NCBI GenBank assembly: GCA_005116895.1
Contig: SWDO01000015.1
Span: 18,386 to 82,385, forward strand
Source: Nitrospira sp.
GTDB lineage: Bacteria; Nitrospirota; Nitrospiria; Nitrospirales; Nitrospiraceae
Direction of reading: 5' to 3'
DNA: 64,000 nucleotides
Shown piece by piece: positions 1 to 64,000 of the stretch; within the stretch, counting starts at the first letter, position 1; every line of letters begins with the position of its first letter. The position numbers and the translations under genes were made by a program. The notes under the pieces were generated by a model. That model was not told where the DNA came from. It searched no databases and saw only the letters and a list, made by a program, of their open reading frames with translations.

Positions 1-1130
1 AAGGTCCGGCCCATCGCCCTTGCGATCGACTGGCCCAAGCTGGTTTTGCCAACGCCGGGAGGGCCAACGAGGCAGAGAATCGGGGCCTTGGCAGTTGGAT
101 TGAGCTTCAAGACCGCCAAGTGCTCGACGATCCGTTCTTTCACTTCCTTGATCCCGTAGTGATCTTCTTCCAAGACCTGACGAACCGTTGACAGATCGAG
201 ATGTTCTTCGGAGGCCTTCTTCCAGGGGAGTTCGAGGACCAACTCAAGGTAGGTCCGAAGCACCTGATAGTCGGGGGACGTCGGCGGGACCTTGCCCAAT
301 TTGGTGGCCTCGCGCTCGACTTCCTTGCGAATATCCTCGGGTAAGTCGGCTTCGGCAATTTGCTTCTTCAACCGGGCGACCTCGTTCTCTTCGTTCTCGC
401 CTTCGCCCAGCTCTTGCTGGATGGCTTTCAGTTGTTCGCGCAAGATGTACTCGCGTTGACTCTTGCCGATTTTTGTCTGTGCATCCTGGGTGATCTTTTC
501 TCGCAACTGGAGTATTTGAATCTCCTTAGAGAGCGCGCTGTAGAGGCTGCGCAGAAGGTCCAACGTCGAAGAACTTTCGAGCAAGCGCTGTTCTTCCACC
601 GAACTGAGATTGACGAGTGAGGCAATGCGATAGGCCAGTGCGACGGAATCGTCTTCATTGCTCAGCACCGCACCGACTTCTTGAATGCCTGGAGCGTGGA
701 TCAACCGAGGCAAGTCGGACACCAGTTCTTGAATGGCCCGGTGAAGGGCTTTGACTTCTGCTCCATCGTCTGTAGGACGTCCGAGAGAACGGACGCGCAC
801 TGTTGAGTAGGGGGTGGACTGTTCCTCTTTGATGAGGACGACGCGATCCAATCCCTGCACCAGCGCGTGGATCGCTCCCTCGGATGACTGACCGATTTGT
901 TTGACGATCGCCTTCGTGCCGATAGAATACAGATCAGACAGACCAGGCTCTTCGGTCTGAGGATCTCGTTGCGCGACCACGACGATCATTTTCTCTTCGG
1001 TCTTCATGGCGGCGTTGACCGCCGCGACAGACCGCTCCCGCCCGACCGTCAGAGGTAGCATCACGCCTGGGAATAACACCGTTCGTTTAACGGGAAGTAT
1101 CGGCAACGTGGACAATATAATATTTTCCAT
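1..1130 (-). CDS. lon: Lon protease, N-terminal part (cut by window edge)
   Basis: ATP-dependent serine protease that degrades misfolded and regulatory proteins in the cytoplasm. About 376 codons are visible, starting MENIILSTLPILPVKRTVLF, a typical Lon substrate-binding N domain. A charged helical region follows (residues about 190-280, with REYILREQLKAIQQELG, a Lon hallmark). The AAA+ Walker A motif GPPGVGKTS lies close to the window edge. The rest of the ATPase and the Ser-Lys protease domain lie outside. The ATG at 1130 is used; an ATG at 1140 is out of frame. Confidence 0.95.
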   Translation of the reverse strand, partial: MENIILSTLPILPVKRTVLFPGVMLPLTVGRERSVAAVNAAMKTEEKMIVVVAQRDPQTEEPGLSDLYSIGTKAIVKQIGQSSEGAIHALVQGLDRVVLIKEEQSTPYSTVRVRSLGRPTDDGAEVKALHRAIQELVSDLPRLIHAPGIQEVGAVLSNEDDSVALAYRIASLVNLSSVEEQRLLESSSTLDLLRSLYSALSKEIQILQLREKITQDAQTKIGKSQREYILREQLKAIQQELGEGENEENEVARLKKQIAEADLPEDIRKEVEREATKLGKVPPTSPDYQVLRTYLELVLELPWKKASEEHLDLSTVRQVLEEDHYGIKEVKERIVEHLAVLKLNPTAKAPILCLVGPPGVGKTSLGQSIARAMGRT

Positions 1131-1258
1131 AGGTGACCATCCTTGAAGAAGGTTCACGACAGTATAACAGCCTGATAGGTTCCCGCGCCCAGAAGTCAAG
1201 GGGAAGGGATCGAGGGTGAGTGGCAACCCATGAATGTGAAGGAGAATGGCACAACGAA

Positions 1259-2434
1259 TCAAGCCTGGTTTGGCCTCGTAAGGCGTCGCCTCGCTCCGCC
1301 TTGGACGATCACGAACTCATACAGCCGGCACTCTAATGCCCCGTTGAAGAGGGGAATCCGTTTGGACGGTGTCAGCCCAATTAGCTTCGACAGTCGGGCA
1401 TCGCCAGTCAACACATAGGCACGCCATCCGGCGAAGCGTTGCTTTAGCCAATCGCCCAGCTTGGGGTAAAACGATTCCAGTTCGTCCGGCCGGCTGAGGC
1501 GGACTCCATAAGGAGGATTGATGATTATCACACCTGTGTCTGCCGGCGCTTCCAGGTCTAGAATATCGCTTTGTTTCAGTCTGACATCTATCGCCACTCT
1601 AGCTTCTTGAAACATCCGCTGCGCAACCTTCACCATCGCCGGATCCCGGTCGGACGCATAGATGGCGGTCGGCACCTGAGCCACTTGTTTGACTTGCGCC
1701 GATTCTCGAAGATGGTTCCACAATGGTGCGTTGTGAAGGAGCAATTGTTCAAAGCCAAAGTTGCGTGAGATGCCCGGCGCGATCTGGCGAGCCATGAGGG
1801 CAGCTTCGAGAGGGATTGTTCCACCTCCGCACATGGGATCGAGCAGCACACCGCTCGCAGTCCAGCCGGCGAGCCGTAGAATTCCCGCCGCCAGGTTTTC
1901 TCTGAGTGGTGCTTCGACCGATCCTATCCGATGTCCGCGCTTGAATAGGGGTTCGCCGGATGTATCCACATAAAACGTGACGGTGTTCTGGTCCAGAAAG
2001 GCGTCGAGCTTGATGTCCGGCCGTTCCGTATCGACGTTGGGGCGCTCCTGTTTGGCCTTGGCGAACTTATCACAGACGGCATCTTTGATGCGGAGAGTCA
2101 GGAAGTCCAGGCTGGGGAGGGGACATCGACGGGCGCTCACCTTCACCTTGATCGTCTGAGCCGGCGTGAACCAGTCAGGCCAGGCGAGCGCATAGGCGGC
2201 GTGGTAGACATCGCGTTCTGTTTTGTAGGCACTCTGGCCCACTTCCCACAGGACACGGCTGGCGATGTGTGTGTTGAGATTGACCCAGTACATGGTCGAC
2301 CAGGACGTGCTGAAGCCGACGCCCCCCTCTGTCTTGGTCGTTGTGGGCACGCCAAGGCCATGGAGCTCTCCCTCGAGCACGCCTTCAAGCCCGCGAGGAC
2401 AAGGTGCAAAGAAGCGATGGTTTGTGCTATCCAT
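1259..2434 (-). CDS. THUMP domain class I SAM-dependent RNA methyltransferase (RlmL/YpsC-like)
   Basis: 391-residue predicted rRNA guanine-N2 methyltransferase. The N-terminal half (residues about 5-160) has the THUMP RNA-binding layout after the start FFAPCPRGLEGVLEGEL. The C-terminal half is a Rossmann methyltransferase with the SAM motif DPMCGGGTIPLEAAL and the catalytic motif INPPYGVRL, as in N2-guanine and N6-adenine methylases. Length fits single-domain homologues rather than the longer RlmKL fusion. It is transcribed away from the NUDIX gene with only 37 bp between the starts. The exact target base is not shown by the sequence. Confidence 0.87.
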   Translation of the reverse strand: MDSTNHRFFAPCPRGLEGVLEGELHGLGVPTTTKTEGGVGFSTSWSTMYWVNLNTHIASRVLWEVGQSAYKTERDVYHAAYALAWPDWFTPAQTIKVKVSARRCPLPSLDFLTLRIKDAVCDKFAKAKQERPNVDTERPDIKLDAFLDQNTVTFYVDTSGEPLFKRGHRIGSVEAPLRENLAAGILRLAGWTASGVLLDPMCGGGTIPLEAALMARQIAPGISRNFGFEQLLLHNAPLWNHLRESAQVKQVAQVPTAIYASDRDPAMVKVAQRMFQEARVAIDVRLKQSDILDLEAPADTGVIIINPPYGVRLSRPDELESFYPKLGDWLKQRFAGWRAYVLTGDARLSKLIGLTPSKRIPLFNGALECRLYEFVIVQGGARRRLTRPNQA

Positions 2435-2471
2435 TTTGTTTGCCGGGGATTGCTGATTCAGAGGCCACCTG

Positions 2472-3011
2472 ATGAATTATTGCAGCGCCTGCGGAAAGCC
2501 CGTCATTCAAAAAGTTCCGCCAGGCGATAACCTGCCTCGGTTTGTATGCGACACCTGCCAGGCTATTCATTACCATAATCCGAAGGTTGTCGCGGGCTGT
2601 ATTCCTGAATGGGAAGATCACATCCTCCTCTGCCGTCGGGCCATTGAACCTCGACTTGGACTCTGGACCTATCCAGCCGGTTTCATGGAGCTCGGTGAGG
2701 GCACCGAACAGGCGGCGATGCGGGAGACGCTTGAGGAGGCGCAGGCGAAAGTGACGATTACGCAGCTCCATTCCGTATTGAGCCTCCCTCGTATTGGACA
2801 GGTCTACATGACCTTCATCGGACGTCTTCAGACCAAACAGTTCAGCGCAGGATTTGAAAGTCTGGACGTGAGGCTCTTTCCCCGCCACGCAATCCCATGG
2901 GAGGAAATCGCCTTCCCAGTGGTGGAAGCGGCCTTACGTCATTATGTCGAGGATGCGGCACGAGGAACGTTTCAGCTGTATGTCGAAGACGTCCTGGGGA
3001 CTATCAACTGA
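2472..3011 (+). CDS. NUDIX hydrolase with zinc ribbon (NudC-like N-terminus)
   Basis: 179 residues. An N-terminal zinc ribbon is built from CSACGKP (residues 4-7) and CDTC (about 26-29), followed by the NUDIX fold. The Nudix box is recognisable as GFMELGEGTEQAAMRETLEE, with the metal-binding REtLEE core. The ribbon plus Nudix arrangement recalls NADH pyrophosphatase and related ADP-ribose or nucleoside diphosphate hydrolases, but the protein is shorter than E. coli NudC and lacks its N-terminal domain, so the substrate is uncertain. Convergent with the toxin gene that ends at 3022. Confidence 0.85.
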   Translation: MNYCSACGKPVIQKVPPGDNLPRFVCDTCQAIHYHNPKVVAGCIPEWEDHILLCRRAIEPRLGLWTYPAGFMELGEGTEQAAMRETLEEAQAKVTITQLHSVLSLPRIGQVYMTFIGRLQTKQFSAGFESLDVRLFPRHAIPWEEIAFPVVEAALRHYVEDAARGTFQLYVEDVLGTIN

Positions 3012-3021
3012 CCGAGGTTTT

Positions 3022-3285
3022 TCAGGAGCGAAGCGCATTCTGGGGCACGATCGCGTGGATATCGACGAGTTGTTCCGTGCGGTCGATCGCATAGAAAATC
3101 CGCCATTCCCCTACGGCATACTTGCAGAGTCCAGGAAGGTCGTCTGCGATCGATTCATGGCGTAGGTTGTCGACATTGGAAGCCAGCCACTTGGATTTGT
3201 CGAGGAGCCGTTGAGCCATGGCTTTGTCAATTGCGGCGAGGTCTTGTGCGGTGCTGGGGCGAAAGGTGAGGCGGTACCAAGGCAT
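3022..3285 (-). CDS. RelE/ParE-family toxin of a type II toxin-antitoxin system
   Basis: 87 residues with the RelE/ParE layout: N-terminal YRLTFRPSTAQDLAAIDKA, a central LRHESIADDLPGLCKYAVG, then EWRIFYAIDRTEQLVDIHAI, the conserved W-R-hydrophobic beta strand of the family. Such toxins are ribosome-dependent mRNA interferases or gyrase poisons. The gene starts 6 bp after the stop of the upstream small gene, so the two are very likely cotranscribed and translationally coupled. Which toxin subfamily it belongs to is not decided by the motifs. Confidence 0.8.
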   Translation of the reverse strand: MPWYRLTFRPSTAQDLAAIDKAMAQRLLDKSKWLASNVDNLRHESIADDLPGLCKYAVGEWRIFYAIDRTEQLVDIHAIVPQNALRS

Positions 3286-3291
3286 GGGGTC

Positions 3292-3495
3292 TTACCACCT
3301 AAGTCCGATCCGTTCGGCGATGTCTTCTCCAGAGAGCCGGTCACTGCTCGCTAATGACTGCTTGAGTCGGGCTCTGAGTGAATCGCCGAGTTGGAGGCCA
3401 AGGTCGGGATCTCCGATCAACTCGCGAATCCGATCGTCCACGAGGCCACGGACCAATTCTTTCAATTGTTCCATCGACAACGACGAAAGCTCCAT
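3292..3495 (-). CDS. Putative antitoxin partner of the RelE-type toxin
   Basis: Small acidic helical protein (67 residues if started at MELSSLSMEQLKELV), directly upstream of the toxin with a 6-bp gap. No family was recognised. Size, charge, helix-rich sequence (KELVRGLVDDRIRELIGD) and position argue for an antitoxin. A longer version starting at 3621 is open but its extra 42 residues look unlike protein and include no clear ribosome site, so the shorter start is preferred. Function is inferred from context. Confidence 0.6.
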   Translation of the reverse strand: MELSSLSMEQLKELVRGLVDDRIRELIGDPDLGLQLGDSLRARLKQSLASSDRLSGEDIAERIGLRW

Positions 3496-3740
3496 GGAAC
3501 GAGAATACGGGTCAGGATGGACGGAATGCAACAGGTCCGGTAGCAAGACGGCGGCGTGCTTGGACTCGATCGAAGGCTGTATTCGCTGAACATGGGTGAT
3601 GCGAAGCACGGTGAATGCCAATTCCCGCTGGCCAGCCTGCCGGATACGTCGGTGAGGGAAATCCTGTTTGCTTTTAGAAAAGGATGATCGAGCTCGTCAA
3701 ACGTGGGGAATAGTCTGTGCTGACAGCTGAGTGATCTGCT

Positions 3741-4100
3741 TCACGCCTTTGGCAGCTCGCCTTTTGGAACGATGAGAGCCTGTCCTGCCGTTACGGAGAG
3801 CTGTTCGACTACCCGCTTGAGTCGTTCGTGCTCAGCGGGTGCCACGGCTAGGAATTCGACGCCGATGCCTTGTGATCCGGACCAGCGGACGGTCCCCTTG
3901 CTAATGTGGATGGGGGTGGATTCGCCAGGTAGTTCGATGAGTAATTCCACCTGCATACCGGTAAAGGGCTGGACGACGCTTTCTAGCCGGCAGCCCTTGA
4001 GCGAGAGATCCTTCACGGACGCGTTGTATCGAAGTTTGTCTCTCTGTACCAACGTGCTGGGGATTGCTACCGGAAACCGAGGAAATTTACGGGTGACCAT
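3741..4100 (-). CDS. PilZ domain protein (cyclic di-GMP binding)
   Basis: 119 residues, one PilZ domain. The two c-di-GMP signatures are present: an RxxxR-type motif at the N-terminus (TRKFPRFPV) and a DxSxxG motif (DLSLKG) about 25 residues later. Single-domain PilZ proteins act as c-di-GMP effectors on motility or surface structures. No neighbour shows its partner; the flagellar cluster is 21 kb away. Confidence 0.85.
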   Translation of the reverse strand: MVTRKFPRFPVAIPSTLVQRDKLRYNASVKDLSLKGCRLESVVQPFTGMQVELLIELPGESTPIHISKGTVRWSGSQGIGVEFLAVAPAEHERLKRVVEQLSVTAGQALIVPKGELPKA

Positions 4101-4342
4101 CGAGTGTCCTTATGTCACGTGGCAGATTTCTTTGCCTGTCTCCCAAGCATGAGACGGTGGCTCTTTGTCTGTTGAGCCGATCGGCGCTGTAGCTATTTGT
4201 AGCTAATGAGGTACTAGGTATCAGGCTATGTGGCTGGAGGCAACTTGTCAACGAAAAGACTGATCTGGACAGAGGTGATTGCGGTCACAACGAACGAGAT
4301 GTCGATGGATTTGGCTGTCCCGTCCTACAGGAGGTACGACAG

Positions 4343-4654
4343 ATGCGATTTGAGGAGTTGCATGCGCGACGGCAGCGGCGAGAGCTGACGATGGCGGAGG
4401 CGGCGGAGATGCTGGGCGTGACGGAACGCACGTTTCGGCGGTGGAGCACTCGCTATGAAGCGGAGGGCATGGAGGGACTGGAGGATCGCCGGCTGGGCCG
4501 CGCATCGGCCCGGGCGGTCCCCGTCGATGAGGCCCTCCAGATGGTGACGCTGTATGTCCAATGTTCAACTCCATGTTCAACCACAGCGAACTGCGCATCG
4601 AATCTCCCTCAAGGTAAAAGTCCTATGCCGTCAACTGCGCCGCTAAAATCATGA
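4343..4654 (+). pseudogene. Truncated helix-turn-helix transposase remnant (ISNCY-like N-terminus)
   Basis: The first about 75 residues are a recognisable transposase N-terminal helix-turn-helix: TMAEAAEMLGVTERTFRRW followed by YEAEGMEGLEDRRLGRASAR and PVDEALQMVTLY. After that the protein becomes low-complexity and unrelated, and ends after about 30 more residues. The catalytic integrase-like domain that should follow is absent from the next 600 bp. This is a decayed insertion sequence; its ends could not be defined. Confidence 0.7.
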
Positions 4655-5217
4655 TGTGCACTGGAACAAGTCCGATCGGTTGCAAGCTGTGTAACCTCAT
4701 GAGAGTTCCTTTCAGCAAGGAACGGACCACGATGAGTTCGCAAGAACTACGTACATTCTCAAGCATTGAGCTGCTGCCTGAAAATAGAAACCTGCCGGGT
4801 GAATCTTTTTCGATTCAGGGCGTATCTAAATGGATTCACTGTTTCTCCTCAGAACCACTTGCCTCCCGCGATGGCGCTTCAGTTCTCAGGCTCTTCAGAC
4901 GTATTTTGCGGAACTGGTCGCACTCAACGCGGCGGGATGGTAGCGCCGGAAAATGAGCAAAGAAATAACTCGTTGGTTTAGGGATGTGCGGATCTGTCAG
5001 GCAGATGCAAGTAGCTCTATTAGATATAGAGCTACTTGGCCTGGGCATTCATCTGGTTTGGATGGACAATGTAGCTAAGAGTTGTCAGGAGATTCTCATG
5101 AGCAGGCGTCAGCGTGATCGAGCGTATTGCGGACCCACAGGCTGATACCATTGGTAAGTCCACATGAGTTTCTCCTGGTCGGTCTGGTATACTCGTTTCA
5201 CCGAGGGGGGACACGAC
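4655..5217. other. Gene-poor stretch behind the transposase remnant
   Basis: About 560 bp with no recognisable gene. Several short open frames exist on both strands but none resembles a protein family. The only structure seen is the perfect inverted repeat at 5009-5037. The stretch sits between a dead transposase and a toxin-antitoxin pair with a shortened toxin, which fits a degraded accessory patch. Confidence 0.5.
5009..5037. repeat. Perfect 12-bp inverted repeat with 5-nt loop
   Basis: AAGTAGCTCTAT and its exact reverse complement ATAGAGCTACTT are separated by TAGAT. No T-run follows on either strand, so it is not a standard rho-independent terminator. It could be an operator for the toxin-antitoxin pair starting 180 bp downstream or a remnant of mobile DNA. 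Confidence 0.75.
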
Positions 5218-5469
5218 ATGACGACACATCGAATTGAAGTGAATCCCAAAGTGATGATGGGCAAACCGGTCATTCTCGGCACACACATTCCCATTGAATT
5301 GATTCTCCGAAAGCTTGGGGAAGGTGCGACCGAAGCTGATCTGCTTGATGTCTATCCTCGCCTCACCAAGGCCGATATCCAGGCTGCTATTGGCTATGCC
5401 GCCGACACTGTGGCTCACGAGGAAACGGTGCTGGTTGGTGCTCCTTCCCGCAAACGAGTCAAGCGCTAG
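5218..5469 (+). CDS. DUF433 family antitoxin-like protein
   Basis: 83 residues. VNPKVMMGKPVILGTHIPIE is the DUF433 signature (G-K-P-x-I-x-G-T-x-I-x), followed by the helical LTKADIQAAIGYAADT. DUF433 proteins are small helix-turn-helix-like proteins usually encoded just before a DUF5615 PIN-like toxin, as here. The start at 5218 is chosen for its GAGGGGGG ribosome site. An upstream in-frame ATG at 5164 would add 18 atypical residues. Confidence 0.82.
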   Translation: MTTHRIEVNPKVMMGKPVILGTHIPIELILRKLGEGATEADLLDVYPRLTKADIQAAIGYAADTVAHEETVLVGAPSRKRVKR

Positions 5470-5472
5470 TCC

Positions 5473-5697
5473 GTGCAGTTCCTTGCCGACGAGAGTTGCG
5501 ACTTCTCTGTGGTTCGAGCGCTCCGGGCTGTCGGCCATGACGTGCTTGCCGTGGCAGAAATCGCGTCTGGTTCTGACGATAGTATAGTCATGGACATAGC
5601 CTTCCGTGAGCATCGGGTACTTCTGACGGAAGATAAGGATTTCGGCCAACTCGTCTACTCCCACTCGCAACCATCCAGTGGACATTCATATAGCTGA
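5473..5697 (+). CDS. DUF5615 PIN-like toxin, C-terminally shortened
   Basis: 74 residues from a GTG start 3 bp after the DUF433 stop. MQFLADESCDFSVVRALRA, VGHDVLAVAEI and VLLTEDKDFGQLVY are the expected PIN-like acidic motifs (DES, TEDKDFG). The family normally continues for about another 40 residues; this protein stops after SQPSSGHSYS, only 3 bp before the end of the convergent amine oxidase gene. The loss suggests a rearrangement that fused the toxin end to unrelated DNA, so it may be inactive. Confidence 0.72.
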   Translation: MQFLADESCDFSVVRALRAVGHDVLAVAEIASGSDDSIVMDIAFREHRVLLTEDKDFGQLVYSHSQPSSGHSYS

Positions 5698-5700
5698 ATC

Positions 5701-7347
5701 TTACCGTATCTTGGCTGCAGTCAGAATGGATTTGGCTGCCGCAATGCCGGAGAGCGCAGCGCCTTCCATGAAGCCCTGCCACTCGTAAAACGAGTTGGTG
5801 TGTTCGCCGGCGAAAAACAGGTTGCCTGCGGGGATGCCCTCCAAGCCAGCCATTGTCGTGAATTGGCCGGGGCGATAGCAGGTATAGCTGCCTTTCATGA
5901 ACGGATTCGACAGCCAATGTTCGAGATGTGCCAGGTACTGTCCCTGGACCACGGTGGCTGCTCCAAGTGTACCCGGAAAGATGTGGTTCAGATCGGTCAA
6001 GAATCGTTGAGCTTCTGTCTGAACCGCATTTGGGTTTAAGCCTGCGCCTCGTACCCCGCTGGAATAGTCGGTCAGAATTCCCCTCGTCTCTGATCCCAAA
6101 GTCGGGTTCGTTTCCCATGTCGTTCGAAGGTTCGTCAGATCGGAATAGGCCGTTCCATTCCCTCCAAGCGTACGCCATGGACGACTTGAAAAGCCGATCA
6201 TCATTTTGGCATTGCTACCGTAACCGAGTTCTCGGATGGCTCTGCGTTGATGGGCGGGGATCGCGAGACTCGCATCGAGTTCGACTTCACGGAGGGTCGT
6301 GAAGGGGATGGCCAGTACGGCAATATCGTGCGCGTGTACAACCGTGCGGTTACTGGATCGAAACGTGAGTTCAATCCGCCCATCGCTCAGCTTGCGGACT
6401 CGCACGAGTCTGGAGTCATATGTGAGTTGTCCAGGAAGTTCGCGCGTCAGCCCTTCGACGATCCGGTCATTTCCATCCACCACATGATAGCGTTCGTCAC
6501 TGAACAGGCCGAACGGGGTAAATTGCGAGCGGCGGTCGGCATGGATGAAGAGGAGAAAGGTGAGGCAGCTTTGTTCGTGTGCCGCGAGTCCATACTCAGC
6601 CTCGTAACCGGCAATGATGGCAGCCTTGGCAAGCGGCCCAGCCGGGACGCCGACTCTGTTCCGTCCTTCGAGGTAAGCCAGCAGGTTCGTGCGGTCGAGG
6701 GTAACATCGTCCGGTGTATAGGAACTAGCCGTAACTTCTGGCGAGAGGCGATTGAGATCATGCCGCATCACTGAGACGAAATCGCGAAACTCGGCCACGA
6801 TCGCAGATTCTGAATATCGCTGTCCTGAGAAATGGTAGAAAATTTCGCCTGGCTGATTGTGGTCATCTTCCAGCACAAGGCGAAAGCGTTTGGCGTAGCT
6901 CAAGATAGTCTTATGAAGGGTGTCGATGAGTTCACCCCCACGTTCTGCGACTTGACCTGGGAAGAAGCCTCGTAACGACCAACAGCGTCCACCGGCTCGA
7001 ACAGCTGCTTCGTAGACGGTGGCTGGAATGCCTCGTGTCTTGAGCGTATCGGCGCAAGCCAATCCGGCGAGCCCTGCACCGACGATGCCGACTGAAAGTG
7101 AAGAGGGGAGTGGTTTGGCATCAGCCACGAGGAACGGAAAACCCGTGATCGTTCCGAGGGCAAGTGTTGCACCGGTTGCCCCGGCGCCGAGCAGAAACTG
7201 GCGTCGGGAAATCGTTGGAGACGTCTGAGCCTGAGTCAGTTCTTGCAGCGCTCCGACGGCATCGTCGGTCGAGCAGCCTTGACGCTCGGCCAGCAAGGCT
7301 GCTGTCATTAATCGTGAGAACGAACGGAATGCAGAGGTTCGAGCCAT
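5701..7347 (-). CDS. Flavin-dependent amine oxidase with Tat signal
   Basis: 548-residue FAD enzyme predicted to oxidise a primary or polyamine-like amine outside the cytoplasm. A twin-arginine signal (SRRQFLLGAGATGATLAL) lies near residues 48-65. The FAD dinucleotide motif VGIVGAGLAGLACADTL comes next, then RAGGRCWS, and the C-terminal flavin motif NLFFAGEHTNSFYEWQGFME typical of monoamine oxidases. The ATG at 7347 is chosen because GGGAGG stands 7 nt upstream; a TTG two codons earlier is also open. The substrate cannot be told from the sequence. Confidence 0.87.
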   Translation of the reverse strand: MARTSAFRSFSRLMTAALLAERQGCSTDDAVGALQELTQAQTSPTISRRQFLLGAGATGATLALGTITGFPFLVADAKPLPSSLSVGIVGAGLAGLACADTLKTRGIPATVYEAAVRAGGRCWSLRGFFPGQVAERGGELIDTLHKTILSYAKRFRLVLEDDHNQPGEIFYHFSGQRYSESAIVAEFRDFVSVMRHDLNRLSPEVTASSYTPDDVTLDRTNLLAYLEGRNRVGVPAGPLAKAAIIAGYEAEYGLAAHEQSCLTFLLFIHADRRSQFTPFGLFSDERYHVVDGNDRIVEGLTRELPGQLTYDSRLVRVRKLSDGRIELTFRSSNRTVVHAHDIAVLAIPFTTLREVELDASLAIPAHQRRAIRELGYGSNAKMMIGFSSRPWRTLGGNGTAYSDLTNLRTTWETNPTLGSETRGILTDYSSGVRGAGLNPNAVQTEAQRFLTDLNHIFPGTLGAATVVQGQYLAHLEHWLSNPFMKGSYTCYRPGQFTTMAGLEGIPAGNLFFAGEHTNSFYEWQGFMEGAALSGIAAAKSILTAAKIR

Positions 7348-7503
7348 CGGCAAGCCTCCCGGTTGGCGAACGGTCAGGGCGGTATCTTACAGAAGGGTGA
7401 GGCACGCGGAAAGAGATTGAATACGAGCGGCGGTACCTATGTTCGATCTACGGAAGGGTCGATCACCGGCCAGAAAAAACGACGTGAGGGAGCGGCAGCT
7501 TCC

Positions 7504-7950
7504 TTATTCGCTTTCAATCAGCACAGGCCTCGATGAGTTGAGTCGCGGCGAAAAATCAGAGAGCACCACGGTCGACTGTTGGAGTTCATCGACCACTGGA
7601 TGGGAACCCATGTCGATGGATCCCTTAAAGAACGCGCCTTCTTCCAGTGAAAACGACGGGGAGGTAATATCGCCGAGCAGGACCGCCGGCTTCAGGAGCT
7701 GGATCTTGCTGCTCGCGGTGACGTTCCCTTGGATTTTTCCTCTGCAGACAACGGATTCGGCAACGATCGAGCCTCTGATAAGCGCATTTTCGCCGATCAC
7801 CAACATGCCCTTGGCGTGGATTTCTCCTTCGATGGAACTATCGATTTGAACGGTGCTGTGAAAATGGACGATGCCTTTGAACGTGACGTCTTTCCCTAGA
7901 ACCGTAAAGTTTGTATTGTCCGCTTCGAGTTCTCGTTTTTTGTCCCACAT
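7504..7950 (-). CDS. Bactofilin (polymer-forming cytoskeletal protein)
   Basis: 148 residues dominated by a right-handed beta-helix of short repeats (TVLGKDVTFKGIVHF, VQIDSSIEGEIHAKGMLVIG, ALIRGSIVAESVVCRGKIQG). This is the DUF583/bactofilin core; bactofilins form nucleotide-free filaments that place cell-envelope enzymes and appendages. The start MWDKKRELEADN at 7950 is preferred: AGAGGA lies 8 nt upstream, and the longer frame from 8019 adds an unlikely basic tail. Confidence 0.85.
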   Translation of the reverse strand: MWDKKRELEADNTNFTVLGKDVTFKGIVHFHSTVQIDSSIEGEIHAKGMLVIGENALIRGSIVAESVVCRGKIQGNVTASSKIQLLKPAVLLGDITSPSFSLEEGAFFKGSIDMGSHPVVDELQQSTVVLSDFSPRLNSSRPVLIESE

Positions 7951-8442
7951 GATAACGATCCTCTTGTAGATGAGCCTGTTCGATCCCTCTAATGTCTTTG
8001 AACGACACGGGCGCTCCATCGTGAGAAGTGGGGGTCGCCGGTGCCTTGTGTCAATGAAAATCGAAGCACAACATACAGGAGTCGAGAGAAAGAATCAAAG
8101 GCAGATTTGTACGTATCCCTCTTGGCCGGGATCGAGGGCTATATTCTTGGCGGAGAGGTGTTGCCTAGTTGGTTTCTTTTCCGAACTATTTTCAGGTGAT
8201 GGAGGTGACGGTCTTGCCGACCGCCGATCCGATCTTGGGGATTTCGATGTTCTACGCGGCGTTCCGTGCCCCGCGCGCAAGGTCTTCAACGGTCAGGCCC
8301 TTGCTGCGTTCGGTCTGTGGGGATTCCGCCGATGCAGGCCCGCTTCCCAGTACGAGAAGAGGGTGCGTCGGATGGAGTATTCGGGTGGGATCGCGTATGA
8401 TCGCCCAGGTCTGCAACCGGTATATCAGGAGGGCCGTATCCG
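7951..8442. other. Divergent intergenic region without recognised gene
   Basis: About 490 bp between the starts of bactofilin (leftward) and the DUF423 gene (rightward). Open frames across it run through the DUF423 gene in the wrong frame and resemble nothing known. It should hold promoters for both genes, but no convincing -35/-10 pair was identified. Confidence 0.4.
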
Positions 8443-8835
8443 ATGGATGTCGATGCATCATCTCGGCGGTTGGTCGTTATTGGGTGTCTCTGTGCCGGAC
8501 TCGGCGTGGCAGCCGGCGCATTCGGCGCTCATATGCTGAAGGAGATCCTGGAGCCACCAATGTTGGCCGTCTACGACACGGCGACCCGTTACCAGATGTA
8601 TCATGCCTTTGGCATGGTCTTGAGCGGGTTTGCGGTGCGGATCGGTCGCGACGCGGGAGCGGCCAAAGCGGGCTGGCTGTTTTTGGCAGGGATGGTGTTA
8701 TTTTCCGGGAGTCTGTATGGCGTGTCGTTGTTGGGAGTACGTTGGCTTGGAGCGGTGAAACCGGTTGGCGGCGCGCTGTTTATCGTGGGGTGGTCGGTGT
8801 TGGCTTGGCGCGCCTACCGTGGGGCAGGATGTTGA
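8443..8835 (+). CDS. DUF423 family small membrane protein
   Basis: 130 residues with four predicted membrane helices. The first contains GCLCAGLGVAAGAFGAHML, the DUF423 (YgdD-like) signature G-A-F-G-A-H. Then come YDTATRYQMYHAFGMVL, GWLFLAGMVLFSGSLYG and VKPVGGALFIVGWSVLAW. The family is widespread, located in the inner membrane and of unknown function. A palindromic repeat begins 11 bp after its stop. Confidence 0.88.
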   Translation: MDVDASSRRLVVIGCLCAGLGVAAGAFGAHMLKEILEPPMLAVYDTATRYQMYHAFGMVLSGFAVRIGRDAGAAKAGWLFLAGMVLFSGSLYGVSLLGVRWLGAVKPVGGALFIVGWSVLAWRAYRGAGC

Positions 8836-8846
8836 AGGAGATTAAT

Positions 8847-8967
8847 AGGATGTTCAAAAAGGCCTTCCAGCTAGGCCGAAGCGAGCGAAAGGCCGAGTCG
8901 TACGCGGTTGGTACGTTGAGGCCTTGAGCGATGCGAGAACAAAGCTGGAGGCCTTTTTCAACATCCG
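8847..8967 (-). repeat. Interspersed palindromic repeat, copy 1 (about 120 bp)
   Basis: The outer arms GGATGTTCAAAAAGGCCT (8848-8865) and AGGCCTTTTTCAACATCC (8949-8966) are complementary at 17 of 18 positions, with inner arms around CTTCCAGC and GCTGGAGG. The reverse complement is closely similar along its whole length to the element at 45516-45635. It lies directly behind the TAG stop (8970-8968) of the leftward gene that ends there, in the same orientation to that gene as copy 2 has to fliQ. Confidence 0.85.
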
Positions 8968-9966
8968 CTAAGGCTGACAGGGGGCCGTGCGTTTGGCGCT
9001 GATCGGTCCCCATCCTCCCATGTTGTTCACGAACGACCCTTCGATCTTCGCATCGTCCTTGATGAACAGCAGGCTGTCCTCTTGGAGCTGGCCGTTATGC
9101 TCCCATCGCAAGTAAATGGCATCTCCCAGGATGATGATCTCGGTTGGTGCTGCGGCCTGAGCCGAGACCTGTCCGAGTGGGGGAAACATGATGGTGGACT
9201 TCTGTTCTCCGTGCTTCTGGTGGTTGTGAATGGTCCATTGCCATGTCCCGCACAGTCGAGCCCGGCCTTTGGCCTGCCGGATCCGTTCCTTCCACTCATA
9301 GATGTCCCACCACGCGGCGGTCGCCTTGTGACTGGCTTCAAGCGCAGCGCGATTGGCAGCGAGTAACAGCTCCGTAGTCTTCGGCGGGACTATCTCCTGA
9401 GATGGTCCTGTTCTCTGGTCTGTCTGGATGAGACGGAAGAGGTCGGAGAGTGAGGTGACCTTGCTGCGGCTCGTTACCCAATCCTGCTGTGTTGCGTGCA
9501 GCGAGGTGCTGGTCGTGGAAGGCGTCTCCTCATGGCCGATCGAATCAGCAAACTGCCAGACCGTCATCGCTGCCATCAGTTCGGAGATGGATTGGGACAA
9601 TTCAGCCAGGCGCAACTCCTTGACCAACTTGCTTGACAGTCGTTTGGCCCCGACTGCCCTTGCTGCATCATTGAGACCGAGAGCAGGGCCGATTGTCTCT
9701 GTGAATAGAGTTTGGGCACTCGCATCTGAATCGATTGATGCGAATTGGTTCCCTTTTTGCGAGATCATCTGAAAGAGAAGGATCGGCGACGCGTCGTCCG
9801 CTCGGACCGGAGGGGACGATAGGAGGATGGAGATCCCCATGATGATTGCAAGGAGCCTGACCGTGGCATCCCGATGTATGCCGAGCTCTCGGCGACGACG
9901 AGATGGGCCAGCGAGAATTGAGTGTGCGTGAGTCTGGTTGCGCGGAGACGGTGTGCCGTGGGTCAT
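8968..9966 (-). CDS. Exported protein of unknown function
   Basis: 332 residues, no family recognised. An N-terminal hydrophobic stretch (VRLLAIIMGISILLSS, then PVRADDA) looks like a signal peptide with a late start, so translation may really begin nearer residue 35. The middle is alpha-helical; the C-terminal 90 residues (GTWQWTIHNHQ, EIIILGDAIYLRWEHNGQL) look like a small beta barrel. The ATG at 9966 overlaps the stop of the hydrolase gene (ATGA), so the two are probably cotranscribed and coupled. Confidence 0.6.
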   Translation of the reverse strand: MTHGTPSPRNQTHAHSILAGPSRRRRELGIHRDATVRLLAIIMGISILLSSPPVRADDASPILLFQMISQKGNQFASIDSDASAQTLFTETIGPALGLNDAARAVGAKRLSSKLVKELRLAELSQSISELMAAMTVWQFADSIGHEETPSTTSTSLHATQQDWVTSRSKVTSLSDLFRLIQTDQRTGPSQEIVPPKTTELLLAANRAALEASHKATAAWWDIYEWKERIRQAKGRARLCGTWQWTIHNHQKHGEQKSTIMFPPLGQVSAQAAAPTEIIILGDAIYLRWEHNGQLQEDSLLFIKDDAKIEGSFVNNMGGWGPISAKRTAPCQP

Positions 9967-10763
9967 GTTCCTTGGAAACAAGACTTTAAGAAAATCGCGG
10001 TTCGTTCCCAGGCGAGGGCCGAATCGTGAGGATCATAGGAGGCTGGCTTCATCTCGTTGCAAAAGGCGTGGGCCGCCTCGGGGTAGAGATGCATCTCGAC
10101 GCGCTTGGCATAGTCGGCGGAGGCGCTGCGTAGTTGCGCGACGTCGTCCTGCGTCACCCAGGCGTCCTTCCCTGCCTGGTGATAGAGCACCGATGAGAAG
10201 AGGTCTTTCATCAGCTCTTTAGGCGTGACCGGCTTGCCGTAATAGGAGACGGCCGCCCGCAGCCGTTTCCGATGGCAGGCGAAACGGAGCGCATAGGATC
10301 CGCCCATTCCATACCCGACGACTCCATGAATATTTTTCTTCACGAAGTGGCAGGTATTCAGGTATTCACAGCAGGAATTGATATCCGTGATGACATGCGC
10401 GTCGTTCTGACGTTCTTGCAGCGCGGCCGCCATGTCATCGTTGGCGGTCACCATTCCTCCCAAACGGCCGTAGAGATTCGGAATGATCACCGCATACCCT
10501 TCACAGGCCAGCCGGGCGCCCACATCCTTCATCTGTCCAGTTAATCCCCACCAATCATGCAACAGGACAAGCCCTGGATAGGTCCCTGGTTGTTGCGGCC
10601 AGAAGAGCAACGAATCGATTTGGTGCTCCTTCGGCATTTTGCTCTTGAAGTAGGGGTCAACCATTTGATCGGTGTGCGTGGGGATGGGTATGCCGCTTGG
10701 GAAGCGGGCTGTTCCTGTTCCGATCTGTTCTAATGTGAACGGTGTCGCGTGAGTGGTAGACAT
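9963..10763 (-). CDS. Dienelactone hydrolase family protein lacking the usual nucleophile
   Basis: 266-residue alpha/beta hydrolase of the dienelactone hydrolase family: PGLVLLHDWWGLTGQMKDVG, EGYAVIIPNLYGR, the nucleophile elbow region GVVGYGMGGSYALR, an acid-loop Asp in GKDAWVTQDD and a His in EAAHAF. The position that should hold Cys or Ser (GxCxGG) is Gly152 (GYGMGG), clear in the DNA. It may be a catalytically dead or altered relative. No signal peptide. Followed, with ATGA overlap, by an exported unknown protein. Confidence 0.82.
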   Translation of the reverse strand: MSTTHATPFTLEQIGTGTARFPSGIPIPTHTDQMVDPYFKSKMPKEHQIDSLLFWPQQPGTYPGLVLLHDWWGLTGQMKDVGARLACEGYAVIIPNLYGRLGGMVTANDDMAAALQERQNDAHVITDINSCCEYLNTCHFVKKNIHGVVGYGMGGSYALRFACHRKRLRAAVSYYGKPVTPKELMKDLFSSVLYHQAGKDAWVTQDDVAQLRSASADYAKRVEMHLYPEAAHAFCNEMKPASYDPHDSALAWERTAIFLKSCFQGT

Positions 10764-10896
10764 GGTTGGAATGTGTTATTGGAGCGGCGTTGTTCTCAGC
10801 ATGATCGTACTATATGAAGCCCCTTCGGGGAATGTCAAATGAGCGCCATTGACGGATGTGCCACGCCGTTTTACAGTGACGGCCTTGTGAGGTTGC

Positions 10897-11880
10897 GTGA
10901 ATAAGGATCGCATCGGTGTGGGGTTGATCGGCGTGGGTCGGCATGGGATGCGCTATGCCCGGCACATCGTGCACGATCTGCCCACCGCTTGTCTCAGGGC
11001 CGTCTGCCGGCAGCATCCCGAACAGGGGCTTGATCTTCCCGGAGCCCCCTCGGTCACCATGTACAAAGAGCCTCAGTCGCTGATTGCCGATCCCCTGGTC
11101 GATGTGGTCCTTGTCGTCACGCCGCCAATCTATTCCCTGGATATCTGTCGGATGGCGGTCCTGGCCCGCAAGCCCCTCTTGATTGAAAAACCGCTGGCAA
11201 CCACCGCTGCCGATGCTCAGGCGATGGTCGTCCTGGCTCGTGAGGCAGCGGTGCCGTTGATGACGGCGCAGACCCTCCGGTTCGACCACACGATTCAGCA
11301 GATGAAGACCCTGCGGCATCGTCTCGGGCGATCGGAACGATTGGACTTGATCAGCAGGATTGAGTTCAAACCAACGGCTCCTGACCATGCCGACGGCTAT
11401 GGCAAGCGGGGAGCTGTGCTGGAAATCGGAGTGCATCTGCTGGACCTGGTTCGATTTCTGACTGGTGAAGAAGTATCCACAGTGCGTTGTACGATGGACG
11501 TCCTCCCGCCGGCTGCGCCGGAAACCACGGCCTCCGTTGAGCTCACCACTGGAGGAGGAACGGTCTGCCGGATCGAAATCGCACGGGTCGCGGCGGGGCG
11601 TGTTGGGCACGCAGTATGGAGCGGTGCTCAGGGACGACTGGAAGCCGATTGGGGCCAGCGCCGGCTCCAGTGTTCTGACGAAACGGGAACGAGTGACTTC
11701 GATCTCCCTCCGGCCCAGACGGTCCTGGCTACCCTTACGGCGTTCTTGCAGGCCGTGAACGACGACACACCGATGCCCATCACAGGCGAAGATGGGTTCC
11801 GTGCGGTGGAAATTGCCGAAGCCTGTTACCGCTCAGCGCGAAACGGCGGCCTTTGTGTCGTCCTTGATCGTTGCTCGTGA
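10897..11880 (+). CDS. Gfo/Idh/MocA family oxidoreductase
   Basis: 327-residue NAD(P)-dependent oxidoreductase starting at GTG. The N-terminal Rossmann motif GVGLIGVGRHGMRYARHI and the family signature EKPL (in PLLIEKPLATTAADA) are present. The second half is the alpha/beta C-terminal domain with GAVLEIGVHLLDLVRFLTGE, where the conserved His of this family sits. Members act on sugars, inositols or related alcohols; the substrate is not evident. The stop codon TGA lies inside the left arm of a palindromic repeat (11875-11999). Confidence 0.85.
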   Translation: MNKDRIGVGLIGVGRHGMRYARHIVHDLPTACLRAVCRQHPEQGLDLPGAPSVTMYKEPQSLIADPLVDVVLVVTPPIYSLDICRMAVLARKPLLIEKPLATTAADAQAMVVLAREAAVPLMTAQTLRFDHTIQQMKTLRHRLGRSERLDLISRIEFKPTAPDHADGYGKRGAVLEIGVHLLDLVRFLTGEEVSTVRCTMDVLPPAAPETTASVELTTGGGTVCRIEIARVAAGRVGHAVWSGAQGRLEADWGQRRLQCSDETGTSDFDLPPAQTVLATLTAFLQAVNDDTPMPITGEDGFRAVEIAEACYRSARNGGLCVVLDRCS

Positions 11881-11999
11881 AGCGTATCCCGCGATCAGTT
11901 TCGAATTTTCAGGTTTCTCGTTTCAAGCTCGAACAGGAACGTGAAACCAGCAATCTGAAACCCTTGCCTGGATGACGAGCTACGAACGACGCTTCACGA
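11875..11999. repeat. Palindromic intergenic repeat (TCGTGAAGCGT family), copy 1
   Basis: TCGTGAAGCGT (11875-11885) pairs perfectly with ACGCTTCACGA (11989-11999), with further imperfect TTTC/GAAA-rich arms inside. The right end ACGAACGACGCTTCACGA recurs with one change behind fliP near 45215-45235. The TGA of the oxidoreductase gene is part of the left arm. Confidence 0.7.
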
Positions 12000-12026
12000 G
12001 ATACTCGTGCATCGTGACGTGGGCTG

Positions 12027-12260
12027 TCATTCCGCGACGATGTGAGTATCGGTTTCTTCGACGCCGTCGACTGCATGGATCTTGGTGATGACGACGTCGG
12101 ACAGCGCGCGTTCATCCTGGACGCTGATAAAGAGGAAAATATCCGGACGGCCGAAACAGGAATGGGCCTGTTCGACTCCGGGCATGCGCTTCAGCGTAGC
12201 GACGACATCTTTGGTTTTGCCCGCTTTGACCTTGATGAGAATGTAGGCTCTCGTTGCCAT
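12027..12260 (-). CDS. Stand-alone Lrp/AsnC ligand-binding (RAM) domain protein
   Basis: 77 residues, matching only the C-terminal alpha/beta ligand-binding domain of Lrp/AsnC regulators: AYILIKVKAGKTKDVV, PGVEQAHSCFGRPDIFLFI and VDGVEETDTHIV. It has no DNA-binding domain. Such free RAM domains assemble into rings and are thought to sense amino acids or modulate full-length Lrp proteins. It is flanked on both sides by palindromic repeats. Confidence 0.8.
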   Translation of the reverse strand: MATRAYILIKVKAGKTKDVVATLKRMPGVEQAHSCFGRPDIFLFISVQDERALSDVVITKIHAVDGVEETDTHIVAE

Positions 12261-12320
12261 GTGTTCCTCCCTGCTCTAAGTGTGTGATGCCGAGTGTCTA
12301 TATGCCTGCCCGCAGTACTG

Positions 12321-12399
12321 AGTTTCAAGTTGCAGGTTTCAAGTTTCACGGTTCCTAGCCTCATCCTTAACTAGAAACCAGAAACTCGAAACTTACGAG
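12321..12399. repeat. Palindromic intergenic repeat (GAAACTCGAAACTT family), copy 1
   Basis: AGTTTCAAGT...GGTTTCAAGTTTCACGGTT is followed by a partly complementary arm CTAGAAACCAGAAACTCG and AAACTTACGAG. It starts immediately behind the stop of the leftward gene 12401-13045. The 14-mer GAAACTCGAAACTT recurs behind flgF (54138-54206). Confidence 0.65.
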
Positions 12400-12400
12400 A

Positions 12401-13045
12401 TTATCGAGCCCCCGCTCCCGGCATAGCGTTCCGTCGGGAGGTGTAGATCTCTTCAAACGTGTTTCCACGCGCGGCAAGCGCCGACCGGCTATCTTTTACG
12501 AGCTGCATGAGTCGCGTCAAATCATCGACTGACAGGTTGAACTGTCTGAGTCCTGTTGTCAGCCGCTGTCGTTCTTCGACCGCCGTTGGTAGGTCCGCGT
12601 CCGCGAGCGCCTCCAGGATTTCCGCGGTCCATCCGCTTGAGCGAAATCGTTCCAGGACTGGTGAGGTGTTCTCGCCGTGCTTGGCAGTCACGGCACGGTG
12701 CGCGAAATCCTGCAACCCTTCATCTGTGCCTGTGGCGAAAGCGGATTGAAGCTGAATGACAGACTGAATGACACGATCCGCTTCTCGGCTGCCCTCAGGT
12801 GGAAGCACCTGCGCCTGTTCCAGTGTCGCGAGGACGGCCATGGCCGATCCGACATATGGGGATGCGCGCTTTGACTGCTGCGTCGGAATTGCAGGGGATT
12901 GGTGTTCCGCAAAGGCTGAAGCCTGTTCCATTGGGACGGAGGAGAGCACGAGGCAGAGGCTGACGGCCATGATCAGGCGAACCGGCCAGGTGGATGGTGA
13001 TCGAATTGAAGGGACCGTTCCGTCGGGGGAGTACCAGAAACGCAT
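12401..13045 (-). CDS. Exported protein of unknown function
   Basis: 214 residues. The N-terminus has a basic start and a hydrophobic core (PVRLIMAVSLCLVLSSVP, then MEQASAFAE), consistent with a Sec signal peptide. The mature part is helical and rich in Ala, Glu and Arg, with no motif I recognise. It is followed directly by a palindromic repeat. Transcribed away from comM. Confidence 0.6.
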   Translation of the reverse strand: MRFWYSPDGTVPSIRSPSTWPVRLIMAVSLCLVLSSVPMEQASAFAEHQSPAIPTQQSKRASPYVGSAMAVLATLEQAQVLPPEGSREADRVIQSVIQLQSAFATGTDEGLQDFAHRAVTAKHGENTSPVLERFRSSGWTAEILEALADADLPTAVEERQRLTTGLRQFNLSVDDLTRLMQLVKDSRSALAARGNTFEEIYTSRRNAMPGAGAR

Positions 13046-13178
13046 GGGAGGATTATGACAGAGTCGGTACGAGCGGTGATAGAGAAGACTTGGCAGCCGG
13101 CCCTCTATTGAAAGCTCCGTAGGGACTTCCTATAATCGCCAGGTTTGGCTGCGGTCCAGACAGAAAGGCAGTGTGGTC

Positions 13179-14708
13179 ATGCTCGCCAAAGTGAGGAGCG
13201 CGGCACTTGTCGGGCTTGATGCGCATCTGGTGGATGTCGAGGTCGATATCTCCGGTGGCCTGCCACAATTCTCGGTCGTTGGCCTGCCTGATGCCACGGT
13301 CAAGGAAAGTCGTGACCGCGTGCGTTCCGCGCTGAAGAACACGGGATTTCACTTTCCCGCCAAACGGATTACCGTCAATCTCGCACCCGCTGGAGTCAAA
13401 AAAGAGGGATCGGGACTTGATCTTGCCATCGCCGTTGGGATTCTCGTTGCCGAAGAGGTGATCCCACAGGCGATGGTGGACAAGCGGGTTCTGGTCGGAG
13501 AACTTTCGTTGGACGGCCGTGTGAGACCGATTATGGGCGCGCTCTCGTTTGCGCTCGCGTGCCGGGCTGGATATGACCTGTTGCTGCCGGCTGACAACGG
13601 GGCTGAAGCTGCGCTGGTGGACGGCATCAGCGCCTATCCACTCCATAGCCTCCCTGAAGCGGTGGAGTTTCTAAAGGGACATCAAACCATTGTGCCCAGC
13701 TGTTCGAACCATGCGTTGCTGGAGTCTGCCAGGACGGTGGAGGACGAGGACTATACCGACGTCCGTGGGCAGGACCACGCCAAGCGGGCACTGGAAGTGG
13801 CTGCGTCGGGTGGACACAATGTGCTGATGGTCGGTCCCCCAGGTTCAGGCAAGACGATGTTGGCGCGCCGACTCCCTTCGATTCTTCCGCTGCTGGAATC
13901 AGAGGAGGCCATTGAAACGACCCGTATTCACAGCGTCGCCGGGCAACTGGCTCCGGACCGGCCCTTGCTGACGGTGCGGCCCTTCCGCGCTCCTCATCAC
14001 AGCATCTCCGATGCCGGTCTTGTCGGAGGAGGCACCGTTCCGAAGCCCGGAGAAGTCTCTCTTGCGCATAACGGCGTGTTGTTTCTGGACGAGTCTCCTG
14101 AGTTCAAACGGGGTGTGCTCGAGGGATTGCGGCAGCCGTTGGAAGACGGCCATATGGTCCTGACCAGAGCCAGCGGAACCCTGAAATACCCAGCCAGGTT
14201 CATGCTGATTGCCGCAATGAATCCTTGTCCCTGCGGATATTATGGAGATCGAACCAGACCCTGTATTTGTACCGTCACTCAAATTCGCCGGTATCGCGCG
14301 AAACTGTCCGGGCCGCTGCTGGATCGGCTGGATATCCATCTGGATGTACCTCCTGTTCCGGTGCGAGAGCTCCGTACCGAACTGCCCGCACCAGAGGGAT
14401 CAGCTGCAATCCGATCGCGTGTCGTCGCAGCTCGAGCACGTCAGCGACGACGGTACGAATCCGACGGAATTTATACGAATGCGCAGTTGAAGCCGCGGAT
14501 GATAAAGCGGTATTGTGGGCTCGATCAGCCCGCTCAGGAGTTGCTGGAGCAGGCGATGGCGAGGTTACGACTGTCGGCGCGAGCGCATGGGCGCATCTTA
14601 CGGGTCGCGCGCACTATTGCTGACTTGGCCGACTCGGAGAGGATTGAGACCGTGCACATCGCGGAAGCCATTCAATACCGTTCATTTGACCGCAATCCCG
14701 ACCTGTGA
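13179..14708 (+). CDS. comM: YifB/ComM family Mg-chelatase-like AAA+ ATPase
   Basis: 509 residues. An N-terminal ChlI-like domain (ALVGLDAHLVDVEVDISGG, FSVVGLPDATVKESRDRV) precedes the AAA+ core with Walker A GPPGSGKTMLARRL and Walker B VLFLDESPEF; a Cys-containing segment NPCPCGYYGD and a C-terminal lid domain follow. ComM is a branch-migration helicase that helps integrate transforming DNA. The ATG at 13179 is chosen by similarity of the start (MLAKVRSAAL) to the family; a GTG at 13173 is also possible. Confidence 0.9.
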   Translation: MLAKVRSAALVGLDAHLVDVEVDISGGLPQFSVVGLPDATVKESRDRVRSALKNTGFHFPAKRITVNLAPAGVKKEGSGLDLAIAVGILVAEEVIPQAMVDKRVLVGELSLDGRVRPIMGALSFALACRAGYDLLLPADNGAEAALVDGISAYPLHSLPEAVEFLKGHQTIVPSCSNHALLESARTVEDEDYTDVRGQDHAKRALEVAASGGHNVLMVGPPGSGKTMLARRLPSILPLLESEEAIETTRIHSVAGQLAPDRPLLTVRPFRAPHHSISDAGLVGGGTVPKPGEVSLAHNGVLFLDESPEFKRGVLEGLRQPLEDGHMVLTRASGTLKYPARFMLIAAMNPCPCGYYGDRTRPCICTVTQIRRYRAKLSGPLLDRLDIHLDVPPVPVRELRTELPAPEGSAAIRSRVVAARARQRRRYESDGIYTNAQLKPRMIKRYCGLDQPAQELLEQAMARLRLSARAHGRILRVARTIADLADSERIETVHIAEAIQYRSFDRNPDL

Positions 14709-14715
14709 GGTTTCG

Positions 14716-14928
14716 GTGACGTCGACGAAAGTCTTTCTGTGGTGGTTTGTGGTGGGAGCCACGATGGCGCTCGCCGTCATCATGGTGCAAGGGGGCGTCA
14801 GGGAAGTGATGCAGGCTCAAGGGTCTGTGTGGGAGCTCAAACTGGTTGAGTTGCTGACCACGATCATGGGGGGCGGGTTGCTGGGGGGCTGCATTGCGTT
14901 GATCCTGGATCGGATCAAAAAGTCCTAA
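14716..14928 (+). CDS. Small two-helix membrane protein
   Basis: 70 residues from a GTG start with GAGG 5 nt upstream and only 7 bp after comM. Two hydrophobic helices are visible: FLWWFVVGATMALAVIMVQ and LLTTIMGGGLLGGCIALIL, ending in a basic tail DRIKKS. No family recognised. The tight spacing suggests cotranscription with comM. Confidence 0.55.
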   Translation: MTSTKVFLWWFVVGATMALAVIMVQGGVREVMQAQGSVWELKLVELLTTIMGGGLLGGCIALILDRIKKS

Positions 14929-14994
14929 TTCTCTGTAGATCCGAACATAGGCTGAGTATTCACATACCTCCAGCTCTCTGTACTGCAAACCAAT

Positions 14995-15420
14995 ATGGAT
15001 ATTGAAATAGGCTCCAATCTCTACAAGAATTCAAGTGGAACCATCGAAGTCGAGGGTGTGCCGCAAATCCAAGTCGCCCGCCACCCCTCAACGGGGATGC
15101 TGTTGGTGAACTTTGCGCTGTTTGACTTGAATGGCCGGATGCTGGCCAAGGTAGTGGACAGCACCATGATGTTCAACGAACGGCGCGCCTATGAATTGAC
15201 GAAGACGGATAAGAGTGTGTCAATGAAGGAAGCCGAGTCCGGCAAGATTCTTCTCCAGTTCGACGTGAAGGCTCCCGATATCGTGTCGTTGTCACGCGGG
15301 GAGTTTCACACGATGAAAGGCCATCTCTTCCACGTATCGCCGACGGGGTGGAAGCTTGAGAAGCAGCAGAAAAGCGGACTCATACATGATGCCAAAGGGG
15401 GTGCTGTGTCTATCGGCTAG
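14995..15420 (+). CDS. Protein of unknown function
   Basis: 141 residues, no signal peptide, no membrane helix and no family recognised. The sequence alternates in a beta-rich manner ([37 protein letters not shown]). It overlaps the 3' end of clpB by 11 bp, tail to tail. Coding character (codon use similar to neighbours, clean stop) supports a real gene. Confidence 0.6.
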
Positions 15421-18028
15421 GTTGAGATGTCCGCTCGCTCGTGATAGTCGGAACCACGACAAGCTCCCCATTTTGTGCATCGACCGACGCGGTATCCCCA
15501 TCCCGCAACTCTCCTTTGATCAGCAACTTCGCGATCGGTGTTTCTAATTCCTGTTGAATGAGGCGTTTGAGCGGTCGGGCTCCGTAGACCGGATCATAGC
15601 CACGTTCTCCTAAATGCTTGAGCGCGGATGGGCTAATTGCCAGAGGAATCCGCCGCTCGGCCAATCGGTTGCGGAGACGTTCCAGCTGAATCTCCACGAT
15701 CTTGATCAAGTGTTCGGTGCCGAGTGGATGGAAGACCACGAGTTCGTCCACCCGGTTCAGAAATTCCGGGCGAAACTGTTGCCGCAGCTCGCCCATCACC
15801 ACCGTCCTCACTTGCTCATGGGACGCGCCACGTTGCTGCGCCTCGAGGATCTGAGGGCTGCCGATGTTGGAGGTCATGATCAACACGGTGTTCTTAAAAT
15901 CGACCGTGCGGCCTTGTGAATCGGTCAGTCGCCCATCATCCAGCACTTGCAGCAAGACATTGAAGACGTCGTGGTGTGCTTTCTCGATTTCATCGAACAG
16001 GATCACTGAGAATGGACGCCGCCGAACAGCTTCGGTGAGTTGACCACCTTCCTCGTATCCGATGTAGCCGGGAGGCGCGCCGATGAGGCGGGCAACCGTG
16101 TGCTTTTCCATATATTCGGACATATCGATTCTGACCAGATTTCCTTCGTCGTCGAACAGAATGGTCGCCAGCGCACGGGCCAATTCTGTCTTCCCGACAC
16201 CGGTGGGGCCGAGGAACAGAAAAGAGCCGATCGGGCGATTTGGGTCTTTGATACCCGATCGCGCACGCAGCACGGCATCCGCAACGGCTCGGACTCCTTC
16301 CTCTTGTCCCACGACGCGTTGATGCAGCAATTCTTCGAGTTTCAACAGTTTGTCGGTTTCCCCTTCGAGTAGACGAGAGACTGGAACACCAGTCCAACGG
16401 CTGACCACGGCGGCAATCTCGTCTTCATCGACCTCTTCTTTCAGCAGCCTGGTTTCATCCTGCTTCTTTCCCAAGTGCTGCTGTTCCTGTTCCAGTTCTC
16501 GTTCTAACCGAGGCAGTTCTCCGTACCGAAGTTCCGCCACGCGATTGAGGTCGTAGGCCCGCTCGGCCTGCTCGATCTTGAGCTTGATGTCCTCGATCGC
16601 CTCACGTGTTTTACGGAGTCGGGAGACAGAGGCCTTTTCTGATTCCCACCTGGTTTTCAGGGTCTGTAAGTCGTGTTGCTTTTCACTCAGCTCCGTTTCG
16701 AGGGCGGTCAACCGGGCGGCGCTCGCCGGATCCTTCTCTTTCCTCAACGCTTCCCGCTCAATTTCCAGCTGGAGTACCTTGCGTGACACTTCGTCCAATT
16801 CCGCCGGAAGGCTGTCGATCTCGGTCCTGAGACGAGCGGCGGCTTCATCGACCAGGTCGATCGCTTTATCCGGAAGAAACCGATCTGAGATGTATCGATG
16901 CGATAACTTTGCCGCAGCAACGAGCGCGCTATCCTTGATCCGCACACCATGGTGGACTTCGTACCGCTCTTTGAGGCCGCGCAAAATGGAAATGGTGTTC
17001 TCTACGGATGGCTGGTCGACCAGGACGGTCTGAAAACGACGTTCCAACGCGGCATCTTTTTCAATGTGTTTTCGGTATTCGTCGAGCGTCGTGGCACCGA
17101 TCAGGTGCAACTCGCCCCGTGCCAACATCGGCTTCAAGAGGTTGGCCGCATCCATCGCCCCTTCGGCTGCTCCGGCTCCGACGACCGTATGCAACTCATC
17201 GATGAACAGGAGAATCTGACCTTGCGAGGATTGAATTTCCTTCAACACGGCCTTGAGCCGTTCCTCGAACTCGCCGCGAAATTTGGCACCGGCGATGAGC
17301 GATCCCATATCCAACGCAAAGAGCTTTTTATGTTTAAGACTTTCTGGAACATCACCTTTGACGATACGGATCGCCAGCCCTTCCACGATCGCAGTTTTTC
17401 CGACTCCCGGTTCACCGATGAGCACGGGGTTGTTCTTCGTGCGGCGGGAGAGAATTTGAATCACTCGCCGGATTTCGTCGTCTCGCCCGATGACGGGATC
17501 AAGCTTGCCTTGCCCGGCTAATTGAGTCAGATCGCGCCCGTATTTCGCTAGCGACTGGTAAGTGCTTTCCGGGTCCTGACTGGTGACACGTTGATTGCCG
17601 CGCACCTGCTGCAATCCGGACAGGAGACGGTCCCGGGTGAGTCCCAGTTTTTTGAGCACCCCTCCTTCCTGAACCATGGCTAATAACATATGCTCGACGC
17701 TGAGAAAGTCATCCTTGAGCGATTTCTGCTCGTCCTCTGCATGGGCCAAGACCTGGTTGAGGCGGGTGGCCACATGGATTTGACCAGGCGAAGCGCCGGC
17801 GCCTTGTACCTGGGGCAGCTTGGCCAAGGCTTGTTCGACCGCTTGCCGAACTGCAGACAGAGCGAGACCGGCGCTTTCGAGAAGCGCCGGAGCCGTGCCG
17901 CCTTCCTGATCGAGCAGTGCCAACAGCACGTGTTCGACGTCGATACCCTGATGACTTCGACGCTGCGCATGCCCAGAGGCGGACTGTAAGGCCTCTTGCA
18001 GCTTGATGGTCATTCGATTCATGTCCAT
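15410..18028 (-). CDS. clpB: ATP-dependent disaggregase ClpB
   Basis: 872-residue Hsp100 chaperone that rescues aggregated proteins with DnaK. In order: Clp N-domain repeats (residues about 5-145), first AAA+ module with Walker [16 protein letters not shown] (near 205), the long coiled-coil M-domain (about 410-520, [18 protein letters not shown]) that distinguishes ClpB from ClpA/C, second AAA+ with [15 protein letters not shown] (near 605) and the C-terminal D2-small domain. Full family length. The ATG at 18028 has AGGTGA 6 nt upstream. Confidence 0.97.
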
Positions 18029-18074
18029 GGCGATTCACCTATAAAAAGATACTCAGGCACGCTTGCTGAAGTAT

Positions 18075-18102
18075 GTGATAATCATCGGGCGGGGTAAGTC
18101 AA
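18075..18102 (-). promoter_or_regulatory. Candidate sigma-70-type promoter of clpB
   Basis: On the minus strand TTGACT (-35) and TATCAC (-10) are separated by 16 nt, placing the start about 40 nt before the clpB ATG. Neither a CIRCE element nor a convincing heat-shock sigma-32 box was seen. Confidence 0.35.
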
Positions 18103-18178
18103 CTACGATTACATTTCCTGCAGGTAACGCGACTAGTTCTTGACGTCTTGGGCAATCCCGATTAGGGTACGCACCGGC

Positions 18179-19009
18179 ATGGTCAGTCTCGTGTCAGCTA
18201 CGCTGCAACTCTATCGACAAGTCTTGTCTTCGACGGGACGTTCGCTCATCCGAAGTTGGGTGACGATGGTCGCGCTCATGGTGTTTGCCATCCTGTTTGT
18301 GGGGGTATCGAGAATCGCCGCTCCGCTGGGGATCGCCGGTGGGTTTATTCTGGGTATGGTGAATGCCTTGCTGGTTGGCGCGACGCTTCGGTTGATTGAG
18401 CAGTCTCTTAGCGCCGCGAGGACCATTCAGTTCACGGATGTGACTGAGAGTTTTGGACATTATTTTTGGGATGTCATCGGTGTTGGGTTCGTGTTGTGGA
18501 TTCCGACGATGCTGCTCGATATGGGCATGCAAGCCAATCCGTACGGCCACTTTCTTTCATCCGCATTTCTGCTTTTGGTATTTATTCTGCTGAACCCAGC
18601 CCCGGAGGTCATCTATCAAGTCCGACACGATTCAGCCCTTGAGGTCCTGAAGACGTCCTATCAATTCATCCTGGAACATTGGGTCGAGTGGTTTCTCCCA
18701 TTCGCGATTCTCATTTTGCCGGTGGTGCTTTCTCCCAGCGGCCTGCTGGAGTTTTTTTCGTTGTCCGATCGTGTCGGTCGAGGAGCCGGTCTCGACTTCT
18801 TCCAGATTCTTCTGCTCCCATTCACCGCGATCGGGGGGTGGTTGTCCTATGTTGGATTTGATTCTGAAGGACAAGGGATCGTTCTCCTACTTCTCACCCC
18901 ACCAATGGCCATGGTCATCCTATTGTTCCGCGGCCATCTTTTTGCTTCGCTCCATGGATCTTCCAGGCGGCAACGTCTCTTTTCTCGCCAGTTTGATACG
19001 AGGCACTAG
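18179..19009 (+). CDS. Multi-pass membrane protein of unknown function
   Basis: 276 residues with about six hydrophobic helices: SWVTMVALMVFAILFVGVSR, GIAGGFILGMVNALLVGATL, VIGVGFVLWIPTMLLDMG, FLSSAFLLLVFILLN, WFLPFAILILPVVL and GIVLLLLTPPMAMVILLF. It loosely resembles bacterial YciC/DUF975-type membrane proteins, but I cannot assign a family. The ATG at 18179 is preferred to a TTG at 18140. Confidence 0.6.
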   Translation: MVSLVSATLQLYRQVLSSTGRSLIRSWVTMVALMVFAILFVGVSRIAAPLGIAGGFILGMVNALLVGATLRLIEQSLSAARTIQFTDVTESFGHYFWDVIGVGFVLWIPTMLLDMGMQANPYGHFLSSAFLLLVFILLNPAPEVIYQVRHDSALEVLKTSYQFILEHWVEWFLPFAILILPVVLSPSGLLEFFSLSDRVGRGAGLDFFQILLLPFTAIGGWLSYVGFDSEGQGIVLLLLTPPMAMVILLFRGHLFASLHGSSRRQRLFSRQFDTRH

Positions 19010-19177
19010 GGTCTGAAGTCACGATAGGGCGTCATCGAGAGGTGTTTCATGGCATTGGTCACTGTACCAACTTGAGTCACTTCTTGAGTCCTTGGGTCAT
19101 TGATGCTTCTTGGCTTGTGATTCTGAAGTGAAATATCGTATGGTTTACCCTACACTCAGGTTCTGTTCCTTCACGAT

Positions 19178-20677
19178 GTGCTCAGGACATGGTACGGATT
19201 CATGCAGCTTTCTATCTTTTGGCGGTTGGTCATAACGTCTCTCATCATTATTACGGTCATGGGAGGAGTCAATATTTATGCGCTCTTTCAGCTTCGGCAG
19301 CTGACGGCGATGAGCACGCAGATGGCGTCCTACCATTATCCAGCTGCTGAATCCGCGAAGAGGCTATTGGGATCGCTCTATGCCCAACTGAACAGTGAAA
19401 AGAAATACCTTGCGACGAGAGATCGCGCCTTTCTGACGAATCTGACGGAAGAGGTTGATGAATTTGAGCGCAATCTCCAGCTGCTGCGGGGGCGGGAAAG
19501 CTCTTCTCAGGGGTTAACCCTGCTGCAAAAGACACATGAATTACTCCAGGAGCGGCTGAAGCTTTTTCAGGATGAATTCGAGACCACAAAGAGGAAGATC
19601 CGTCAGATCACTCCGGAGTATGAACACCGACGTGATGGCCTCATGGATCGGATGTCCGCCTCGATTCAGAGCTACATCGATCTGCACGAGGCTCGAGTGA
19701 GTGTCGGGGTGACGGAATCTCGAGCCAGCGCGGCCCAAGCAGAGGCTGTCACGGAGCAACTGGTCCTAGTGGCGTTGGTGTTCGGGGTGGGGCTTGCCGG
19801 TATCGCCAGCTATACGATTTTGCGTCCACTGCGACAGCTGCAAGGGCATATTAAACAGATTGGGCAAGGCAATTTGGGAGCATCCCTTCAGATCAATGCG
19901 CCTGCGGAGTTACGGGAGTTAGTCGATAGCGTCAATTGGATGGGTAGGAAGTTACAGGAAATAGACGATATGAAAACGGAGTTTTTGGCGCATGTGTCTC
20001 ACGAATTGCGTACCCCAATGGCCTCGATTCAAGAAGGCACGCATCTTTTGCTCGATGAGATTCCAGGTCCACTCGTCCAGGAGCAACGAACCACTCTTCG
20101 GATTATGGCCGATAGCAGCCGGCGGCTGATCCATTTGATCTCTACGATTCTGGATTTGTCAAAAATGGAAGCAGGGATGATGGAATACCACATCGTCCCG
20201 GTGGATTTCCAACGAATCGGGGAAGTCTCCATCAACAAGGTTCGTCTTTTGGCGGACTCCAAGCATGTGCAGCTGGTGCTGGAAAATATCGGGGAGCGTT
20301 CCTGGGTCAAGGCGGATGCATCTCGTCTCGAACAGGTGCTCGACAACTTGTTGTCAAACGCTCTGAAATTCAGCCCTGAGGGTGGTGTGGTCAAGGTGCA
20401 GGTGAAACCCGACCTTCAAGCCGGAGTGCTTGAGGTGACTGTTTCGGATACGGGACCCGGGATTGCTCCAGAAGATCTCCCACATATTTTTGAACGGTTT
20501 TATCAAGGTCGCACGAAAGGGAAGCATACGGCGGGGAGTGGGTTGGGCTTGGCATTGGTGAAGAGGGTCGTAGAGGCTCACGGCGGAAGAATTTGGATCG
20601 AAAGTGAGAAAGGTAAGGGAGTAACTGTACGGTTTATCCTACGGTTGGCAAAACCGGAAAAGGTAGGGCACGCGTGA
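19178..20677 (+). CDS. HAMP-domain sensor histidine kinase (GlrK-like)
   Basis: 499-residue inner-membrane sensor. TM1 lies near residues 14-36, followed by a helical periplasmic sensor (about 37-192), TM2 (about 193-215), HAMP (216-265), the phosphoacceptor box HVSHELRTPMASIQEG (His275) and HATPase motifs (NLLSNALKFS, DTGPGIAPEDL, GSGLGLALVKR). The kinase followed by a lipoprotein and an NtrC-type regulator matches glrK-qseG-glrR of enterobacteria, and the segment TPMASIQEGTHLL resembles GlrK. Start is GTG at 19178, or ATG at 19202. Its stop overlaps the next gene. Confidence 0.85.
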   Translation: MLRTWYGFMQLSIFWRLVITSLIIITVMGGVNIYALFQLRQLTAMSTQMASYHYPAAESAKRLLGSLYAQLNSEKKYLATRDRAFLTNLTEEVDEFERNLQLLRGRESSSQGLTLLQKTHELLQERLKLFQDEFETTKRKIRQITPEYEHRRDGLMDRMSASIQSYIDLHEARVSVGVTESRASAAQAEAVTEQLVLVALVFGVGLAGIASYTILRPLRQLQGHIKQIGQGNLGASLQINAPAELRELVDSVNWMGRKLQEIDDMKTEFLAHVSHELRTPMASIQEGTHLLLDEIPGPLVQEQRTTLRIMADSSRRLIHLISTILDLSKMEAGMMEYHIVPVDFQRIGEVSINKVRLLADSKHVQLVLENIGERSWVKADASRLEQVLDNLLSNALKFSPEGGVVKVQVKPDLQAGVLEVTVSDTGPGIAPEDLPHIFERFYQGRTKGKHTAGSGLGLALVKRVVEAHGGRIWIESEKGKGVTVRFILRLAKPEKVGHA

Positions 20678-21453
20678 TTAGGACAGCAGTGTCTCTGACA
20701 AGATGCTCTCTCATCATCAGTTCTCTCTTGCTGGTCGGGTGTGCGGCATGGACAACGCCAGTACCTGGCTCGCGTCCCTATTTTTCGGCAGAGCCTCGAG
20801 AAGTTAAGTTGTTTCAATCATTTGCAACAAGACAAGAGGGTATGGCCTTAAAATGTGGTGAATCGAATTCCTGCGATCACGTGTACTTTACGCGGGGGTT
20901 GCTTGGCCTGTATGAAAGCCGCGAAATTGCGGAGAAATATTTCGAGAAGGTCGTCGCGCTTGCTCCCAAGAGCCAGCTGGCTGCGTCGAGCAAAGCCTGG
21001 CTGGCGTTGTTGCAACAACCTACCCCTGGGAATCGATCATGGCCTGAAGCTGTTGTCAGAGCACCAGTTCTTGCGGAGGTCAACGCCTCATTAGCAGTGA
21101 CCACCGATCGTCTGGTGCGAGACTTGCTTCATCAAGAGATACTCATTCAACAGCTTCGTGCATCCAAGGAAGGCGAATCCGAGACCATTGAGGCGTTGCA
21201 GCGCGAGTTGACGGATCGAGATCATAAGATCGAGGCACTCTTGTCGAAGAAAGATTCGGCCAAGACGTCAGCCGACCCAGCATCGATTCAAACTCTGCAA
21301 AAGCAGCTTACTGAGCGGGACAGAAAGATCGAGGAGCTTTCTGCGCAACTCGAGGCATTGAAGCGAATTGATCAGGAGATGCGGGAAAAGGTGCGCCCGA
21401 TACGTCCACCATTGACGACGGTTCCCATGCCCGGTCTTGAGACGACACCGTAA
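20674..21453 (+). CDS. Lipoprotein with C-terminal coiled coil (QseG-like position)
   Basis: 259 residues. The signal peptide ends in a lipobox (LLLVGC, Cys near residue 23), so it is probably a lipid-anchored envelope protein. The middle (residues about 40-110) has a TPR-like stretch (REIAEKYFEKVVALAPKSQL); the C-terminal part is a coiled coil (LQRELTDRDHKIEALL, LQKQLTERDRKIEEL). A GTGA overlap couples it to the kinase. In enterobacteria QseG, a lipoprotein of similar size and coiled-coil end, occupies this spot and tunes GlrK; a similar role is inferred. Confidence 0.65.
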   Translation: MIRTAVSLTRCSLIISSLLLVGCAAWTTPVPGSRPYFSAEPREVKLFQSFATRQEGMALKCGESNSCDHVYFTRGLLGLYESREIAEKYFEKVVALAPKSQLAASSKAWLALLQQPTPGNRSWPEAVVRAPVLAEVNASLAVTTDRLVRDLLHQEILIQQLRASKEGESETIEALQRELTDRDHKIEALLSKKDSAKTSADPASIQTLQKQLTERDRKIEELSAQLEALKRIDQEMREKVRPIRPPLTTVPMPGLETTP

Positions 21454-21468
21454 CGAACGGTAGAAGGA

Positions 21469-22899
21469 ATGATGATGATTATGGAGCAAGAAAATATTCT
21501 CGTAGTCGACGACGATGAGGGGTTGTTGCATTTATTGAAAATGCGGTTGTCCGCGATGGGGTTTGCCGTCACCCCCTGTACGACAGGGCAGGATGCCGTT
21601 GGTGAGGCGAAGAAAACGATGTTTAACTTGGCGATCACCGATCTGCGCCTTCGCGGCGAGGATGGGTTGGAGGTGACCGAAGAGCTACTTCGAAGTCACC
21701 CGGGGCTTCCGGTCATCATCCTGACGGCCCATGGCAGTATTCCCAATGCCGTCGAGGCGATGCAGCGGGGAGCGTTCGGGTATCTGACGAAGCCATTTGA
21801 TGATAAGGAGCTGAAAGCCACGATCGAGAAGGCACTCGCGCAACAGCGGATGAGCCGGGAAATTCAGCGGCTCAAGTCGCTGGTTAAGGAACTGTACGGA
21901 CTCGAAAATGTCGTAGCGCGGAGTCCGGAGATGCAACGGCTCTTTCAGCAAATCGCACAGGTGGCTGAGTCGGATGCGACTATTTTACTGTTTGGAGAAA
22001 CCGGAACCGGTAAAGAGGTGATGGCTCGGGTCATCCATACGAACAGCCGGCGCGGGAAAGGTCCCTTCGTGGCACTCAACTGCGCCGCCATACCTGAGAC
22101 GCTGTTCGAGAGCGAGCTGTTCGGACATGTGAAGGGCGCGTTCACGAGCGCTCATGGCGCGAAGCGCGGATTGTTTCAAATGGCCAACGGCGGCACGTTG
22201 TTTCTCGACGAGATTGGCGAGATGCCGCTGTCCATGCAGGTCAAATTATTGCGCGCCGTACAGGAACGGGAGATCCGAGAGGTGGGGGCAGAGACTTCGG
22301 TCAAAGTGGATGTTCGCATCGTTGCGGCGACCAATAAGGACCTCAGTGAGGCGGTGAAGAACGGGACGTTCCGCAACGATCTCTACTATCGAATCTCGGT
22401 GGTTCCTCTGTTCATTCCACCGCTACGGGAGCGTCGGGATGATATCCCGCTGCTGGCTCAACATTTCCTCCAACTCAGTGTGAAACGGGCGAATAAGGAG
22501 GTGAAGGGATTCACCCCTGCGGCACTGCATCGATTGATGATCAATCCCTGGCCCGGCAATGTGCGCGAGTTGGAGAACGTGGTTGAGAAGGCCGTGGTGA
22601 TGTCGCGGCAAGATATGCTCACGCCGGATTTGTTGCCGGCGGTCAGTGTGTCGGCCGAGTCACCGCTCAAGCCGTTGACGGAGGCCAAAGAAGAATTCGA
22701 GCGGACCTACTTGAAGACCGTCCTTCAATTGACGAGCGGAAATATCTCCCGTGCTGCACAGTTTGCCGGCCGGTACCGAGCTGACTTTTATAAGATGCTG
22801 AGAAAATACGGCCTTCATCCGTCGACCACGAAGGGAAAGCCAGATTCCGAGATGGGCGAGCTAGAACCCGAAACAAGTTTGACCGAGGTGGAACGATAG
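21469..22899 (+). CDS. Sigma-54-dependent response regulator (GlrR-like, GAFTSA variant)
   Basis: 476-residue NtrC-family activator. The receiver domain (residues 8-125) has D58 in LAITDLR, T86 and K108; the AAA+ domain (about 150-385) has Walker A GETGTGKE and Walker B GTLFLDEIGE; a short Fis-type helix-turn-helix (NISRAAQFAGRYRADFYKML) closes the protein. The sigma-54 contact loop reads GAFTSA instead of GAFTGA (residues 223-228). It is the third gene of the kinase-lipoprotein-regulator operon. A strong terminator follows. Confidence 0.9.
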   Translation: MMMIMEQENILVVDDDEGLLHLLKMRLSAMGFAVTPCTTGQDAVGEAKKTMFNLAITDLRLRGEDGLEVTEELLRSHPGLPVIILTAHGSIPNAVEAMQRGAFGYLTKPFDDKELKATIEKALAQQRMSREIQRLKSLVKELYGLENVVARSPEMQRLFQQIAQVAESDATILLFGETGTGKEVMARVIHTNSRRGKGPFVALNCAAIPETLFESELFGHVKGAFTSAHGAKRGLFQMANGGTLFLDEIGEMPLSMQVKLLRAVQEREIREVGAETSVKVDVRIVAATNKDLSEAVKNGTFRNDLYYRISVVPLFIPPLRERRDDIPLLAQHFLQLSVKRANKEVKGFTPAALHRLMINPWPGNVRELENVVEKAVVMSRQDMLTPDLLPAVSVSAESPLKPLTEAKEEFERTYLKTVLQLTSGNISRAAQFAGRYRADFYKMLRKYGLHPSTTKGKPDSEMGELEPETSLTEVER

Positions 22900-22941
22900 A
22901 CCTCACTCCTCCGGTCGTGAGTGATTCCTTGTGTACCTGTC

Positions 22942-22972
22942 AAGGCCGCGTCTCAGGTGACGCGGCCTTTGT
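22942..22972 (+). terminator. Rho-independent terminator after the GlrR-like gene
   Basis: AAGGCCGCGTC and GACGCGGCCTT form an 11-bp perfect stem with a 6-nt loop (TCAGGT), followed by a T-rich run (TTTGTATTT). It closes the kinase-lipoprotein-regulator operon 43 bp behind the stop. Confidence 0.85.
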
Positions 22973-23377
22973 ATTTGAAGCAGCTCTCAGCCCGTTGCTT
23001 TCCGTTACATTCTATCTCGTACAACCGTGGTTACCTGTGATGCGTTGTGCCTTTCCCACGTGCCTGATGTCGCCACGTTAACGAGCGTGCCGACGAACTC
23101 AAGAAAACGGTGGTCCATGGGTGTGTGGACGGGAACTCCCTATGCGCATGTGATGATTCCCGTTGAGAGGTACCTGTCACCCTAGCAAAGCGCCAGGATG
23201 GGAGGCGGGAAAACATCTGTCGTGAAGGAATGGCTGTCAGATTGAAAGATGGGATCTACTGCGGGGCGTACCATGTCACGCCAAGCACGTGTACCGTGGA
23301 TTCTGGATGGCGATAGGGAGTGGGAATGAAGATGACGAGCGATATTCATTCGCCGACGAAACTGCGATAGTGCGATG
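22973..23377. other. Intergenic stretch without recognised gene
   Basis: About 400 bp between the terminator and the leftward tRNA-Thr. Short open frames exist but none has a ribosome site or a familiar sequence, and no clear repeat or promoter was seen. Confidence 0.4.
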
Positions 23378-23453
23378 TGGAGCTGGCGAGAGGAATCGAA
23401 CCTCCAACCTGCGGTTTACAAAACCGCTGCTCTGCCGATTGAGCTACGCCAGC
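23378..23453 (-). tRNA. tRNA-Thr (anticodon TGT)
   Basis: A complete cloverleaf on the minus strand: acceptor GCTGGCG pairing with CGCCAGC, D-arm GCTCAATCGGCAGAGC, anticodon arm GCGGT-TTTGTAA-ACCGC giving anticodon TGT (reads ACA, Thr), and T-arm GGAGG-TTCGATT-CCTCT. The 3' CCA is encoded. Confidence 0.95.
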
Positions 23454-23616
23454 CCGCTTGCAAGTTGAGTCCACACGTCGCATCGCACAGTACCAACAGG
23501 CCGGAGAACCTGTCAAGAAATCTCCCACCCGTCAGATCGCAGCCAAGTAACTGATATAACTTGCATTAGATTCCACGGGTCATTATTCTAACCCCGCATC
23601 GAAGTTCGTATTCCAA

Positions 23617-25080
23617 ATGGTATCACCTATGAGTCAAGCCCACGTGCTTGTTGTCGATGATGACCCTGCCGTCCGGGATGTTCTGCAGGAAGTCCTGAGG
23701 CAGGAGGAGTATAGCGTCTCTACAGCCGAGGACGGTGCGGCGGCAATCCAGGCGGTGAAGGACTCGGTGATTCACATCGTGATCACTGATTTTCAGCTGC
23801 CCGATATCGATGGACTTGAGATCATCGATCGCCTGGCGAAGCTCGACGCGAAGATCATTCCTATCATGATGACCGGATTCGGTACGATTGAAACCGCGGT
23901 CCGGGCCATGAAGTCTGGCGCATTTGACTTCATTACCAAGCCGTTTGACCTTGAAACTGTAGCCGTGGTGGTTCGGAAGGCGGCAGAGTTCCTTCGGCTT
24001 CGGCAAGAAAACCATCTCTTGCGGAAGGCCGTACGCGATCAATATCGACTTGAACACCTGGTGGGTGCCAGCGAGCCGATCCAACACGTGATGGAGTTTG
24101 TCCACAAAGTTGCCGACAGCGATAGTACGGTCATGATTCAAGGCGAAAGCGGTACTGGCAAGGAGTTGGTGGCGCGGATGCTCCACTTCAATAGTCTTCG
24201 TAAGGATCGTCCGTTGGTCCCGGTGAACTGTGGCGCGATTCCGGAAAATCTGTTGGAGTCGGAACTCTTCGGGCACGAAAAAGGGGCGTTTACCGGAGCT
24301 ACGCACTCACGAATGGGACGGTTTGAACTGGCAAACGGAGGGACCATCTTCCTCGATGAAATCGGCGAAATGAGCCTGCCATTACAAGTGAAAATCCTTC
24401 GAGTGTTACAAGAGCGGGAATTCGAACGCGTCGGCGGAAATCGGACGATTCATGTGGATGTACGGATCATTGCCGCGACGAATCAGGATTTGGAAACGCT
24501 GGTTGAGGAAAAGCGATTTCGCAAAGATCTGTTCTATCGGCTCAATGTGATCCCCATCGTGATTCCTCCGCTACGAGAACGGCGGAGCGATATTCCGCTC
24601 CTCATCGACCATTTCCTGACTCGCTTTAATCAGAGCAAGCACACTCAGGTGTCAGGCCTTGCCCCCGATGTGCTTGACATGTTGACAGAGTACGACTGGC
24701 CTGGCAACATTCGGGAGTTAGAGAACATGATGGAGCGATTGGTCGTGCTAAAGAAGCACGGCGTCCTTTCCGTTGGAGATGTACCTGAGAAAATCTGTCG
24801 GAGGCCGTTGGCCCCCGAGCTCAAGGAGCAGTTCATCCGGTTCAGTGAGGACGGCATCAATCTTTCCAGAGAGGTTGAACAGTACGAAAAGCATCTCATC
24901 ATGGAAGCCCTGCGGAAAGCTAACGGCGTCACCTCGCGGGCAGCGCAGTTGCTCCACTTGAACCGGACGACGTTGGTTGAAAAGCTGAAACGTAAGGGGG
25001 TGGATCCACGATCTCAATTGGAAACACTCCCGCTCTGGCCACGCTCTTCCAGTCAAAAGATTGACGACCTATCGACCTAG
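23617..25080 (+). CDS. Sigma-54-dependent Fis-family response regulator
   Basis: 487 residues. The receiver (about 8-125) has D58 in VITDFQ, T86 and K108; the AAA+ domain has GESGTGKELVARML, the canonical GAFTGA loop and GTIFLDEIGE; the C-terminal Fis helix-turn-helix includes GVTSRAAQLLHLNRTTLVEKL. It lies alone between tRNA-Thr and the TPR-fleS-fleR operon, without an adjacent kinase. The resemblance of its DNA-binding end to FleQ/FlrA-type regulators and its place before the flagellar cluster make a flagellar role plausible but unproved. ATG at 23617 or 23629. Confidence 0.87.
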   Translation: MVSPMSQAHVLVVDDDPAVRDVLQEVLRQEEYSVSTAEDGAAAIQAVKDSVIHIVITDFQLPDIDGLEIIDRLAKLDAKIIPIMMTGFGTIETAVRAMKSGAFDFITKPFDLETVAVVVRKAAEFLRLRQENHLLRKAVRDQYRLEHLVGASEPIQHVMEFVHKVADSDSTVMIQGESGTGKELVARMLHFNSLRKDRPLVPVNCGAIPENLLESELFGHEKGAFTGATHSRMGRFELANGGTIFLDEIGEMSLPLQVKILRVLQEREFERVGGNRTIHVDVRIIAATNQDLETLVEEKRFRKDLFYRLNVIPIVIPPLRERRSDIPLLIDHFLTRFNQSKHTQVSGLAPDVLDMLTEYDWPGNIRELENMMERLVVLKKHGVLSVGDVPEKICRRPLAPELKEQFIRFSEDGINLSREVEQYEKHLIMEALRKANGVTSRAAQLLHLNRTTLVEKLKRKGVDPRSQLETLPLWPRSSSQKIDDLST

Positions 25081-25168
25081 CCGATGCCAATCCTGACGCG
25101 ATCTATCCACGTTCTCGATTTGCCTCGATAACTCATCTGATTTCCTGAGAGTTTTCGATCTGTCTCCA

Positions 25169-25184
25169 GGGCATGGGCTTTGCT
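25169..25184 (+). promoter_or_regulatory. Possible sigma-54 promoter before the TPR-fleS-fleR operon
   Basis: GGGCATGGGCTTTGCT has GG and GC separated by 10 nt and shares GGCAT...TTGC with the three better sites in the window. Initiation would fall only about 4 nt before the GTG at 25199, so either the mRNA is nearly leaderless or translation starts further in; hence low confidence. Confidence 0.3.
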
Positions 25185-25198
25185 GATGCCCTATCGCC

Positions 25199-27379
25199 GT
25201 GTATCGATACTATTTACGATATTGCCGACTCGTCTTCTTGATTGCTGCTTGGATGGCGTGCTCTTCGCTTGCAATTGGAGAGACCCCCGCGCAGCCTTCT
25301 CCTCATTCCTCGAATGCCGTGGTTCCCGAACGAGCGACCTTGTTACGCAGTCCAGGACCGGTTGATGGACTCGCGCAACCTTTGCCTGATGACGGGCCTC
25401 GTCAGGAAGGACAATCGTCGGGCATCGACGGACTTGCTTGGCAAGAAGGCCAGTCTGCGTACAGGAAGAACGCCTGGCCGGAGGCGCAACGGTTCTTTGG
25501 GAAAATCGTCAAGGAACATCCTGAAAGCCCGCTTGCCCCATCGGCGAAAGCCTTCTTGGTCGAGATCTTGTTGCGGGATGAGGTCTCGGGGAAAACCCGA
25601 TCCGAGGCCATTCAGGAGTACAAAGCACTCCTGAGGGATCATCCGCAGTCGCCGAATGCCCGGAGGGCGGAATGGCGGATCGCGGATTTGTATTTCAAAC
25701 AAGGCGCGCTCCAAGAGGCGCAAGCGTTTTACGAGAACGCGATGGCCCATTCCGTCAATCTTCCCTTCGATAGTAATCGGGCGTTGCTCGGTCTCGGTTA
25801 TACGTTCATGGCCATGGGGAAATGGAGTGATGCCGAGCATGCATTTGCCAACGTGCGAAAGCGAAGTGAGGACGAGCAGTTGCTCCAAGGAGCGACGTTG
25901 GGATTGGCCCATGCACTGTTCAGAGCGCAACGATTTTCTGAAGCGCAGCCGATCTACACCCTCAGTTATCAACGATGGCCGCATCTCCTACGGGGCGACC
26001 CGTTGTCGCTTCAGCGGTATGCCGTCACGCAGGTGAAGCTGCACCAGGAGGCCTCCGCTCGAGAACTCATGCTGCTCTTTTACAACCTCTATCCTCGACA
26101 TGAGTATGCGCCTGCGGCCTTGCTGCATGTGGCTGAGGGGTTGCGGGCAGGTGCTAAACCAATGCTTGCCGAGTTCGTCTATGCGCTGATTCCTTCGCTG
26201 TATCCGTACAGCGCATTGAGTACGACGGCCACACTTCGGCTGGCTGCACTCCGCGCGGAGACCATGTTGCCGGCTGGAAGCAATTCGCTCGGGCTCACAG
26301 TCAGCGCCATGATCCACAGCGTGCCGATTCCGGACCAGACCGATGCCTCCTACCGATCGCTGCTGGAAGAGATTGCGGCTCGAGAGGTGAGCAATCCAAT
26401 GGGCAGCGAGGCCCGGTATTACCTTAGCAGGGGATATGAAAGCGCAGGCGACACGAATCGCGCGCTTCAAACCTACAAGGAGATTACGCTTCGAGCGACC
26501 AATAAGAACGACCTATGGGCCATCAAATCCGCAGAGCGTCTGTCTGCTCTTCTGACACCCTGGATCGAAGCGGCGATCGCATCGCGCGACGATCTGACCG
26601 TTGTCAGTCTATTTCACAGGCAAGGAGCCATGGCCGAACAGCGTTTTGCGCGTTCCCCTGTGTTGCTGAACATCGCGGAATCCCATCGGCGTCTTGGATT
26701 TGCGCCGGAAGCCGTGCGGCTGTACCAGCAGGTTCTTAAATCGTCCAACGATTCAGCGTCGCTCGAAGCGGCTTTGATCGGCCTTGGAGGGATCTACCTG
26801 GATCAACGAGATCCTGAGGCCGCGAGAAAAGTGCTGGAGCGATACCGGTTTCAGTTCCCTATCGGTACATACGAAACGGAGGTGCGGCATCTTCTGATTG
26901 AGACCATGCGGCAACAGCGGGATCTGCAAGGGCTTCTCCATCTGTGCCGGATGTGGTTGTTGCGCCACCCGGTTCATCCTGAACGACCAGCTATGTATGT
27001 GGAGTTAGCCAAGACACTGGGAGAACTGGATAAGCTGGATGAGTCTGCCCTGGCCTATGAAGAGGCCTTCAAGGCCGGCGCGGTGCAAGCGTCCACTACG
27101 CTTGTCTCCTATGCCGATACGTTATCTCGATTGAATCGACATGAGCGAGCTATTACCGCCTATCAATTAGTGTTGGCCAAGAAACCGAACGTGTCTCACG
27201 CCGATTGGGCGCGGCTGCAAACAGCCAACCATTGGACGGCATTGAAGCAATATGATCGCGCCACCGTGGCGCTGGCCGAGCTTGATGTCACGGACGATCC
27301 AATGCTCAATCGACTTGCAGCATCCCTTAAAACAAGTGTGCGAGCGGTCAGTCATTCGGGGAAGCGGGAGGGGCTATGA
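25199..27379 (+). CDS. Exported TPR-repeat protein in the flagellar regulator operon
   Basis: 726 residues. The signal peptide (YYLRYCRLVFLIAAWMACSS) is followed by tetratricopeptide repeats throughout: AWPEAQRFFGKIVKEHPESP, FKQGALQEAQAFYENAM, MAMGKWSDAEHAFANVR, APEAVRLYQQVLKSSND, DKLDESALAYEEAFKAG. The protein should act in the periplasm as a binding scaffold. Its stop overlaps the start of the kinase gene (ATGA), so it is cotranslated with a FleS/FleR-like pair, which suggests a signal-input or assembly-checkpoint role (inference). No ribosome site is obvious at the GTG start. Confidence 0.75.
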   Translation: MYRYYLRYCRLVFLIAAWMACSSLAIGETPAQPSPHSSNAVVPERATLLRSPGPVDGLAQPLPDDGPRQEGQSSGIDGLAWQEGQSAYRKNAWPEAQRFFGKIVKEHPESPLAPSAKAFLVEILLRDEVSGKTRSEAIQEYKALLRDHPQSPNARRAEWRIADLYFKQGALQEAQAFYENAMAHSVNLPFDSNRALLGLGYTFMAMGKWSDAEHAFANVRKRSEDEQLLQGATLGLAHALFRAQRFSEAQPIYTLSYQRWPHLLRGDPLSLQRYAVTQVKLHQEASARELMLLFYNLYPRHEYAPAALLHVAEGLRAGAKPMLAEFVYALIPSLYPYSALSTTATLRLAALRAETMLPAGSNSLGLTVSAMIHSVPIPDQTDASYRSLLEEIAAREVSNPMGSEARYYLSRGYESAGDTNRALQTYKEITLRATNKNDLWAIKSAERLSALLTPWIEAAIASRDDLTVVSLFHRQGAMAEQRFARSPVLLNIAESHRRLGFAPEAVRLYQQVLKSSNDSASLEAALIGLGGIYLDQRDPEAARKVLERYRFQFPIGTYETEVRHLLIETMRQQRDLQGLLHLCRMWLLRHPVHPERPAMYVELAKTLGELDKLDESALAYEEAFKAGAVQASTTLVSYADTLSRLNRHERAITAYQLVLAKKPNVSHADWARLQTANHWTALKQYDRATVALAELDVTDDPMLNRLAASLKTSVRAVSHSGKREGL

Positions 27380-28665
27380 TGAGTGCTATGACCAGACATC
27401 CGGAAGAACGGGAGTTGCTGCAAGCCGCCTTCAAAAGTTTTGATGAGGCGGCTCACACGTTGCAGCAGTCATACAGTGCGTTGACGACACGTGTGGAGCA
27501 GATGGATCTGGAGTTGGCACAGAGCAACGAGGCGCTTCGCCGTCAGCTGTGTGACAACGAGGCCATGCGTGTCCATCTGGATGGGATTCTTGAGTCCTTG
27601 TCTATGGGGGTGTTGGTGATGGACGACTGCGAAATAATCACTCGCAGCAATCGTGCCGCCGAGGCGCTACTTGGCGTCACAGATGACGAACTGCGGAACC
27701 GTCGTGCGTCCGAGATATTGGCGGGTGTTGGTCTTGACGTGTGTGATCAGCCTCAACGCATCGGTCAGGCCGTCGTCTCCATTAGCCAGGTTCCACTACA
27801 CAACAATTCCGGAGCGCACTCCGGACACCTGATCCTGTTTCAGGACATTACGCGTATTTATCAACTGGAAGAACAGTTGCAGCGCAAGGAACGACTGGCA
27901 GCCATGGGGGAGCTGATCGGTCGGATTGCCCACGAGATCAGAAACCCATTGGGCAGCGTTGAGCTTTTCGCGTCCATGCTGCAGCGAGATCTTGGCGAGC
28001 GTTCGTCCGGTAAACGCTACGCGCAACAAATCTCGCAGGCCGTCCAGTCGATGGATCGGTTACTGACCAATCTCTTGCTGTATACGCGGCCGGTTCACTT
28101 GGCGCGTGGTTGGCACTTGGCCGAATCATTGATCGATGAATCAATCAAGTTGGCGGCCCATGCGATTACCAAGGTGCCGGTGGAAATCCGAGTGGACATC
28201 AGTCAAGACATTCATTCGATGTGGTGTCATGACGGACAGTTGAAACAAGTGCTCGTGAATCTGGTCGTGAATGCAGTTCAGGCGATGCCGAATGGGGGGG
28301 GGCTGGCGATCAGTCTTTCCCAGGAACCGCCGCAAACACTTGGTCTACCCGCTGTTCGACTGACCGTCCGGGACTCCGGCATTGGCATCGCTCCGGCCCA
28401 TCTGTCGCGCATATTCGATCCGTTCTTCTCGACGAAGGATGCGGGGACCGGCCTTGGTCTGGCGATTGTCTATTCCATAGTCGACGCGCACCAAGGACGG
28501 ATCGATGTCGACAGTACAGTCGGGCAGGGCACCGCATGCTCCATTATTCTGCCTCATCCAGCAATCGGTGGAGATCCCCATGCGGTGCAGACTCCAACGC
28601 GGAACGAGCTGGAATCCAGTCAATCCTACCCTGGTGAGCACACTATGGCGTTAGTGGAGGAGTGA
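27376..28665 (+). CDS. PAS-domain histidine kinase (FleS/FlrB-like)
   Basis: 429-residue cytoplasmic kinase without membrane helices. A coiled coil (about 25-70) is followed by PAS (about 68-160, GILESLSMGVLVMDDCEIIT), HisKA with RIAHEIRNPLGSVELFASML (His186), and HATPase with NLVVNAVQAMPNGGG, DSGIGIAP and GTGLGLAIVYSI. The arrangement and the next gene match FleS-FleR/FlrB-FlrC, the pair that activates middle flagellar genes through sigma-54. The start overlaps the TPR gene and the regulator begins 4 bp after its stop. Confidence 0.87.
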   Translation: MMSAMTRHPEERELLQAAFKSFDEAAHTLQQSYSALTTRVEQMDLELAQSNEALRRQLCDNEAMRVHLDGILESLSMGVLVMDDCEIITRSNRAAEALLGVTDDELRNRRASEILAGVGLDVCDQPQRIGQAVVSISQVPLHNNSGAHSGHLILFQDITRIYQLEEQLQRKERLAAMGELIGRIAHEIRNPLGSVELFASMLQRDLGERSSGKRYAQQISQAVQSMDRLLTNLLLYTRPVHLARGWHLAESLIDESIKLAAHAITKVPVEIRVDISQDIHSMWCHDGQLKQVLVNLVVNAVQAMPNGGGLAISLSQEPPQTLGLPAVRLTVRDSGIGIAPAHLSRIFDPFFSTKDAGTGLGLAIVYSIVDAHQGRIDVDSTVGQGTACSIILPHPAIGGDPHAVQTPTRNELESSQSYPGEHTMALVEE

Positions 28666-28669
28666 TCTC

Positions 28670-30085
28670 ATGAATGACCGCGAGAAGAGTAGCCCTCTTT
28701 CTGACCATGGCGACGAGAGCGAGCGTATTCTTATCGTCGATGACGACCCATCAATGCGAACTGCACTGATGGAAACCGTCAAGCGACTCGGCTATTCCGT
28801 ACAAGGAGCAGTCGATGGAATGGATGCCATTGAACGGATTCCCCATTTTCGTCCATGGATGGTGCTGACCGATCTCAGGATGCCGCGTCTGAATGGGCTC
28901 GAATTGATCAAGGAAGTCAAGGCGCGCGCTCCTCATGCGACGATCGTTCTGATGACGGCGTATGGGGCCATAGAGACCGCCGTCGAGGCCATGAAGTTGG
29001 GCGCCAGTGAGTATCTCTTAAAACCATTCTCCATGGACTTGCTGGAGCGAGTCATCGTGAATCTCAAGTCGGGACGAGACGTAGGGAGCATCACGGGTCA
29101 CCCCTCTCACCCAACGGAAAACCGGGCTCTGCTAAGCCAGGACCCAGGCATGATCAGGCTCTTAAGCACGATCGAAGGGGTCGCGTCGAGTCAGGCCACT
29201 GTCTTGATCCAAGGAGAGAGCGGCACCGGAAAAGAGTTGTTAGCCCGGTTTATCCATAATCGGAGCCCGCGGGCGCATCGGCCATTCATCGCGGTGAATT
29301 GTGCGGCGTTACCGGATGGACTGCTCGAGAGTGAGCTCTTTGGCCACGAACGTGGTGCGTTCACCGGGGCGTTAATCAAAAAGATCGGCAAGTTTGAGAT
29401 GGCGCATATGGGCACATTGCTTCTGGACGAAATCAGTGAAATGAACCTGAGTTTGCAGGCCAAGTTACTGCGCGTATTACAGGAGCGCGAAGTCGATCGG
29501 ATCGGGGGGCGCGACCCTGTGTCAGTCAATATACGGGTGATCGCGACGACCAATCGAGCGCTCTATCGGGAAGTTGAGCAAGGGCGTTTTCGAGAGGATC
29601 TCTACTATCGTCTGAACGTCTTTCCGGTCACCGTTCCACCGCTACGTGAACGCACGATCGATATTCCATTGCTCGCGCGGCATTTTGTGAGCCAGTCGGC
29701 CACGAGGAACGGTCTCATGCCACCGACGCTGTCTGATAGTGCGTGTGCGCATTTGCAACGGTTGGGATGGAAGGGAAATGTCCGTGAATTAGAGAATGTC
29801 ATGGAACGGGCGGTGTTACTGGCGGGGCCTGGCCCTATCCTTCCCGAACACTGTCCGCCTGAACAGAACGGAGAACGACCGGTTCTGTCTATCCATCCGC
29901 CACAACCGGCCAACGGCTCTTTGTGGGAAATGGAGCGAGAGTTAATTTTTAAGACATTGGCCCGAGTGAAGGAGAATCGTACGCATGCGGCGAAAGAGTT
30001 GGGAATCAGCATTCGTACGTTACGAAATAAGCTGCGAGAGTATCGAGAAGGTGAGCGACCCTGTTCGATCACTGGAGGACTGTAA
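28670..30085 (+). CDS. Sigma-54-dependent flagellar response regulator (FleR/FlrC/FlgR-like)
   Basis: 471 residues. The receiver has D68 in VLTDLRMP, T96 and K118; the AAA+ domain has GESGTGKELLARFI, a canonical GAFTGA loop and GTLLLDEISEM; the C-terminal Fis helix-turn-helix includes THAAKELGISIRTLRNKL. It lies directly after its kinase and before flgB. By position and family it is the likely activator of the sigma-54 promoters before flgB, fliL and flgF. Confidence 0.9.
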   Translation: MNDREKSSPLSDHGDESERILIVDDDPSMRTALMETVKRLGYSVQGAVDGMDAIERIPHFRPWMVLTDLRMPRLNGLELIKEVKARAPHATIVLMTAYGAIETAVEAMKLGASEYLLKPFSMDLLERVIVNLKSGRDVGSITGHPSHPTENRALLSQDPGMIRLLSTIEGVASSQATVLIQGESGTGKELLARFIHNRSPRAHRPFIAVNCAALPDGLLESELFGHERGAFTGALIKKIGKFEMAHMGTLLLDEISEMNLSLQAKLLRVLQEREVDRIGGRDPVSVNIRVIATTNRALYREVEQGRFREDLYYRLNVFPVTVPPLRERTIDIPLLARHFVSQSATRNGLMPPTLSDSACAHLQRLGWKGNVRELENVMERAVLLAGPGPILPEHCPPEQNGERPVLSIHPPQPANGSLWEMERELIFKTLARVKENRTHAAKELGISIRTLRNKLREYREGERPCSITGGL

Positions 30086-30088
30086 GAA

Positions 30089-30122
30089 CGGCAAGAATTG
30101 CCGACCGGCAAGCTTGTGCCGG
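30089..30122. promoter_or_regulatory. Two adjacent palindromes upstream of the flgB promoter
   Basis: CGGCAA-gaa-TTGCCG (30089-30103) and CCGGCA-agcttg-TGCCGG (30105-30122) lie 100-130 bp before the sigma-54 site, the usual distance for activator-binding sites. They start 4 bp behind the regulator's stop and no T-run follows, so an enhancer is more likely than a terminator. Confidence 0.4.
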
Positions 30123-30220
30123 TGGTGGCAAGGGTCAAACGGAGGGCCATCGGCGAGGGGATGGAAAACCAATGGGCATTGCACAAGGCCGCGTTGCTGG
30201 CTATCACTCGGTATTCGGGC

Positions 30221-30236
30221 AGGCATTATGGTTGCA
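30221..30236 (+). promoter_or_regulatory. Sigma-54 promoter of the flgB operon
   Basis: AGGCATTATGGTTGCA has the invariant GG and GC with 10 nt between them. Initiation is expected near 30247, giving a leader of about 27 nt with a GGAAAGGAG ribosome site before flgB at 30274. Confidence 0.65.
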
Positions 30237-30273
30237 ATGATACCGCGCAGGGGATGGAAAGGAGTCTAGAGAT

Positions 30274-30684
30274 ATGACGATCTTTGATAAAAGTATGCGA
30301 CTGTTACAGCGGACTTTGGATCTTCGCAGCGCACGTCAGCGCGTGATCACCTCAAACCTAGCCAATGAAGAAACGCCGGGGTATCGTGCGTCCGAATTGA
30401 CCTTTATGGACCAATTGCAGTCGGCCCAGAAGGGACGCTTGCCGATTGTCATGGCGGCGACTCAGTCTCGACATTTCGGCGTACATGGGCCGCAGGGTGT
30501 GCAGGCGGTGGCGGGAAAACTCGGTGAAGTTCCGGCCGGCGACCTACCTCTCGACGCCAACTCTGTAAATCTTGAGCTGGAGATGGCCAAATTGTCCGAG
30601 AACGCCATGCAGTACAATGCAGCGGCCACGATACTGGCCAAAAAGTTTCACGGATTGCTGAATGCGATACGAGAAGGGAGATAA
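30274..30684 (+). CDS. flgB: Flagellar basal-body rod protein FlgB
   Basis: 136 residues, a proximal rod subunit secreted through the flagellar export gate. The N-terminal helix ends in the rod/hook family motif VITSNLANEETPGYRASEL. The C-terminal helix (NLELEMAKLSENAMQYNAA) is the matching half of the coiled coil. First gene of a long flagellar operon, preceded by a sigma-54 promoter and a good ribosome site. Confidence 0.95.
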   Translation: MTIFDKSMRLLQRTLDLRSARQRVITSNLANEETPGYRASELTFMDQLQSAQKGRLPIVMAATQSRHFGVHGPQGVQAVAGKLGEVPAGDLPLDANSVNLELEMAKLSENAMQYNAAATILAKKFHGLLNAIREGR

Positions 30685-30747
30685 CGCCTAGCCCGCTCGG
30701 ATGGCCGACATCGGCAAGCGGTTGACCGTTGATAGAGGAGGTTCATC

Positions 30748-31197
30748 ATGGAAATGTCCGACAGTATGGCGGTATCGGTATCTGGTTTGGACGCCCAACG
30801 GCGACGACTCAATGTTATTGCGAGCAATCTTGCGAACGCCCAATCAACGAAAACTCCGACTGGCGGTCCGTACAAGCGTCGGGATGTCGTCTTTCGCTCA
30901 ACGGCGGTTCCAAGCGCATTTCATGGGACGTTTCGACAAATCGCCGTTGGGCCGTCGGCGCATGCGCTCGAAGGGGTCTCCGTCGCTCGAGTGGTGGAAG
31001 ATTCCAAACCAGGCCAACTCATCTATGATCCTCATCATCCGGATGCGAATCCCAAAGGGTTCGTGCGTCTTCCTAATGTGAATGTCATGGAAGAAATGGT
31101 GAATATGATCGGTGCGTCGCGTGCGTACGAAGCCAACGTCCAAGCCATCAATGCAACACGTGCCATGTGGAACAAGGCACTGGAAATCGGGAGGTGA
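30748..31197 (+). CDS. flgC: Flagellar basal-body rod protein FlgC
   Basis: 149-residue rod subunit. The N-terminus has LNVIASNLANAQSTKTPTGG, the rod signature, and the C-terminus VNVMEEMVNMIGASRAYEAN, typical of FlgC. The stop shares a base with the fliE start. The ATG at 30748 follows a GGAGGTTC ribosome site. Confidence 0.95.
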   Translation: MEMSDSMAVSVSGLDAQRRRLNVIASNLANAQSTKTPTGGPYKRRDVVFRSTAVPSAFHGTFRQIAVGPSAHALEGVSVARVVEDSKPGQLIYDPHHPDANPKGFVRLPNVNVMEEMVNMIGASRAYEANVQAINATRAMWNKALEIGR

Positions 31198-31502
31198 TGA
31201 TGAATCAGATTTACGGTCCGACATCAGGTATCGCTCCGATTCCCGATGTGGCCCCAGGTGGGTCGGTCGGAACGTCAGGCGCCTCCGGGTTCATGGATTC
31301 GCTCAAATCTGCAATCGGAAAGGTCAACGACACGCAAGTGGAAGCCGGTCGAGCGGTCGGTGACCTCATGACAGGCGAGACGCAGGACCTTCACCGTACG
31401 ATGGTCGCGTTGCAGCAAGCAGATGTGTCGTTCCAATTAATGATGCAAATCCGGAATAAACTGGTCACCGCCTACGAAGAGATTCAACGGATGCAAATGT
31501 AA
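31197..31502 (+). CDS. fliE: Flagellar hook-basal body complex protein FliE
   Basis: 101 residues. FliE connects the MS ring to the rod. FMDSLKSAIGKVNDTQVEAG and the C-terminal VSFQLMMQIRNKLVTAYEEI are family hallmarks. The start at 31197 overlaps the flgC stop (TGATG); the next codon is also ATG. Confidence 0.93.
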   Translation: MMNQIYGPTSGIAPIPDVAPGGSVGTSGASGFMDSLKSAIGKVNDTQVEAGRAVGDLMTGETQDLHRTMVALQQADVSFQLMMQIRNKLVTAYEEIQRMQM

Positions 31503-31534
31503 TCAGTTAGGCGCGATGAAGGGACGTGACGAGC

Positions 31535-33100
31535 ATGTTGTCCAAGTTCTCCATCAATCAGCGAATGATCATCCTTGTCGCTCTGGCTGGATCAGTGGCG
31601 GGTCTCATCGCGCTCACACTCTGGACGCAGCAGCCGGACATGCAGGTGTTGTTCACCAATCTCGGCGGCGAAGACGCGGCTGCTATCATCGATAAGTTGA
31701 AAGAGACGAAGGTGCCGTACGAAACGACCGGTGGTGGAGCGACGGTGCTGGTTCCAAGCGCCCAAGTGCACGATCTCCGATTGCAACTCGCGACCCAAGG
31801 GCTTCCCCATGGAGGTGGGGTCGGCTTCGAGATTTTTGATCGTACATCGATCGGCATGTCCGAATTCGTGCAGAAGCTCAACTATCGGCGCGCCTTACAG
31901 GGGGAGTTGGCGAGAACCATCGCGCAGCTGCCTGAAGTCGAACGTGCGCGGGTTCATCTGGCGATTCCTGAACGACGACTCTTCGCCAACGAACAAGAGA
32001 AAGCGCGCGCGTCCGTGATCGTGTCACTTCGTAACGGCCAACAGCTGGCTCAGGCACAGGTGCAGGGGGTCATCCATTTGGTGTCCAGTAGCGTGGAAGG
32101 CTTGCAGGCCCGTGATGTGACCGTGGTGGATGGGCACGGCCGTATGTTGTCGTCCACCATGACGGATGAAACCGCCGGGTTGACGAATACCCAGCTCGAA
32201 TATCAACGGAGCATCGAAAAAGATGTCGAAACGCGCATCCAAACGATGTTGGAGCGGATTGTTGGATCCAATAAAGCCGTCGTGCGTGTATCCAGCGTAG
32301 TGGACTTTCGCAAGGTTGAGACAACAGAGGAGCGATACGATCCGAACAGCCAGGTGGTGAGGAGCGAACAACGAGGGCAGGAAAAGGCGAATGGCACCAA
32401 CGGCGTCAGCGGTGGCGTCCCAGGTGTGCAGTCGAACGTCCCGCCTGGTACAGATCAGGAGCTCCCGCAAACCAGTTCGAATAACAGTCAGACGAAAAAT
32501 GAAACGGTCAACTATGAGATCAGTCGAACTGTGTCCAAAATCGTTGAGCCGGTAGGAGTCATTAAACAATTGTCCGTGGCCGTGCTGGTTGATGGGATCT
32601 ATGAAACAGCCAAAGCCGGTGATGGACAGTCCACGGAGACACCGGCTGCCGCGCGCAAATACGTTCCACGTTCAGAAGAAGACCTCAAGCGGATTGAAGA
32701 CATCGTCAAGAAAGCGATGGGCTTTTCGCCTGAGCGGCAGGATCAGGTTCAGGTTGTGAACGTTCAATTCGGCGCGGAACCGGAAGAGCTGCAGAGTGCG
32801 ACGGCAGAAGCCTTGGCCGAGGGGCCGAAGCCATGGTTGCCGTATCTCCGTTATGGAGTCGGCATTCTCTTGTTTGCGGTGATTCTGTTGTTCGTCGTCC
32901 GTCCGCTGTTGGCCATGTTGGGTTCGACGACGGAGCAGATGCAAACCGAAGCGACGGTCACGGCGTTGCCTGGGGCTCAGGCCATGATGCAAGCCTCATT
33001 GACGAATGCCCCGGATCGAGCTCAAATCATCGACATGGCCAGAAAAAATCCAGACACGGCCGCTGTGGTCGTGAAGCAGTGGCTCAAGAATCCTACATAG
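31535..33100 (+). CDS. fliF: Flagellar MS-ring protein FliF
   Basis: 521 residues, the inner-membrane MS ring that houses the export gate and carries the C ring. TM1 (MIILVALAGSVAGLIALTLW), ring-building motifs (VPYETTGGGATVLVP, DRTSIGMSEFVQKLNYRRAL) and C-terminal TM2 (YGVGILLFAVILLFVVRPLL) are visible, followed by a short FliG-binding tail. ATG at 31535 is preferred to GTG at 31526 because AAGGGA stands 10 nt before it. Confidence 0.95.
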   Translation: MLSKFSINQRMIILVALAGSVAGLIALTLWTQQPDMQVLFTNLGGEDAAAIIDKLKETKVPYETTGGGATVLVPSAQVHDLRLQLATQGLPHGGGVGFEIFDRTSIGMSEFVQKLNYRRALQGELARTIAQLPEVERARVHLAIPERRLFANEQEKARASVIVSLRNGQQLAQAQVQGVIHLVSSSVEGLQARDVTVVDGHGRMLSSTMTDETAGLTNTQLEYQRSIEKDVETRIQTMLERIVGSNKAVVRVSSVVDFRKVETTEERYDPNSQVVRSEQRGQEKANGTNGVSGGVPGVQSNVPPGTDQELPQTSSNNSQTKNETVNYEISRTVSKIVEPVGVIKQLSVAVLVDGIYETAKAGDGQSTETPAAARKYVPRSEEDLKRIEDIVKKAMGFSPERQDQVQVVNVQFGAEPEELQSATAEALAEGPKPWLPYLRYGVGILLFAVILLFVVRPLLAMLGSTTEQMQTEATVTALPGAQAMMQASLTNAPDRAQIIDMARKNPDTAAVVVKQWLKNPT

Positions 33101-33109
33101 CGTGGTGCC

Positions 33110-34102
33110 ATGGCGAAGACTTTAACAGGTGAACAGAAAGCAGCGATTCTCCTTCGTGCCATGGGCGAAGAGTCAGCCGCCCAGGTCTTGAAGCAACTCG
33201 ATCCGAAAGAAATTAAGAAGCTGGGAAGCTTTATGAGCGGCACCGCGCAAATCTCACGAGATGAAGAAGATGCCGTCATGTCGGATTTTCGAGCGGCGAG
33301 CGCAACTGGAGAGATTCAGTTTCAGGGAAAAGAGTTCATCAAGACGGCGCTCACCAAGGCGTTGGGTCCAGAAAAAGCAGCGCGGATCATCGAATCGATG
33401 ACGCAGAAAAGCTATCCTGGGCTGGAAGGGCTGAAATGGGTTGATGTGAAAACCCTCACTCAAATGCTGAGGGTCGAGCATGCCCAAACAGTGGCAGTCA
33501 TTCTTGCACATTTGGAAAGCGACCAGGCTGGACAGGTCCTCGCGGCGCTGCCAGAGGACATGCGAGGAGACGTGGCGATTCGGTTGGCAACGTTGGAAGA
33601 AGTCCAACCGGATGTCCTGGAAGAACTGAGCGAAAGTCTCCAAGAAATGCTGTTGGCCAGCCAAGGAATGAGCACTCAGAGCGTTGGAGGGGCCGAGGTG
33701 GTCGCCGATATTCTGGCGCGAATGGATAAGGCTAATGAAGGCGGGATCATGGCTAGGATTTCCGAGAAAAATCAGTCGTTGGCCGACACCATCCGCGCCC
33801 TTATGTTTGTCTTTGACGATTTAATTAAAATTGATGATCGAGGTTTGCAGGAATTGATGAAGGAAATTAGCAAAGAGGATCTTCCTGTCGCTCTTCGCGG
33901 CGCCAATCCCGAGGTGAAGGAGAAATTCTTTAAGAATATGTCGAGTCGCGCCGCGGAAATGTTGAAGGAAGATATGGAGGCGAAAGGGCCGGTGAAGGTC
34001 TCCGATGTCGAAAGAGCCCAGCAGAATATCTTGAAAGTCTGCCGCAAGCTTGAGGAAGAAGGCCGTATCGTCATTGCGGGGGCAGGCGAGGAGATGCTGT
34101 AG
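33110..34102 (+). CDS. fliG: Flagellar motor switch protein FliG
   Basis: 330 residues, the rotor protein that binds the MS ring and meets the stator. The N-domain (KAAILLRAMGEESAAQVLKQ), the middle domain (HAQTVAVILAHLESDQAGQV) and the C-terminal torque domain with charged helix (LMFVFDDLIKIDDRGLQEL) are all present. Full length for the family. Its TAG overlaps the GTG start of fliH by one base. Confidence 0.97.
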   Translation: MAKTLTGEQKAAILLRAMGEESAAQVLKQLDPKEIKKLGSFMSGTAQISRDEEDAVMSDFRAASATGEIQFQGKEFIKTALTKALGPEKAARIIESMTQKSYPGLEGLKWVDVKTLTQMLRVEHAQTVAVILAHLESDQAGQVLAALPEDMRGDVAIRLATLEEVQPDVLEELSESLQEMLLASQGMSTQSVGGAEVVADILARMDKANEGGIMARISEKNQSLADTIRALMFVFDDLIKIDDRGLQELMKEISKEDLPVALRGANPEVKEKFFKNMSSRAAEMLKEDMEAKGPVKVSDVERAQQNILKVCRKLEEEGRIVIAGAGEEML

Positions 34103-35124
34103 TGGCGGGAGGAACGATCCCGGCAGTAGTGAGTTCCGAGCGAAGCGTGCGTCTTCAAGGGACGGTCCTGATTGTTGATGCTGACGAAACGATCCGAAAC
34201 GCATTGCACGAGCTGCTTCAGCCGGAACGAGTGTCGATTCGACTCTCGAGCTCAGGCCAGGAGGCGCTTGCGATGGTCAAGCAGAAGGCTCCTGCCTTGC
34301 TGATCGTCGACGCCTCCTTGCCGGATCAAGATGGCATCGCAGTTCTAGAAGAAGCACAGCGGATCGACAGTCGCATGATTGGGGTTGTGATGAGTGGGGC
34401 AGCCTCGGTTGAACTTGCCGCCCGTGCGATGAGAGCCGGCTCCAGCGATTTATTGACGAAACCATTTCAATCGGACAGTGTCCTCGCCACTGTGCGTCAT
34501 CTACTGGAACTCCATCGGTTGCGCACCGACCAGACGATCTTGAAACATGCCGCGGTACGGTCCGGCGCGGTACGGCTGCAGAGTGTGCCGTTTCAAACAT
34601 TTGGGGATGAGGGCGCGCGTAAGGGAGTTGATGGGCTGACGGAATATGAGCGAGGTCTGGAAGAAGGCCGGCGATTTTCGGACATGCAACGTCAACAAGA
34701 TCTTGCGGTATTGACCGAGGCTGTCAGAAGATTTGATGCCGCTCGCTCCGCGCTTCAGCAGACGATCGACGATGAAGTCATCGCGCTCGCGTTGCAGATC
34801 GTGTCGAAGATACTGCATGAATCGGCTGAGTCCCGACGTGAGCAGATTGTGATGCAGGTTAAGGCAGCACTCGGCGCTGTTCAATCGTCGGATAACGTGG
34901 TGATACAGGTGCATCCGGCTGACGCAGCTGTCCTGGAAACCGTTCGAGTGGAGCTGACAGGACGGCCGCAGGTCGCACTGACGCTCACCATCGAGCCGGT
35001 TGCTTCTCTCCAGCGAGGAAGCTGCCTGCTGCACACTGCTACACGATTAGTGGATGCCTCTCTCGATACGCAGCTACTCCGTTTGGGTGATGTCCTGAAG
35101 AACAGGACTCATCATGAGTCTTAG
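34102..35124 (+). CDS. fliH: FliH-type export-ATPase regulator with N-terminal receiver domain (REC-FliH fusion)
   Basis: 340 residues. FliH normally (about 235 residues) holds the FliI ATPase and delivers it to the export gate. Here residues 20-138 form a CheY-like receiver with all key positions: D26/D28 (VDADE), phosphoacceptor D70 (LLIVDAS), S98 (VVMSGAA) and K120 (LLTKPF). Residues about 180-340 are FliH-like: glycine-spaced helix (YERGLEEGRRF), long coiled coil, then EVIALALQIVSKILHESAES and VVIQVHPADAAVL of the FliH/YscL core. The single frame has no stop between them. GTG start overlapping fliG; 11-bp overlap with fliI. The receiver part is unusual. Confidence 0.9.
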   Translation: MAGGTIPAVVSSERSVRLQGTVLIVDADETIRNALHELLQPERVSIRLSSSGQEALAMVKQKAPALLIVDASLPDQDGIAVLEEAQRIDSRMIGVVMSGAASVELAARAMRAGSSDLLTKPFQSDSVLATVRHLLELHRLRTDQTILKHAAVRSGAVRLQSVPFQTFGDEGARKGVDGLTEYERGLEEGRRFSDMQRQQDLAVLTEAVRRFDAARSALQQTIDDEVIALALQIVSKILHESAESRREQIVMQVKAALGAVQSSDNVVIQVHPADAAVLETVRVELTGRPQVALTLTIEPVASLQRGSCLLHTATRLVDASLDTQLLRLGDVLKNRTHHES

Positions 35125-36421
35125 CCAGCTGATCGAGCGTGTCGACCCCATCGAAGTCTCTGGAAGGGTGGCGCAAGCAGTTGGGATCGTTGTGGAAGGG
35201 TATGGGCCGATGACGACGGTCGGAGAGCTCTGCCGCATTACGCGGGAGGTAGCTGGAGGGCCGATCGCTGCGGAGGTTGTGGGATTTCGGGGAGATCGTG
35301 TTCTCCTGATGCCGCTGGGCGATATGCACGGGATCGGGCCGGGAAGTCGAATTACCATGTCCGGTCAAGTGGCCAATCTTGCGGTCGGACCAGGCTTATT
35401 GGGAAGGGTGCTCGACGGCTGCGGCAATCCAATGGATGGCAAAGGTCCGCTGACGGCCACGGAGCGATATCCACTGTATGCTAGCGCACCAAACCCTTTA
35501 CAACGCGCTCGTCTACGCGCTCCGCTTGATCTCGGCGTTCGTGCCATCAACGGGTTTTTGACGTGTGGACGTGGACAGAAGATGGGCATCTTTTCCGGTT
35601 CCGGGGTTGGCAAGAGTGTGCTCCTGGGGATGATCAGCCGATACACGAAAGCGGATGTCAATGTCATCGCGCTCATCGGAGAGCGAGGCCGTGAGGTCAA
35701 CGAATTCCTGGAACGCGACCTGGGTGCTGAAGCACTCGGACGGTCGGTGGTGGTGGTCGCGACGTCTGACCAAGCCCCGCTCATTCGTCTGCGCGCGGCG
35801 TTGGTAGCGACGACCATTGCGGAATATTTCCGTGATGCCGGAAGACAGGTGTTGTTGTTGATGGATTCACTGACGCGGTTGGCCTATAGCCAAAGAGAGG
35901 TGGGGTTGGCGATCGGGGAGCCTCCGACGACCAAAGGCTATACCCCCTCCGTGTTTACGCTTTTGCCGAAGCTACTGGAGCGTGTCGGAACGGGGCCAGG
36001 TCCAGGAACAATTACCGGACTGTATACCGTACTGGTCGATGGCGATGATCTTACTGATCCCATCGCCGATACCGTTCGCTCGATCTTGGATGGTCATATC
36101 GTCCTATCTCGTACATTGGCCGCTCGCAATCACTTTCCGGCGATCGATCTCCTTCAGAGTACCAGCCGTGTGATGCGGGATATTGTCGGGCGACCACACT
36201 ATGACGCTTCCAAGAAGCTTCTCGAGTTGGTGGCCCGGTATCGTCAATCGGAGGACCTGGTTGTACTGGGAGCCTATAAGCCGGGGATGAACGCGGCGCT
36301 CGACCGTGCCGTTCAAGCGCAGGACGCGATCAATGCGTATTTGCGGCAAGACATCGACCAGCCGGCCGGCATGTCCTCGTCAGTGCAGCAACTTGAGGCG
36401 CTGGCCCAGCAGGCAGCATGA
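35114..36421 (+). CDS. fliI: Flagellum-specific export ATPase FliI
   Basis: 435 residues, the F1-like hexameric ATPase that helps unload export substrates. Walker A is GSGVGKSVLLGM (near residues 162-173) and Walker B-like VLLLMDSLTRLAYSQREV, followed by the YscN/FliI signature PPTTKGYTPSVFTLLPKLLE. The gene starts 11 bp inside the REC-fliH gene and its stop overlaps fliJ (ATGA), implying coupled synthesis of the export complex. Confidence 0.96.
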   Translation: MSLSQLIERVDPIEVSGRVAQAVGIVVEGYGPMTTVGELCRITREVAGGPIAAEVVGFRGDRVLLMPLGDMHGIGPGSRITMSGQVANLAVGPGLLGRVLDGCGNPMDGKGPLTATERYPLYASAPNPLQRARLRAPLDLGVRAINGFLTCGRGQKMGIFSGSGVGKSVLLGMISRYTKADVNVIALIGERGREVNEFLERDLGAEALGRSVVVVATSDQAPLIRLRAALVATTIAEYFRDAGRQVLLLMDSLTRLAYSQREVGLAIGEPPTTKGYTPSVFTLLPKLLERVGTGPGPGTITGLYTVLVDGDDLTDPIADTVRSILDGHIVLSRTLAARNHFPAIDLLQSTSRVMRDIVGRPHYDASKKLLELVARYRQSEDLVVLGAYKPGMNAALDRAVQAQDAINAYLRQDIDQPAGMSSSVQQLEALAQQAA

Positions 36422-36858
36422 GCTTTGAGTCATTGCGGAAGCTGCGTGTTCAGACGGTAGAGGCCTTGATGATGGAGTTGGCACAGATCACCCACACGTT
36501 GACTCAGAGCGAGGCACAGTATCAGGACCTTGCAGTCACAATGCAGCGGGATGTCGTTACTTACGACCAACAATCTGTGCAAGGACTGACGATAGAGGCG
36601 TGGTTGGAATGGCAGGGGCGTATGGATTCGCAGGAGGCAGCGCTGCGCCGAGTGCGTCGAGAGCTCGATCAAGCCGTCGAGGCGTGGCAGCGTACCAAGG
36701 CGCTGCTCGTTGAAGCCAGCCAGGAGCGCAAGCTGCTTGATCTGGTTGCCGACAAACGCCGTGACGCGCAACGTGCCGACGCGGCGCGTCAGGAACAGCG
36801 AGCGATGGATGAGGTTGCGAGCCGCCGGCACTCCACTCGACGAGAGAGCCACTCATGA
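36418..36858 (+). CDS. fliJ: Flagellar export protein FliJ
   Basis: 146 residues, almost wholly coiled coil (LRRVRRELDQAVEAWQRTKA, EASQERKLLDLVADKRRDAQ), as in FliJ, the central stalk that activates FliI and cycles late chaperones. The position directly after fliI and overlaps at both ends (ATGA with fliI and with the next gene) support the call more than sequence motifs do. Confidence 0.88.
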   Translation: MSFESLRKLRVQTVEALMMELAQITHTLTQSEAQYQDLAVTMQRDVVTYDQQSVQGLTIEAWLEWQGRMDSQEAALRRVRRELDQAVEAWQRTKALLVEASQERKLLDLVADKRRDAQRADAARQEQRAMDEVASRRHSTRRESHS

Positions 36859-37613
36859 CGACAGGACCTATCAGAGGTTGGGGAGACCGTTTTGGTCTTG
36901 ACCGCCTTGGGCGTGTCTCGAGCATGGAGCTGAGAAAAAACCGGCATTCCCAATTTTTGACGATGGTTGGTGGCATTATCGGTTCGACCGTTCTCTTCTG
37001 GATCATGGTGCAATTGGGACAAGCCTCCTCGGAACCGAAGGATAGAACACAGATGGCGACGTCGGGTGGGCTAAAGCAGAGCAAGTCACCGGAAGCGAAG
37101 GAGGCAGAGAGTGCTGGAGCAGAGTCTGATGCCGATGCCAAGCTATTGGCTCCACCAACGGTCCAGGGGCCGGCCATTGATGTTCCTCGCGAAGTGCTCG
37201 ACATGCTGGATCAAAGAAAGCGCGACCTTGATCGGCGCGAGCAGTCGCTTCGTCAGAATGAAGAACGACTCATGATTGTAAGGGGCCAGATTGAGGAGCT
37301 CTTGGACCAGAACGAAGCCTTGGAAAAGAAGATCCAAAGTGCGCAAGCCAAAGAAGACCGAGCTCCGTCATCACAAGCCAAGGCCCATGCGGAGAAGGAG
37401 CGTTCGACGCAGGAACAACGGACACAGCTCGCCAAGATCTACGAATCCATGCCGTCTGAGGACGCCGCTTCGCGTCTCGAACATATGCCGGATCGGAAAG
37501 CCATTGAAATCCTCAAAATGGTGAAAGCAAAGACGGCCGGCGCGATTCTCGCGCAAGTCAAAGCCGATCGGGCCGCGAAGCTGACGGAGCAGCTGCTGAC
37601 ACAGACGCCGTAG
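36855..37613 (+). CDS. MotE/YlxF-like protein with MgtE-N type C-terminal domain
   Basis: 252 residues. One membrane helix (FLTMVGGIIGSTVLFWIMVQ, near residues 34-54), a long charged coiled coil (RKRDLDRREQSLRQNEERLM onward), and a C-terminal helical domain IYESMPSEDAASRLEHMPDR and KAIEILKMVKAKTAGAILAQ, matching the MgtE N-terminal/FliG-middle-like fold. Proteins of this design sit between fliJ and fliK in many bacteria (YlxF in Bacillus, MotE in rhizobia, a chaperone of a periplasmic motor protein). Start overlaps fliJ. Confidence 0.78.
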   Translation: MTTGPIRGWGDRFGLDRLGRVSSMELRKNRHSQFLTMVGGIIGSTVLFWIMVQLGQASSEPKDRTQMATSGGLKQSKSPEAKEAESAGAESDADAKLLAPPTVQGPAIDVPREVLDMLDQRKRDLDRREQSLRQNEERLMIVRGQIEELLDQNEALEKKIQSAQAKEDRAPSSQAKAHAEKERSTQEQRTQLAKIYESMPSEDAASRLEHMPDRKAIEILKMVKAKTAGAILAQVKADRAAKLTEQLLTQTP

Positions 37614-37956
37614 AGCCCCTCCCGCGCCCTCAGAAATTCTCGTTCATCATGTCTGGTATCTTGCACCCACGCCTCGCCAGAATGTGCTGTTGCGATTGGT
37701 GTGGTTCGTGTAGGTAGCCCGAAGGCTACGCGGCAATGTTCCCCGCCATTGGAAAGATCCCTGTCCTTCAAGAACAGCCATTCCTGTATCTGGATCGGCT
37801 AGTTTTGCCGAGCACGCTGTAAAGTTTTCCTCTTTCCGGATAACGCAGTCACGGTGTTCACGACAACCAGCCTGATTATCCGCGGTGTTGTACGCTGCTC
37901 GTCTGGCATAGGGCTTGTATTCCCTCTTTGCTCGGATCACAAGAGGACTGGCGCAC
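37614..37956. other. Gap before fliK
   Basis: 343 bp without a recognised gene in an otherwise tightly packed operon. It holds a small hairpin (GTAGCC-CGAA-GGCTAC, 37714-37729) and an exact TAAAGTTT box (37820-37827) followed after 8 nt by CCGGATAA; the spacing is too short for a standard sigma-28 promoter. No terminator was found. Confidence 0.45.
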
Positions 37957-39687
37957 GTGGATTTCATCTTCGCTGATATTGTACCCCGCCCATCTGGTTC
38001 CCCTGTCGACCAGGGAGTCAGAACGTCTCGGGCAGCGACTTCTCCAAGCTCCAGTAGTAGCCGGAGAAGTTTTCCCTCTGTGCTCCAAGGAGTTCGTGCA
38101 GACGAACGGAGAATGGAGGCTCGCGAAGCAGCAGAGGCGCGAGCAGCGAATAAGTCCGAGCGTGGGTCCCGATCGAGGGAAACGAAAGAGCCGAATCCTT
38201 CCTCAACGCAGGCTGAGCGCGCGGCGGTGCGATCAACGAACACATCTGATCGTGGACCCCGCTCGATGGAGAGAAAAGATCAGAATCCTTCCGCAGCGCA
38301 GGCCGAGCGCGTGAATGCCTCACCGTCTGAGACACAAGCTCAAGATGGAAGCAGATCCAGCGACGATGTGAAGCGGGTCGCTGAAGATTCCAGGAACGAG
38401 TTCGAAACTACATTTCAACCGAGTCAGCCAGGTTTCGACTCTCAAGGGCAAGCCACGGTGCCGCTCGTCTCCCTGGTTCCAGTTCCGGTACTGGCCCAGG
38501 CGAATGTTCACACGGAAGGCGAGGGGGATTTGCTTGAGGAGGATCACGTGGCTGAGGGGGAAACCGAGTCAGGCGACGGTTTTTCAAAGTCTCCGCTGCT
38601 ATCGACTATGACTACGAATTCTGCAGTGGCAGTATCCGATCTGCCAGAAAGTCACGCTCAGGCTGACCATGATCTACTGGCCCATGAACCAGATGCTCCG
38701 GTGATTCACACAGGCGGCGATTCGCACAAGGCTCAAGTCGTCAAGCCAGCTTCCCATATGGTTGCCGATGATGTCGGACCCGAGACTGCGAATCGTACTG
38801 AACCTCGTCCAGTGCCTGTGGAGTTGCAGTCCGGTCCGGCGCTTCCTCAGCTCGAGGCGATTGTGCGTCAGGCTCCCCCTGCCTCTCTGGGGGTAGGGTT
38901 GCCGGATGGCAAGCCGGAAAGTGCAAAAACTGATTCTGTGCTACGCGATGGGGGCTCATCCGATCGCTCCAATTCAGTTCAGACGAACTGGTATGGGCAA
39001 TCCCTTCAGGATGCTCAGAATAGCGGAGTGAGGACGCAGTGGGGAGTCCAACAGGGGCAGCGCTTGAGTGTGGATGGGGCCGAGCATTTCAGCGAGCTCT
39101 GGAGAGATCAACAGAATCCTCAGCGTGAACAGAGCGAAATCATGCTACCTCAGGCGACGGTCATTGATCGCCAAGTTTCTAGCGGGTCGGCGACCGAGTC
39201 GATGATGGCTGGCGCTCACGGGCGTGTCGTCTCCAGTCCACCTCCTCCTCCCACTCCCACTGTTATGAGTCCGGCGCCTTCGTTCCTGCCTGCGCAGGAT
39301 GCAACTGAGTCGTCGGTGCGGTTCATGACGCGATCGGTCGTGTTTGATGTGGCGCAGCCAGACCTGGGCCATGTGAATATTCGCGTGGCAATGACGAACG
39401 ATATGGTGCATACCCATTTGTCAGCCGACAGACTTGAGGTGGGGCAATTTCTCGTCAACGGACAGGATCGCCTGCAAGCCGCGTTTCAAGCAAACGGGTT
39501 GGACATGGGACAGTTCCGTGTAGACATCGATCGTCAGAGTGCCGGTCGCTCGTTCCAGCAGGACTCTTCTCAGGAACAAGGACACGCCTGGAATCAGAGG
39601 TCGACCGACATGAAGTGGGGGCAGAGTCCGGACCGACAGGATGCCCCCCCCACATCGCTCCATGGCCTCTTGAATATCGTGGCGTAG
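37957..39687 (+). CDS. fliK: Flagellar hook-length control protein FliK
   Basis: 576 residues. Secreted ruler that measures the hook and switches export specificity. As usual the N-terminal three quarters are low-complexity, rich in Ser, Gln, Pro and Ala; the conserved C-terminal Flg_hook domain includes VFDVAQPDLGHVNIRVAMTN and RLEVGQFLVNGQDRLQAAFQ. A 30-residue unit is repeated near residues 67-126 (ERGSRSRETKEPNPSSTQAE, then DRGPRSMERKDQNPSAAQAE). GTG at 37957 is chosen because AAGAGGA lies 9 nt upstream. Confidence 0.88.
   Translation: MDFIFADIVPRPSGSPVDQGVRTSRAATSPSSSSSRRSFPSVLQGVRADERRMEAREAAEARAANKSERGSRSRETKEPNPSSTQAERAAVRSTNTSDRGPRSMERKDQNPSAAQAERVNASPSETQAQDGSRSSDDVKRVAEDSRNEFETTFQPSQPGFDSQGQATVPLVSLVPVPVLAQANVHTEGEGDLLEEDHVAEGETESGDGFSKSPLLSTMTTNSAVAVSDLPESHAQADHDLLAHEPDAPVIHTGGDSHKAQVVKPASHMVADDVGPETANRTEPRPVPVELQSGPALPQLEAIVRQAPPASLGVGLPDGKPESAKTDSVLRDGGSSDRSNSVQTNWYGQSLQDAQNSGVRTQWGVQQGQRLSVDGAEHFSELWRDQQNPQREQSEIMLPQATVIDRQVSSGSATESMMAGAHGRVVSSPPPPPTPTVMSPAPSFLPAQDATESSVRFMTRSVVFDVAQPDLGHVNIRVAMTNDMVHTHLSADRLEVGQFLVNGQDRLQAAFQANGLDMGQFRVDIDRQSAGRSFQQDSSQEQGHAWNQRSTDMKWGQSPDRQDAPPTSLHGLLNIVA
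38155..38334 (+). repeat. Two imperfect 90-bp tandem units inside fliK
   Basis: Units 38155-38244 and 38245-38334 share most codons, for example gatcgtggaccccgctcga against gagcgtgggtcccgatcga, and encode parallel 30-residue segments in the disordered part of FliK. Such units could lengthen or shorten the ruler by recombination. Confidence 0.6.
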
Positions 39688-39708
39688 ATCGGAAGGGAGA
39701 TATCAGAC

Positions 39709-40362
39709 ATGATCGATGTATCGACACTTAACTCGGCGGGAACCACGGAGACATCGAACAAAACTGGACCTCGACAGTTGGGCCAGGATGACTTTCTCAA
39801 ATTGCTGATCACACAACTGAAGAACCAAGATCCCTTAAAACCAACAGACAATGCTGAATTTGTTTCACAGCTCACGCAATTCAGTCAGCTGGAGCAAACC
39901 GCGAAGCAGGCACAGTTGCTTCAGCAGAGCCTCGACGCACAAGCCGCGTCGCTACAGTACACGCTGCTTCCAATGATCGGCCGCACCGTCACTGTCGGCC
40001 AGTCGCTCGTTCAGCTAGAGAAAGGACCTACTCCTATCGGGTATTCGCTCGACAGCAATGCGACGAACGTTCGCATCAGCATTATGGATCAGCAAGGACA
40101 AATCGTGCGGAGTCTAGACTATCGTGATCGATCCGAAGGGCCACAGGTTACTGAGTGGGATGGGAAGAGCCAGAATGGGACCCTCATGCCGTCTGGTCTC
40201 TACCGCTATCTTGTCACAGCCACGGATCAAGAGGGAAAACCTGTGAAGGTAGAGGGCCGTGCCTCCCTGACAGTCACTGGGGTTCGCATGGAAGAGGGGC
40301 AAGCCAAACTCCTTGCCGGTGATTTGGCTATTGATCCATCATCAATCATCGAGCTGCGATAA
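39709..40362 (+). CDS. flgD: Flagellar hook assembly (capping) protein FlgD
   Basis: 217 residues. The N-terminal export and cap region carries the family signature GQDDFLKLLITQLKNQDPLK and FVSQLTQFSQLEQ. The C-terminal half has the FlgD Ig/tudor-like strands (VRISIMDQQGQIVRSLDYRD, VTEWDGKSQNGTLMPSGLYR). It caps the growing hook made by the next gene, flgE. Confidence 0.95.
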   Translation: MIDVSTLNSAGTTETSNKTGPRQLGQDDFLKLLITQLKNQDPLKPTDNAEFVSQLTQFSQLEQTAKQAQLLQQSLDAQAASLQYTLLPMIGRTVTVGQSLVQLEKGPTPIGYSLDSNATNVRISIMDQQGQIVRSLDYRDRSEGPQVTEWDGKSQNGTLMPSGLYRYLVTATDQEGKPVKVEGRASLTVTGVRMEEGQAKLLAGDLAIDPSSIIELR

Positions 40363-40385
40363 CAAGAAAGAGGAGGGTTATACCG

Positions 40386-41744
40386 ATGGGAATTCTGTCG
40401 TCGCTTTTTACGGGCGTCAGCGGGTTGAACGCAAACGGAAATGCATTATCAGTCGTGGGAAATAATATCGCAAATCTGAGTACAGTTGGGTTTAAGTCCA
40501 GCCGATCCGTCTTCGCCGACTTGATCAGTTCTTCGCTGGGAGGGGCGGGAGGCGCGATTCAGACTGGTTTGGGGGTGGCGCTCAACGGCGTGCAAGGGAA
40601 CTTCAGCCAAGGGTCGCTCAGTACCACCAGTAATGCGCTGGATTTGGCCATCGACGGTAACGGATTCTTTGTCCTCAGGGATCCGGCCGGCGCGGCATTC
40701 TATTCTCGAGCTGGACAGTTTCATCTGGATGCGCAGAACCGCATCGTCGACCCCAGCGGATTCTTCCTCCAGGGCTACCAGGTCAATACCAGCGGTCTCA
40801 TTACCGCCAGCATCGGTGGAGTCACACTCCCTACCACAACGGCTCCGCCGAACCCGACCAGCACCGTCGATATCGGCGCTAATCTCAATTCACAATCAAC
40901 GACCGGTACCTTCTCGCTCGCAGATCCGGCCGGAACAGCTCAGTTTTCAACATCGCTCACCGCCTATGATTCTGTCGGCAACACCCATCTCCTGACCACA
41001 TATTTTACGAAGACCGCGGCGAATACCTGGACCTATAACGTCCTAGGCAGTTCGAGCGAGGTCGTTACCGGCAATTACCATTCATCGAATGTGAATGCTT
41101 CCCTGGGGCTTGTGCGGTTGGCATCCGGTTCTCTGACGTTCACGACATCCGGCGCACTTGATACTGAGAGTGTGGTGACAAGCTATGATAGCGGCACTGC
41201 TGGAGGAACCGCTGGGGGCACGGTTGGGCAATCTCAAATCGATTTTGTCGGCGCGACCGCGGATCAGGCCGTTGCCTTCAATTTCGGCACAAGTGTGACG
41301 ACTGATGGAGGGACCGGACTGAACCTCACCACCCAATTCGGCGCGGCTTCTGGGTTGGTTCAGCAAGCCCAAAATGGGTTTGGTGCCGGAGCTCTCCAGA
41401 CCTTCAGCGTAGAGACCAACGGGATGGTCAATGGCCGATTCTCCAACGGGCAGGTTCGTCCCTTGGCTCAGCTGGCGTTGGCACGGTTTCCGGATCCGTT
41501 GGGGCTGGTGCGAACCGGAAAGAATACTTTTGCCGAGTCGGGCACGTCTGGGCAACCGTTGGTTGGAGCTGCCACGTCGGCAGGCCTTGGGCGAATCCTG
41601 GCCAACACACTTGAGCTGTCCAATGTCGATCTCGGTGAAAGTTTTATCGATATGATCGCGGCGCAACGAGGGTTCCAGGCGAACTCACGCGTGATCACGA
41701 CATCCGACGAAATATTACAAGAGTTGGTCAATCTTAAACGGTAG
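40386..41744 (+). CDS. flgE: Flagellar hook protein FlgE
   Basis: 452-residue hook subunit. N-terminal LFTGVSGLNANGNALSVVGN and NNIANLSTVGFKSSRSVFAD, central variable beta domains rich in Thr, Gly and Ser, and C-terminal LSNVDLGESFIDMIAAQRGF plus QANSRVITTSDEILQELVNL are classic FlgE. The GAGGAGGG ribosome site is strong. It is the last gene of the flgB operon, followed by a terminator. Confidence 0.95.
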   Translation: MGILSSLFTGVSGLNANGNALSVVGNNIANLSTVGFKSSRSVFADLISSSLGGAGGAIQTGLGVALNGVQGNFSQGSLSTTSNALDLAIDGNGFFVLRDPAGAAFYSRAGQFHLDAQNRIVDPSGFFLQGYQVNTSGLITASIGGVTLPTTTAPPNPTSTVDIGANLNSQSTTGTFSLADPAGTAQFSTSLTAYDSVGNTHLLTTYFTKTAANTWTYNVLGSSSEVVTGNYHSSNVNASLGLVRLASGSLTFTTSGALDTESVVTSYDSGTAGGTAGGTVGQSQIDFVGATADQAVAFNFGTSVTTDGGTGLNLTTQFGAASGLVQQAQNGFGAGALQTFSVETNGMVNGRFSNGQVRPLAQLALARFPDPLGLVRTGKNTFAESGTSGQPLVGAATSAGLGRILANTLELSNVDLGESFIDMIAAQRGFQANSRVITTSDEILQELVNLKR

Positions 41745-41762
41745 AGTGTTTCTTTCCCGGTT

Positions 41763-41791
41763 GGGCTGGGAGTGATCGTCACTCCCAGCCC
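41763..41791 (+). terminator. Rho-independent terminator behind flgE
   Basis: GGGCTGGGAGTGA pairs perfectly (13 bp) with TCACTCCCAGCCC across a 3-nt loop (TCG), 18 bp after the flgE stop. The following bases are pyrimidine-rich (TCCTCTCCTT). It ends the flgB-flgE operon. Confidence 0.8.
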
Positions 41792-41865
41792 TCCTCTCCT
41801 TCACTCCGCCCTCTCATCCGGTGTCAGTCTCTACTCTTGGCCATCATCCTTCACCCTGTCAGCTT

Positions 41866-41907
41866 CTTGACGGTGTCAAGAGGTTGGTTGACAGCGCGCG
41901 TACGCGC
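41866..41907. promoter_or_regulatory. Palindromes upstream of the fliL promoter
   Basis: CTTGAC-ggt-GTCAAG (41866-41880) and the perfect 12-bp palindrome GCGCGTACGCGC (41896-41907) lie about 90-130 bp before the sigma-54 site, where an activator would bind. Their sequences differ from those before flgB and flgF, so a shared activator site is not demonstrated. Confidence 0.3.
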
Positions 41908-41994
41908 CCTGTGATGCGTGGTGTATGTCGTATGGGAGTATGCGCCAGATATGGTGATTCGTGATTCCTGCTATCGGTGAGTCGCAACGTGTAG

Positions 41995-42010
41995 TGGCAT
42001 ATGCATTGCA
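41995..42010 (+). promoter_or_regulatory. Sigma-54 promoter of the fliL operon
   Basis: TGGCATATGCATTGCA matches the -24/-12 consensus well (TGGCA and TTGCA, GG and GC 10 nt apart). Initiation is expected near 42022, with a GAGGAGGAG ribosome site before fliL at 42050. Confidence 0.75.
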
Positions 42011-42049
42011 GTCTCCGCACCGGGCCAACGAGTCAATCGAGGAGGAGTT

Positions 42050-42601
42050 ATGGCAGATGCAGCCGCAGTTGACGAAAAAGCTCCCGCAGCGGCCCCCGCT
42101 CCGGCGTTCCCCATCAAACTGCTCATTATTGTTTCAGTGATTGCCTTGGTATTCGGGGTGGGTGGGGCATTCGTGGCAGTCAAATTCCTGGGAGGAGCCA
42201 GTCAAGGGGGTGAACATTCAGAGGATCATAAAGGTGATGCCGAGGCAAAGGTCGAATCGAAGAGCGAGGCTGGTGGAAAACATGGTGAGGCCGCTTCGCC
42301 CGGTGTCATGTTCGATTTGGATCCCTTCATTGTCAATCTCGCAGACACCCCGGACGTGCGGTATTTGAAGTTGACCCTCAAGCTCGATGTAGACGGCGAA
42401 GCGGTGTCTACGGAACTGTCCACGCGGATTCCTCAGATACGAGATGCGGTCCTGGTCTTGCTCAGCAGCAAGGACGTCAATGCGGTCAGAACGACACAGG
42501 GGAAATTCCAGCTGCGTGATGAAATTACTCAGCGCATCAACGGGCTTCTGAAAAAGCCAGGAGTCCGATCGGCCTATTTCACGGAATTTGTCGTTCAGTA
42601 A
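42050..42601 (+). CDS. fliL: Flagellar basal-body-associated protein FliL
   Basis: 183 residues. One membrane helix (LLIIVSVIALVFGVGGAFVA), a charged His/Glu/Lys linker, and the periplasmic FliL domain (VMFDLDPFIVNLADTPDVRY, LSTRIPQIRDAVLVLLSSKD). FliL surrounds the stator and supports torque. First gene of an operon running to fliA. Confidence 0.93.
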   Translation: MADAAAVDEKAPAAAPAPAFPIKLLIIVSVIALVFGVGGAFVAVKFLGGASQGGEHSEDHKGDAEAKVESKSEAGGKHGEAASPGVMFDLDPFIVNLADTPDVRYLKLTLKLDVDGEAVSTELSTRIPQIRDAVLVLLSSKDVNAVRTTQGKFQLRDEITQRINGLLKKPGVRSAYFTEFVVQ

Positions 42602-42612
42602 CAGCGGATACT

Positions 42613-43587
42613 ATGGAAAAGATTCTCTCCCAGGACGAAATCGATGCCCTGTTAAAGGGCGTCGTCTCCGGTGAGGTGGACACGGCTCCGAAGGAGGCTG
42701 CCGAAGAGGCACCGAGTATCAAGGGATACGATCTATTCAACCAGGAGCGAATCATCCGTGGGCGAATGCCGACCATGGAGATGATCAACGACCGATTCAT
42801 TCGCCGCCAATCAGTTGTCTGGACCGGCATGTTTCGACAGGCCATTGATTTTGCTGTCGTCGGGACGCAGGTGATCAAATTCGGTGAGTTTTTGAAAAAG
42901 GTTCCGATGCCCTCATCGTTGAACGTGTTTCATATGGCGCCATTACGGGGAAGCGCACTCTTCGTGATGGACGCGTTTCTTGTGTATCTGATCGTGGACT
43001 ATTTTTTTGGGGGGAAGGGGCAAACTCACGTGAAGCCTGAGGGGCGAGACTTCACGCCCGTCCAACTGCGGATCATTAAAAAGTTGTTGCTCCAATCGCT
43101 TGTCGATCTGGAAAAGGCGTGGCATGCCGTCGTGCCGATCAAGGTGGAGTATATGCGCTCTGAGAGCAACCCTCAGTTCGCGATGGTGGTGACCGCATCT
43201 GAAATCGTCATCGTTGTCACGTTACAGGTTATTTTGGGAGAAACGGCCAGGGAGCTCTACATCGTCTATCCCTACAGTATGCTCGAACCGATCAAAGAGA
43301 AGCTCTATTCCGGTCTCGTCTCCGATCAGCTCGATCAAAACGGCGAGTGGGGTCAGCGATTCCAAGAGCGATTGCACGAGTGTCCACTTCCGATTGCGGT
43401 CCGACTGGGGACCGCCACGGTCACGGTGAAAGACGTGATGAATTTTTCGCCGGGTGACGTGATTTTACTCGACCAGCATCCAGGAGATCCTCTCGACTGC
43501 TATATCGAGGGGCACCACAAATTCCAGGGAAGTCCTGGAATTTACAAGGGCAATCACGCGTGCCGCGTGACCAAAGTATTGAACTAG
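42613..43587 (+). CDS. fliM: Flagellar motor switch protein FliM
   Basis: 324 residues, C-ring protein. The N-terminal CheY-binding peptide EKILSQDEIDALLKGV, the middle CheC-like domain and the C-terminal SpoA domain (VRLGTATVTVKDVMNFSPGD) are present. The conserved GGKG occurs in YFFGGKGQTH. Full family length. Confidence 0.96.
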   Translation: MEKILSQDEIDALLKGVVSGEVDTAPKEAAEEAPSIKGYDLFNQERIIRGRMPTMEMINDRFIRRQSVVWTGMFRQAIDFAVVGTQVIKFGEFLKKVPMPSSLNVFHMAPLRGSALFVMDAFLVYLIVDYFFGGKGQTHVKPEGRDFTPVQLRIIKKLLLQSLVDLEKAWHAVVPIKVEYMRSESNPQFAMVVTASEIVIVVTLQVILGETARELYIVYPYSMLEPIKEKLYSGLVSDQLDQNGEWGQRFQERLHECPLPIAVRLGTATVTVKDVMNFSPGDVILLDQHPGDPLDCYIEGHHKFQGSPGIYKGNHACRVTKVLN

Positions 43588-43612
43588 TCGTGACACCATC
43601 GAGAGAGTGACT

Positions 43613-43981
43613 ATGGCTGAATCAGACTCCGCAACGCAGTTCGATTCCCAGACCACCGGGAGCCCATCCCCGCAGCCGGCTTCGTTTCCGTCTGTCCAAA
43701 GCGCGGAGATGGGCGGCACTCCCAAGAATATCGATTTTATTCTGGATATTCCCATGAGCGTCACCGTGTATGTCGGATCCACAAAGATGGCCATTCGGGA
43801 TCTGTTGCAACTCGCTCAAGGCTCCGTCATTGAGCTGGATAAACTCGCAGGCGAGCCGATGGAAGTGATGGTGAACAACAAGTTGGTGGCGCGCGGTGAA
43901 GTCGTGGTCGTCAACGAGAAATTCGGCATTCGCTTGACGGATGTGGTGAGTGCGGCGGAACGCGTGCAACACTTGCGCTGA
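43613..43981 (+). CDS. fliN: Flagellar motor switch protein FliN
   Basis: 122 residues. The C-terminal SpoA domain is clear (NIDFILDIPMSVTVYVGSTK, LAQGSVIELDKLAGEPMEVM, VNEKFGIRLTDVV); the N-terminal 40 residues are a disordered Ser/Pro/Gln-rich tail. Forms the bottom of the C ring with FliM and docks FliH. ATG at 43613 follows GAGAGAG; an in-frame GTG at 43607 is less likely. Confidence 0.95.
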   Translation: MAESDSATQFDSQTTGSPSPQPASFPSVQSAEMGGTPKNIDFILDIPMSVTVYVGSTKMAIRDLLQLAQGSVIELDKLAGEPMEVMVNNKLVARGEVVVVNEKFGIRLTDVVSAAERVQHLR

Positions 43982-44000
43982 ATGATCCGAAGGAGAGGCC

Positions 44001-44408
44001 GTGATTGATCTGTGGGAAAGTCTGTTCCGCACCGTCTCAGCCCTGGCCATCGTGCTGGCGTTGATGGGGGTTGTCGCGGTGACGGTCCGGCGAGTGATGG
44101 GGCAACGACTGGGGATTGCCGGCGGGCGTCCGCTCGTACGAGTCTTGGCGAGTGGCTATATCGCTCCACGCAAGACCATTTCCATCGTGTCGGTTGCGGG
44201 AGAATATTTGATTGTGGGAACGACCGCGACCGATCTTGTTCCGCTCGGGCGCATCAGCGATTCAGCCGAATTGCGGGAATTACTCTCTCTCACCAGCGAG
44301 AACGCCTCCACCGAGGCAGCGCCGGCCTCTCAGGAAAGGTTTGCGTCCTGGCTGCGGCATCTCCCGTTCGGTGCGTTGCATCATAACAAGGGACTTCATG
44401 GCCGATAA
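44001..44408 (+). CDS. fliO: Flagellar biosynthetic protein FliO
   Basis: 135 residues from a GTG start. One N-terminal membrane helix (LFRTVSALAIVLALMGVVAV) and a small cytoplasmic domain with the FliO pattern RPLVRVLASGYIAPRKTISI and YLIVGTTATDLVPLG. FliO assists assembly of the FliP ring. It overlaps the start of fliP. Confidence 0.88.
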   Translation: MIDLWESLFRTVSALAIVLALMGVVAVTVRRVMGQRLGIAGGRPLVRVLASGYIAPRKTISIVSVAGEYLIVGTTATDLVPLGRISDSAELRELLSLTSENASTEAAPASQERFASWLRHLPFGALHHNKGLHGR

Positions 44409-45165
44409 GCACGAGTCGCACACGCACTTATTCTGGGGGATTCTCCTCGGAGGGATCATGCTGCTTGTGATGCCGCTTTCTGAAGCGGTGGCCGGCGGTC
44501 CATCGGTGAGCCTCGACTTTGGCGCGGATGGTCCGAAACAAACCGCGGTGGTGATCCAGATTCTCATTCTGCTCACGGTGCTCTCTTTGGCACCGGCCTT
44601 GTTCATCATGGTGACGTCTTTTACCAGGATCGTGATCGTGTTGGCCTTTCTCCGTCAAGCACTGGGAACGCAGTCGGTTCCTCCCAATCAAGTGTTACTG
44701 TCGTTGGCGCTGTTCCTGACGATGTTCATCATGGCTCCGGTGGGGCAGGCCGTCTACACCAACGCGCTCCAACCATTGATGGCTGAGCAGATCTCCTATG
44801 AAGATGCGTGGAAGAAGGGTATCGAGCCGGTGCGGGGCTTTATGCTGCGTCAGGTAAGGGAAAAGGATCTCGAACTCTTCATCAAGCTGAGTCACGTGCC
44901 AAAACCAGATCGGGTTGAGGACGTGCCAACCCAGGCGATTATTCCGGCCTTCATTCTGAGCGAGCTACGGATTGCCTTTCAGATTGGATTCTTAATCTAT
45001 ATCCCCTTTCTCATCGTCGATATGGTCGTGGCCAGTATCCTCATGTCGATGGGCATGATGCTTCTTCCGCCTGTCGTGATCTCGCTGCCGTTCAAGCTGA
45101 TCTTGTTCGTTTTGGCCGATGGGTGGTACTTGGTCGTGGGGTCAATGGTGCGCAGCTTTCAGTGA
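44398..45165 (+). CDS. fliP: Flagellar export gate protein FliP
   Basis: 255 residues. Signal-like first helix, then FliP signatures SLAPALFIMVTSFTRIVIVL, RQALGTQSVPPNQVLLSLAL, and the C-terminal IPAFILSELRIAFQIGFLIY and FLIVDMVVASILMSMGMMLL. Main subunit of the FliPQR gate. The ATG at 44398 follows AAGGGA and lies inside fliO. The TGA stop is the left edge of a palindromic repeat. Confidence 0.96.
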   Translation: MADKHESHTHLFWGILLGGIMLLVMPLSEAVAGGPSVSLDFGADGPKQTAVVIQILILLTVLSLAPALFIMVTSFTRIVIVLAFLRQALGTQSVPPNQVLLSLALFLTMFIMAPVGQAVYTNALQPLMAEQISYEDAWKKGIEPVRGFMLRQVREKDLELFIKLSHVPKPDRVEDVPTQAIIPAFILSELRIAFQIGFLIYIPFLIVDMVVASILMSMGMMLLPPVVISLPFKLILFVLADGWYLVVGSMVRSFQ

Positions 45166-45236
45166 AGCGTGGATCGTGAAACGTGAAGGGTATTTTGCAA
45201 TATTCTGACGAACGACACTTCACGAACGACAAGGAA
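45162..45236. repeat. Palindromic intergenic repeat (TCGTGAAGCGT family), copy 2
   Basis: GTGAAGCGTGGATCGTGAAACGTGAAGG is opposed by ACGAACGACACTTCACGA, which matches the right end of the element at 11875-11999 at 17 of 18 positions. It fills the gap between fliP and fliQ, and its TGA is the fliP stop codon, exactly as in copy 1. Confidence 0.65.
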
Positions 45237-45244
45237 CGAAATCT

Positions 45245-45514
45245 ATGACGCCGGAGATGGTAACGGAACTGGCCAGGCAAGCGTTGGAAACGACGTTGTT
45301 GGTGTCGTCCCCGATTCTGGGGCTTAGTTTGTTCATCGGCCTGGCCATTAGTGCGCTCCAGGCCATGACGCAACTGAACGAAGCCACGCTCACCTTTGTT
45401 CCGAAAGTGGTGGTCCTGTTTGTGGCGTTGCTGCTTTTTCTCCCTTGGATGCTGAACACCATGACCACGTATATGGCCAATCTTCTCATGAATATTCCCA
45501 ACTATGTGCATTAA
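45245..45514 (+). CDS. fliQ: Flagellar export gate protein FliQ
   Basis: 89 residues with two membrane helices (TTLLVSSPILGLSLFIGLAI and VVVLFVALLLFLPWMLNTMT) and the FliQ signature SALQAMTQLNEATLTFVPK. Part of the FliPQR gate. A 120-bp repeat begins 2 bp after its stop. Confidence 0.95.
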   Translation: MTPEMVTELARQALETTLLVSSPILGLSLFIGLAISALQAMTQLNEATLTFVPKVVVLFVALLLFLPWMLNTMTTYMANLLMNIPNYVH

Positions 45515-45515
45515 C

Positions 45516-45635
45516 AGGATGTTGAACAAGTCTTCCAGCTTCGTTCTCGCGTTGCTCAGAGGCTCAACGTACCGAAGCGTACGCCGCGCCTCTTTGCTCG
45601 CTGTGGCCTTGCTGGAAGGCCTGTTTGAACATCCT
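45516..45635 (+). repeat. Interspersed palindromic repeat, copy 2 (120 bp), between fliQ and fliR
   Basis: The ends AGGATGTTGAACAAG and CTGTTTGAACATCCT are near-complementary, with inner arms CTTCCAGC and GCTGGAAGG. Over its whole length it resembles the reverse complement of the element at 8847-8967. It starts right behind the fliQ TAA, and the 10-mer CTATGTGCAT occurs on both sides (45502-45511 and 45641-45650), like a target duplication. Confidence 0.85.
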
Positions 45636-45726
45636 GCGGGCTATGTGCATCCGGTCTATGACATCCAAACTGTGTGGAGTTGCGGATATCAGAATCGTTC
45701 TTCAATGACCTGCTAGTACGAGGCGA

Positions 45727-46515
45727 ATGGCGTTGACGCAGACCATCCAGATTCTCCTTCCAGAATTCCAAGGATTCTTGGTCCTTATTTCCCGTATCGG
45801 TGGGCTGTTGGCTGCGTTGCCGGTGTTGAGTGGGCGGACTGTTCCGGCGAAAGTCAAACTGGCCCTCGTCCTGGCGTTGGGAGTGCTGTTGGCTCCCTTA
45901 GTCCGACTTCCCGCTGTGCCCTATGATCCTGTCGTCTTGGCCGCCGGGCTTGTCAGTGAAATGGTCATTGGTTTAGCGATCGGGCTGGCCGTTCGGTTAT
46001 TTTTCGGTGCGCTCGAGCTGGCCGGAGAGCTGATCGGTGTACAGATGGGATTCGGTGTGGTGCAACTGTTCGATCCCACGACGGCCGAGCAGACCCCTAT
46101 CATCGGCCAATACTTCACCCTCCTGGCGACCCTCCTCTTTCTCTCGCTGAACGGACATCTGCTGCTGGTGGCGACCATTATCTCAAGCTATGAGTCCATT
46201 CCGGCATTCGGCGCGTCCGTCCCTGGTGAAATGGGCGAGGCTATTCTCCGCCTCTCTCAGAACATGTTCATCCTGGGATTGAAGTTAGCGGTACCCGTGC
46301 TCGTTATCATTTTGCTGATTAATATTCTTCTTGCGTTGTTGGGACGGGCGGTCAGTCAGATCAACGTGTTTGTTCTAAGTTTTCCGGTCACCATCGCCGG
46401 CGGGCTGGCGGTGATGTCGCTGTCCGCGCCGTTTGTGACGGAACTGTTGGTCCGGGAAATCGAGCGACTGCAATTCACGATTGATGAGCTCCTGAGGGCG
46501 TTAGGACATGGCTGA
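45727..46515 (+). CDS. fliR: Flagellar export gate protein FliR
   Basis: 262 residues, multi-pass. FLVLISRIGGLLAALPVLSG, VKLALVLALGVLLAPLVRLP, the signature GVQMGFGVVQLFDPTTAEQT and C-terminal FVLSFPVTIAGGLAVMSLSA fit FliR. It is separated from fliQ by 212 bp containing a repeat element, although the two are usually adjacent. It overlaps flhB by 8 bp. Confidence 0.95.
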   Translation: MALTQTIQILLPEFQGFLVLISRIGGLLAALPVLSGRTVPAKVKLALVLALGVLLAPLVRLPAVPYDPVVLAAGLVSEMVIGLAIGLAVRLFFGALELAGELIGVQMGFGVVQLFDPTTAEQTPIIGQYFTLLATLLFLSLNGHLLLVATIISSYESIPAFGASVPGEMGEAILRLSQNMFILGLKLAVPVLVIILLINILLALLGRAVSQINVFVLSFPVTIAGGLAVMSLSAPFVTELLVREIERLQFTIDELLRALGHG

Positions 46516-47584
46516 GGATCGAAGTAATAAGACAGAACCCGCGACACCGAAACGCAAAGAGGATGCGCGCAAGAAAGGACAGATCGCGATCAGTCGCGAC
46601 CTCTCCACCGCAGTCATTCTCTTGAGCGGCATCGGTCTGCTGGCGGCCATGTTGCCGGTTGGTCTTCAGAAAATGACGGAGATGACTCGTCAAGGGCTTA
46701 CGCTCTCCTTTCCCTTAGTGTTCTACAAAGACATGTCGATTGAACAGGTGTACGAGGTCGTCATCCAGGCGGGCCTCACTGTGGTGACGCTGAGTCTTCC
46801 AGTCTTGATGGGGATTCTGGTGATGGGGAGCGGTGCGTCATTGCTGCAATCAGGGTTGTTATGGCGTGCCGATGCAATTCAACTGGATGCTCAACGTATC
46901 AGTCCGATCAAAGGATTATCCCGATTGTTCTCGTTGCGATCTGTGATCGAGCTCGTGAAGGGGCTCCTCAAGATTGCGATCGTGACGGGTGTCGGTCTGT
47001 GGGTTGCACGGTATGACGTACTCCAGATTCCCGGGTTGGTCGGGTTCGATATGGGTACCGCCCTGGGTGTTACTGGAGGGCTCGCGTTGAAGGTCGGATT
47101 GGCCGTTGCTGGGGCGATTGGGGTCTTGGCCGGGTTTGACTATTTCTACCAACGCTATGAGTGGGAACGTAGTCTGCGGATGTCGAAGGAAGAGGTCAAG
47201 GAGGAACACAAGTCCGCGGAAGGCGACCCGCGCAGCAAGGATCGAGTGCGGGCTCTCCAACGAGAGCTGACCAAGAAACGCATGATGGCCGCCGTGAAAA
47301 CTGCGGATGTGGTGGTTACCAATCCAACACATTTGGCTGTTGCGCTGAAGTATGACACCACTACGATGGGAGCTCCTGTGGTGGTTGCTAAAGGAGCTGG
47401 CTTTGTTGCTGAACGTATTCGTGAGCTGGCTCGACATCACGGGGTGCCGGTTATCGAACAGAAGTTCGTGGCCCGAACACTATTTAAACTCGTTGAAGTT
47501 GGCAAGGAAATTCCAAACGAGCTGTATCGTGCGGTTGCGGAGATTCTCGCGTTGGTGTATCGCGCCAGAGGTGTGACTCCATGA
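46508..47584 (+). CDS. flhB: Flagellar export switch protein FlhB
   Basis: 358 residues: basic N-terminus (KTEPATPKRKEDARKKGQIA), four membrane helices, then the cytoplasmic domain with the self-cleavage motif NPTH in VVVTNPTHLAVALKYD (near residue 274). Autocleavage there lets FliK switch export from hook to filament substrates. All hallmarks are intact. Confidence 0.97.
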   Translation: MAEDRSNKTEPATPKRKEDARKKGQIAISRDLSTAVILLSGIGLLAAMLPVGLQKMTEMTRQGLTLSFPLVFYKDMSIEQVYEVVIQAGLTVVTLSLPVLMGILVMGSGASLLQSGLLWRADAIQLDAQRISPIKGLSRLFSLRSVIELVKGLLKIAIVTGVGLWVARYDVLQIPGLVGFDMGTALGVTGGLALKVGLAVAGAIGVLAGFDYFYQRYEWERSLRMSKEEVKEEHKSAEGDPRSKDRVRALQRELTKKRMMAAVKTADVVVTNPTHLAVALKYDTTTMGAPVVVAKGAGFVAERIRELARHHGVPVIEQKFVARTLFKLVEVGKEIPNELYRAVAEILALVYRARGVTP

Positions 47585-47607
47585 GAATGTTACAGGTCTA
47601 GAGGATT

Positions 47608-49704
47608 ATGACAACGGCAATAGAACCGATAGAACGACCTCAGTTCATCAAGCATCCAGACATCGTCATCTCCGTCGGGGTGGTGGCCATCCTCATGGTG
47701 ATGCTGTTGCCGTTGCCTCGATTTGTGCTCGATCTGTTGTTGAGTTTCGATATCACCTTGTCGGTGATTATCTTGCTTGTCGGGCTTCAAGTACGGCGTC
47801 CAATCGAGTTCTCAGTGTTTCCATCCATCCTGTTAGTGATCACGCTGTTCAGACTGTCCCTTAACATTGCGTCCACGCGGCTTATTCTGTTGCATGGCAA
47901 CGAAGGGGCAGGGGCGGCCGGCGAGGTGATTCGGGCGTTCGGAAACTTTATCGTCGGGGGGAACTATACGGTCGGTCTGGTCGTATTCTCCATTCTCGTG
48001 ATCATTAATTTTGTCGTGGTGACGAAGGGTGCCGGACGTGTCGCCGAGGTGGCTGCCCGCTTTACATTGGATGCCATGCCCGGCAAGCAGATGAGTATCG
48101 ATGCGGATTTGAATGCCGGTGTGATCAGTGAGGCGGACGCACGCCGCCGTCGCCGAGAAATTGCGCAAGAGGCGGATTTTTACGGCTCGATGGACGGAGC
48201 GAGCAAGTTTGTTCGAGGCGATGCCATCGCAGCCGTCATTATCGTCTTCGTCAACATCATCGGTGGATTGGCGATCGGGATTCTGCAACAGGGCATGAGT
48301 CCGGGACTGGCGGCCCAAACCTATACCGTGCTGACGGTTGGTGAGGGATTGGTGGCGCAGATCCCTGCCCTGATCGTGTCGACTGCTGCGGGTATCGTGG
48401 TGACTCGCGCCGCTTCGGAAATGGATTTAGGTGGGGAGATGACGCGACAACTGTTGACCTCCCCCAAACCGGTGGGCATGGCTGCTGGTATTCTTCTCGC
48501 GCTTGGATTGGTGCCAGGGCTTCCGCATGTGGCGTTCTTAGCGTTAGGGAGCGCCCTGGCCTGGGTCGCCTATCACCTCCATCAGCGCGAGCAGGTTCAA
48601 GCAGTTCCCACACCCACTCCCAGCATGCCCAAGACCGAGGAAGGTCAGACCCGAGTGATCCCGCTCGATCTTATGGAAGTGCAGGTCGGGTATGGTTTGA
48701 TCGGTCTTGTCGAGGGAACGCAAGGCACCGCATTGCTCGACCGGATCAAAGCGCTCCGGCGGCAATTTGCGGAATCGATGGGCTTTGTCGTCCCTCCCAT
48801 TCATATACGTGACAATCTCCAGCTGCGTCCGAACGAATACGCCATCATGTTGAAGGGCGTGGAGGTGGCCAAGGCTGACGTCTTGCCTGGGCATCTGTTA
48901 GCGATTGATCCAGGGACTGGTCAACGAGGCTTGGTGCAGGGCATTGCAACCAAGGAACCTGCATTTGGGTTGCCGGCACTCTGGGTGCCTGAAGATGCCA
49001 GGGAACAGGCTCAAATGGCGGGGTATACCGTGGTGGATGCGGGCTCGGCAATCGCAACACATCTCTCCGAGTTGATCAAGCGCCATGGCTCTGAACTGTT
49101 GGGACGGCAGGAGGTGCAAACGCTTTTGGATGAAGTGGGAAAATCGCATCCGAAGTTGGTGGAGGAGCTTATTCCCACGCTGGTGCCGCTCGGAACAGTC
49201 GTCAGGGTTCTCGGAAACTTACTCAAGGAGGGCATTCCGATTCGAGATCTCCGGTCGATCCTTGAGGCAATTTCTGATCATGCCACCACCACCAAGGATG
49301 CAGAAGTCCTGACAGAGTATGCACGGCAGGCGCTGGCTCGGACCATCACCAAACAGTATCTAGCACCTGACGGTAGTCTGCAGGTCATTACCCTGGATCC
49401 GCGACTAGACCGGTCGTTGGCCGAACAAGCCGTGGCATTGCCGCCTGGGGCCATGTTGAACCTTGACCCCACGCTCTCTCACAAGCTGTTGACTGGTCTC
49501 AAACAGGCCGCCGAACGGGTTGCGGCTCGTGGACAGCAGCCGATCGTGCTCTGTTCGCAGGTTGTTCGCCGCCATCTCCGTCGACACAGCGATCGTCAGT
49601 TGCATGCCGTTCCCGTCATGGGACTCAACGAAGTGGACTCTTTTGTCCGCCTGCAGTCGTTAGATACGGTACGGATCGACTTCGAATTGGCACAGCCATC
49701 ATAA
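47608..49704 (+). CDS. flhA: Flagellar export gate protein FlhA
   Basis: 698 residues. About eight N-terminal membrane helices (ILMVMLLPLPRFVLDLLLSF, FPSILLVITLFRLSLNIAST), the FHIPEP-family loop around DAMPGKQMSIDADLNAGVIS, then the large cytoplasmic ring domain (from about residue 340) that receives chaperone-substrate complexes. Full length. Confidence 0.97.
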   Translation: MTTAIEPIERPQFIKHPDIVISVGVVAILMVMLLPLPRFVLDLLLSFDITLSVIILLVGLQVRRPIEFSVFPSILLVITLFRLSLNIASTRLILLHGNEGAGAAGEVIRAFGNFIVGGNYTVGLVVFSILVIINFVVVTKGAGRVAEVAARFTLDAMPGKQMSIDADLNAGVISEADARRRRREIAQEADFYGSMDGASKFVRGDAIAAVIIVFVNIIGGLAIGILQQGMSPGLAAQTYTVLTVGEGLVAQIPALIVSTAAGIVVTRAASEMDLGGEMTRQLLTSPKPVGMAAGILLALGLVPGLPHVAFLALGSALAWVAYHLHQREQVQAVPTPTPSMPKTEEGQTRVIPLDLMEVQVGYGLIGLVEGTQGTALLDRIKALRRQFAESMGFVVPPIHIRDNLQLRPNEYAIMLKGVEVAKADVLPGHLLAIDPGTGQRGLVQGIATKEPAFGLPALWVPEDAREQAQMAGYTVVDAGSAIATHLSELIKRHGSELLGRQEVQTLLDEVGKSHPKLVEELIPTLVPLGTVVRVLGNLLKEGIPIRDLRSILEAISDHATTTKDAEVLTEYARQALARTITKQYLAPDGSLQVITLDPRLDRSLAEQAVALPPGAMLNLDPTLSHKLLTGLKQAAERVAARGQQPIVLCSQVVRRHLRRHSDRQLHAVPVMGLNEVDSFVRLQSLDTVRIDFELAQPS

Positions 49705-49712
49705 GGTAAGCC

Positions 49713-51047
49713 ATGAAGGTCAAAACATTTCACGCACTCACCATGCAGGATGCCATGCGCGCCATCAAGGAAGAACTGGGGCCGGATGCCATTATCTTGT
49801 CCGCGAAAGAGGTGCGTGAGGGCGGGCGAGTCGTACAGGCATTCAATCGACCGGTCCTGGAAGTGATGGCCGCATCCGATCAAGACGTCCCACGGTCCTC
49901 TCAGGCGGCAGACAAAGTATCACATGGTGCCGCACCTGGGAGACCGTCTCATGAAAAGTTGGAAGCCGCGCCGACTTTTCATGAGACCCTGCACGGAATG
50001 CTGAAGCCGAATGCTGAGGCGGCGACACCGTCCGTCGGTCGGTCCGCCTCGTCGAAGCCATCTCGAGTGCAGGTGAAGCCGAATCGCCGCCGACATTTCC
50101 GCACCGTCGTGAACGAATTGGGTCGCCTATTGGAGGATTTGTCGCGGGAAAATATCCGGTCAATTGAAAGTCAACCGGTGCCGATGCTGGCCTGGTTGCG
50201 TCGCTCGCTGATCGAGCAGGGAATGAATGTTTCCACCGTGGATTTGCTGGTGAATGAGGTGTGCAAGACGGAACAAGTGTCCGGTCCATACGATGATGAA
50301 TCGATTCGGCTGGCGCTACAGCGTGAGATCTCAACTCGGGTGCGAACAAGCGAGCCGCTCCATAATGGACAAGGATCTCCCTCAATCGGTCTTCTGATCG
50401 GACCCAGTGGAGCCGGAAAGACCGCGGCTGTGGCCAAGCTGGCTTCCTATTATCGTCTCGAGCAGGGGAGATCCGTTGCGCTCATTACCTTTGATACATA
50501 TCGGGACACTGCGGTGGAGCAGCTGCGTCGGTATGCCAAGGTCGTGGGCGTGCCGTTTGCTTGCGCCGTGTCGGCTCGACAGGTTCATCAAGGGCTCCGT
50601 CGTCATACGCGTGTAGATCTTGTACTGATCGACATGCCTGGGATCGGACCAGGAGACCTGGCATTGGCGAAAGAACTTCGACAACTGCTTCCACAGGGGG
50701 CCATCACAACTCATCTGGTCCTTCCGGCTTCCACCAGGGAGCAGGAGCTTTGTCGGATCACGAGACGCCTCAGTGATCTACCCCAGCTGCGTCTTCTGTT
50801 CACGAAACTCGACGAGACGGAATCGTTTGGCACCATCTTTGAAGTCGCGCATCAAACCGGGGTGCCGCTTTCCTATTGGAGCATTGGACGGCGAGTTCCC
50901 GGCGATATCGAGGTTGCCTCATCGGAACGTTTGGCGGCGTTGTTGACTGCGGAACGCTCGGCCAATTCTCAAGTGCTTGTCAATCGGGTCGGTCAATCAT
51001 TGGGCGCAATTCCTGCATTAGTGGAAGCGGCAGTTCACCACGGATAA
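49713..51047 (+). CDS. flhF: Flagellar placement SRP-type GTPase FlhF
   Basis: 444 residues. Basic, variable N-terminal B-domain (KVKTFHALTMQDAMRAIKEE onward), then the SRP GTPase NG domain with G1 GPSGAGKT (230-237), FDTYRDTAVEQLRRYA and a TKLDE nucleotide motif. The G3 box reads DMPGI (307-311) instead of the usual DTAGR. FlhF recruits FliF to the cell pole. It is followed by flhG, its activator. Confidence 0.93.
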   Translation: MKVKTFHALTMQDAMRAIKEELGPDAIILSAKEVREGGRVVQAFNRPVLEVMAASDQDVPRSSQAADKVSHGAAPGRPSHEKLEAAPTFHETLHGMLKPNAEAATPSVGRSASSKPSRVQVKPNRRRHFRTVVNELGRLLEDLSRENIRSIESQPVPMLAWLRRSLIEQGMNVSTVDLLVNEVCKTEQVSGPYDDESIRLALQREISTRVRTSEPLHNGQGSPSIGLLIGPSGAGKTAAVAKLASYYRLEQGRSVALITFDTYRDTAVEQLRRYAKVVGVPFACAVSARQVHQGLRRHTRVDLVLIDMPGIGPGDLALAKELRQLLPQGAITTHLVLPASTREQELCRITRRLSDLPQLRLLFTKLDETESFGTIFEVAHQTGVPLSYWSIGRRVPGDIEVASSERLAALLTAERSANSQVLVNRVGQSLGAIPALVEAAVHHG

Positions 51048-51066
51048 TCTGGTTGGAGGTCTCGCT

Positions 51067-51936
51067 ATGCCGTTTGGAACAAGAAGGTCTGTCCTTATGT
51101 CGGAGGATCTGAGTCGTGGAGATGGTTCATCCACTCGCGTCATCGCGGTATCCAGCGGCAAGGGAGGAGTCGGAAAGTCTAATGTCGTTGCGAACCTTGC
51201 GGTTGCGCTCACGAAGGTTGGGAAACGGGTGCTGATTTTGGATGCCGACCTCGGTTTAGGTAATCTCGATGTCCTCCTGGGGCTCGTTCCGCAGCATACG
51301 ATCGAAGACGTTTTGAGAGGCACCCATACGCTTGATGAGATCGTGCTCAGCGGCCCAGCGGGCATCCATGTGCTTCCGGCCAGTTCCGGTGTTGCCCATC
51401 TGACGGCGCTGACAGAAGCCCAACAGGTGATGATCCAGGAACAGTTGGCCCAGCTCACGTCAGAGATGGACGTGCTCTTGATCGATACCGGGGCGGGCAT
51501 CTCGCCGAACGTCACCTTTTTTGCCTCGGCGGCAGATGAGACGATCATCGTCGTCTCGCCGGAGCCGACATCGCTCACGGATGCCTATGCACTGATCAAA
51601 GTCTTGGCCCGGCAGTATCGAGAACGCCGTTTCAAAGTACTGGTGAATCAGGCGAAGAGCCCCCGTGAAGCGGCTGAAGTGTTCGGGAAGTTGGATGTGG
51701 CGGTGGATCATTTTCTTCATGTGGCCGTCGAATTAGTCGGGGCGATCCCTTATGACGACTATGTGCATTTGGCCGTCATGCAGCAGAAGGCGCTCTGTGA
51801 GTTATTCCCAGAGGCGCCAGCAGCCCAAGCATTCAGGAGGTTGGCACATCAGGTGATTCAGTGGCCGAGGCCTGGTCTCCCCAAAAGTTCCGTACAGCTT
51901 GTTTGGCAACGAGCGGTGACGCCGACCAGTAACTGA
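51067..51936 (+). CDS. flhG: MinD-like ATPase FlhG (FleN), flagellar number regulator
   Basis: 289 residues. Deviant Walker A SSGKGGVGKSN near residues 29-39, Walker B VLLIDTGAGISPNVTFF and the switch segment ILDADLGLGNLDVLLGL identify the MinD/FlhG family. With FlhF it limits flagella to the pole and to a set number. Two possible starts (51067 or the ATG at 51097 giving MSEDL). Confidence 0.93.
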   Translation: MPFGTRRSVLMSEDLSRGDGSSTRVIAVSSGKGGVGKSNVVANLAVALTKVGKRVLILDADLGLGNLDVLLGLVPQHTIEDVLRGTHTLDEIVLSGPAGIHVLPASSGVAHLTALTEAQQVMIQEQLAQLTSEMDVLLIDTGAGISPNVTFFASAADETIIVVSPEPTSLTDAYALIKVLARQYRERRFKVLVNQAKSPREAAEVFGKLDVAVDHFLHVAVELVGAIPYDDYVHLAVMQQKALCELFPEAPAAQAFRRLAHQVIQWPRPGLPKSSVQLVWQRAVTPTSN

Positions 51937-51960
51937 CCAACGATCGGACATGAAAAGATC

Positions 51961-52710
51961 ATGAGCAAGACTGCGTTACCACACGAGCGAAAATCATTTG
52001 CGGCCCAGGGAGCTAGACGCGAAGAGCTGATCAGGGAGTTTGCCCATGTTATTCGCGCGATGGCCCATCGGCTAGCCTTCCGCCTTCCAGCGTACCTCGA
52101 CGCGGAGGATCTGATTTCGGTTGGCACCATTGGACTCATGGATGCCATGGATAAGTATGATCCCACGCGAGAAGCGAAGTTTAAGACCTATGCGGAGTTC
52201 AGAATTCGTGGCGCCATGCTCGATGAGATTCGATCGATGGATTGGATTCCGAGGTCGGTTCATGAACGCATCGGCTTGCTCCAAAAGACGCACACGATGC
52301 TGATGAGCCGATTGGGTCGACCGCCCCATGATGAAGAGGTGGCAACAGAACTGAAGATGTCCTTGGAAGAGCTGGATGATTTCATTACACGGGCCAGAGG
52401 GGCGGTGATGATCAGTGTGGACGATTTAGGACTTCATGAACCAGATGGGCATAAAGTGGTCAAGATGTTGGCCGATACACACACGCCGGATCCCCTGTCT
52501 TCATTGGTCAACGAGCGTGAACGTGAAGTGATTGCTGACGCTATCCACAAGTTGCCGGAAAAAGAGCGCCTCGTTCTGACCTTGTATTACTACGAAGAGC
52601 TTACGATGAAGGAAATCGGAGAGTTGCTAAAGGTCACTGAATCACGGGTTTGCCAAATCCATACTAAGGCTATCATTCAGCTCAAGGCATACTTGCATAC
52701 ACCGAGTTGA
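51961..52710 (+). CDS. fliA: Flagellar sigma factor FliA (sigma-28)
   Basis: 249 residues. Sigma region 2 (YLDAEDLISVGTIGLMDAMD, FKTYAEFRIRGAMLDEIRSM, DWIPRSV), region 3 (GRPPHDEEVATELKMSLEEL) and region 4 (LPEKERLVLTLYYYEELTMK, EIGELLKVTESRVCQIHTKA) are all present. It would read the late flagellar genes and be held by FlgM encoded at 58.5 kb. Last gene of the fliL operon. Confidence 0.97.
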   Translation: MSKTALPHERKSFAAQGARREELIREFAHVIRAMAHRLAFRLPAYLDAEDLISVGTIGLMDAMDKYDPTREAKFKTYAEFRIRGAMLDEIRSMDWIPRSVHERIGLLQKTHTMLMSRLGRPPHDEEVATELKMSLEELDDFITRARGAVMISVDDLGLHEPDGHKVVKMLADTHTPDPLSSLVNEREREVIADAIHKLPEKERLVLTLYYYEELTMKEIGELLKVTESRVCQIHTKAIIQLKAYLHTPS

Positions 52711-53160
52711 TTCTCTCGGTCGACGACTCAGTTTGGTGCTCGATTGTCCGCGCGGTGAGGCTATTCGCGATAGTCCGCGATGGCTCGGCTTCAGTTCTGA
52801 GTCCTAGAACCCCGTACCACTCTAGACGAGATCTCGATTAGCGCCTGGTATAGCCAGCTCCTCAATCAGCACTTACGATCATGCACATAAAGGTCTCACA
52901 TCGTACGTTCCCACGATCGAGGCAGCGATCTTTAGCATGGTGGTGTGCCTTAGCAACGGTGTGTGGCAGAAGCATGGTGTGGATGGGGACGACACTGGCC
53001 GATTCTGGGAGCCTGGCCGAGGTCTTCGCGAATGGTCGAGTAAACGAAGCGGGGCACACACGAATCATGGCTGCTCTCCACTGCCATGGTTGATGCGACC
53101 CGCCGTATGTCCTTTTCCTACAGTGTCCGGTCGGCATGAGGCGTCCCTCACCGGTCACCG
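52711..53160. other. Intergenic region after fliA
   Basis: About 450 bp with no convincing gene or terminator. A 70-codon frame (52881-53093) has a hydrophobic start and a stretch DSGSLAEVFANGRVN that recalls the first residues of some exported porins, but it ends abruptly; it may be a gene remnant or chance. Confidence 0.35.
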
Positions 53161-53174
53161 CTAGGAATAATTTT

Positions 53175-53246
53175 CACCACAGTGGGTAGAATTCAACCTC
53201 GCAGTATGGCGGGGCGATCCCATACCACCCTGTTGCACCACAGTGG
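53175..53246. promoter_or_regulatory. Paired CACCACAGTGG sites upstream of the flgF promoter
   Basis: CACCACAGTGG occurs exactly at 53175-53185 and 53236-53246; its core CCACAGTGG is palindromic. The pair lies 70-140 bp before the sigma-54 site, fitting binding sites for an NtrC-type activator. Confidence 0.45.
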
Positions 53247-53315
53247 AAGTCAGTTCATGCCTGCATTTGGCTGAGTTCGCGTTCGATATACAGTAATCTC
53301 TGTTCGGAACGAAAC

Positions 53316-53331
53316 TGGCATAAGGGTTGCT
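53316..53331 (+). promoter_or_regulatory. Sigma-54 promoter of the flgF operon
   Basis: TGGCATAAGGGTTGCT matches the -24/-12 consensus with GG and GC 10 nt apart. Expected initiation is near 53343, followed by an AAAAGGAG ribosome site for flgF at 53361. Confidence 0.75.
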
Positions 53332-53360
53332 GTCTCTCGAAGGCAAAAGGAGTCGGCAAT

Positions 53361-54131
53361 ATGAATCGAGGTATCTATTCCATCTTGTCTGGAGCACTCG
53401 CCCATGAACGGCGCATGCAAGTGTTTGCGAACAATATGGCCAATGTAAATACCGCTGGGTTCAAGCAGGATGAGCAGGCCTTTAAAGCCATACTCCCACG
53501 GTACCATGCGGTCGCTCCCACTGGTGGCCGAACTGTGGGATTGGCCCAACAGATCATGGCCAGACCACTCGGACCATCTGAGCGCGCGTTTGTCGCACCA
53601 CATCAGATCAAGACCACATTTGAGCCCGGTCGCATTCGATTGACCGGAAATCCGCTGGACGTCGCCATTCAAGGACAAGGGTTTTTTGAGGTACAGACGC
53701 CGCAAGGGTCTCGATACACCCGCAACGGCATGCTGTCGCTGGATAATCAACGTCGATTGGTAACAGGACTTGGCTATCCCGTGATGGGGACGAGGGGTGA
53801 GATCAAGATTCCTCCCGGGAAATTGGAGATTACGACACAGGGAGACATCAAAGTCGATGACAAGCCTGTCGCGACAATCAAAATTATGGAATTTGCGGAT
53901 GAAGACATGCCGCAGAAGTCGTCGGAAGGACTGTTCTTCTCGGAAAAAGGCACGGTGAGCAAAAATCCACAGATTCAGGTTGGGCACATCGAAGAGTCCA
54001 ATGTCAATTCCATTGGCGAGATGGTGAAGATGCTTGAGGGTATGCGCAACTATGAATCAACACAAAAGCTGATTCAATCGCTTGATCGTATGACCGAGGT
54101 CACGATTCAAGATGTCGGACGAGTGCTGTAG
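53361..54131 (+). CDS. flgF: Flagellar basal-body rod protein FlgF
   Basis: 256-residue proximal rod protein. N-terminal MQVFANNMANVNTAGFKQDE, central GNPLDVAIQGQGFFEVQTPQ and RYTRNGMLSLDNQRRLVTGL, C-terminal VGHIEESNVNSIGEMVKMLE. Similar to FlgG but shorter and next to it, the usual flgF-flgG order. A palindromic repeat follows. Confidence 0.92.
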   Translation: MNRGIYSILSGALAHERRMQVFANNMANVNTAGFKQDEQAFKAILPRYHAVAPTGGRTVGLAQQIMARPLGPSERAFVAPHQIKTTFEPGRIRLTGNPLDVAIQGQGFFEVQTPQGSRYTRNGMLSLDNQRRLVTGLGYPVMGTRGEIKIPPGKLEITTQGDIKVDDKPVATIKIMEFADEDMPQKSSEGLFFSEKGTVSKNPQIQVGHIEESNVNSIGEMVKMLEGMRNYESTQKLIQSLDRMTEVTIQDVGRVL

Positions 54132-54137
54132 CGTCTG

Positions 54138-54206
54138 TTGCGAGTTTCATGTTTCGAGCGTGCGGTATTCTCACAACTGGAAACTCGAAACTTGTAACCA
54201 GAAACC
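54138..54206. repeat. Palindromic intergenic repeat (GAAACTCGAAACTT family), copy 2
   Basis: GCGAGTTTCATGTTTCGAG is opposed by GGAAACTCGAAACTTGTAAC; the 14-mer GAAACTCGAAACTT is shared with 12321-12399. It begins 6 bp after the flgF stop and fills the flgF-flgG gap. Confidence 0.65.
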
Positions 54207-54237
54207 GGTGAAGTAATGATGACTGAGGAGGGGTGAG

Positions 54238-55029
54238 ATGATCAGAGCCATGTGGACCGCAGCGACCGGAATGACGGCTCAGCAGATCAACGTCGACACG
54301 GTTGCTCATAACCTTGCCAACGTCAACACCAACTCGTTTAAACGCAGCCGAGCTGAGTTTGCGGACCTGCTGTATCAGATTCAACGACTCCCCGGTACCA
54401 GCGCCTCCAATGTCGGGGTCTTTCCAGTCGGCATCCAGGTCGGTGCAGGGGTGCGCCCAACGACTGTTGCGAAAGAATGGATTCAGGGGAATATGCGCCA
54501 GACGAATAACGAGACGGATCTGGCGATCGATGGAGCAGGGTTTTTCCAAGTCTCCCGTCCTGATGGGACGATCATGTATACCCGGAATGGATCGTTTAAA
54601 CGTGACAATGTGGGCAATCTCGTGACCGGCGACGGGGATCTCCTCAATCCCGTGATTACAATCCCTTCCGGAGCGCTCAAGGTGGATATTGGGCAGGACG
54701 GTACGGTCTCGGTATTGCTGCCAGGTGTCACGCAGTCCTCACAAGTCGGGCAAATACAGCTGACACGGTTCGACAATCCTTCCGGCTTGGTGGCTATGGG
54801 GAGCAATCTCTTTATTGATAGCTTTGCCTCTGGCCCTCCGACGCAGGGAACCGGCGGCTTCACCACCGGATTCGGGACGATCCAGCAGGGGTTCTTAGAG
54901 AGTTCGAATGTCAACCTCGCCGAAGAAATGGTCAATATGATCATCGCCCAGCGAAGTTACGAGATTAACTCCAAGACGATCCAGGCTTCCGACGAAATGA
55001 TGGCCATTGCGAACAATCTCAGACGATAA
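54238..55029 (+). CDS. flgG: Flagellar distal rod protein FlgG
   Basis: 263 residues, the standard FlgG length. MTAQQINVDTVAHNLANVNT, NSFKRSRAEFADLLYQ, NNETDLAIDGAGFFQVSRPD and the C-terminal SSNVNLAEEMVNMIIAQRSY are the conserved rod segments. GAGGAGGGG precedes the start. Confidence 0.97.
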   Translation: MIRAMWTAATGMTAQQINVDTVAHNLANVNTNSFKRSRAEFADLLYQIQRLPGTSASNVGVFPVGIQVGAGVRPTTVAKEWIQGNMRQTNNETDLAIDGAGFFQVSRPDGTIMYTRNGSFKRDNVGNLVTGDGDLLNPVITIPSGALKVDIGQDGTVSVLLPGVTQSSQVGQIQLTRFDNPSGLVAMGSNLFIDSFASGPPTQGTGGFTTGFGTIQQGFLESSNVNLAEEMVNMIIAQRSYEINSKTIQASDEMMAIANNLRR

Positions 55030-55039
55030 GGAGCGGCTC

Positions 55040-55840
55040 ATGTCTAGGATTTGGCTGATCATGATCATGCTCCTTACATCTGTAGTCTTCGACGTGACGA
55101 CGTCAGGTGCGGGGCCTAGTGGTGAGTCTCGGTCGATCTCGTCGGCGTCCCGAGGTCCGATTCATCGGGCGACCGACACCGTTGTGGAGCGAGTGGCTGT
55201 CAGTGAGGTCAGCCCTGATCTGATTCGGAAGGCCATTCAGAAACATCTGGAGAGTGAATGGGGGCACAAGGTTAAGACGGTACAGGTGACGGTATTGGAG
55301 CCTGCGGATCCGGTGATGATTCCAGGCGGGACGGTCGAGTTGCAGGTCATTTCTAACTCGCTGGAAGAAGGTCTAGGACGGCGGAGGTTTCATGTGGAGG
55401 CGGTGGCAAACGGGAAATCTCGGAAAATGATCCAGGTCGTTGCCGATATTGCGGCGATGATCGACGCGGTTGTTGTCACCCGCTTTCTGAAGGCCGACGA
55501 ACTGATTGATATGAGCGATCTCAAAACGGTCGGACTGCGGATTCAGCAGGTGAATCATCCCTTCATTACCGATCAGGGAGAGGTTATCGGAAAGAGCGCA
55601 TCACGGCCTCTTCCGCCCGAGACACCACTACGCCCAGCCTTTGTGAAGCCTCCATTGGTGATCAAGAAGGGTGATCGAGTCCTCATCGAGGCACGGCGGG
55701 GAGGTCTGTCGATTCGGGCCAATGGCGTGACAAAAGCGAACGGACAAGTCGGACAGACTGTCATGGTCACCAATCTGGATTCAGGTCGGGAACTAAGAGC
55801 CAAAGTGGTGGCTCCAAGCCTTGTTGAGGTGGAGTTCTAG
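55040..55840 (+). CDS. flgA: Flagellar P-ring assembly chaperone FlgA
   Basis: 266 residues. Signal peptide (IWLIMIMLLTSVVFDVTTSG), then the SAF-type C-terminal half (IDAVVVTRFLKADELIDMSD, GKSASRPLPPETPLRPAFVK, GDRVLIEARRGGLSIRANGV). FlgA is a periplasmic chaperone for FlgI. ATG at 55040 has AAGGAG 6 nt upstream. Confidence 0.92.
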   Translation: MSRIWLIMIMLLTSVVFDVTTSGAGPSGESRSISSASRGPIHRATDTVVERVAVSEVSPDLIRKAIQKHLESEWGHKVKTVQVTVLEPADPVMIPGGTVELQVISNSLEEGLGRRRFHVEAVANGKSRKMIQVVADIAAMIDAVVVTRFLKADELIDMSDLKTVGLRIQQVNHPFITDQGEVIGKSASRPLPPETPLRPAFVKPPLVIKKGDRVLIEARRGGLSIRANGVTKANGQVGQTVMVTNLDSGRELRAKVVAPSLVEVEF

Positions 55841-55847
55841 CTGAATC

Positions 55848-56564
55848 GTGCCAGAGAACATCATGCACTTTCACTGTAATCCGTCTTTTCATATGGCCGT
55901 ACGTAGCCTGATCATCACCATCGCACTGCAAGGATGTTCAAGCCCGCCGAGCCCGTCGAGCAAGGTGACTGTGCCGCTGCTCCCTCCTCCAAGGACGCTG
56001 GGCTCGCTCTGGCAGGAAGAAAACGGACGAGCCTATCTCTATGAGGACATGCGTGCCATGCGGATCGGGGATATTCTGACCGTGAAAATCTCCGAAGTTC
56101 ATAAAGGGTCAAAGTCAGCCGATACGGCGGTTCAACGGGATTCGACGATTAAGAACGGCATGGTCGGCAGCGGTATGGGATATATCGGGCTTCCAGGGAT
56201 CCGCTTCAGCGATGAAACGAAGCGTGGATTCGGAATCAATGCGAGCGCCAATAACAAGTTTGATGGGAAAGGTTCCACCAATCGTGAAGGCACATTGACA
56301 GGGACCATCTCTGCGATCGTGACAGAGGTGCTTCCCAACGGGGATCTTCGTATCGAGGGGCGGCGTGAGGTCAGCGTCAACAGTGAAAAACAACTGATGA
56401 CGATCGGTGGGATTGTCCGGCGTGTCGATGTGGATACCAAGAATACAGTGGCCTCAAGTGCCATTGCAGACGCTAAAATCGAATACTCAGGCCTGGGTGT
56501 GTTGGACGATGTGCAGCGACCCGGGTGGTTGATCCGTATTCTTAATTGGGTCTATCCGTTCTGA
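55848..56564 (+). CDS. flgH: Flagellar L-ring lipoprotein FlgH
   Basis: 238 residues from GTG (alternatives: ATG 55863 or 55893). A lipobox LQGCSS anchors it in the outer membrane; SLWQEENGRAYLYEDMRAMR, RIGDILTVKISEVHKGSK and NGDLRIEGRREVSVNSEKQL are FlgH signatures. It forms the outer-membrane bushing for the rod. Confidence 0.94.
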   Translation: MPENIMHFHCNPSFHMAVRSLIITIALQGCSSPPSPSSKVTVPLLPPPRTLGSLWQEENGRAYLYEDMRAMRIGDILTVKISEVHKGSKSADTAVQRDSTIKNGMVGSGMGYIGLPGIRFSDETKRGFGINASANNKFDGKGSTNREGTLTGTISAIVTEVLPNGDLRIEGRREVSVNSEKQLMTIGGIVRRVDVDTKNTVASSAIADAKIEYSGLGVLDDVQRPGWLIRILNWVYPF

Positions 56565-56578
56565 GGAGAAGAGGAGCT

Positions 56579-56854
56579 ATGACGGTTCCGTCGAGACGCA
56601 GATCGACTCCGAGAAGCATGCTCAAGCGACGTCCTTTGAATCTCCGTACGCTCCAAATGATGGTGCAGAGTGGGGTTGTCCGACGGGCTGATTTTGATCC
56701 TCCCACGTTTGGGAGCAGGACGCGATTTCATGCGTTTGATGATGCTGATCACGCCTCGGGGAAAGAAGTGGCTTCTGAGCAAGGATGGCTGTCGCGCATC
56801 ATACTTGGTCCTCGGTTACAGGTCTCAGCTCCCAAACGTTCGTGGAGAGGATAG
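56579..56854 (+). CDS. Small basic protein of unknown function between flgH and flgI
   Basis: 91 residues, no signal peptide or membrane helix, strongly basic at the start (PSRRRSTPRSMLKRRPLNLR), then LQMMVQSGVVRRADFDPPTF. A good AGAGGAG ribosome site precedes the ATG. It lies 14 bp after flgH and 11 bp before flgI, in genes that are normally adjacent. No family recognised; a cytoplasmic helper of ring or rod assembly is conceivable. Confidence 0.6.
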   Translation: MTVPSRRRSTPRSMLKRRPLNLRTLQMMVQSGVVRRADFDPPTFGSRTRFHAFDDADHASGKEVASEQGWLSRIILGPRLQVSAPKRSWRG

Positions 56855-56865
56855 GTGCCTCACAC

Positions 56866-58005
56866 ATGTTCATACGGTGGATTTCTCTAGTCAGTGTGCT
56901 GGTCCTGACCTGTGGTTTTTTGACACCCTCCGGCGCCGATGCGGTGAGGATCAAGGATATCGGCGTGATTGAAGGAGTCCGCGAAAACCAGCTGCTTGGG
57001 TACGGGTTGGTGGTTGGTCTGGACAGTACCGGCGACCGAGTCATCGGCGGACAGTTCACGATTCAGGCGATGATGTCCATGTTGAATAAAATGGGTGTCA
57101 ATCTGGTGATCGACCCCATCCAGTTACTGACAAGAAATATTGCCTCGGTGATGGTGACTGCCAAACTTCCTCCCTTCTCAAAGCCAGGAATGACGCTGGA
57201 CGTCATGGTGTCGTCGATGGCGAACGCCAAAAGCCTGCAAGGCGGGACGCTCCTGCTCACGCCGTTAAAAGCAGCCAATCAGCAAGTATTTGCCGTCGCG
57301 CAGGGACCAGTTTCAATCGGTGGTTTTCTCGGCGGGACGGGAGGGGCTGGCGGCGCGACGGTGACGAAGAATCATCAGGCGGCCGGCATGGTTCCCGGTG
57401 GCGCCATTATCGAGAAGGAGCTCCCTGTCGACATTGACTCATGGGCAACCGTTTCTGTGCTGCTCCGACAACCCGATTTTACGACTGCTATCAGGACTGC
57501 CGAGGCCATCGAGAGTGCCTTTGGAAAAGGCAGTGCATCAGCCACGAATGCCGGATCTGTGAAGGCGACGATCCCTCAAGTGTTTCAGGGGCGCGTCGTC
57601 GAATATATCGCATCGATTGAGGGGCTCGATGTGATCGTCGATTCTGTAGCCAAAGTCGTGGTGAATGAACGGACTGGCACGGTGGTGCTGGGAGAGCATG
57701 TGCGGATTTCCACATGCGCGATTTCTCACGGTAATCTCACGATCTCTGTCAAGAACACATTGAACGTGTCGCAGCCGACGGCGCCGCTCATTGGTTCGTC
57801 CGCAGGACAGACGACCGTCACACCGGATGTGCAGACAGAGGTCAAAGAGCAGGAATCGAGGCTCCTGGTGGTGGATGAGACGGTAACATTGGGGGAGGTC
57901 GTACGGGCTCTCAATGCAGTAGGAGTGACGCCGCGTGATCTTGTCGCAATACTTTCGGCTCTGAGGTCGGCAGGAGCGCTGCAAGCGAACCTTGAAATTA
58001 TTTAG
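56866..58005 (+). CDS. flgI: Flagellar P-ring protein FlgI
   Basis: 379 residues. Signal peptide (WISLVSVLVLTCGFLTPSGA), then mature FlgI motifs IKDIGVIEGVRENQLLGYGL, VVGLDSTGD, KNMGVN-like NKMGVNLVIDPIQL, RNIASVMVTAKLPPFSKPGM and VVVNERTGTVVLGEHVRIST. Forms the peptidoglycan-layer ring around the rod. ATG at 56866 is favoured by the signal peptide. Confidence 0.96.
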   Translation: MFIRWISLVSVLVLTCGFLTPSGADAVRIKDIGVIEGVRENQLLGYGLVVGLDSTGDRVIGGQFTIQAMMSMLNKMGVNLVIDPIQLLTRNIASVMVTAKLPPFSKPGMTLDVMVSSMANAKSLQGGTLLLTPLKAANQQVFAVAQGPVSIGGFLGGTGGAGGATVTKNHQAAGMVPGGAIIEKELPVDIDSWATVSVLLRQPDFTTAIRTAEAIESAFGKGSASATNAGSVKATIPQVFQGRVVEYIASIEGLDVIVDSVAKVVVNERTGTVVLGEHVRISTCAISHGNLTISVKNTLNVSQPTAPLIGSSAGQTTVTPDVQTEVKEQESRLLVVDETVTLGEVVRALNAVGVTPRDLVAILSALRSAGALQANLEII

Positions 58006-58013
58006 ATGGACGA

Positions 58014-58412
58014 ATGATAGATATGAAAACTCTAGAACAATACGGAATCCATTCAGGGCTCTCTTCACCAGCATACGTGGATCCTGGACTGACCGGACGC
58101 GCGAGTCATCTTGTGTCTCAGGTGAATGCCTCAACATCGCAGGACCCTGTTGCGGCACGTCAACAAATGGTCCAAGCTGGGAAGCAGTTCGAAGCGTATT
58201 TTGTCTCGTATTTACTGAAGGTTATGAGGGAAACGGTTCCTGAGGGAAGCATCGCCAACAAACAAGGGGCGTATTTTTACTCATTTTATGACGAGGAAAT
58301 TGGGAAACGGGCAGCCGAGTCTGGGGGGATAGGCATTGCCAAGATGGTTCAGGAGTATGCGCAACAATATTTTGCATCATCGCCCCCAGAACGCTCAAGT
58401 TCTTCTGGGTAG
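58014..58412 (+). CDS. flgJ: Rod-binding protein (FlgJ N-terminal type)
   Basis: 132 residues, only the rod-binding domain: ARQQMVQAGKQFEAYFVSYL, LKVMRETVPEG and YDEEIGKRAAESGGIGIAKM. The muramidase half found in enteric FlgJ is absent, as in many other bacteria, so a separate hydrolase must open the wall. A late-gene promoter probably overlaps its 3' end. Confidence 0.88.
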   Translation: MIDMKTLEQYGIHSGLSSPAYVDPGLTGRASHLVSQVNASTSQDPVAARQQMVQAGKQFEAYFVSYLLKVMRETVPEGSIANKQGAYFYSFYDEEIGKRAAESGGIGIAKMVQEYAQQYFASSPPERSSSSG

Positions 58413-58422
58413 AAACCGATAA
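58395..58422 (+). promoter_or_regulatory. Candidate sigma-28 (FliA) promoter before flgM
   Basis: TCAAGTTC (6 of 8 to TAAAGTTT) and ACCGATAA (7 of 8 to GCCGATAA) are separated by 12 nt, one more than the usual 11. The -35 half lies inside the last codons of flgJ. A FliA promoter here would put flgM-flgN-flgK-flgL and possibly csrA-fliW in the late class. Confidence 0.42.
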
Positions 58423-58499
58423 GAAGCTCGACCGGGGTAAAGTCCATAATTCTCTCGGACTGAGAGCTGAGAGGCGAGAGCCGGGGAAGGAGCGGTAAC

Positions 58500-58805
58500 A
58501 TGCAGATTTCAGGTCATGGGAAGGTAGATCATCTTGCCAAACTGTTACTTGGGGTTCAGGACACTGAGGCGGCAAGTAGTCGGCAAGCGGCTGCTCGCAC
58601 CCAGGTGGGTAAAGATGAGGTTCAGATTTCAGCTCAAGCGAAGGAACTTCAACGGATTCGGGAGCTGGCCAATCAGACTGACCCTGGACGGGCTGAACAG
58701 GTGGAGCGCATCAGGCGCGCGCTTGACAGCGGCACGTACGATATCAGTGGCCGCGCGGTTGGCGATGCCATCGTGAAACAGGTTCTAACCGACGCCGTAC
58801 TCTGA
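58500..58805 (+). CDS. flgM: Anti-sigma-28 factor FlgM
   Basis: 101 residues. Disordered N-terminus and the FliA-binding C-terminal helices: DEVQISAQAKELQRI and VERIRRALDSGTYDISGRAV. Holds FliA until the hook is finished, then is exported. A GAAGGAG ribosome site precedes it. Confidence 0.92.
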   Translation: MQISGHGKVDHLAKLLLGVQDTEAASSRQAAARTQVGKDEVQISAQAKELQRIRELANQTDPGRAEQVERIRRALDSGTYDISGRAVGDAIVKQVLTDAVL

Positions 58806-58864
58806 GCATCTTCGATCCGGCGTAGGTGGGAAAGCGACGAACGGGTCTCCGATATGGCCCATGG

Positions 58865-59389
58865 ATGGGCAGGTTGTCGATCGTGAATGCGTCAATTTCT
58901 CTCGAACAGTTGACCCATCTCCTCACCCGCGAATCCGTGCAGTGCGATCTCCTGTCACAAAACATCACGCAAGAGCGGGAAGCCATCAAGTGCATGGCAC
59001 TTCAGGATTTCGTCTCGATCAATCAATCAAGGATTTCAATTCTTGAGTGCTTTCACAGTCTAAAGGAAGAACTGGATGGTTTGCTTGAGCGCTTGGCAGT
59101 TGCCTGCCACGTACCAGAAACGGGGCGAACGCTGACAGAAATTCTACGTCAGACGCAAAGCCCACAGGCAGGCATTATTCTAGAACAGTATGAGCGGCTT
59201 GCGGAGAAGGTCCGTGCAGTGAAGCGCGATATCGCGGTCAATCAAGTATTGATCAAGAGCGTTCAATCATTTCTTATTCGGGCGATGGAGGCTCACCGCC
59301 AACCGCCTCCTGGGGATGACCTCTATACCGTGTCGGGATCTCGAAGCAAGAGCGGCATGCCGGCGGCGTTGATCAAACGGCAGGGGTGA
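58865..59389 (+). CDS. flgN: FlgK/FlgL export chaperone FlgN
   Basis: About 174 residues, helical: ASISLEQLTHLLTRESVQCD, ILECFHSLKEELDGLLERLA, LEQYERLAEKVRAVKRDIAV, and a disordered C-terminal tail. This matches FlgN-type chaperones and it lies just before its clients flgK and flgL. Start uncertain: ATG 58865, GTG 58826 or GTG 58883. Confidence 0.82.
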   Translation: MGRLSIVNASISLEQLTHLLTRESVQCDLLSQNITQEREAIKCMALQDFVSINQSRISILECFHSLKEELDGLLERLAVACHVPETGRTLTEILRQTQSPQAGIILEQYERLAEKVRAVKRDIAVNQVLIKSVQSFLIRAMEAHRQPPPGDDLYTVSGSRSKSGMPAALIKRQG

Positions 59390-59395
59390 CGATCG

Positions 59396-61420
59396 ATGGG
59401 ACTGAATAGCTTACTCGATGTTGCGAAGTCGGCTCTTTTCACTGCTCAACAGGCGTTGACAGTGACCGGTCACAACATCAGTAACGTCAACACACCAGGT
59501 TTTTCCAGACAGGAAGTCATTCTAACAGAAGAACGGCCTGTTGACGGCAGTCCTGGGCAAGTCGGTACCGGCGTAAAAATTGAGCAAATCCGGCGGGCAG
59601 TGGATGTATTTCTGAACCGTGAACTGACGAACTCTCAGGAAGGTTTAGGCCAATTTACCGTCACCAGCGATGAACTGCGGAGATTGGAGAGTTTGTTTCG
59701 TGATACGAGCGGACAGGGCTTGGCGGGACAACTGAATGAGTTTTTTAAGGCGCTGCAGGATGCGACGACGACGCCTTCTCAGACTACCCCTCGCTCAGTG
59801 GTTATAGCAAAAGCCTCGACGCTGGCGAGCACCTTCCATCAGATCAATGCAGATTTAACCGATACTCGTCGTGCCATCGACGTACAAATCGGTGTAAACA
59901 TCAGTGAGATCAACGGTCTGACGAGAAAGATCGCTGACTTTAATACCCAGATTAAATCCGCCGAGGTCAGCGGTCAGAACGCCAATGATCTTCGCGATAA
60001 GCGCGACTTGGCCGTCAATGAATTAGCCACGAGGATCGAGGTGTCGACTCTCGATCGTATTGATGGGACTGTTTCGGTTTTCACGGCTCGCGGATTGGTC
60101 CTGGTCGATCAAGAAACAACGCGGAATCTGGTCGGGGTGGAATCCACGGACAACCAAGGTCTTCTGGATATCGGATACGACATCGGAGGAAATCAGCCGA
60201 GCATCATTACCGACTTGATCACCGGTGGGAGGGTTCGTGGACTTATTGATGTACGAGACGGCACGATTCCTTCGGTTCAGCAAGGAATCGATGCGTTGGC
60301 CGGATCTCTCCTGAATGAGGTCAACCAAGTTCACCGTGTGGGGTATGGCCTCGATGGGTCAACCGGGCAGGACTTCTTCTCTGGTCTGTCCGTCACGACT
60401 AAAGCGCCCTCCACGAATGTTGGAACTGGTGCAATCGGCAATGGAGCTGTAACTGCACCGAGTCTTCTGACCTTTCATGACTATGAGATCAGGTTCAGTG
60501 GGGGCAACAATTACTCGATTGTCGATGCAAGCACCGGGATCGGTATCGAGGGCAATTACACAGGAACCGTAATCGTTCCTCCAACGGTGGATGCACCGTT
60601 GAACATCGTCACGGGAGCGAATGATACCTTGGTTGTGACGGTAGACGGCACGACGTCGGGAAGTATTACACTGAACGGTGCTGCATCACCAGGCCGGCCG
60701 TATGCCTCCGGCTCAGCGCTGGTGGCGGAGATCGAAAGCAAAATCAACGCTGATTCGACGCTTGCGGCGGCCGGTCGACGAGTGGCGGTAATATTTGACA
60801 GTACGACGAATCGATTGGTGTTGCAGTCGAATTCAGCCGGGGGTACGAGTTCCGTAGACGTGATCGGTGGAACCGCGAGGGCGAGTCTGGGGCTATCGAC
60901 CGGGACCAGCACGTCCGCGTCCGGAACATATAGTGATCCTCAAACGTTCCACATTGATGGAATTGCAGTGACCGTTAGTGGGGCACCTGCCGCCAACGAT
61001 GTTCTAAGCCTAAATTCGCGGGAGAATGCCGCCCGTGATCTCACTGTTGCGCTATCAGACCCATCCAAGCTCGCGCTCTCATCGACGCGCGCGGGTGTTC
61101 CAGGTAACAATCAGAACGGATTGGCGCTGGTTGCACTCCAGTCAAAAGCCCTCACCGGCCTTAACAATACCACGCTCAGCGATGCCTACCGTAAAACCGC
61201 GACCGACCTTGGCGTGGCCTCACAGGTGGCGAGTCAGCGCCTTGATGGAGAGCAAATTCGGCATGAGCAATTACAGACCTTTCATGCGCAGGTGTCTGGT
61301 GTTTCGCTAGATGAAGAACTCGTCAATCTCCTCAAGTATCAGCGGGCATTTGAAGCCGCGTCACGCATGATCGTCGCTGCCGATGAAATGATGTCGACCT
61401 TGATCTCGCTTAAACGATAG
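59396..61420 (+). CDS. flgK: Hook-filament junction protein FlgK (HAP1)
   Basis: 674 residues, longer than the roughly 550 of enteric FlgK. N-terminal AQQALTVTGHNISNVNTPGF and C-terminal VSGVSLDEELVNLLKYQRAF plus AASRMIVAADEMMSTLISLK are canonical. The extra length is a Thr/Gly/Ser-rich insert (about 355-550) whose segment 408-510 is also found in FlgL, with NADSTLAAAGRRVAV and VVIGGTAR-like VDVIGGTARASLGL. Confidence 0.95.
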   Translation: MGLNSLLDVAKSALFTAQQALTVTGHNISNVNTPGFSRQEVILTEERPVDGSPGQVGTGVKIEQIRRAVDVFLNRELTNSQEGLGQFTVTSDELRRLESLFRDTSGQGLAGQLNEFFKALQDATTTPSQTTPRSVVIAKASTLASTFHQINADLTDTRRAIDVQIGVNISEINGLTRKIADFNTQIKSAEVSGQNANDLRDKRDLAVNELATRIEVSTLDRIDGTVSVFTARGLVLVDQETTRNLVGVESTDNQGLLDIGYDIGGNQPSIITDLITGGRVRGLIDVRDGTIPSVQQGIDALAGSLLNEVNQVHRVGYGLDGSTGQDFFSGLSVTTKAPSTNVGTGAIGNGAVTAPSLLTFHDYEIRFSGGNNYSIVDASTGIGIEGNYTGTVIVPPTVDAPLNIVTGANDTLVVTVDGTTSGSITLNGAASPGRPYASGSALVAEIESKINADSTLAAAGRRVAVIFDSTTNRLVLQSNSAGGTSSVDVIGGTARASLGLSTGTSTSASGTYSDPQTFHIDGIAVTVSGAPAANDVLSLNSRENAARDLTVALSDPSKLALSSTRAGVPGNNQNGLALVALQSKALTGLNNTTLSDAYRKTATDLGVASQVASQRLDGEQIRHEQLQTFHAQVSGVSLDEELVNLLKYQRAFEAASRMIVAADEMMSTLISLKR

Positions 61421-61435
61421 GCGAAGGAGCATGCT

Positions 61436-63205
61436 ATGCGTGTGACGGAACAACAGGTTTTTGGATTCTTACTCAACAACTATCAACGAGCTCGATCCAG
61501 AGCGTTAGAGTTGCAGGAGCATCTTGCCACTGGCAAGCAGGTGCTGCAACCTTCCGATGATCCCGGCCGTTTCCACCGGATCGTTGGAGAAAAAACGACC
61601 TTGGCAAAACTAGAGCAGCATCTTCGCAACGTGGGGGCGGCAAACACGCGGGTTGACTTGGCGGATACCTCGCTCCAAGGGACGACGACGACTCTCTCTC
61701 GAATGAGACAGCTGGCGGTTCAATATGCGTCTGATACCAATGGCGCGGCGGATCGGGCCACCGGTGGACATGAAATCAAAGAGTTGCTCCAACATCTGCT
61801 TCAACTAGGAAACACCGAGTTTGATGAGAACCAACCAGTGTTCGGTGGTACGAGCCGCCACGGGTTCGCTGAGGGATTGGCGCTGGTTACACCTGTTACA
61901 GTGACGGACGCCGTCGCAGATACCTTGACGGTGAAGATCGACGATGTCACATCGGGCACGATCGACCTAACCGGCGGTACCGAGACGCTTGGCGGTCTCG
62001 AATTAGCCGCGAGAGTGCAGAGCCGTATCAATGCCAATTCAGCCTTAGTTGCAGCGGGGAGAAGCGTTTCAGTCACCTATGCAGAGGATCGCTTGGTCAT
62101 TTCTTCTAATTCTGAAGGGCCGACTTCGAAGGTAGAAGTGGTGGGCGGTTCGGCTCGTACCCTGCTTGGGTTCAACGGCGGTAGTGTCGGCGTCGGCACC
62201 GCGACTTTTGTGACAACGGTGACGACGGACGCGGCAGCCGCGAACAGTGGTGGAGCGTTGATCTCGCAGGGGGAGATCGTGAATGCGAGTGCGACCTCTT
62301 TTGATAATTATGCCATACGCTTTACAGGGCCTGGATCTTTCGACATCGTCAATATTTCAGCACCAGTGACGGTGATCGCCAACTCCGCCAATGCTGGTCG
62401 TTTGGGCCAAATCGATGCTGGCATCAGTGATCCTCAACGGATTACTCTCGACACGTATGAAATACAGTTCACTTCATCCTCACAGTATTCCGTCCTGAAT
62501 ACGACCACGGGAGCGACCCTTTCGACTGGGAACTCCTATGTGTCTGGCGGTGCCATCGAATTCGATGGCCTTCATGTGGTGCTTGCAAATGGGCAACAGG
62601 GAGGACCCGCCACTGGAGATCGATTCTCGGTCGCAGTTACTCCGGAAACATTACGTTCCAATCAGTCATACACATCGGGTGGCCCGATCGTTTTTGATGG
62701 AATTCAATTGAGCATCACCAACGGCGCTTCAGCGCCGGCTGCGGGAGATCTGTTCCGTGTCGTGGCACACACGAAGTATGCAGGAGATTCCGGAAGCCAT
62801 CTCGTTGAAGTGGCGGACGGGGAGGTTATTTCCACCAACGTGCCAGGCGATAGAGCGTTCAGCGGATCCACCGTCAATCTCTTCGATACAGCGCAACGTC
62901 TCCTCGCGGCGTTACGAGGAAACTTCAAAGCCGGAATTGTTGAGAGCTTGGGTGATCTTGACCGAGCCATCAGTCAAGTGTCTGCAGCGTTGGGCACGAT
63001 CGGTGCCGTGACGAACCGATTGGAATCGACGTCTGTGGCCTTGCAGGAGTCTAAAGATGTGGCGACAAACCAGTTGTCGTCATTCGAAGACATCGATCTG
63101 GCACGAACCATCTCGGATTTAACGCTGCAAGAGTACGCCATTCAGGCGGCGGGTGCCACGCTTGGCCGCCTGTTTGATAACTCTCTCCTCAAGCATCTGC
63201 GGTGA
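61436..63205 (+). CDS. flgL: Hook-filament junction protein FlgL (HAP3), enlarged
   Basis: 589 residues against about 300-400 usually. N-terminal coiled-coil flagellin-like half (RVTEQQVFGFLLNNYQRARS, LATGKQVLQPSDDPGRFHRI) and C-terminal half (LESTSVALQESKDVATNQLS, DIDLARTISDLTLQEYAIQA) are intact. Residues about 155-450 are inserted beta-rich modules: one (160-250) shared with FlgK, then two copies of a roughly 36-residue unit (366-402 and 411-446). These would form surface domains at the hook-filament joint. Confidence 0.93.
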   Translation: MRVTEQQVFGFLLNNYQRARSRALELQEHLATGKQVLQPSDDPGRFHRIVGEKTTLAKLEQHLRNVGAANTRVDLADTSLQGTTTTLSRMRQLAVQYASDTNGAADRATGGHEIKELLQHLLQLGNTEFDENQPVFGGTSRHGFAEGLALVTPVTVTDAVADTLTVKIDDVTSGTIDLTGGTETLGGLELAARVQSRINANSALVAAGRSVSVTYAEDRLVISSNSEGPTSKVEVVGGSARTLLGFNGGSVGVGTATFVTTVTTDAAAANSGGALISQGEIVNASATSFDNYAIRFTGPGSFDIVNISAPVTVIANSANAGRLGQIDAGISDPQRITLDTYEIQFTSSSQYSVLNTTTGATLSTGNSYVSGGAIEFDGLHVVLANGQQGGPATGDRFSVAVTPETLRSNQSYTSGGPIVFDGIQLSITNGASAPAAGDLFRVVAHTKYAGDSGSHLVEVADGEVISTNVPGDRAFSGSTVNLFDTAQRLLAALRGNFKAGIVESLGDLDRAISQVSAALGTIGAVTNRLESTSVALQESKDVATNQLSSFEDIDLARTISDLTLQEYAIQAAGATLGRLFDNSLLKHLR

Positions 63206-63277
63206 GTCCGCCTCTCAAGTTTGTTCCACGTATGGCCGATAGTCCAATGTGCCATGATGTAAGTAGGGACGTCTTGT

Positions 63278-63520
63278 ATGTTAGTGCTCACACGACGACG
63301 TGGAGAAGGGGTGACGATTGGTCCTGATATTCGTGTGATCGTCCTTGGTGTGAAGGGTGGGCAGGTGAGACTGGGAATCGAAGCTCCATCTACCGTGGCC
63401 GTTCATCGAGAAGAAGTGTATGCACGGATTCAGGATGAGAACCGATTGGCTGCGAAGACCCAGGCTGTGCCTCTGGATGCCTTTCGCCGATTAATCCATC
63501 CGAAACAGCGCATTGCCTAA
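63278..63520 (+). CDS. csrA: Carbon storage regulator CsrA
   Basis: 80 residues. [40 protein letters not shown] and [12 protein letters not shown] are the RNA-binding strands and the conserved GxVRLGxEAP core. CsrA represses translation of flagellin mRNA among others and is released from that role by FliW binding. Slightly longer C-terminal tail than usual. Confidence 0.96.
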
Positions 63521-63533
63521 TGAGGTTGCATCA

Positions 63534-64000
63534 GTGAAATGTGCATCGACCCGCTTTGGTTCATTCGAGGTTCCGAGTGAGAGTCTCATCACGTTTCCGT
63601 CCGGGGTCCTTGGGTTTCCTGAGCAACATCGGTATGTGATGTTGGATCATGATACCGAGGCTCCCATCAAGTGGCTTCAATCGGTTGAAGAGCCAGAACT
63701 GGCCTTTGTCATTCTGGATCCAATCACGTTTCATTCTGACTATCATGTTGAGGTATCCGCTGATGCATTGGTGGAGATCAAGGCGCAAGTGGGAGAGGAG
63801 TTAGCCATTGCGGTGATCTTGACCATTCCTTCAGATGATCCGGGTCGGATTACCGCGAATCTTCGAGGTCCGCTACTCATCAGTCATAAAACGAAACTGG
63901 GCAAGCAGCTGGTCCTTTCTGAGGAGTTTCCGACCAGACACCCCTTGTTTCCCGTCTCCGGTTCCCCATCGCCAGAACTGGCGTCGGCTTCTCCCTCTGT
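63534..64000 (+). CDS. fliW: Flagellar assembly factor FliW (cut by window edge)
   Basis: About 155 codons are visible from a GTG start 13 bp after csrA, with GAGG upstream. STRFGSFEVPSESLITFPSG, GVLGFPEQHRYVMLDHD and PIKWLQSVEEPELAFVILDP are FliW signatures. FliW binds CsrA and flagellin, linking flagellin synthesis to its export. The frame remains open at the window end, already at or above the usual family length, in a Pro/Ser-rich tail. Confidence 0.92.
   Translation, partial: MKCASTRFGSFEVPSESLITFPSGVLGFPEQHRYVMLDHDTEAPIKWLQSVEEPELAFVILDPITFHSDYHVEVSADALVEIKAQVGEELAIAVILTIPSDDPGRITANLRGPLLISHKTKLGKQLVLSEEFPTRHPLFPVSGSPSPELASASPS

Follow-up and report, generated by a model that had tools for sequence, protein, structure and literature searches.

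In a flagellar gene cluster of Nitrospira sp., a gene for a TPR protein lies directly before fleS, fleR, and the early basal-body genes, and its product is, at a probability of roughly three in four, a periplasmic protein that belongs to the structure of the flagellar motor and has a role like that of PflA, MotC, or MotK. The tie of this protein to the flagellum is firm. We read it as a motor scaffold and not as a kinase sensor because relatives have retained the TPR gene at loci that have no adjacent kinase gene. The window, i.e., the whole 64-kb stretch of DNA that was analyzed, contains the following features, all on the + strand.

23617..25080, +, upstream sigma-54 response regulator (Pfam; conserved position)
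25168..25184, +, sigma-54 (-24/-12) promoter-like site AGGGCATGGGCTTTGCT (14 bases upstream of the TPR start codon)
25199..27379, +, gene for the TPR protein, 726 aa, GTG start (Pfam TPR models; N-terminus by comparison; conserved position)
27376..28665, +, FleS/FlrB-type cytoplasmic histidine kinase (PAS-HisKA-HATPase_c), 429 aa, ATG start (Pfam, hydropathy)
28670..30085, +, FleR-type sigma-54 response regulator with receiver, AAA+, and Fis-type HTH (Pfam)
30274..33100, +, flgB, flgC, fliE, and fliF, early basal body (ORFs; gene order over relatives)
36855..37613, +, FlgY/FlbB/MotE-like E-ring protein, directly after fliJ (PF03448, MgtE_N, above cut-off)

Among the basal-body genes, flgC was supported by a family match above the cut-off at the corresponding place in the genome, and flgB, fliE, and fliF were named by sequence reading and order.

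The TPR protein and its kinase neighbor

Many Pfam TPR models matched the 726-residue protein above their cut-offs, and no AMIN or other recognized N-terminal domain was found in it with Pfam. As described in the initial annotation, its gene shares a four-base ATGA overlap with the start of the kinase gene. The same annotation had proposed an exported product, which agrees with the comparison of relatives: a hydrophobic N-terminal segment, defined as a Kyte-Doolittle value of at least 1.6 over 14 residues within the first 60 residues, was present in 94/108 TPR genes across the phylum Nitrospirota, compared to 0 to 2% of the other genes of the locus (FleS, 1/104; FleR, 0/81; upstream regulators, 2/104; FlgB, 0/65; FlgC, 0/76; FliE, 0/63). 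Some of the 14 TPR genes lacking the segment fall just under the threshold, and for some the listed start is possibly too far upstream. The N-terminus is signal-peptide-like, and export itself is predicted. A structure model computed from the single sequence was poor (mean pLDDT of 47.8), and in this low-confidence model 33 helices were predicted from residue 76 onward.

The kinase matched HATPase_c, HisKA, and PAS_4 above the Pfam cut-offs, and a hydropathy scan found no membrane helix in it, the highest 19-residue Kyte-Doolittle value being 1.22; its description as a soluble FleS-like protein thus stands. Its gene adjoins that of its sigma-54 regulator inside the flagellar cluster, which is the arrangement expected of the FleS/FlrB type, and FleS of Pseudomonas, FlrB of Vibrio, and FlgS of Campylobacter are likewise cytoplasmic kinases encoded next to a sigma-54 response regulator and early flagellar genes. 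The cytoplasmic location, which had made the coupling look puzzling in the initial annotation, is the usual one: according to PMC7064773, a cytoplasmic location is known or predicted for FlgS, FlrB, and FleS, a PAS domain is likewise present in FleS and FlrB, and activity requires the MS ring, rotor, and export apparatus.

A sigma-54 promoter-like site near the TPR start codon

Sites were scored with our own weighting of a published sigma-54 consensus. PMC2725144 and PMC8844916 give the sigma-54 consensus and mention FgrM. Only two + strand sites in the 64-kb window score at least 0.84, one of them being AGGGCATGGGCTTTGCT, and the - strand has one more. The region around the TPR start reached at least 0.8 in 93/108 loci, versus 150/5400 shuffled regions in which neighbor frequencies only were preserved. 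Given the predicted transcription start, the 5' leader of the TPR transcript would be only about 4 nt long.

Conservation of the gene order within Nitrospirota

Checking the conservation of the TPR-fleS-fleR order had been suggested in the initial annotation, and the order proved to be conserved over the phylum. Using presence cut-offs of 1e-15 for TPR, 1e-50 for the kinase, and 1e-15 for FliF, all three were found in 68 of the 79 sampled genomes of the family Nitrospiraceae and none of them in 10, and the TPR gene lay at a contig end in the remaining one. The TPR and kinase genes are adjacent in 68/68 family genomes that have both, and a relative of the upstream regulator precedes the TPR gene in 69/69 family loci. 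Outside the family, 42/48 loci from other Nitrospirota families show the TPR-FleS-FleR order. A Thermodesulfovibrio locus (L249), which has this order too, was counted as Nitrospirota. Three Nitrospirota loci have the TPR gene without FleS (L071, which also lacks FleR, L080, and L088). In the whole set of loci, inside and outside the phylum, L087, L106, L232, and L233 are interrupted by contig ends. The in-frame four-base overlap is found in 56/68 family members and in only 6/35 more distant Nitrospirota loci with FleS; therefore, adjacency is the conserved feature, and the tight coupling belongs mainly to the family.

Since the locus profile was built from candidates picked by position, TPR content was checked with Pfam in 49 proteins, and TPR_19 was matched at 0.01 by 48/49 members of this alignment (A1). 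Most of loci L070 to L090 lie outside these 49, and the TPR call there is a direct match to the window protein.

Loci outside the phylum

In other phyla, FleS is not adjacent to the TPR gene in 15/18 loci where a TPR gene precedes flgB. The TPR gene stands straight before flgB, without FleR, in eight Geobacter-type loci (L220 to L227), Geotalea (L238), Desulfocapsa (L235 and L236), and Aquificota (L243), and it is followed by FleR without FleS in Desulfobulbaceae (L230) and Mariprofundaceae (L239 and L244). The total of 18 leaves out L228, which has a FleS ORF and a TPR candidate lacking any Pfam TPR match above the cut-off (its inclusion gives 15/19), L248 (Omnitrophota; 1,314 aa, no export signal, TPR label from the profile), and the Thermodesulfovibrio locus L249. 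In L224 and L238, a kinase-type ORF or a piece of one lies 3 to 5 kb upstream of the TPR gene, and a distant TPR-kinase link is possible there. No TPR gene was found at this place in L237, L240, L241, L242, L245, L246, and L247; L237, from a single delta genome (Desulfonauticus), has flgB with no TPR gene before it. We had taken the Geobacter fgrM/fgrO/fgrS/fgrT genes as a possible instance of the same gene order, and this lead was dropped, as in the fetched Geobacter-type loci neither FleS nor FleR adjoins the TPR gene.

The converse arrangement is found in Pseudomonas and Vibrio, whose loci read regulator-FleS-FleR-FliE-FliF. There, a relative of the upstream regulator, named FleQ/FlrA in these bacteria, also precedes FleS, but no TPR gene lies between the two.

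Likeness to known motor scaffolds

The potential partner encoded at 36855..37613 is a short protein with MgtE_N at its C-terminus and an N-terminal hydrophobic segment from residue 34, and its gene is next to fliJ. It thereby agrees with FlgY/FlbB/MotE E-ring proteins, which are short, have a C-terminal MgtE_N and an N-terminal signal or membrane segment, and are encoded next to fliJ/fliK; as a partner of the TPR protein it is proposed only. A FlgY-like ORF follows fliJ in 15/16 TPR-carrying genomes, compared to 0/2 TPR-less gammaproteobacteria; the 16 comprise the window's own genome and 15 of the 18 non-Nitrospirota ones (G297, G310, and G337 were left out). Of these 15 FlgY-like ORFs, five were identified by place and look, and nine others match the window protein only weakly (10 to 37 bits).

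According to PMC11870540, a TPR protein is a potential PflA homologue when its gene is at most five genes away from a flagellar cluster and the genome also encodes FlgY. The window gene has both this flagellar neighborhood and a FlgY-like gene in its genome. In common with PflA, the motor spoke of Campylobacter and Helicobacter, its product has a signal-peptide-like start and a long TPR array (16 to 17 TPR motifs are given for PflA in the sections consulted of PMC12222027 and PMC11870540). Unlike PflA, however, it lacks an N-terminal beta-sandwich/AMIN domain, and its gene sits in a fleSR unit. Profile A1 matched the PflA chain 9hmf_K at 4.1e-20, but in 45th place, with other TPR and PPR proteins ahead of it, and this chain was not among the 58 matches of profile A3 at 1e-5; with these two profiles, the similarity to PflA did not go beyond that of TPR proteins in general. 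AMIN and TPR, the two domains combined in PflA and MotK, do occur together at the same locus in Nitrospinaceae (L234; AMIN at 23.4 bits versus a cut-off of 20.5), the only locus with AMIN above the cut-off; AMIN falls just under it in L103 (18.8) and is weak in 2/8 Geobacter-type N-termini. For the Geobacter-type proteins, a PDB search with the N-terminal domain returned nothing useful. The likeness to Sinorhizobium MotC and Cereibacter MotK, the partners of MotE, is by description: both are periplasmic TPR proteins paired with a FlgY-like protein, as proposed for the window protein. PMC13023049 describes MotC as mainly TPR and MotK as having an additional AMIN domain.

Other possible roles for the TPR protein

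Directly upstream of flgB-flgC, as in the 12 loci with neither FleS nor FleR adjacent, and behind a sigma-54 site, the TPR gene could also encode a periplasmic assembly factor, i.e., a chaperone or remodelling adaptor that aids the rod, the P-ring, or peptidoglycan passage and leaves the finished motor. We consider this unlikely, as the co-occurrence of FlgY-like genes and the AMIN-TPR form of Nitrospinaceae point to a scaffold, and no catalytic or peptidoglycan-hydrolase domain was found in the window protein with Pfam.

The initial annotation had instead suggested that the protein could report envelope or basal-body assembly to the regulator, by analogy with FlgS/FlgR-type pairs. Such a reporter would sense assembly from the periplasm and signal to FleS via a membrane partner. 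Adjacency to fleS in all family genomes with both genes and in most other Nitrospirota loci and the in-frame overlap in the family would suit such a reporter, and the part of PMC7064773 seen leaves it possible that FlrB/FleS act through an unidentified factor. This role is nevertheless disfavored by the loss pattern and seems distinctly improbable: several lineages, including the 15/18 loci of other phyla and the three Nitrospirota loci, keep the TPR gene without FleS in the locus, and Pseudomonas and Vibrio keep FleS without the TPR gene. Moreover, the kinase ORFs next to an intact TPR gene measure only about 245 to 312 aa in some relatives at the class and phylum levels, and between the TPR and kinase genes there is no gene for a membrane partner. 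Finally, an unrelated envelope TPR protein (YbgF/CpoB or BamD-like) sharing the unit by chance is scarcely credible: the best NCBIfam match is indeed tol-pal YbgF, over two stretches and at 90.4 bits just above the cut-off of 90.1, but the protein is matched once in its own genome, and it is absent (1e-15) from all 10 family genomes without FliF and the kinase.

A model for the putative motor scaffold

As a structural motor component, the TPR protein would form a solenoid and work in the manner of the Campylobacter PflA spoke or the alphaproteobacterial MotC/MotK. It may lie around the MS ring, be in contact with the FlgY-type E-ring protein, whose gene is about 9.5 kb farther downstream, and act as a scaffold for the stators. 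The sigma-54 promoter would make the TPR gene the first of a unit, probably transcribed as one, that also contains fleS and fleR, and the TPR protein would thus be made early. The ATGA overlap would then reflect co-expression and not a sensor-kinase pair, and, as has been proposed for FlgS and FleS in other bacteria, the soluble kinase would respond from the cytoplasm to the assembly of the MS ring, rotor, and export apparatus. Early synthesis fits the order of events in C. jejuni, where, according to the part of PMC11870540 seen, the inner-membrane-proximal scaffolds and the stators assemble before the rod. The same part reports qPCR of seven genes in a C. jejuni rpoN mutant with no significant change, which counts against the scaffold reading, given that the sigma-54 site is conserved here.

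Published work describes such scaffold genes as having no conserved order, and we found no published account of a shared place for the TPR gene before [fleS-fleR-]flgB. A further-reaching proposal, which we hold to be rather unlikely, is that a single ancestral scaffold address lies before [fleS-fleR-]flgB-flgC-fliE-fliF in Nitrospirota, Nitrospinota, Geobacter-type and Desulfobulbus-type bacteria, Mariprofundaceae, and Aquificota, and that Nitrospirota coupled a nearly leaderless sigma-54 transcript to the checkpoint kinase, such that kinase dosage would follow scaffold synthesis and the rod/hook decision would be tied to scaffold supply. On the scaffold reading, loss of the TPR gene is predicted to impair or paralyze the motor while leaving the kinase checkpoint unblocked. 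The position before [fleS-fleR-]flgB offers a sequence-independent route to candidate scaffold genes in several phyla, including uncultured ones.

Conserved order of the TPR gene, fleS, and fleR in Nitrospirota

The initial annotation had described an exported TPR protein coupled to a soluble FleS-like kinase, possibly reporting envelope or basal-body assembly to the regulator. The genes concerned, all on the same strand, are as follows.

23617-25080, sigma-54 response regulator
25199-27379, TPR gene (726 residues), overlapping the kinase gene by ATGA
27376-28665, PAS-HisKA-HATPase kinase (FleS, 429 residues)
28670-30085, FleR-type regulator
after the FleR-type regulator, flgB, flgC, fliE, and fliF

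The placement in Nitrospirota agrees with FliF, whose best match among 50 genomes reached via named loci is in a Thermodesulfovibrio genome. To follow these genes across the phylum, 295 Nitrospirota genomes were sampled, 79 of them from the family of the window, with presence cut-offs of 1e-15 for the TPR protein, 1e-50 for the kinase, and 1e-15 for FliF. All three occurred together in 68 of the 79 family genomes and none was detected at these cut-offs in 10, while in the remaining genome (G077) TPR lies at the end of a contig and neither the kinase nor FliF was matched. The kinase gene adjoins the TPR gene in all 68 family genomes having both, and the TPR-FleS-FleR order was found in 42 of the 48 loci fetched from other Nitrospirota families (L070-L110 and L213-L219), so the synteny that the initial annotation proposed to check holds across the phylum. 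Among the other six loci, four have the TPR gene without FleS (L071, L080, L088, and L072, the last cut by a contig end) and two are cut before a complete TPR gene. The in-frame four-base overlap is present in 56 of the 68 family genomes and in only 6 of 35 distant Nitrospirota loci with FleS.

In several class- or phylum-level relatives (L070, L074, L075, L077, L079, L081-L084, L089, L090, and L107), the FleS-type ORF beside an intact TPR gene is only about 245 to 312 residues long, a length that would leave no room for the PAS region. The TPR protein is also the fastest changing of those compared, with identities between genome G250 and the window of 35% for TPR, 49% for FleS, and 70% for FliF.

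A sigma-54 site precedes the TPR gene

A sigma-54 site of the GGCAY-N5-TTGCT type (25168-25184) lies directly ahead of the TPR start. Of 108 loci, 93 have a site scoring at least 0.8 close to the start of the TPR gene, compared to 150 of 5,400 shuffled regions. The same test was positive at few starts of the upstream regulator (1/74), FleS (1/104), FleR (1/106), FlgC (2/76), FliE (1/75), FliF (1/75), and FliG (0/6), and at 32 of 75 FlgB starts. The TPR gene would head a TPR-fleS-fleR unit. The distance from the first base of the site to the annotated start codon is exactly 31 bases in 35 of the 38 loci from the window's genus. The predicted transcription start would give the TPR message a leader of about 4 nt ahead of the GTG start codon (25168-25199), and leaderless translation is possible. 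On the plus strand, the window has only one further sigma-54 site with a score of at least 0.84 (53315-53331); just after it comes an ORF starting at 53361 whose first residues resemble a flagellar rod protein.

The TPR gene and fleS are not always adjacent

For a comparison with other phyla, the region upstream of fliF was inspected in 30 loci; 18 of them, all outside Nitrospirota, carry a convincing TPR gene at the corresponding position. FleS stands beside it in only three (L229, Desulfurivibrio L231, and Nitrospinaceae L234). Another 12 have the TPR gene immediately ahead of flgB, without FleS or FleR between, i.e., eight Geobacter-type loci (one named only Deltaproteobacteria), Geotalea (as a split ORF), Desulfocapsa, L236, and Aquificota L243. 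The last three (Desulfobulbaceae L230, Mariprofundaceae L239, and L244) have TPR followed by FleR without FleS. A FleS profile detected no kinase ORF of this type in the TPR-flgB interval of these 15 loci; 3 to 5 kb upstream of the TPR gene, L224 and L238 have a kinase ORF or part of one. Within Nitrospirota, L071 lacks both FleS and FleR beside TPR, and L080 and L088 lack FleS; a kinase search at 1e-50 gave no match in the genomes of L071 and L080 and a match on another contig in that of L088. Conversely, Pseudomonas and Vibrio have a regulator-FleS-FleR-FliE-FliF order with no TPR gene at that place. Since TPR is found without FleS in the locus (15/18, plus L071, L080, and L088) and FleS without TPR, the two separate in both directions at these loci. 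The FleR-type regulator following TPR in L080, with no FleS beside it, has only 350 residues; its match covers the FleR profile from position 147 onward, and it therefore lacks a receiver domain.

The TPR protein as a putative motor component

Export of the TPR protein was judged by comparing N-terminal hydrophobicity across genes of the same loci. A hydrophobic start was found in 94 of 108 phylum TPR genes versus 0 to 2% for six other genes, and the window's TPR protein runs from positive residues through a hydrophobic stretch and a Pro/Ser-rich linker to the repeats. For the window kinase, a hydropathy scan detected no hydrophobic stretch suited to membrane spanning.

A candidate partner, a FlgY/FlbB/MotE-like protein of 252 residues, is encoded directly after fliJ (36855-37613). 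It combines MgtE_N above cut-off with an N-terminal hydrophobic segment, which, next to fliJ, is the published signature of these E-ring proteins (PMC13023049). The DNA downstream of fliF was compared in 16 TPR-carrying genomes, including the window's own, and two gammaproteobacteria. An ORF resembling FlgY comes next after fliJ in 15 of the 16 (the window's own, nine weak phmmer matches to the window protein at 10 to 37 bits, and five by place and look) and in neither gammaproteobacterium; in the exception, an Aquificota genome, the genes there are in another order. Six FliF-less family members each have one MgtE_N match, in a transporter-size ORF (482 to 495 residues). Known E-ring proteins are described as paired with a TPR-rich periplasmic partner, namely FlgY-PflA, MotE-MotC/MotK, and FlbB-FlcB (PMC13023049), and MotK and MotE are reported to interact in the periplasm and to be indispensable for rotation (PMC10954123). 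A TPR protein encoded close to a flagellar cluster has been counted as a potential PflA homologue (PMC11870540).

The TPR protein most likely belongs to the flagellar motor, as a scaffold or spoke in the periplasm, and we infer its motor location, FlgY contact, and stator role. FleS would be a cytoplasmic checkpoint kinase of the usual kind; FlgS, FlrB, and FleS are described as requiring the MS ring, the rotor, and the export apparatus (PMC7064773). The TPR/FleS overlap would let an early motor component be expressed together with the regulators that govern the step after it.

Unlike PflA and MotK, the window TPR protein lacks the AMIN/beta-sandwich domain, whereas the Nitrospinaceae protein at the same place (L234) has AMIN above cut-off, and no specific sequence match to PflA was found. 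We therefore liken it to the motor scaffold proteins PflA, MotC, and MotK in how it works and do not class it as a PflA. L220-L227, L234, L103, and L071 carry an extra N-terminal region ahead of the repeats, in place of the short linker seen in the window protein; among them, only L234 has AMIN above cut-off. The literature searched gave no description of a fleSR unit that includes a TPR gene, and the figures or supplementary tables of PMC11870540 may include such species.

The window contains a second kinase/exported protein/regulator set (19178-22899), comprising a HAMP/CHASE3 kinase, a 259-residue protein with a hydrophobic N terminus, and a GlrR-like sigma-54 regulator whose top NCBIfam match, PRK15115, is below its cut-off. 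We take this set to resemble GlrK-QseG-GlrR, a system whose kinase is indeed acted on by an exported protein.
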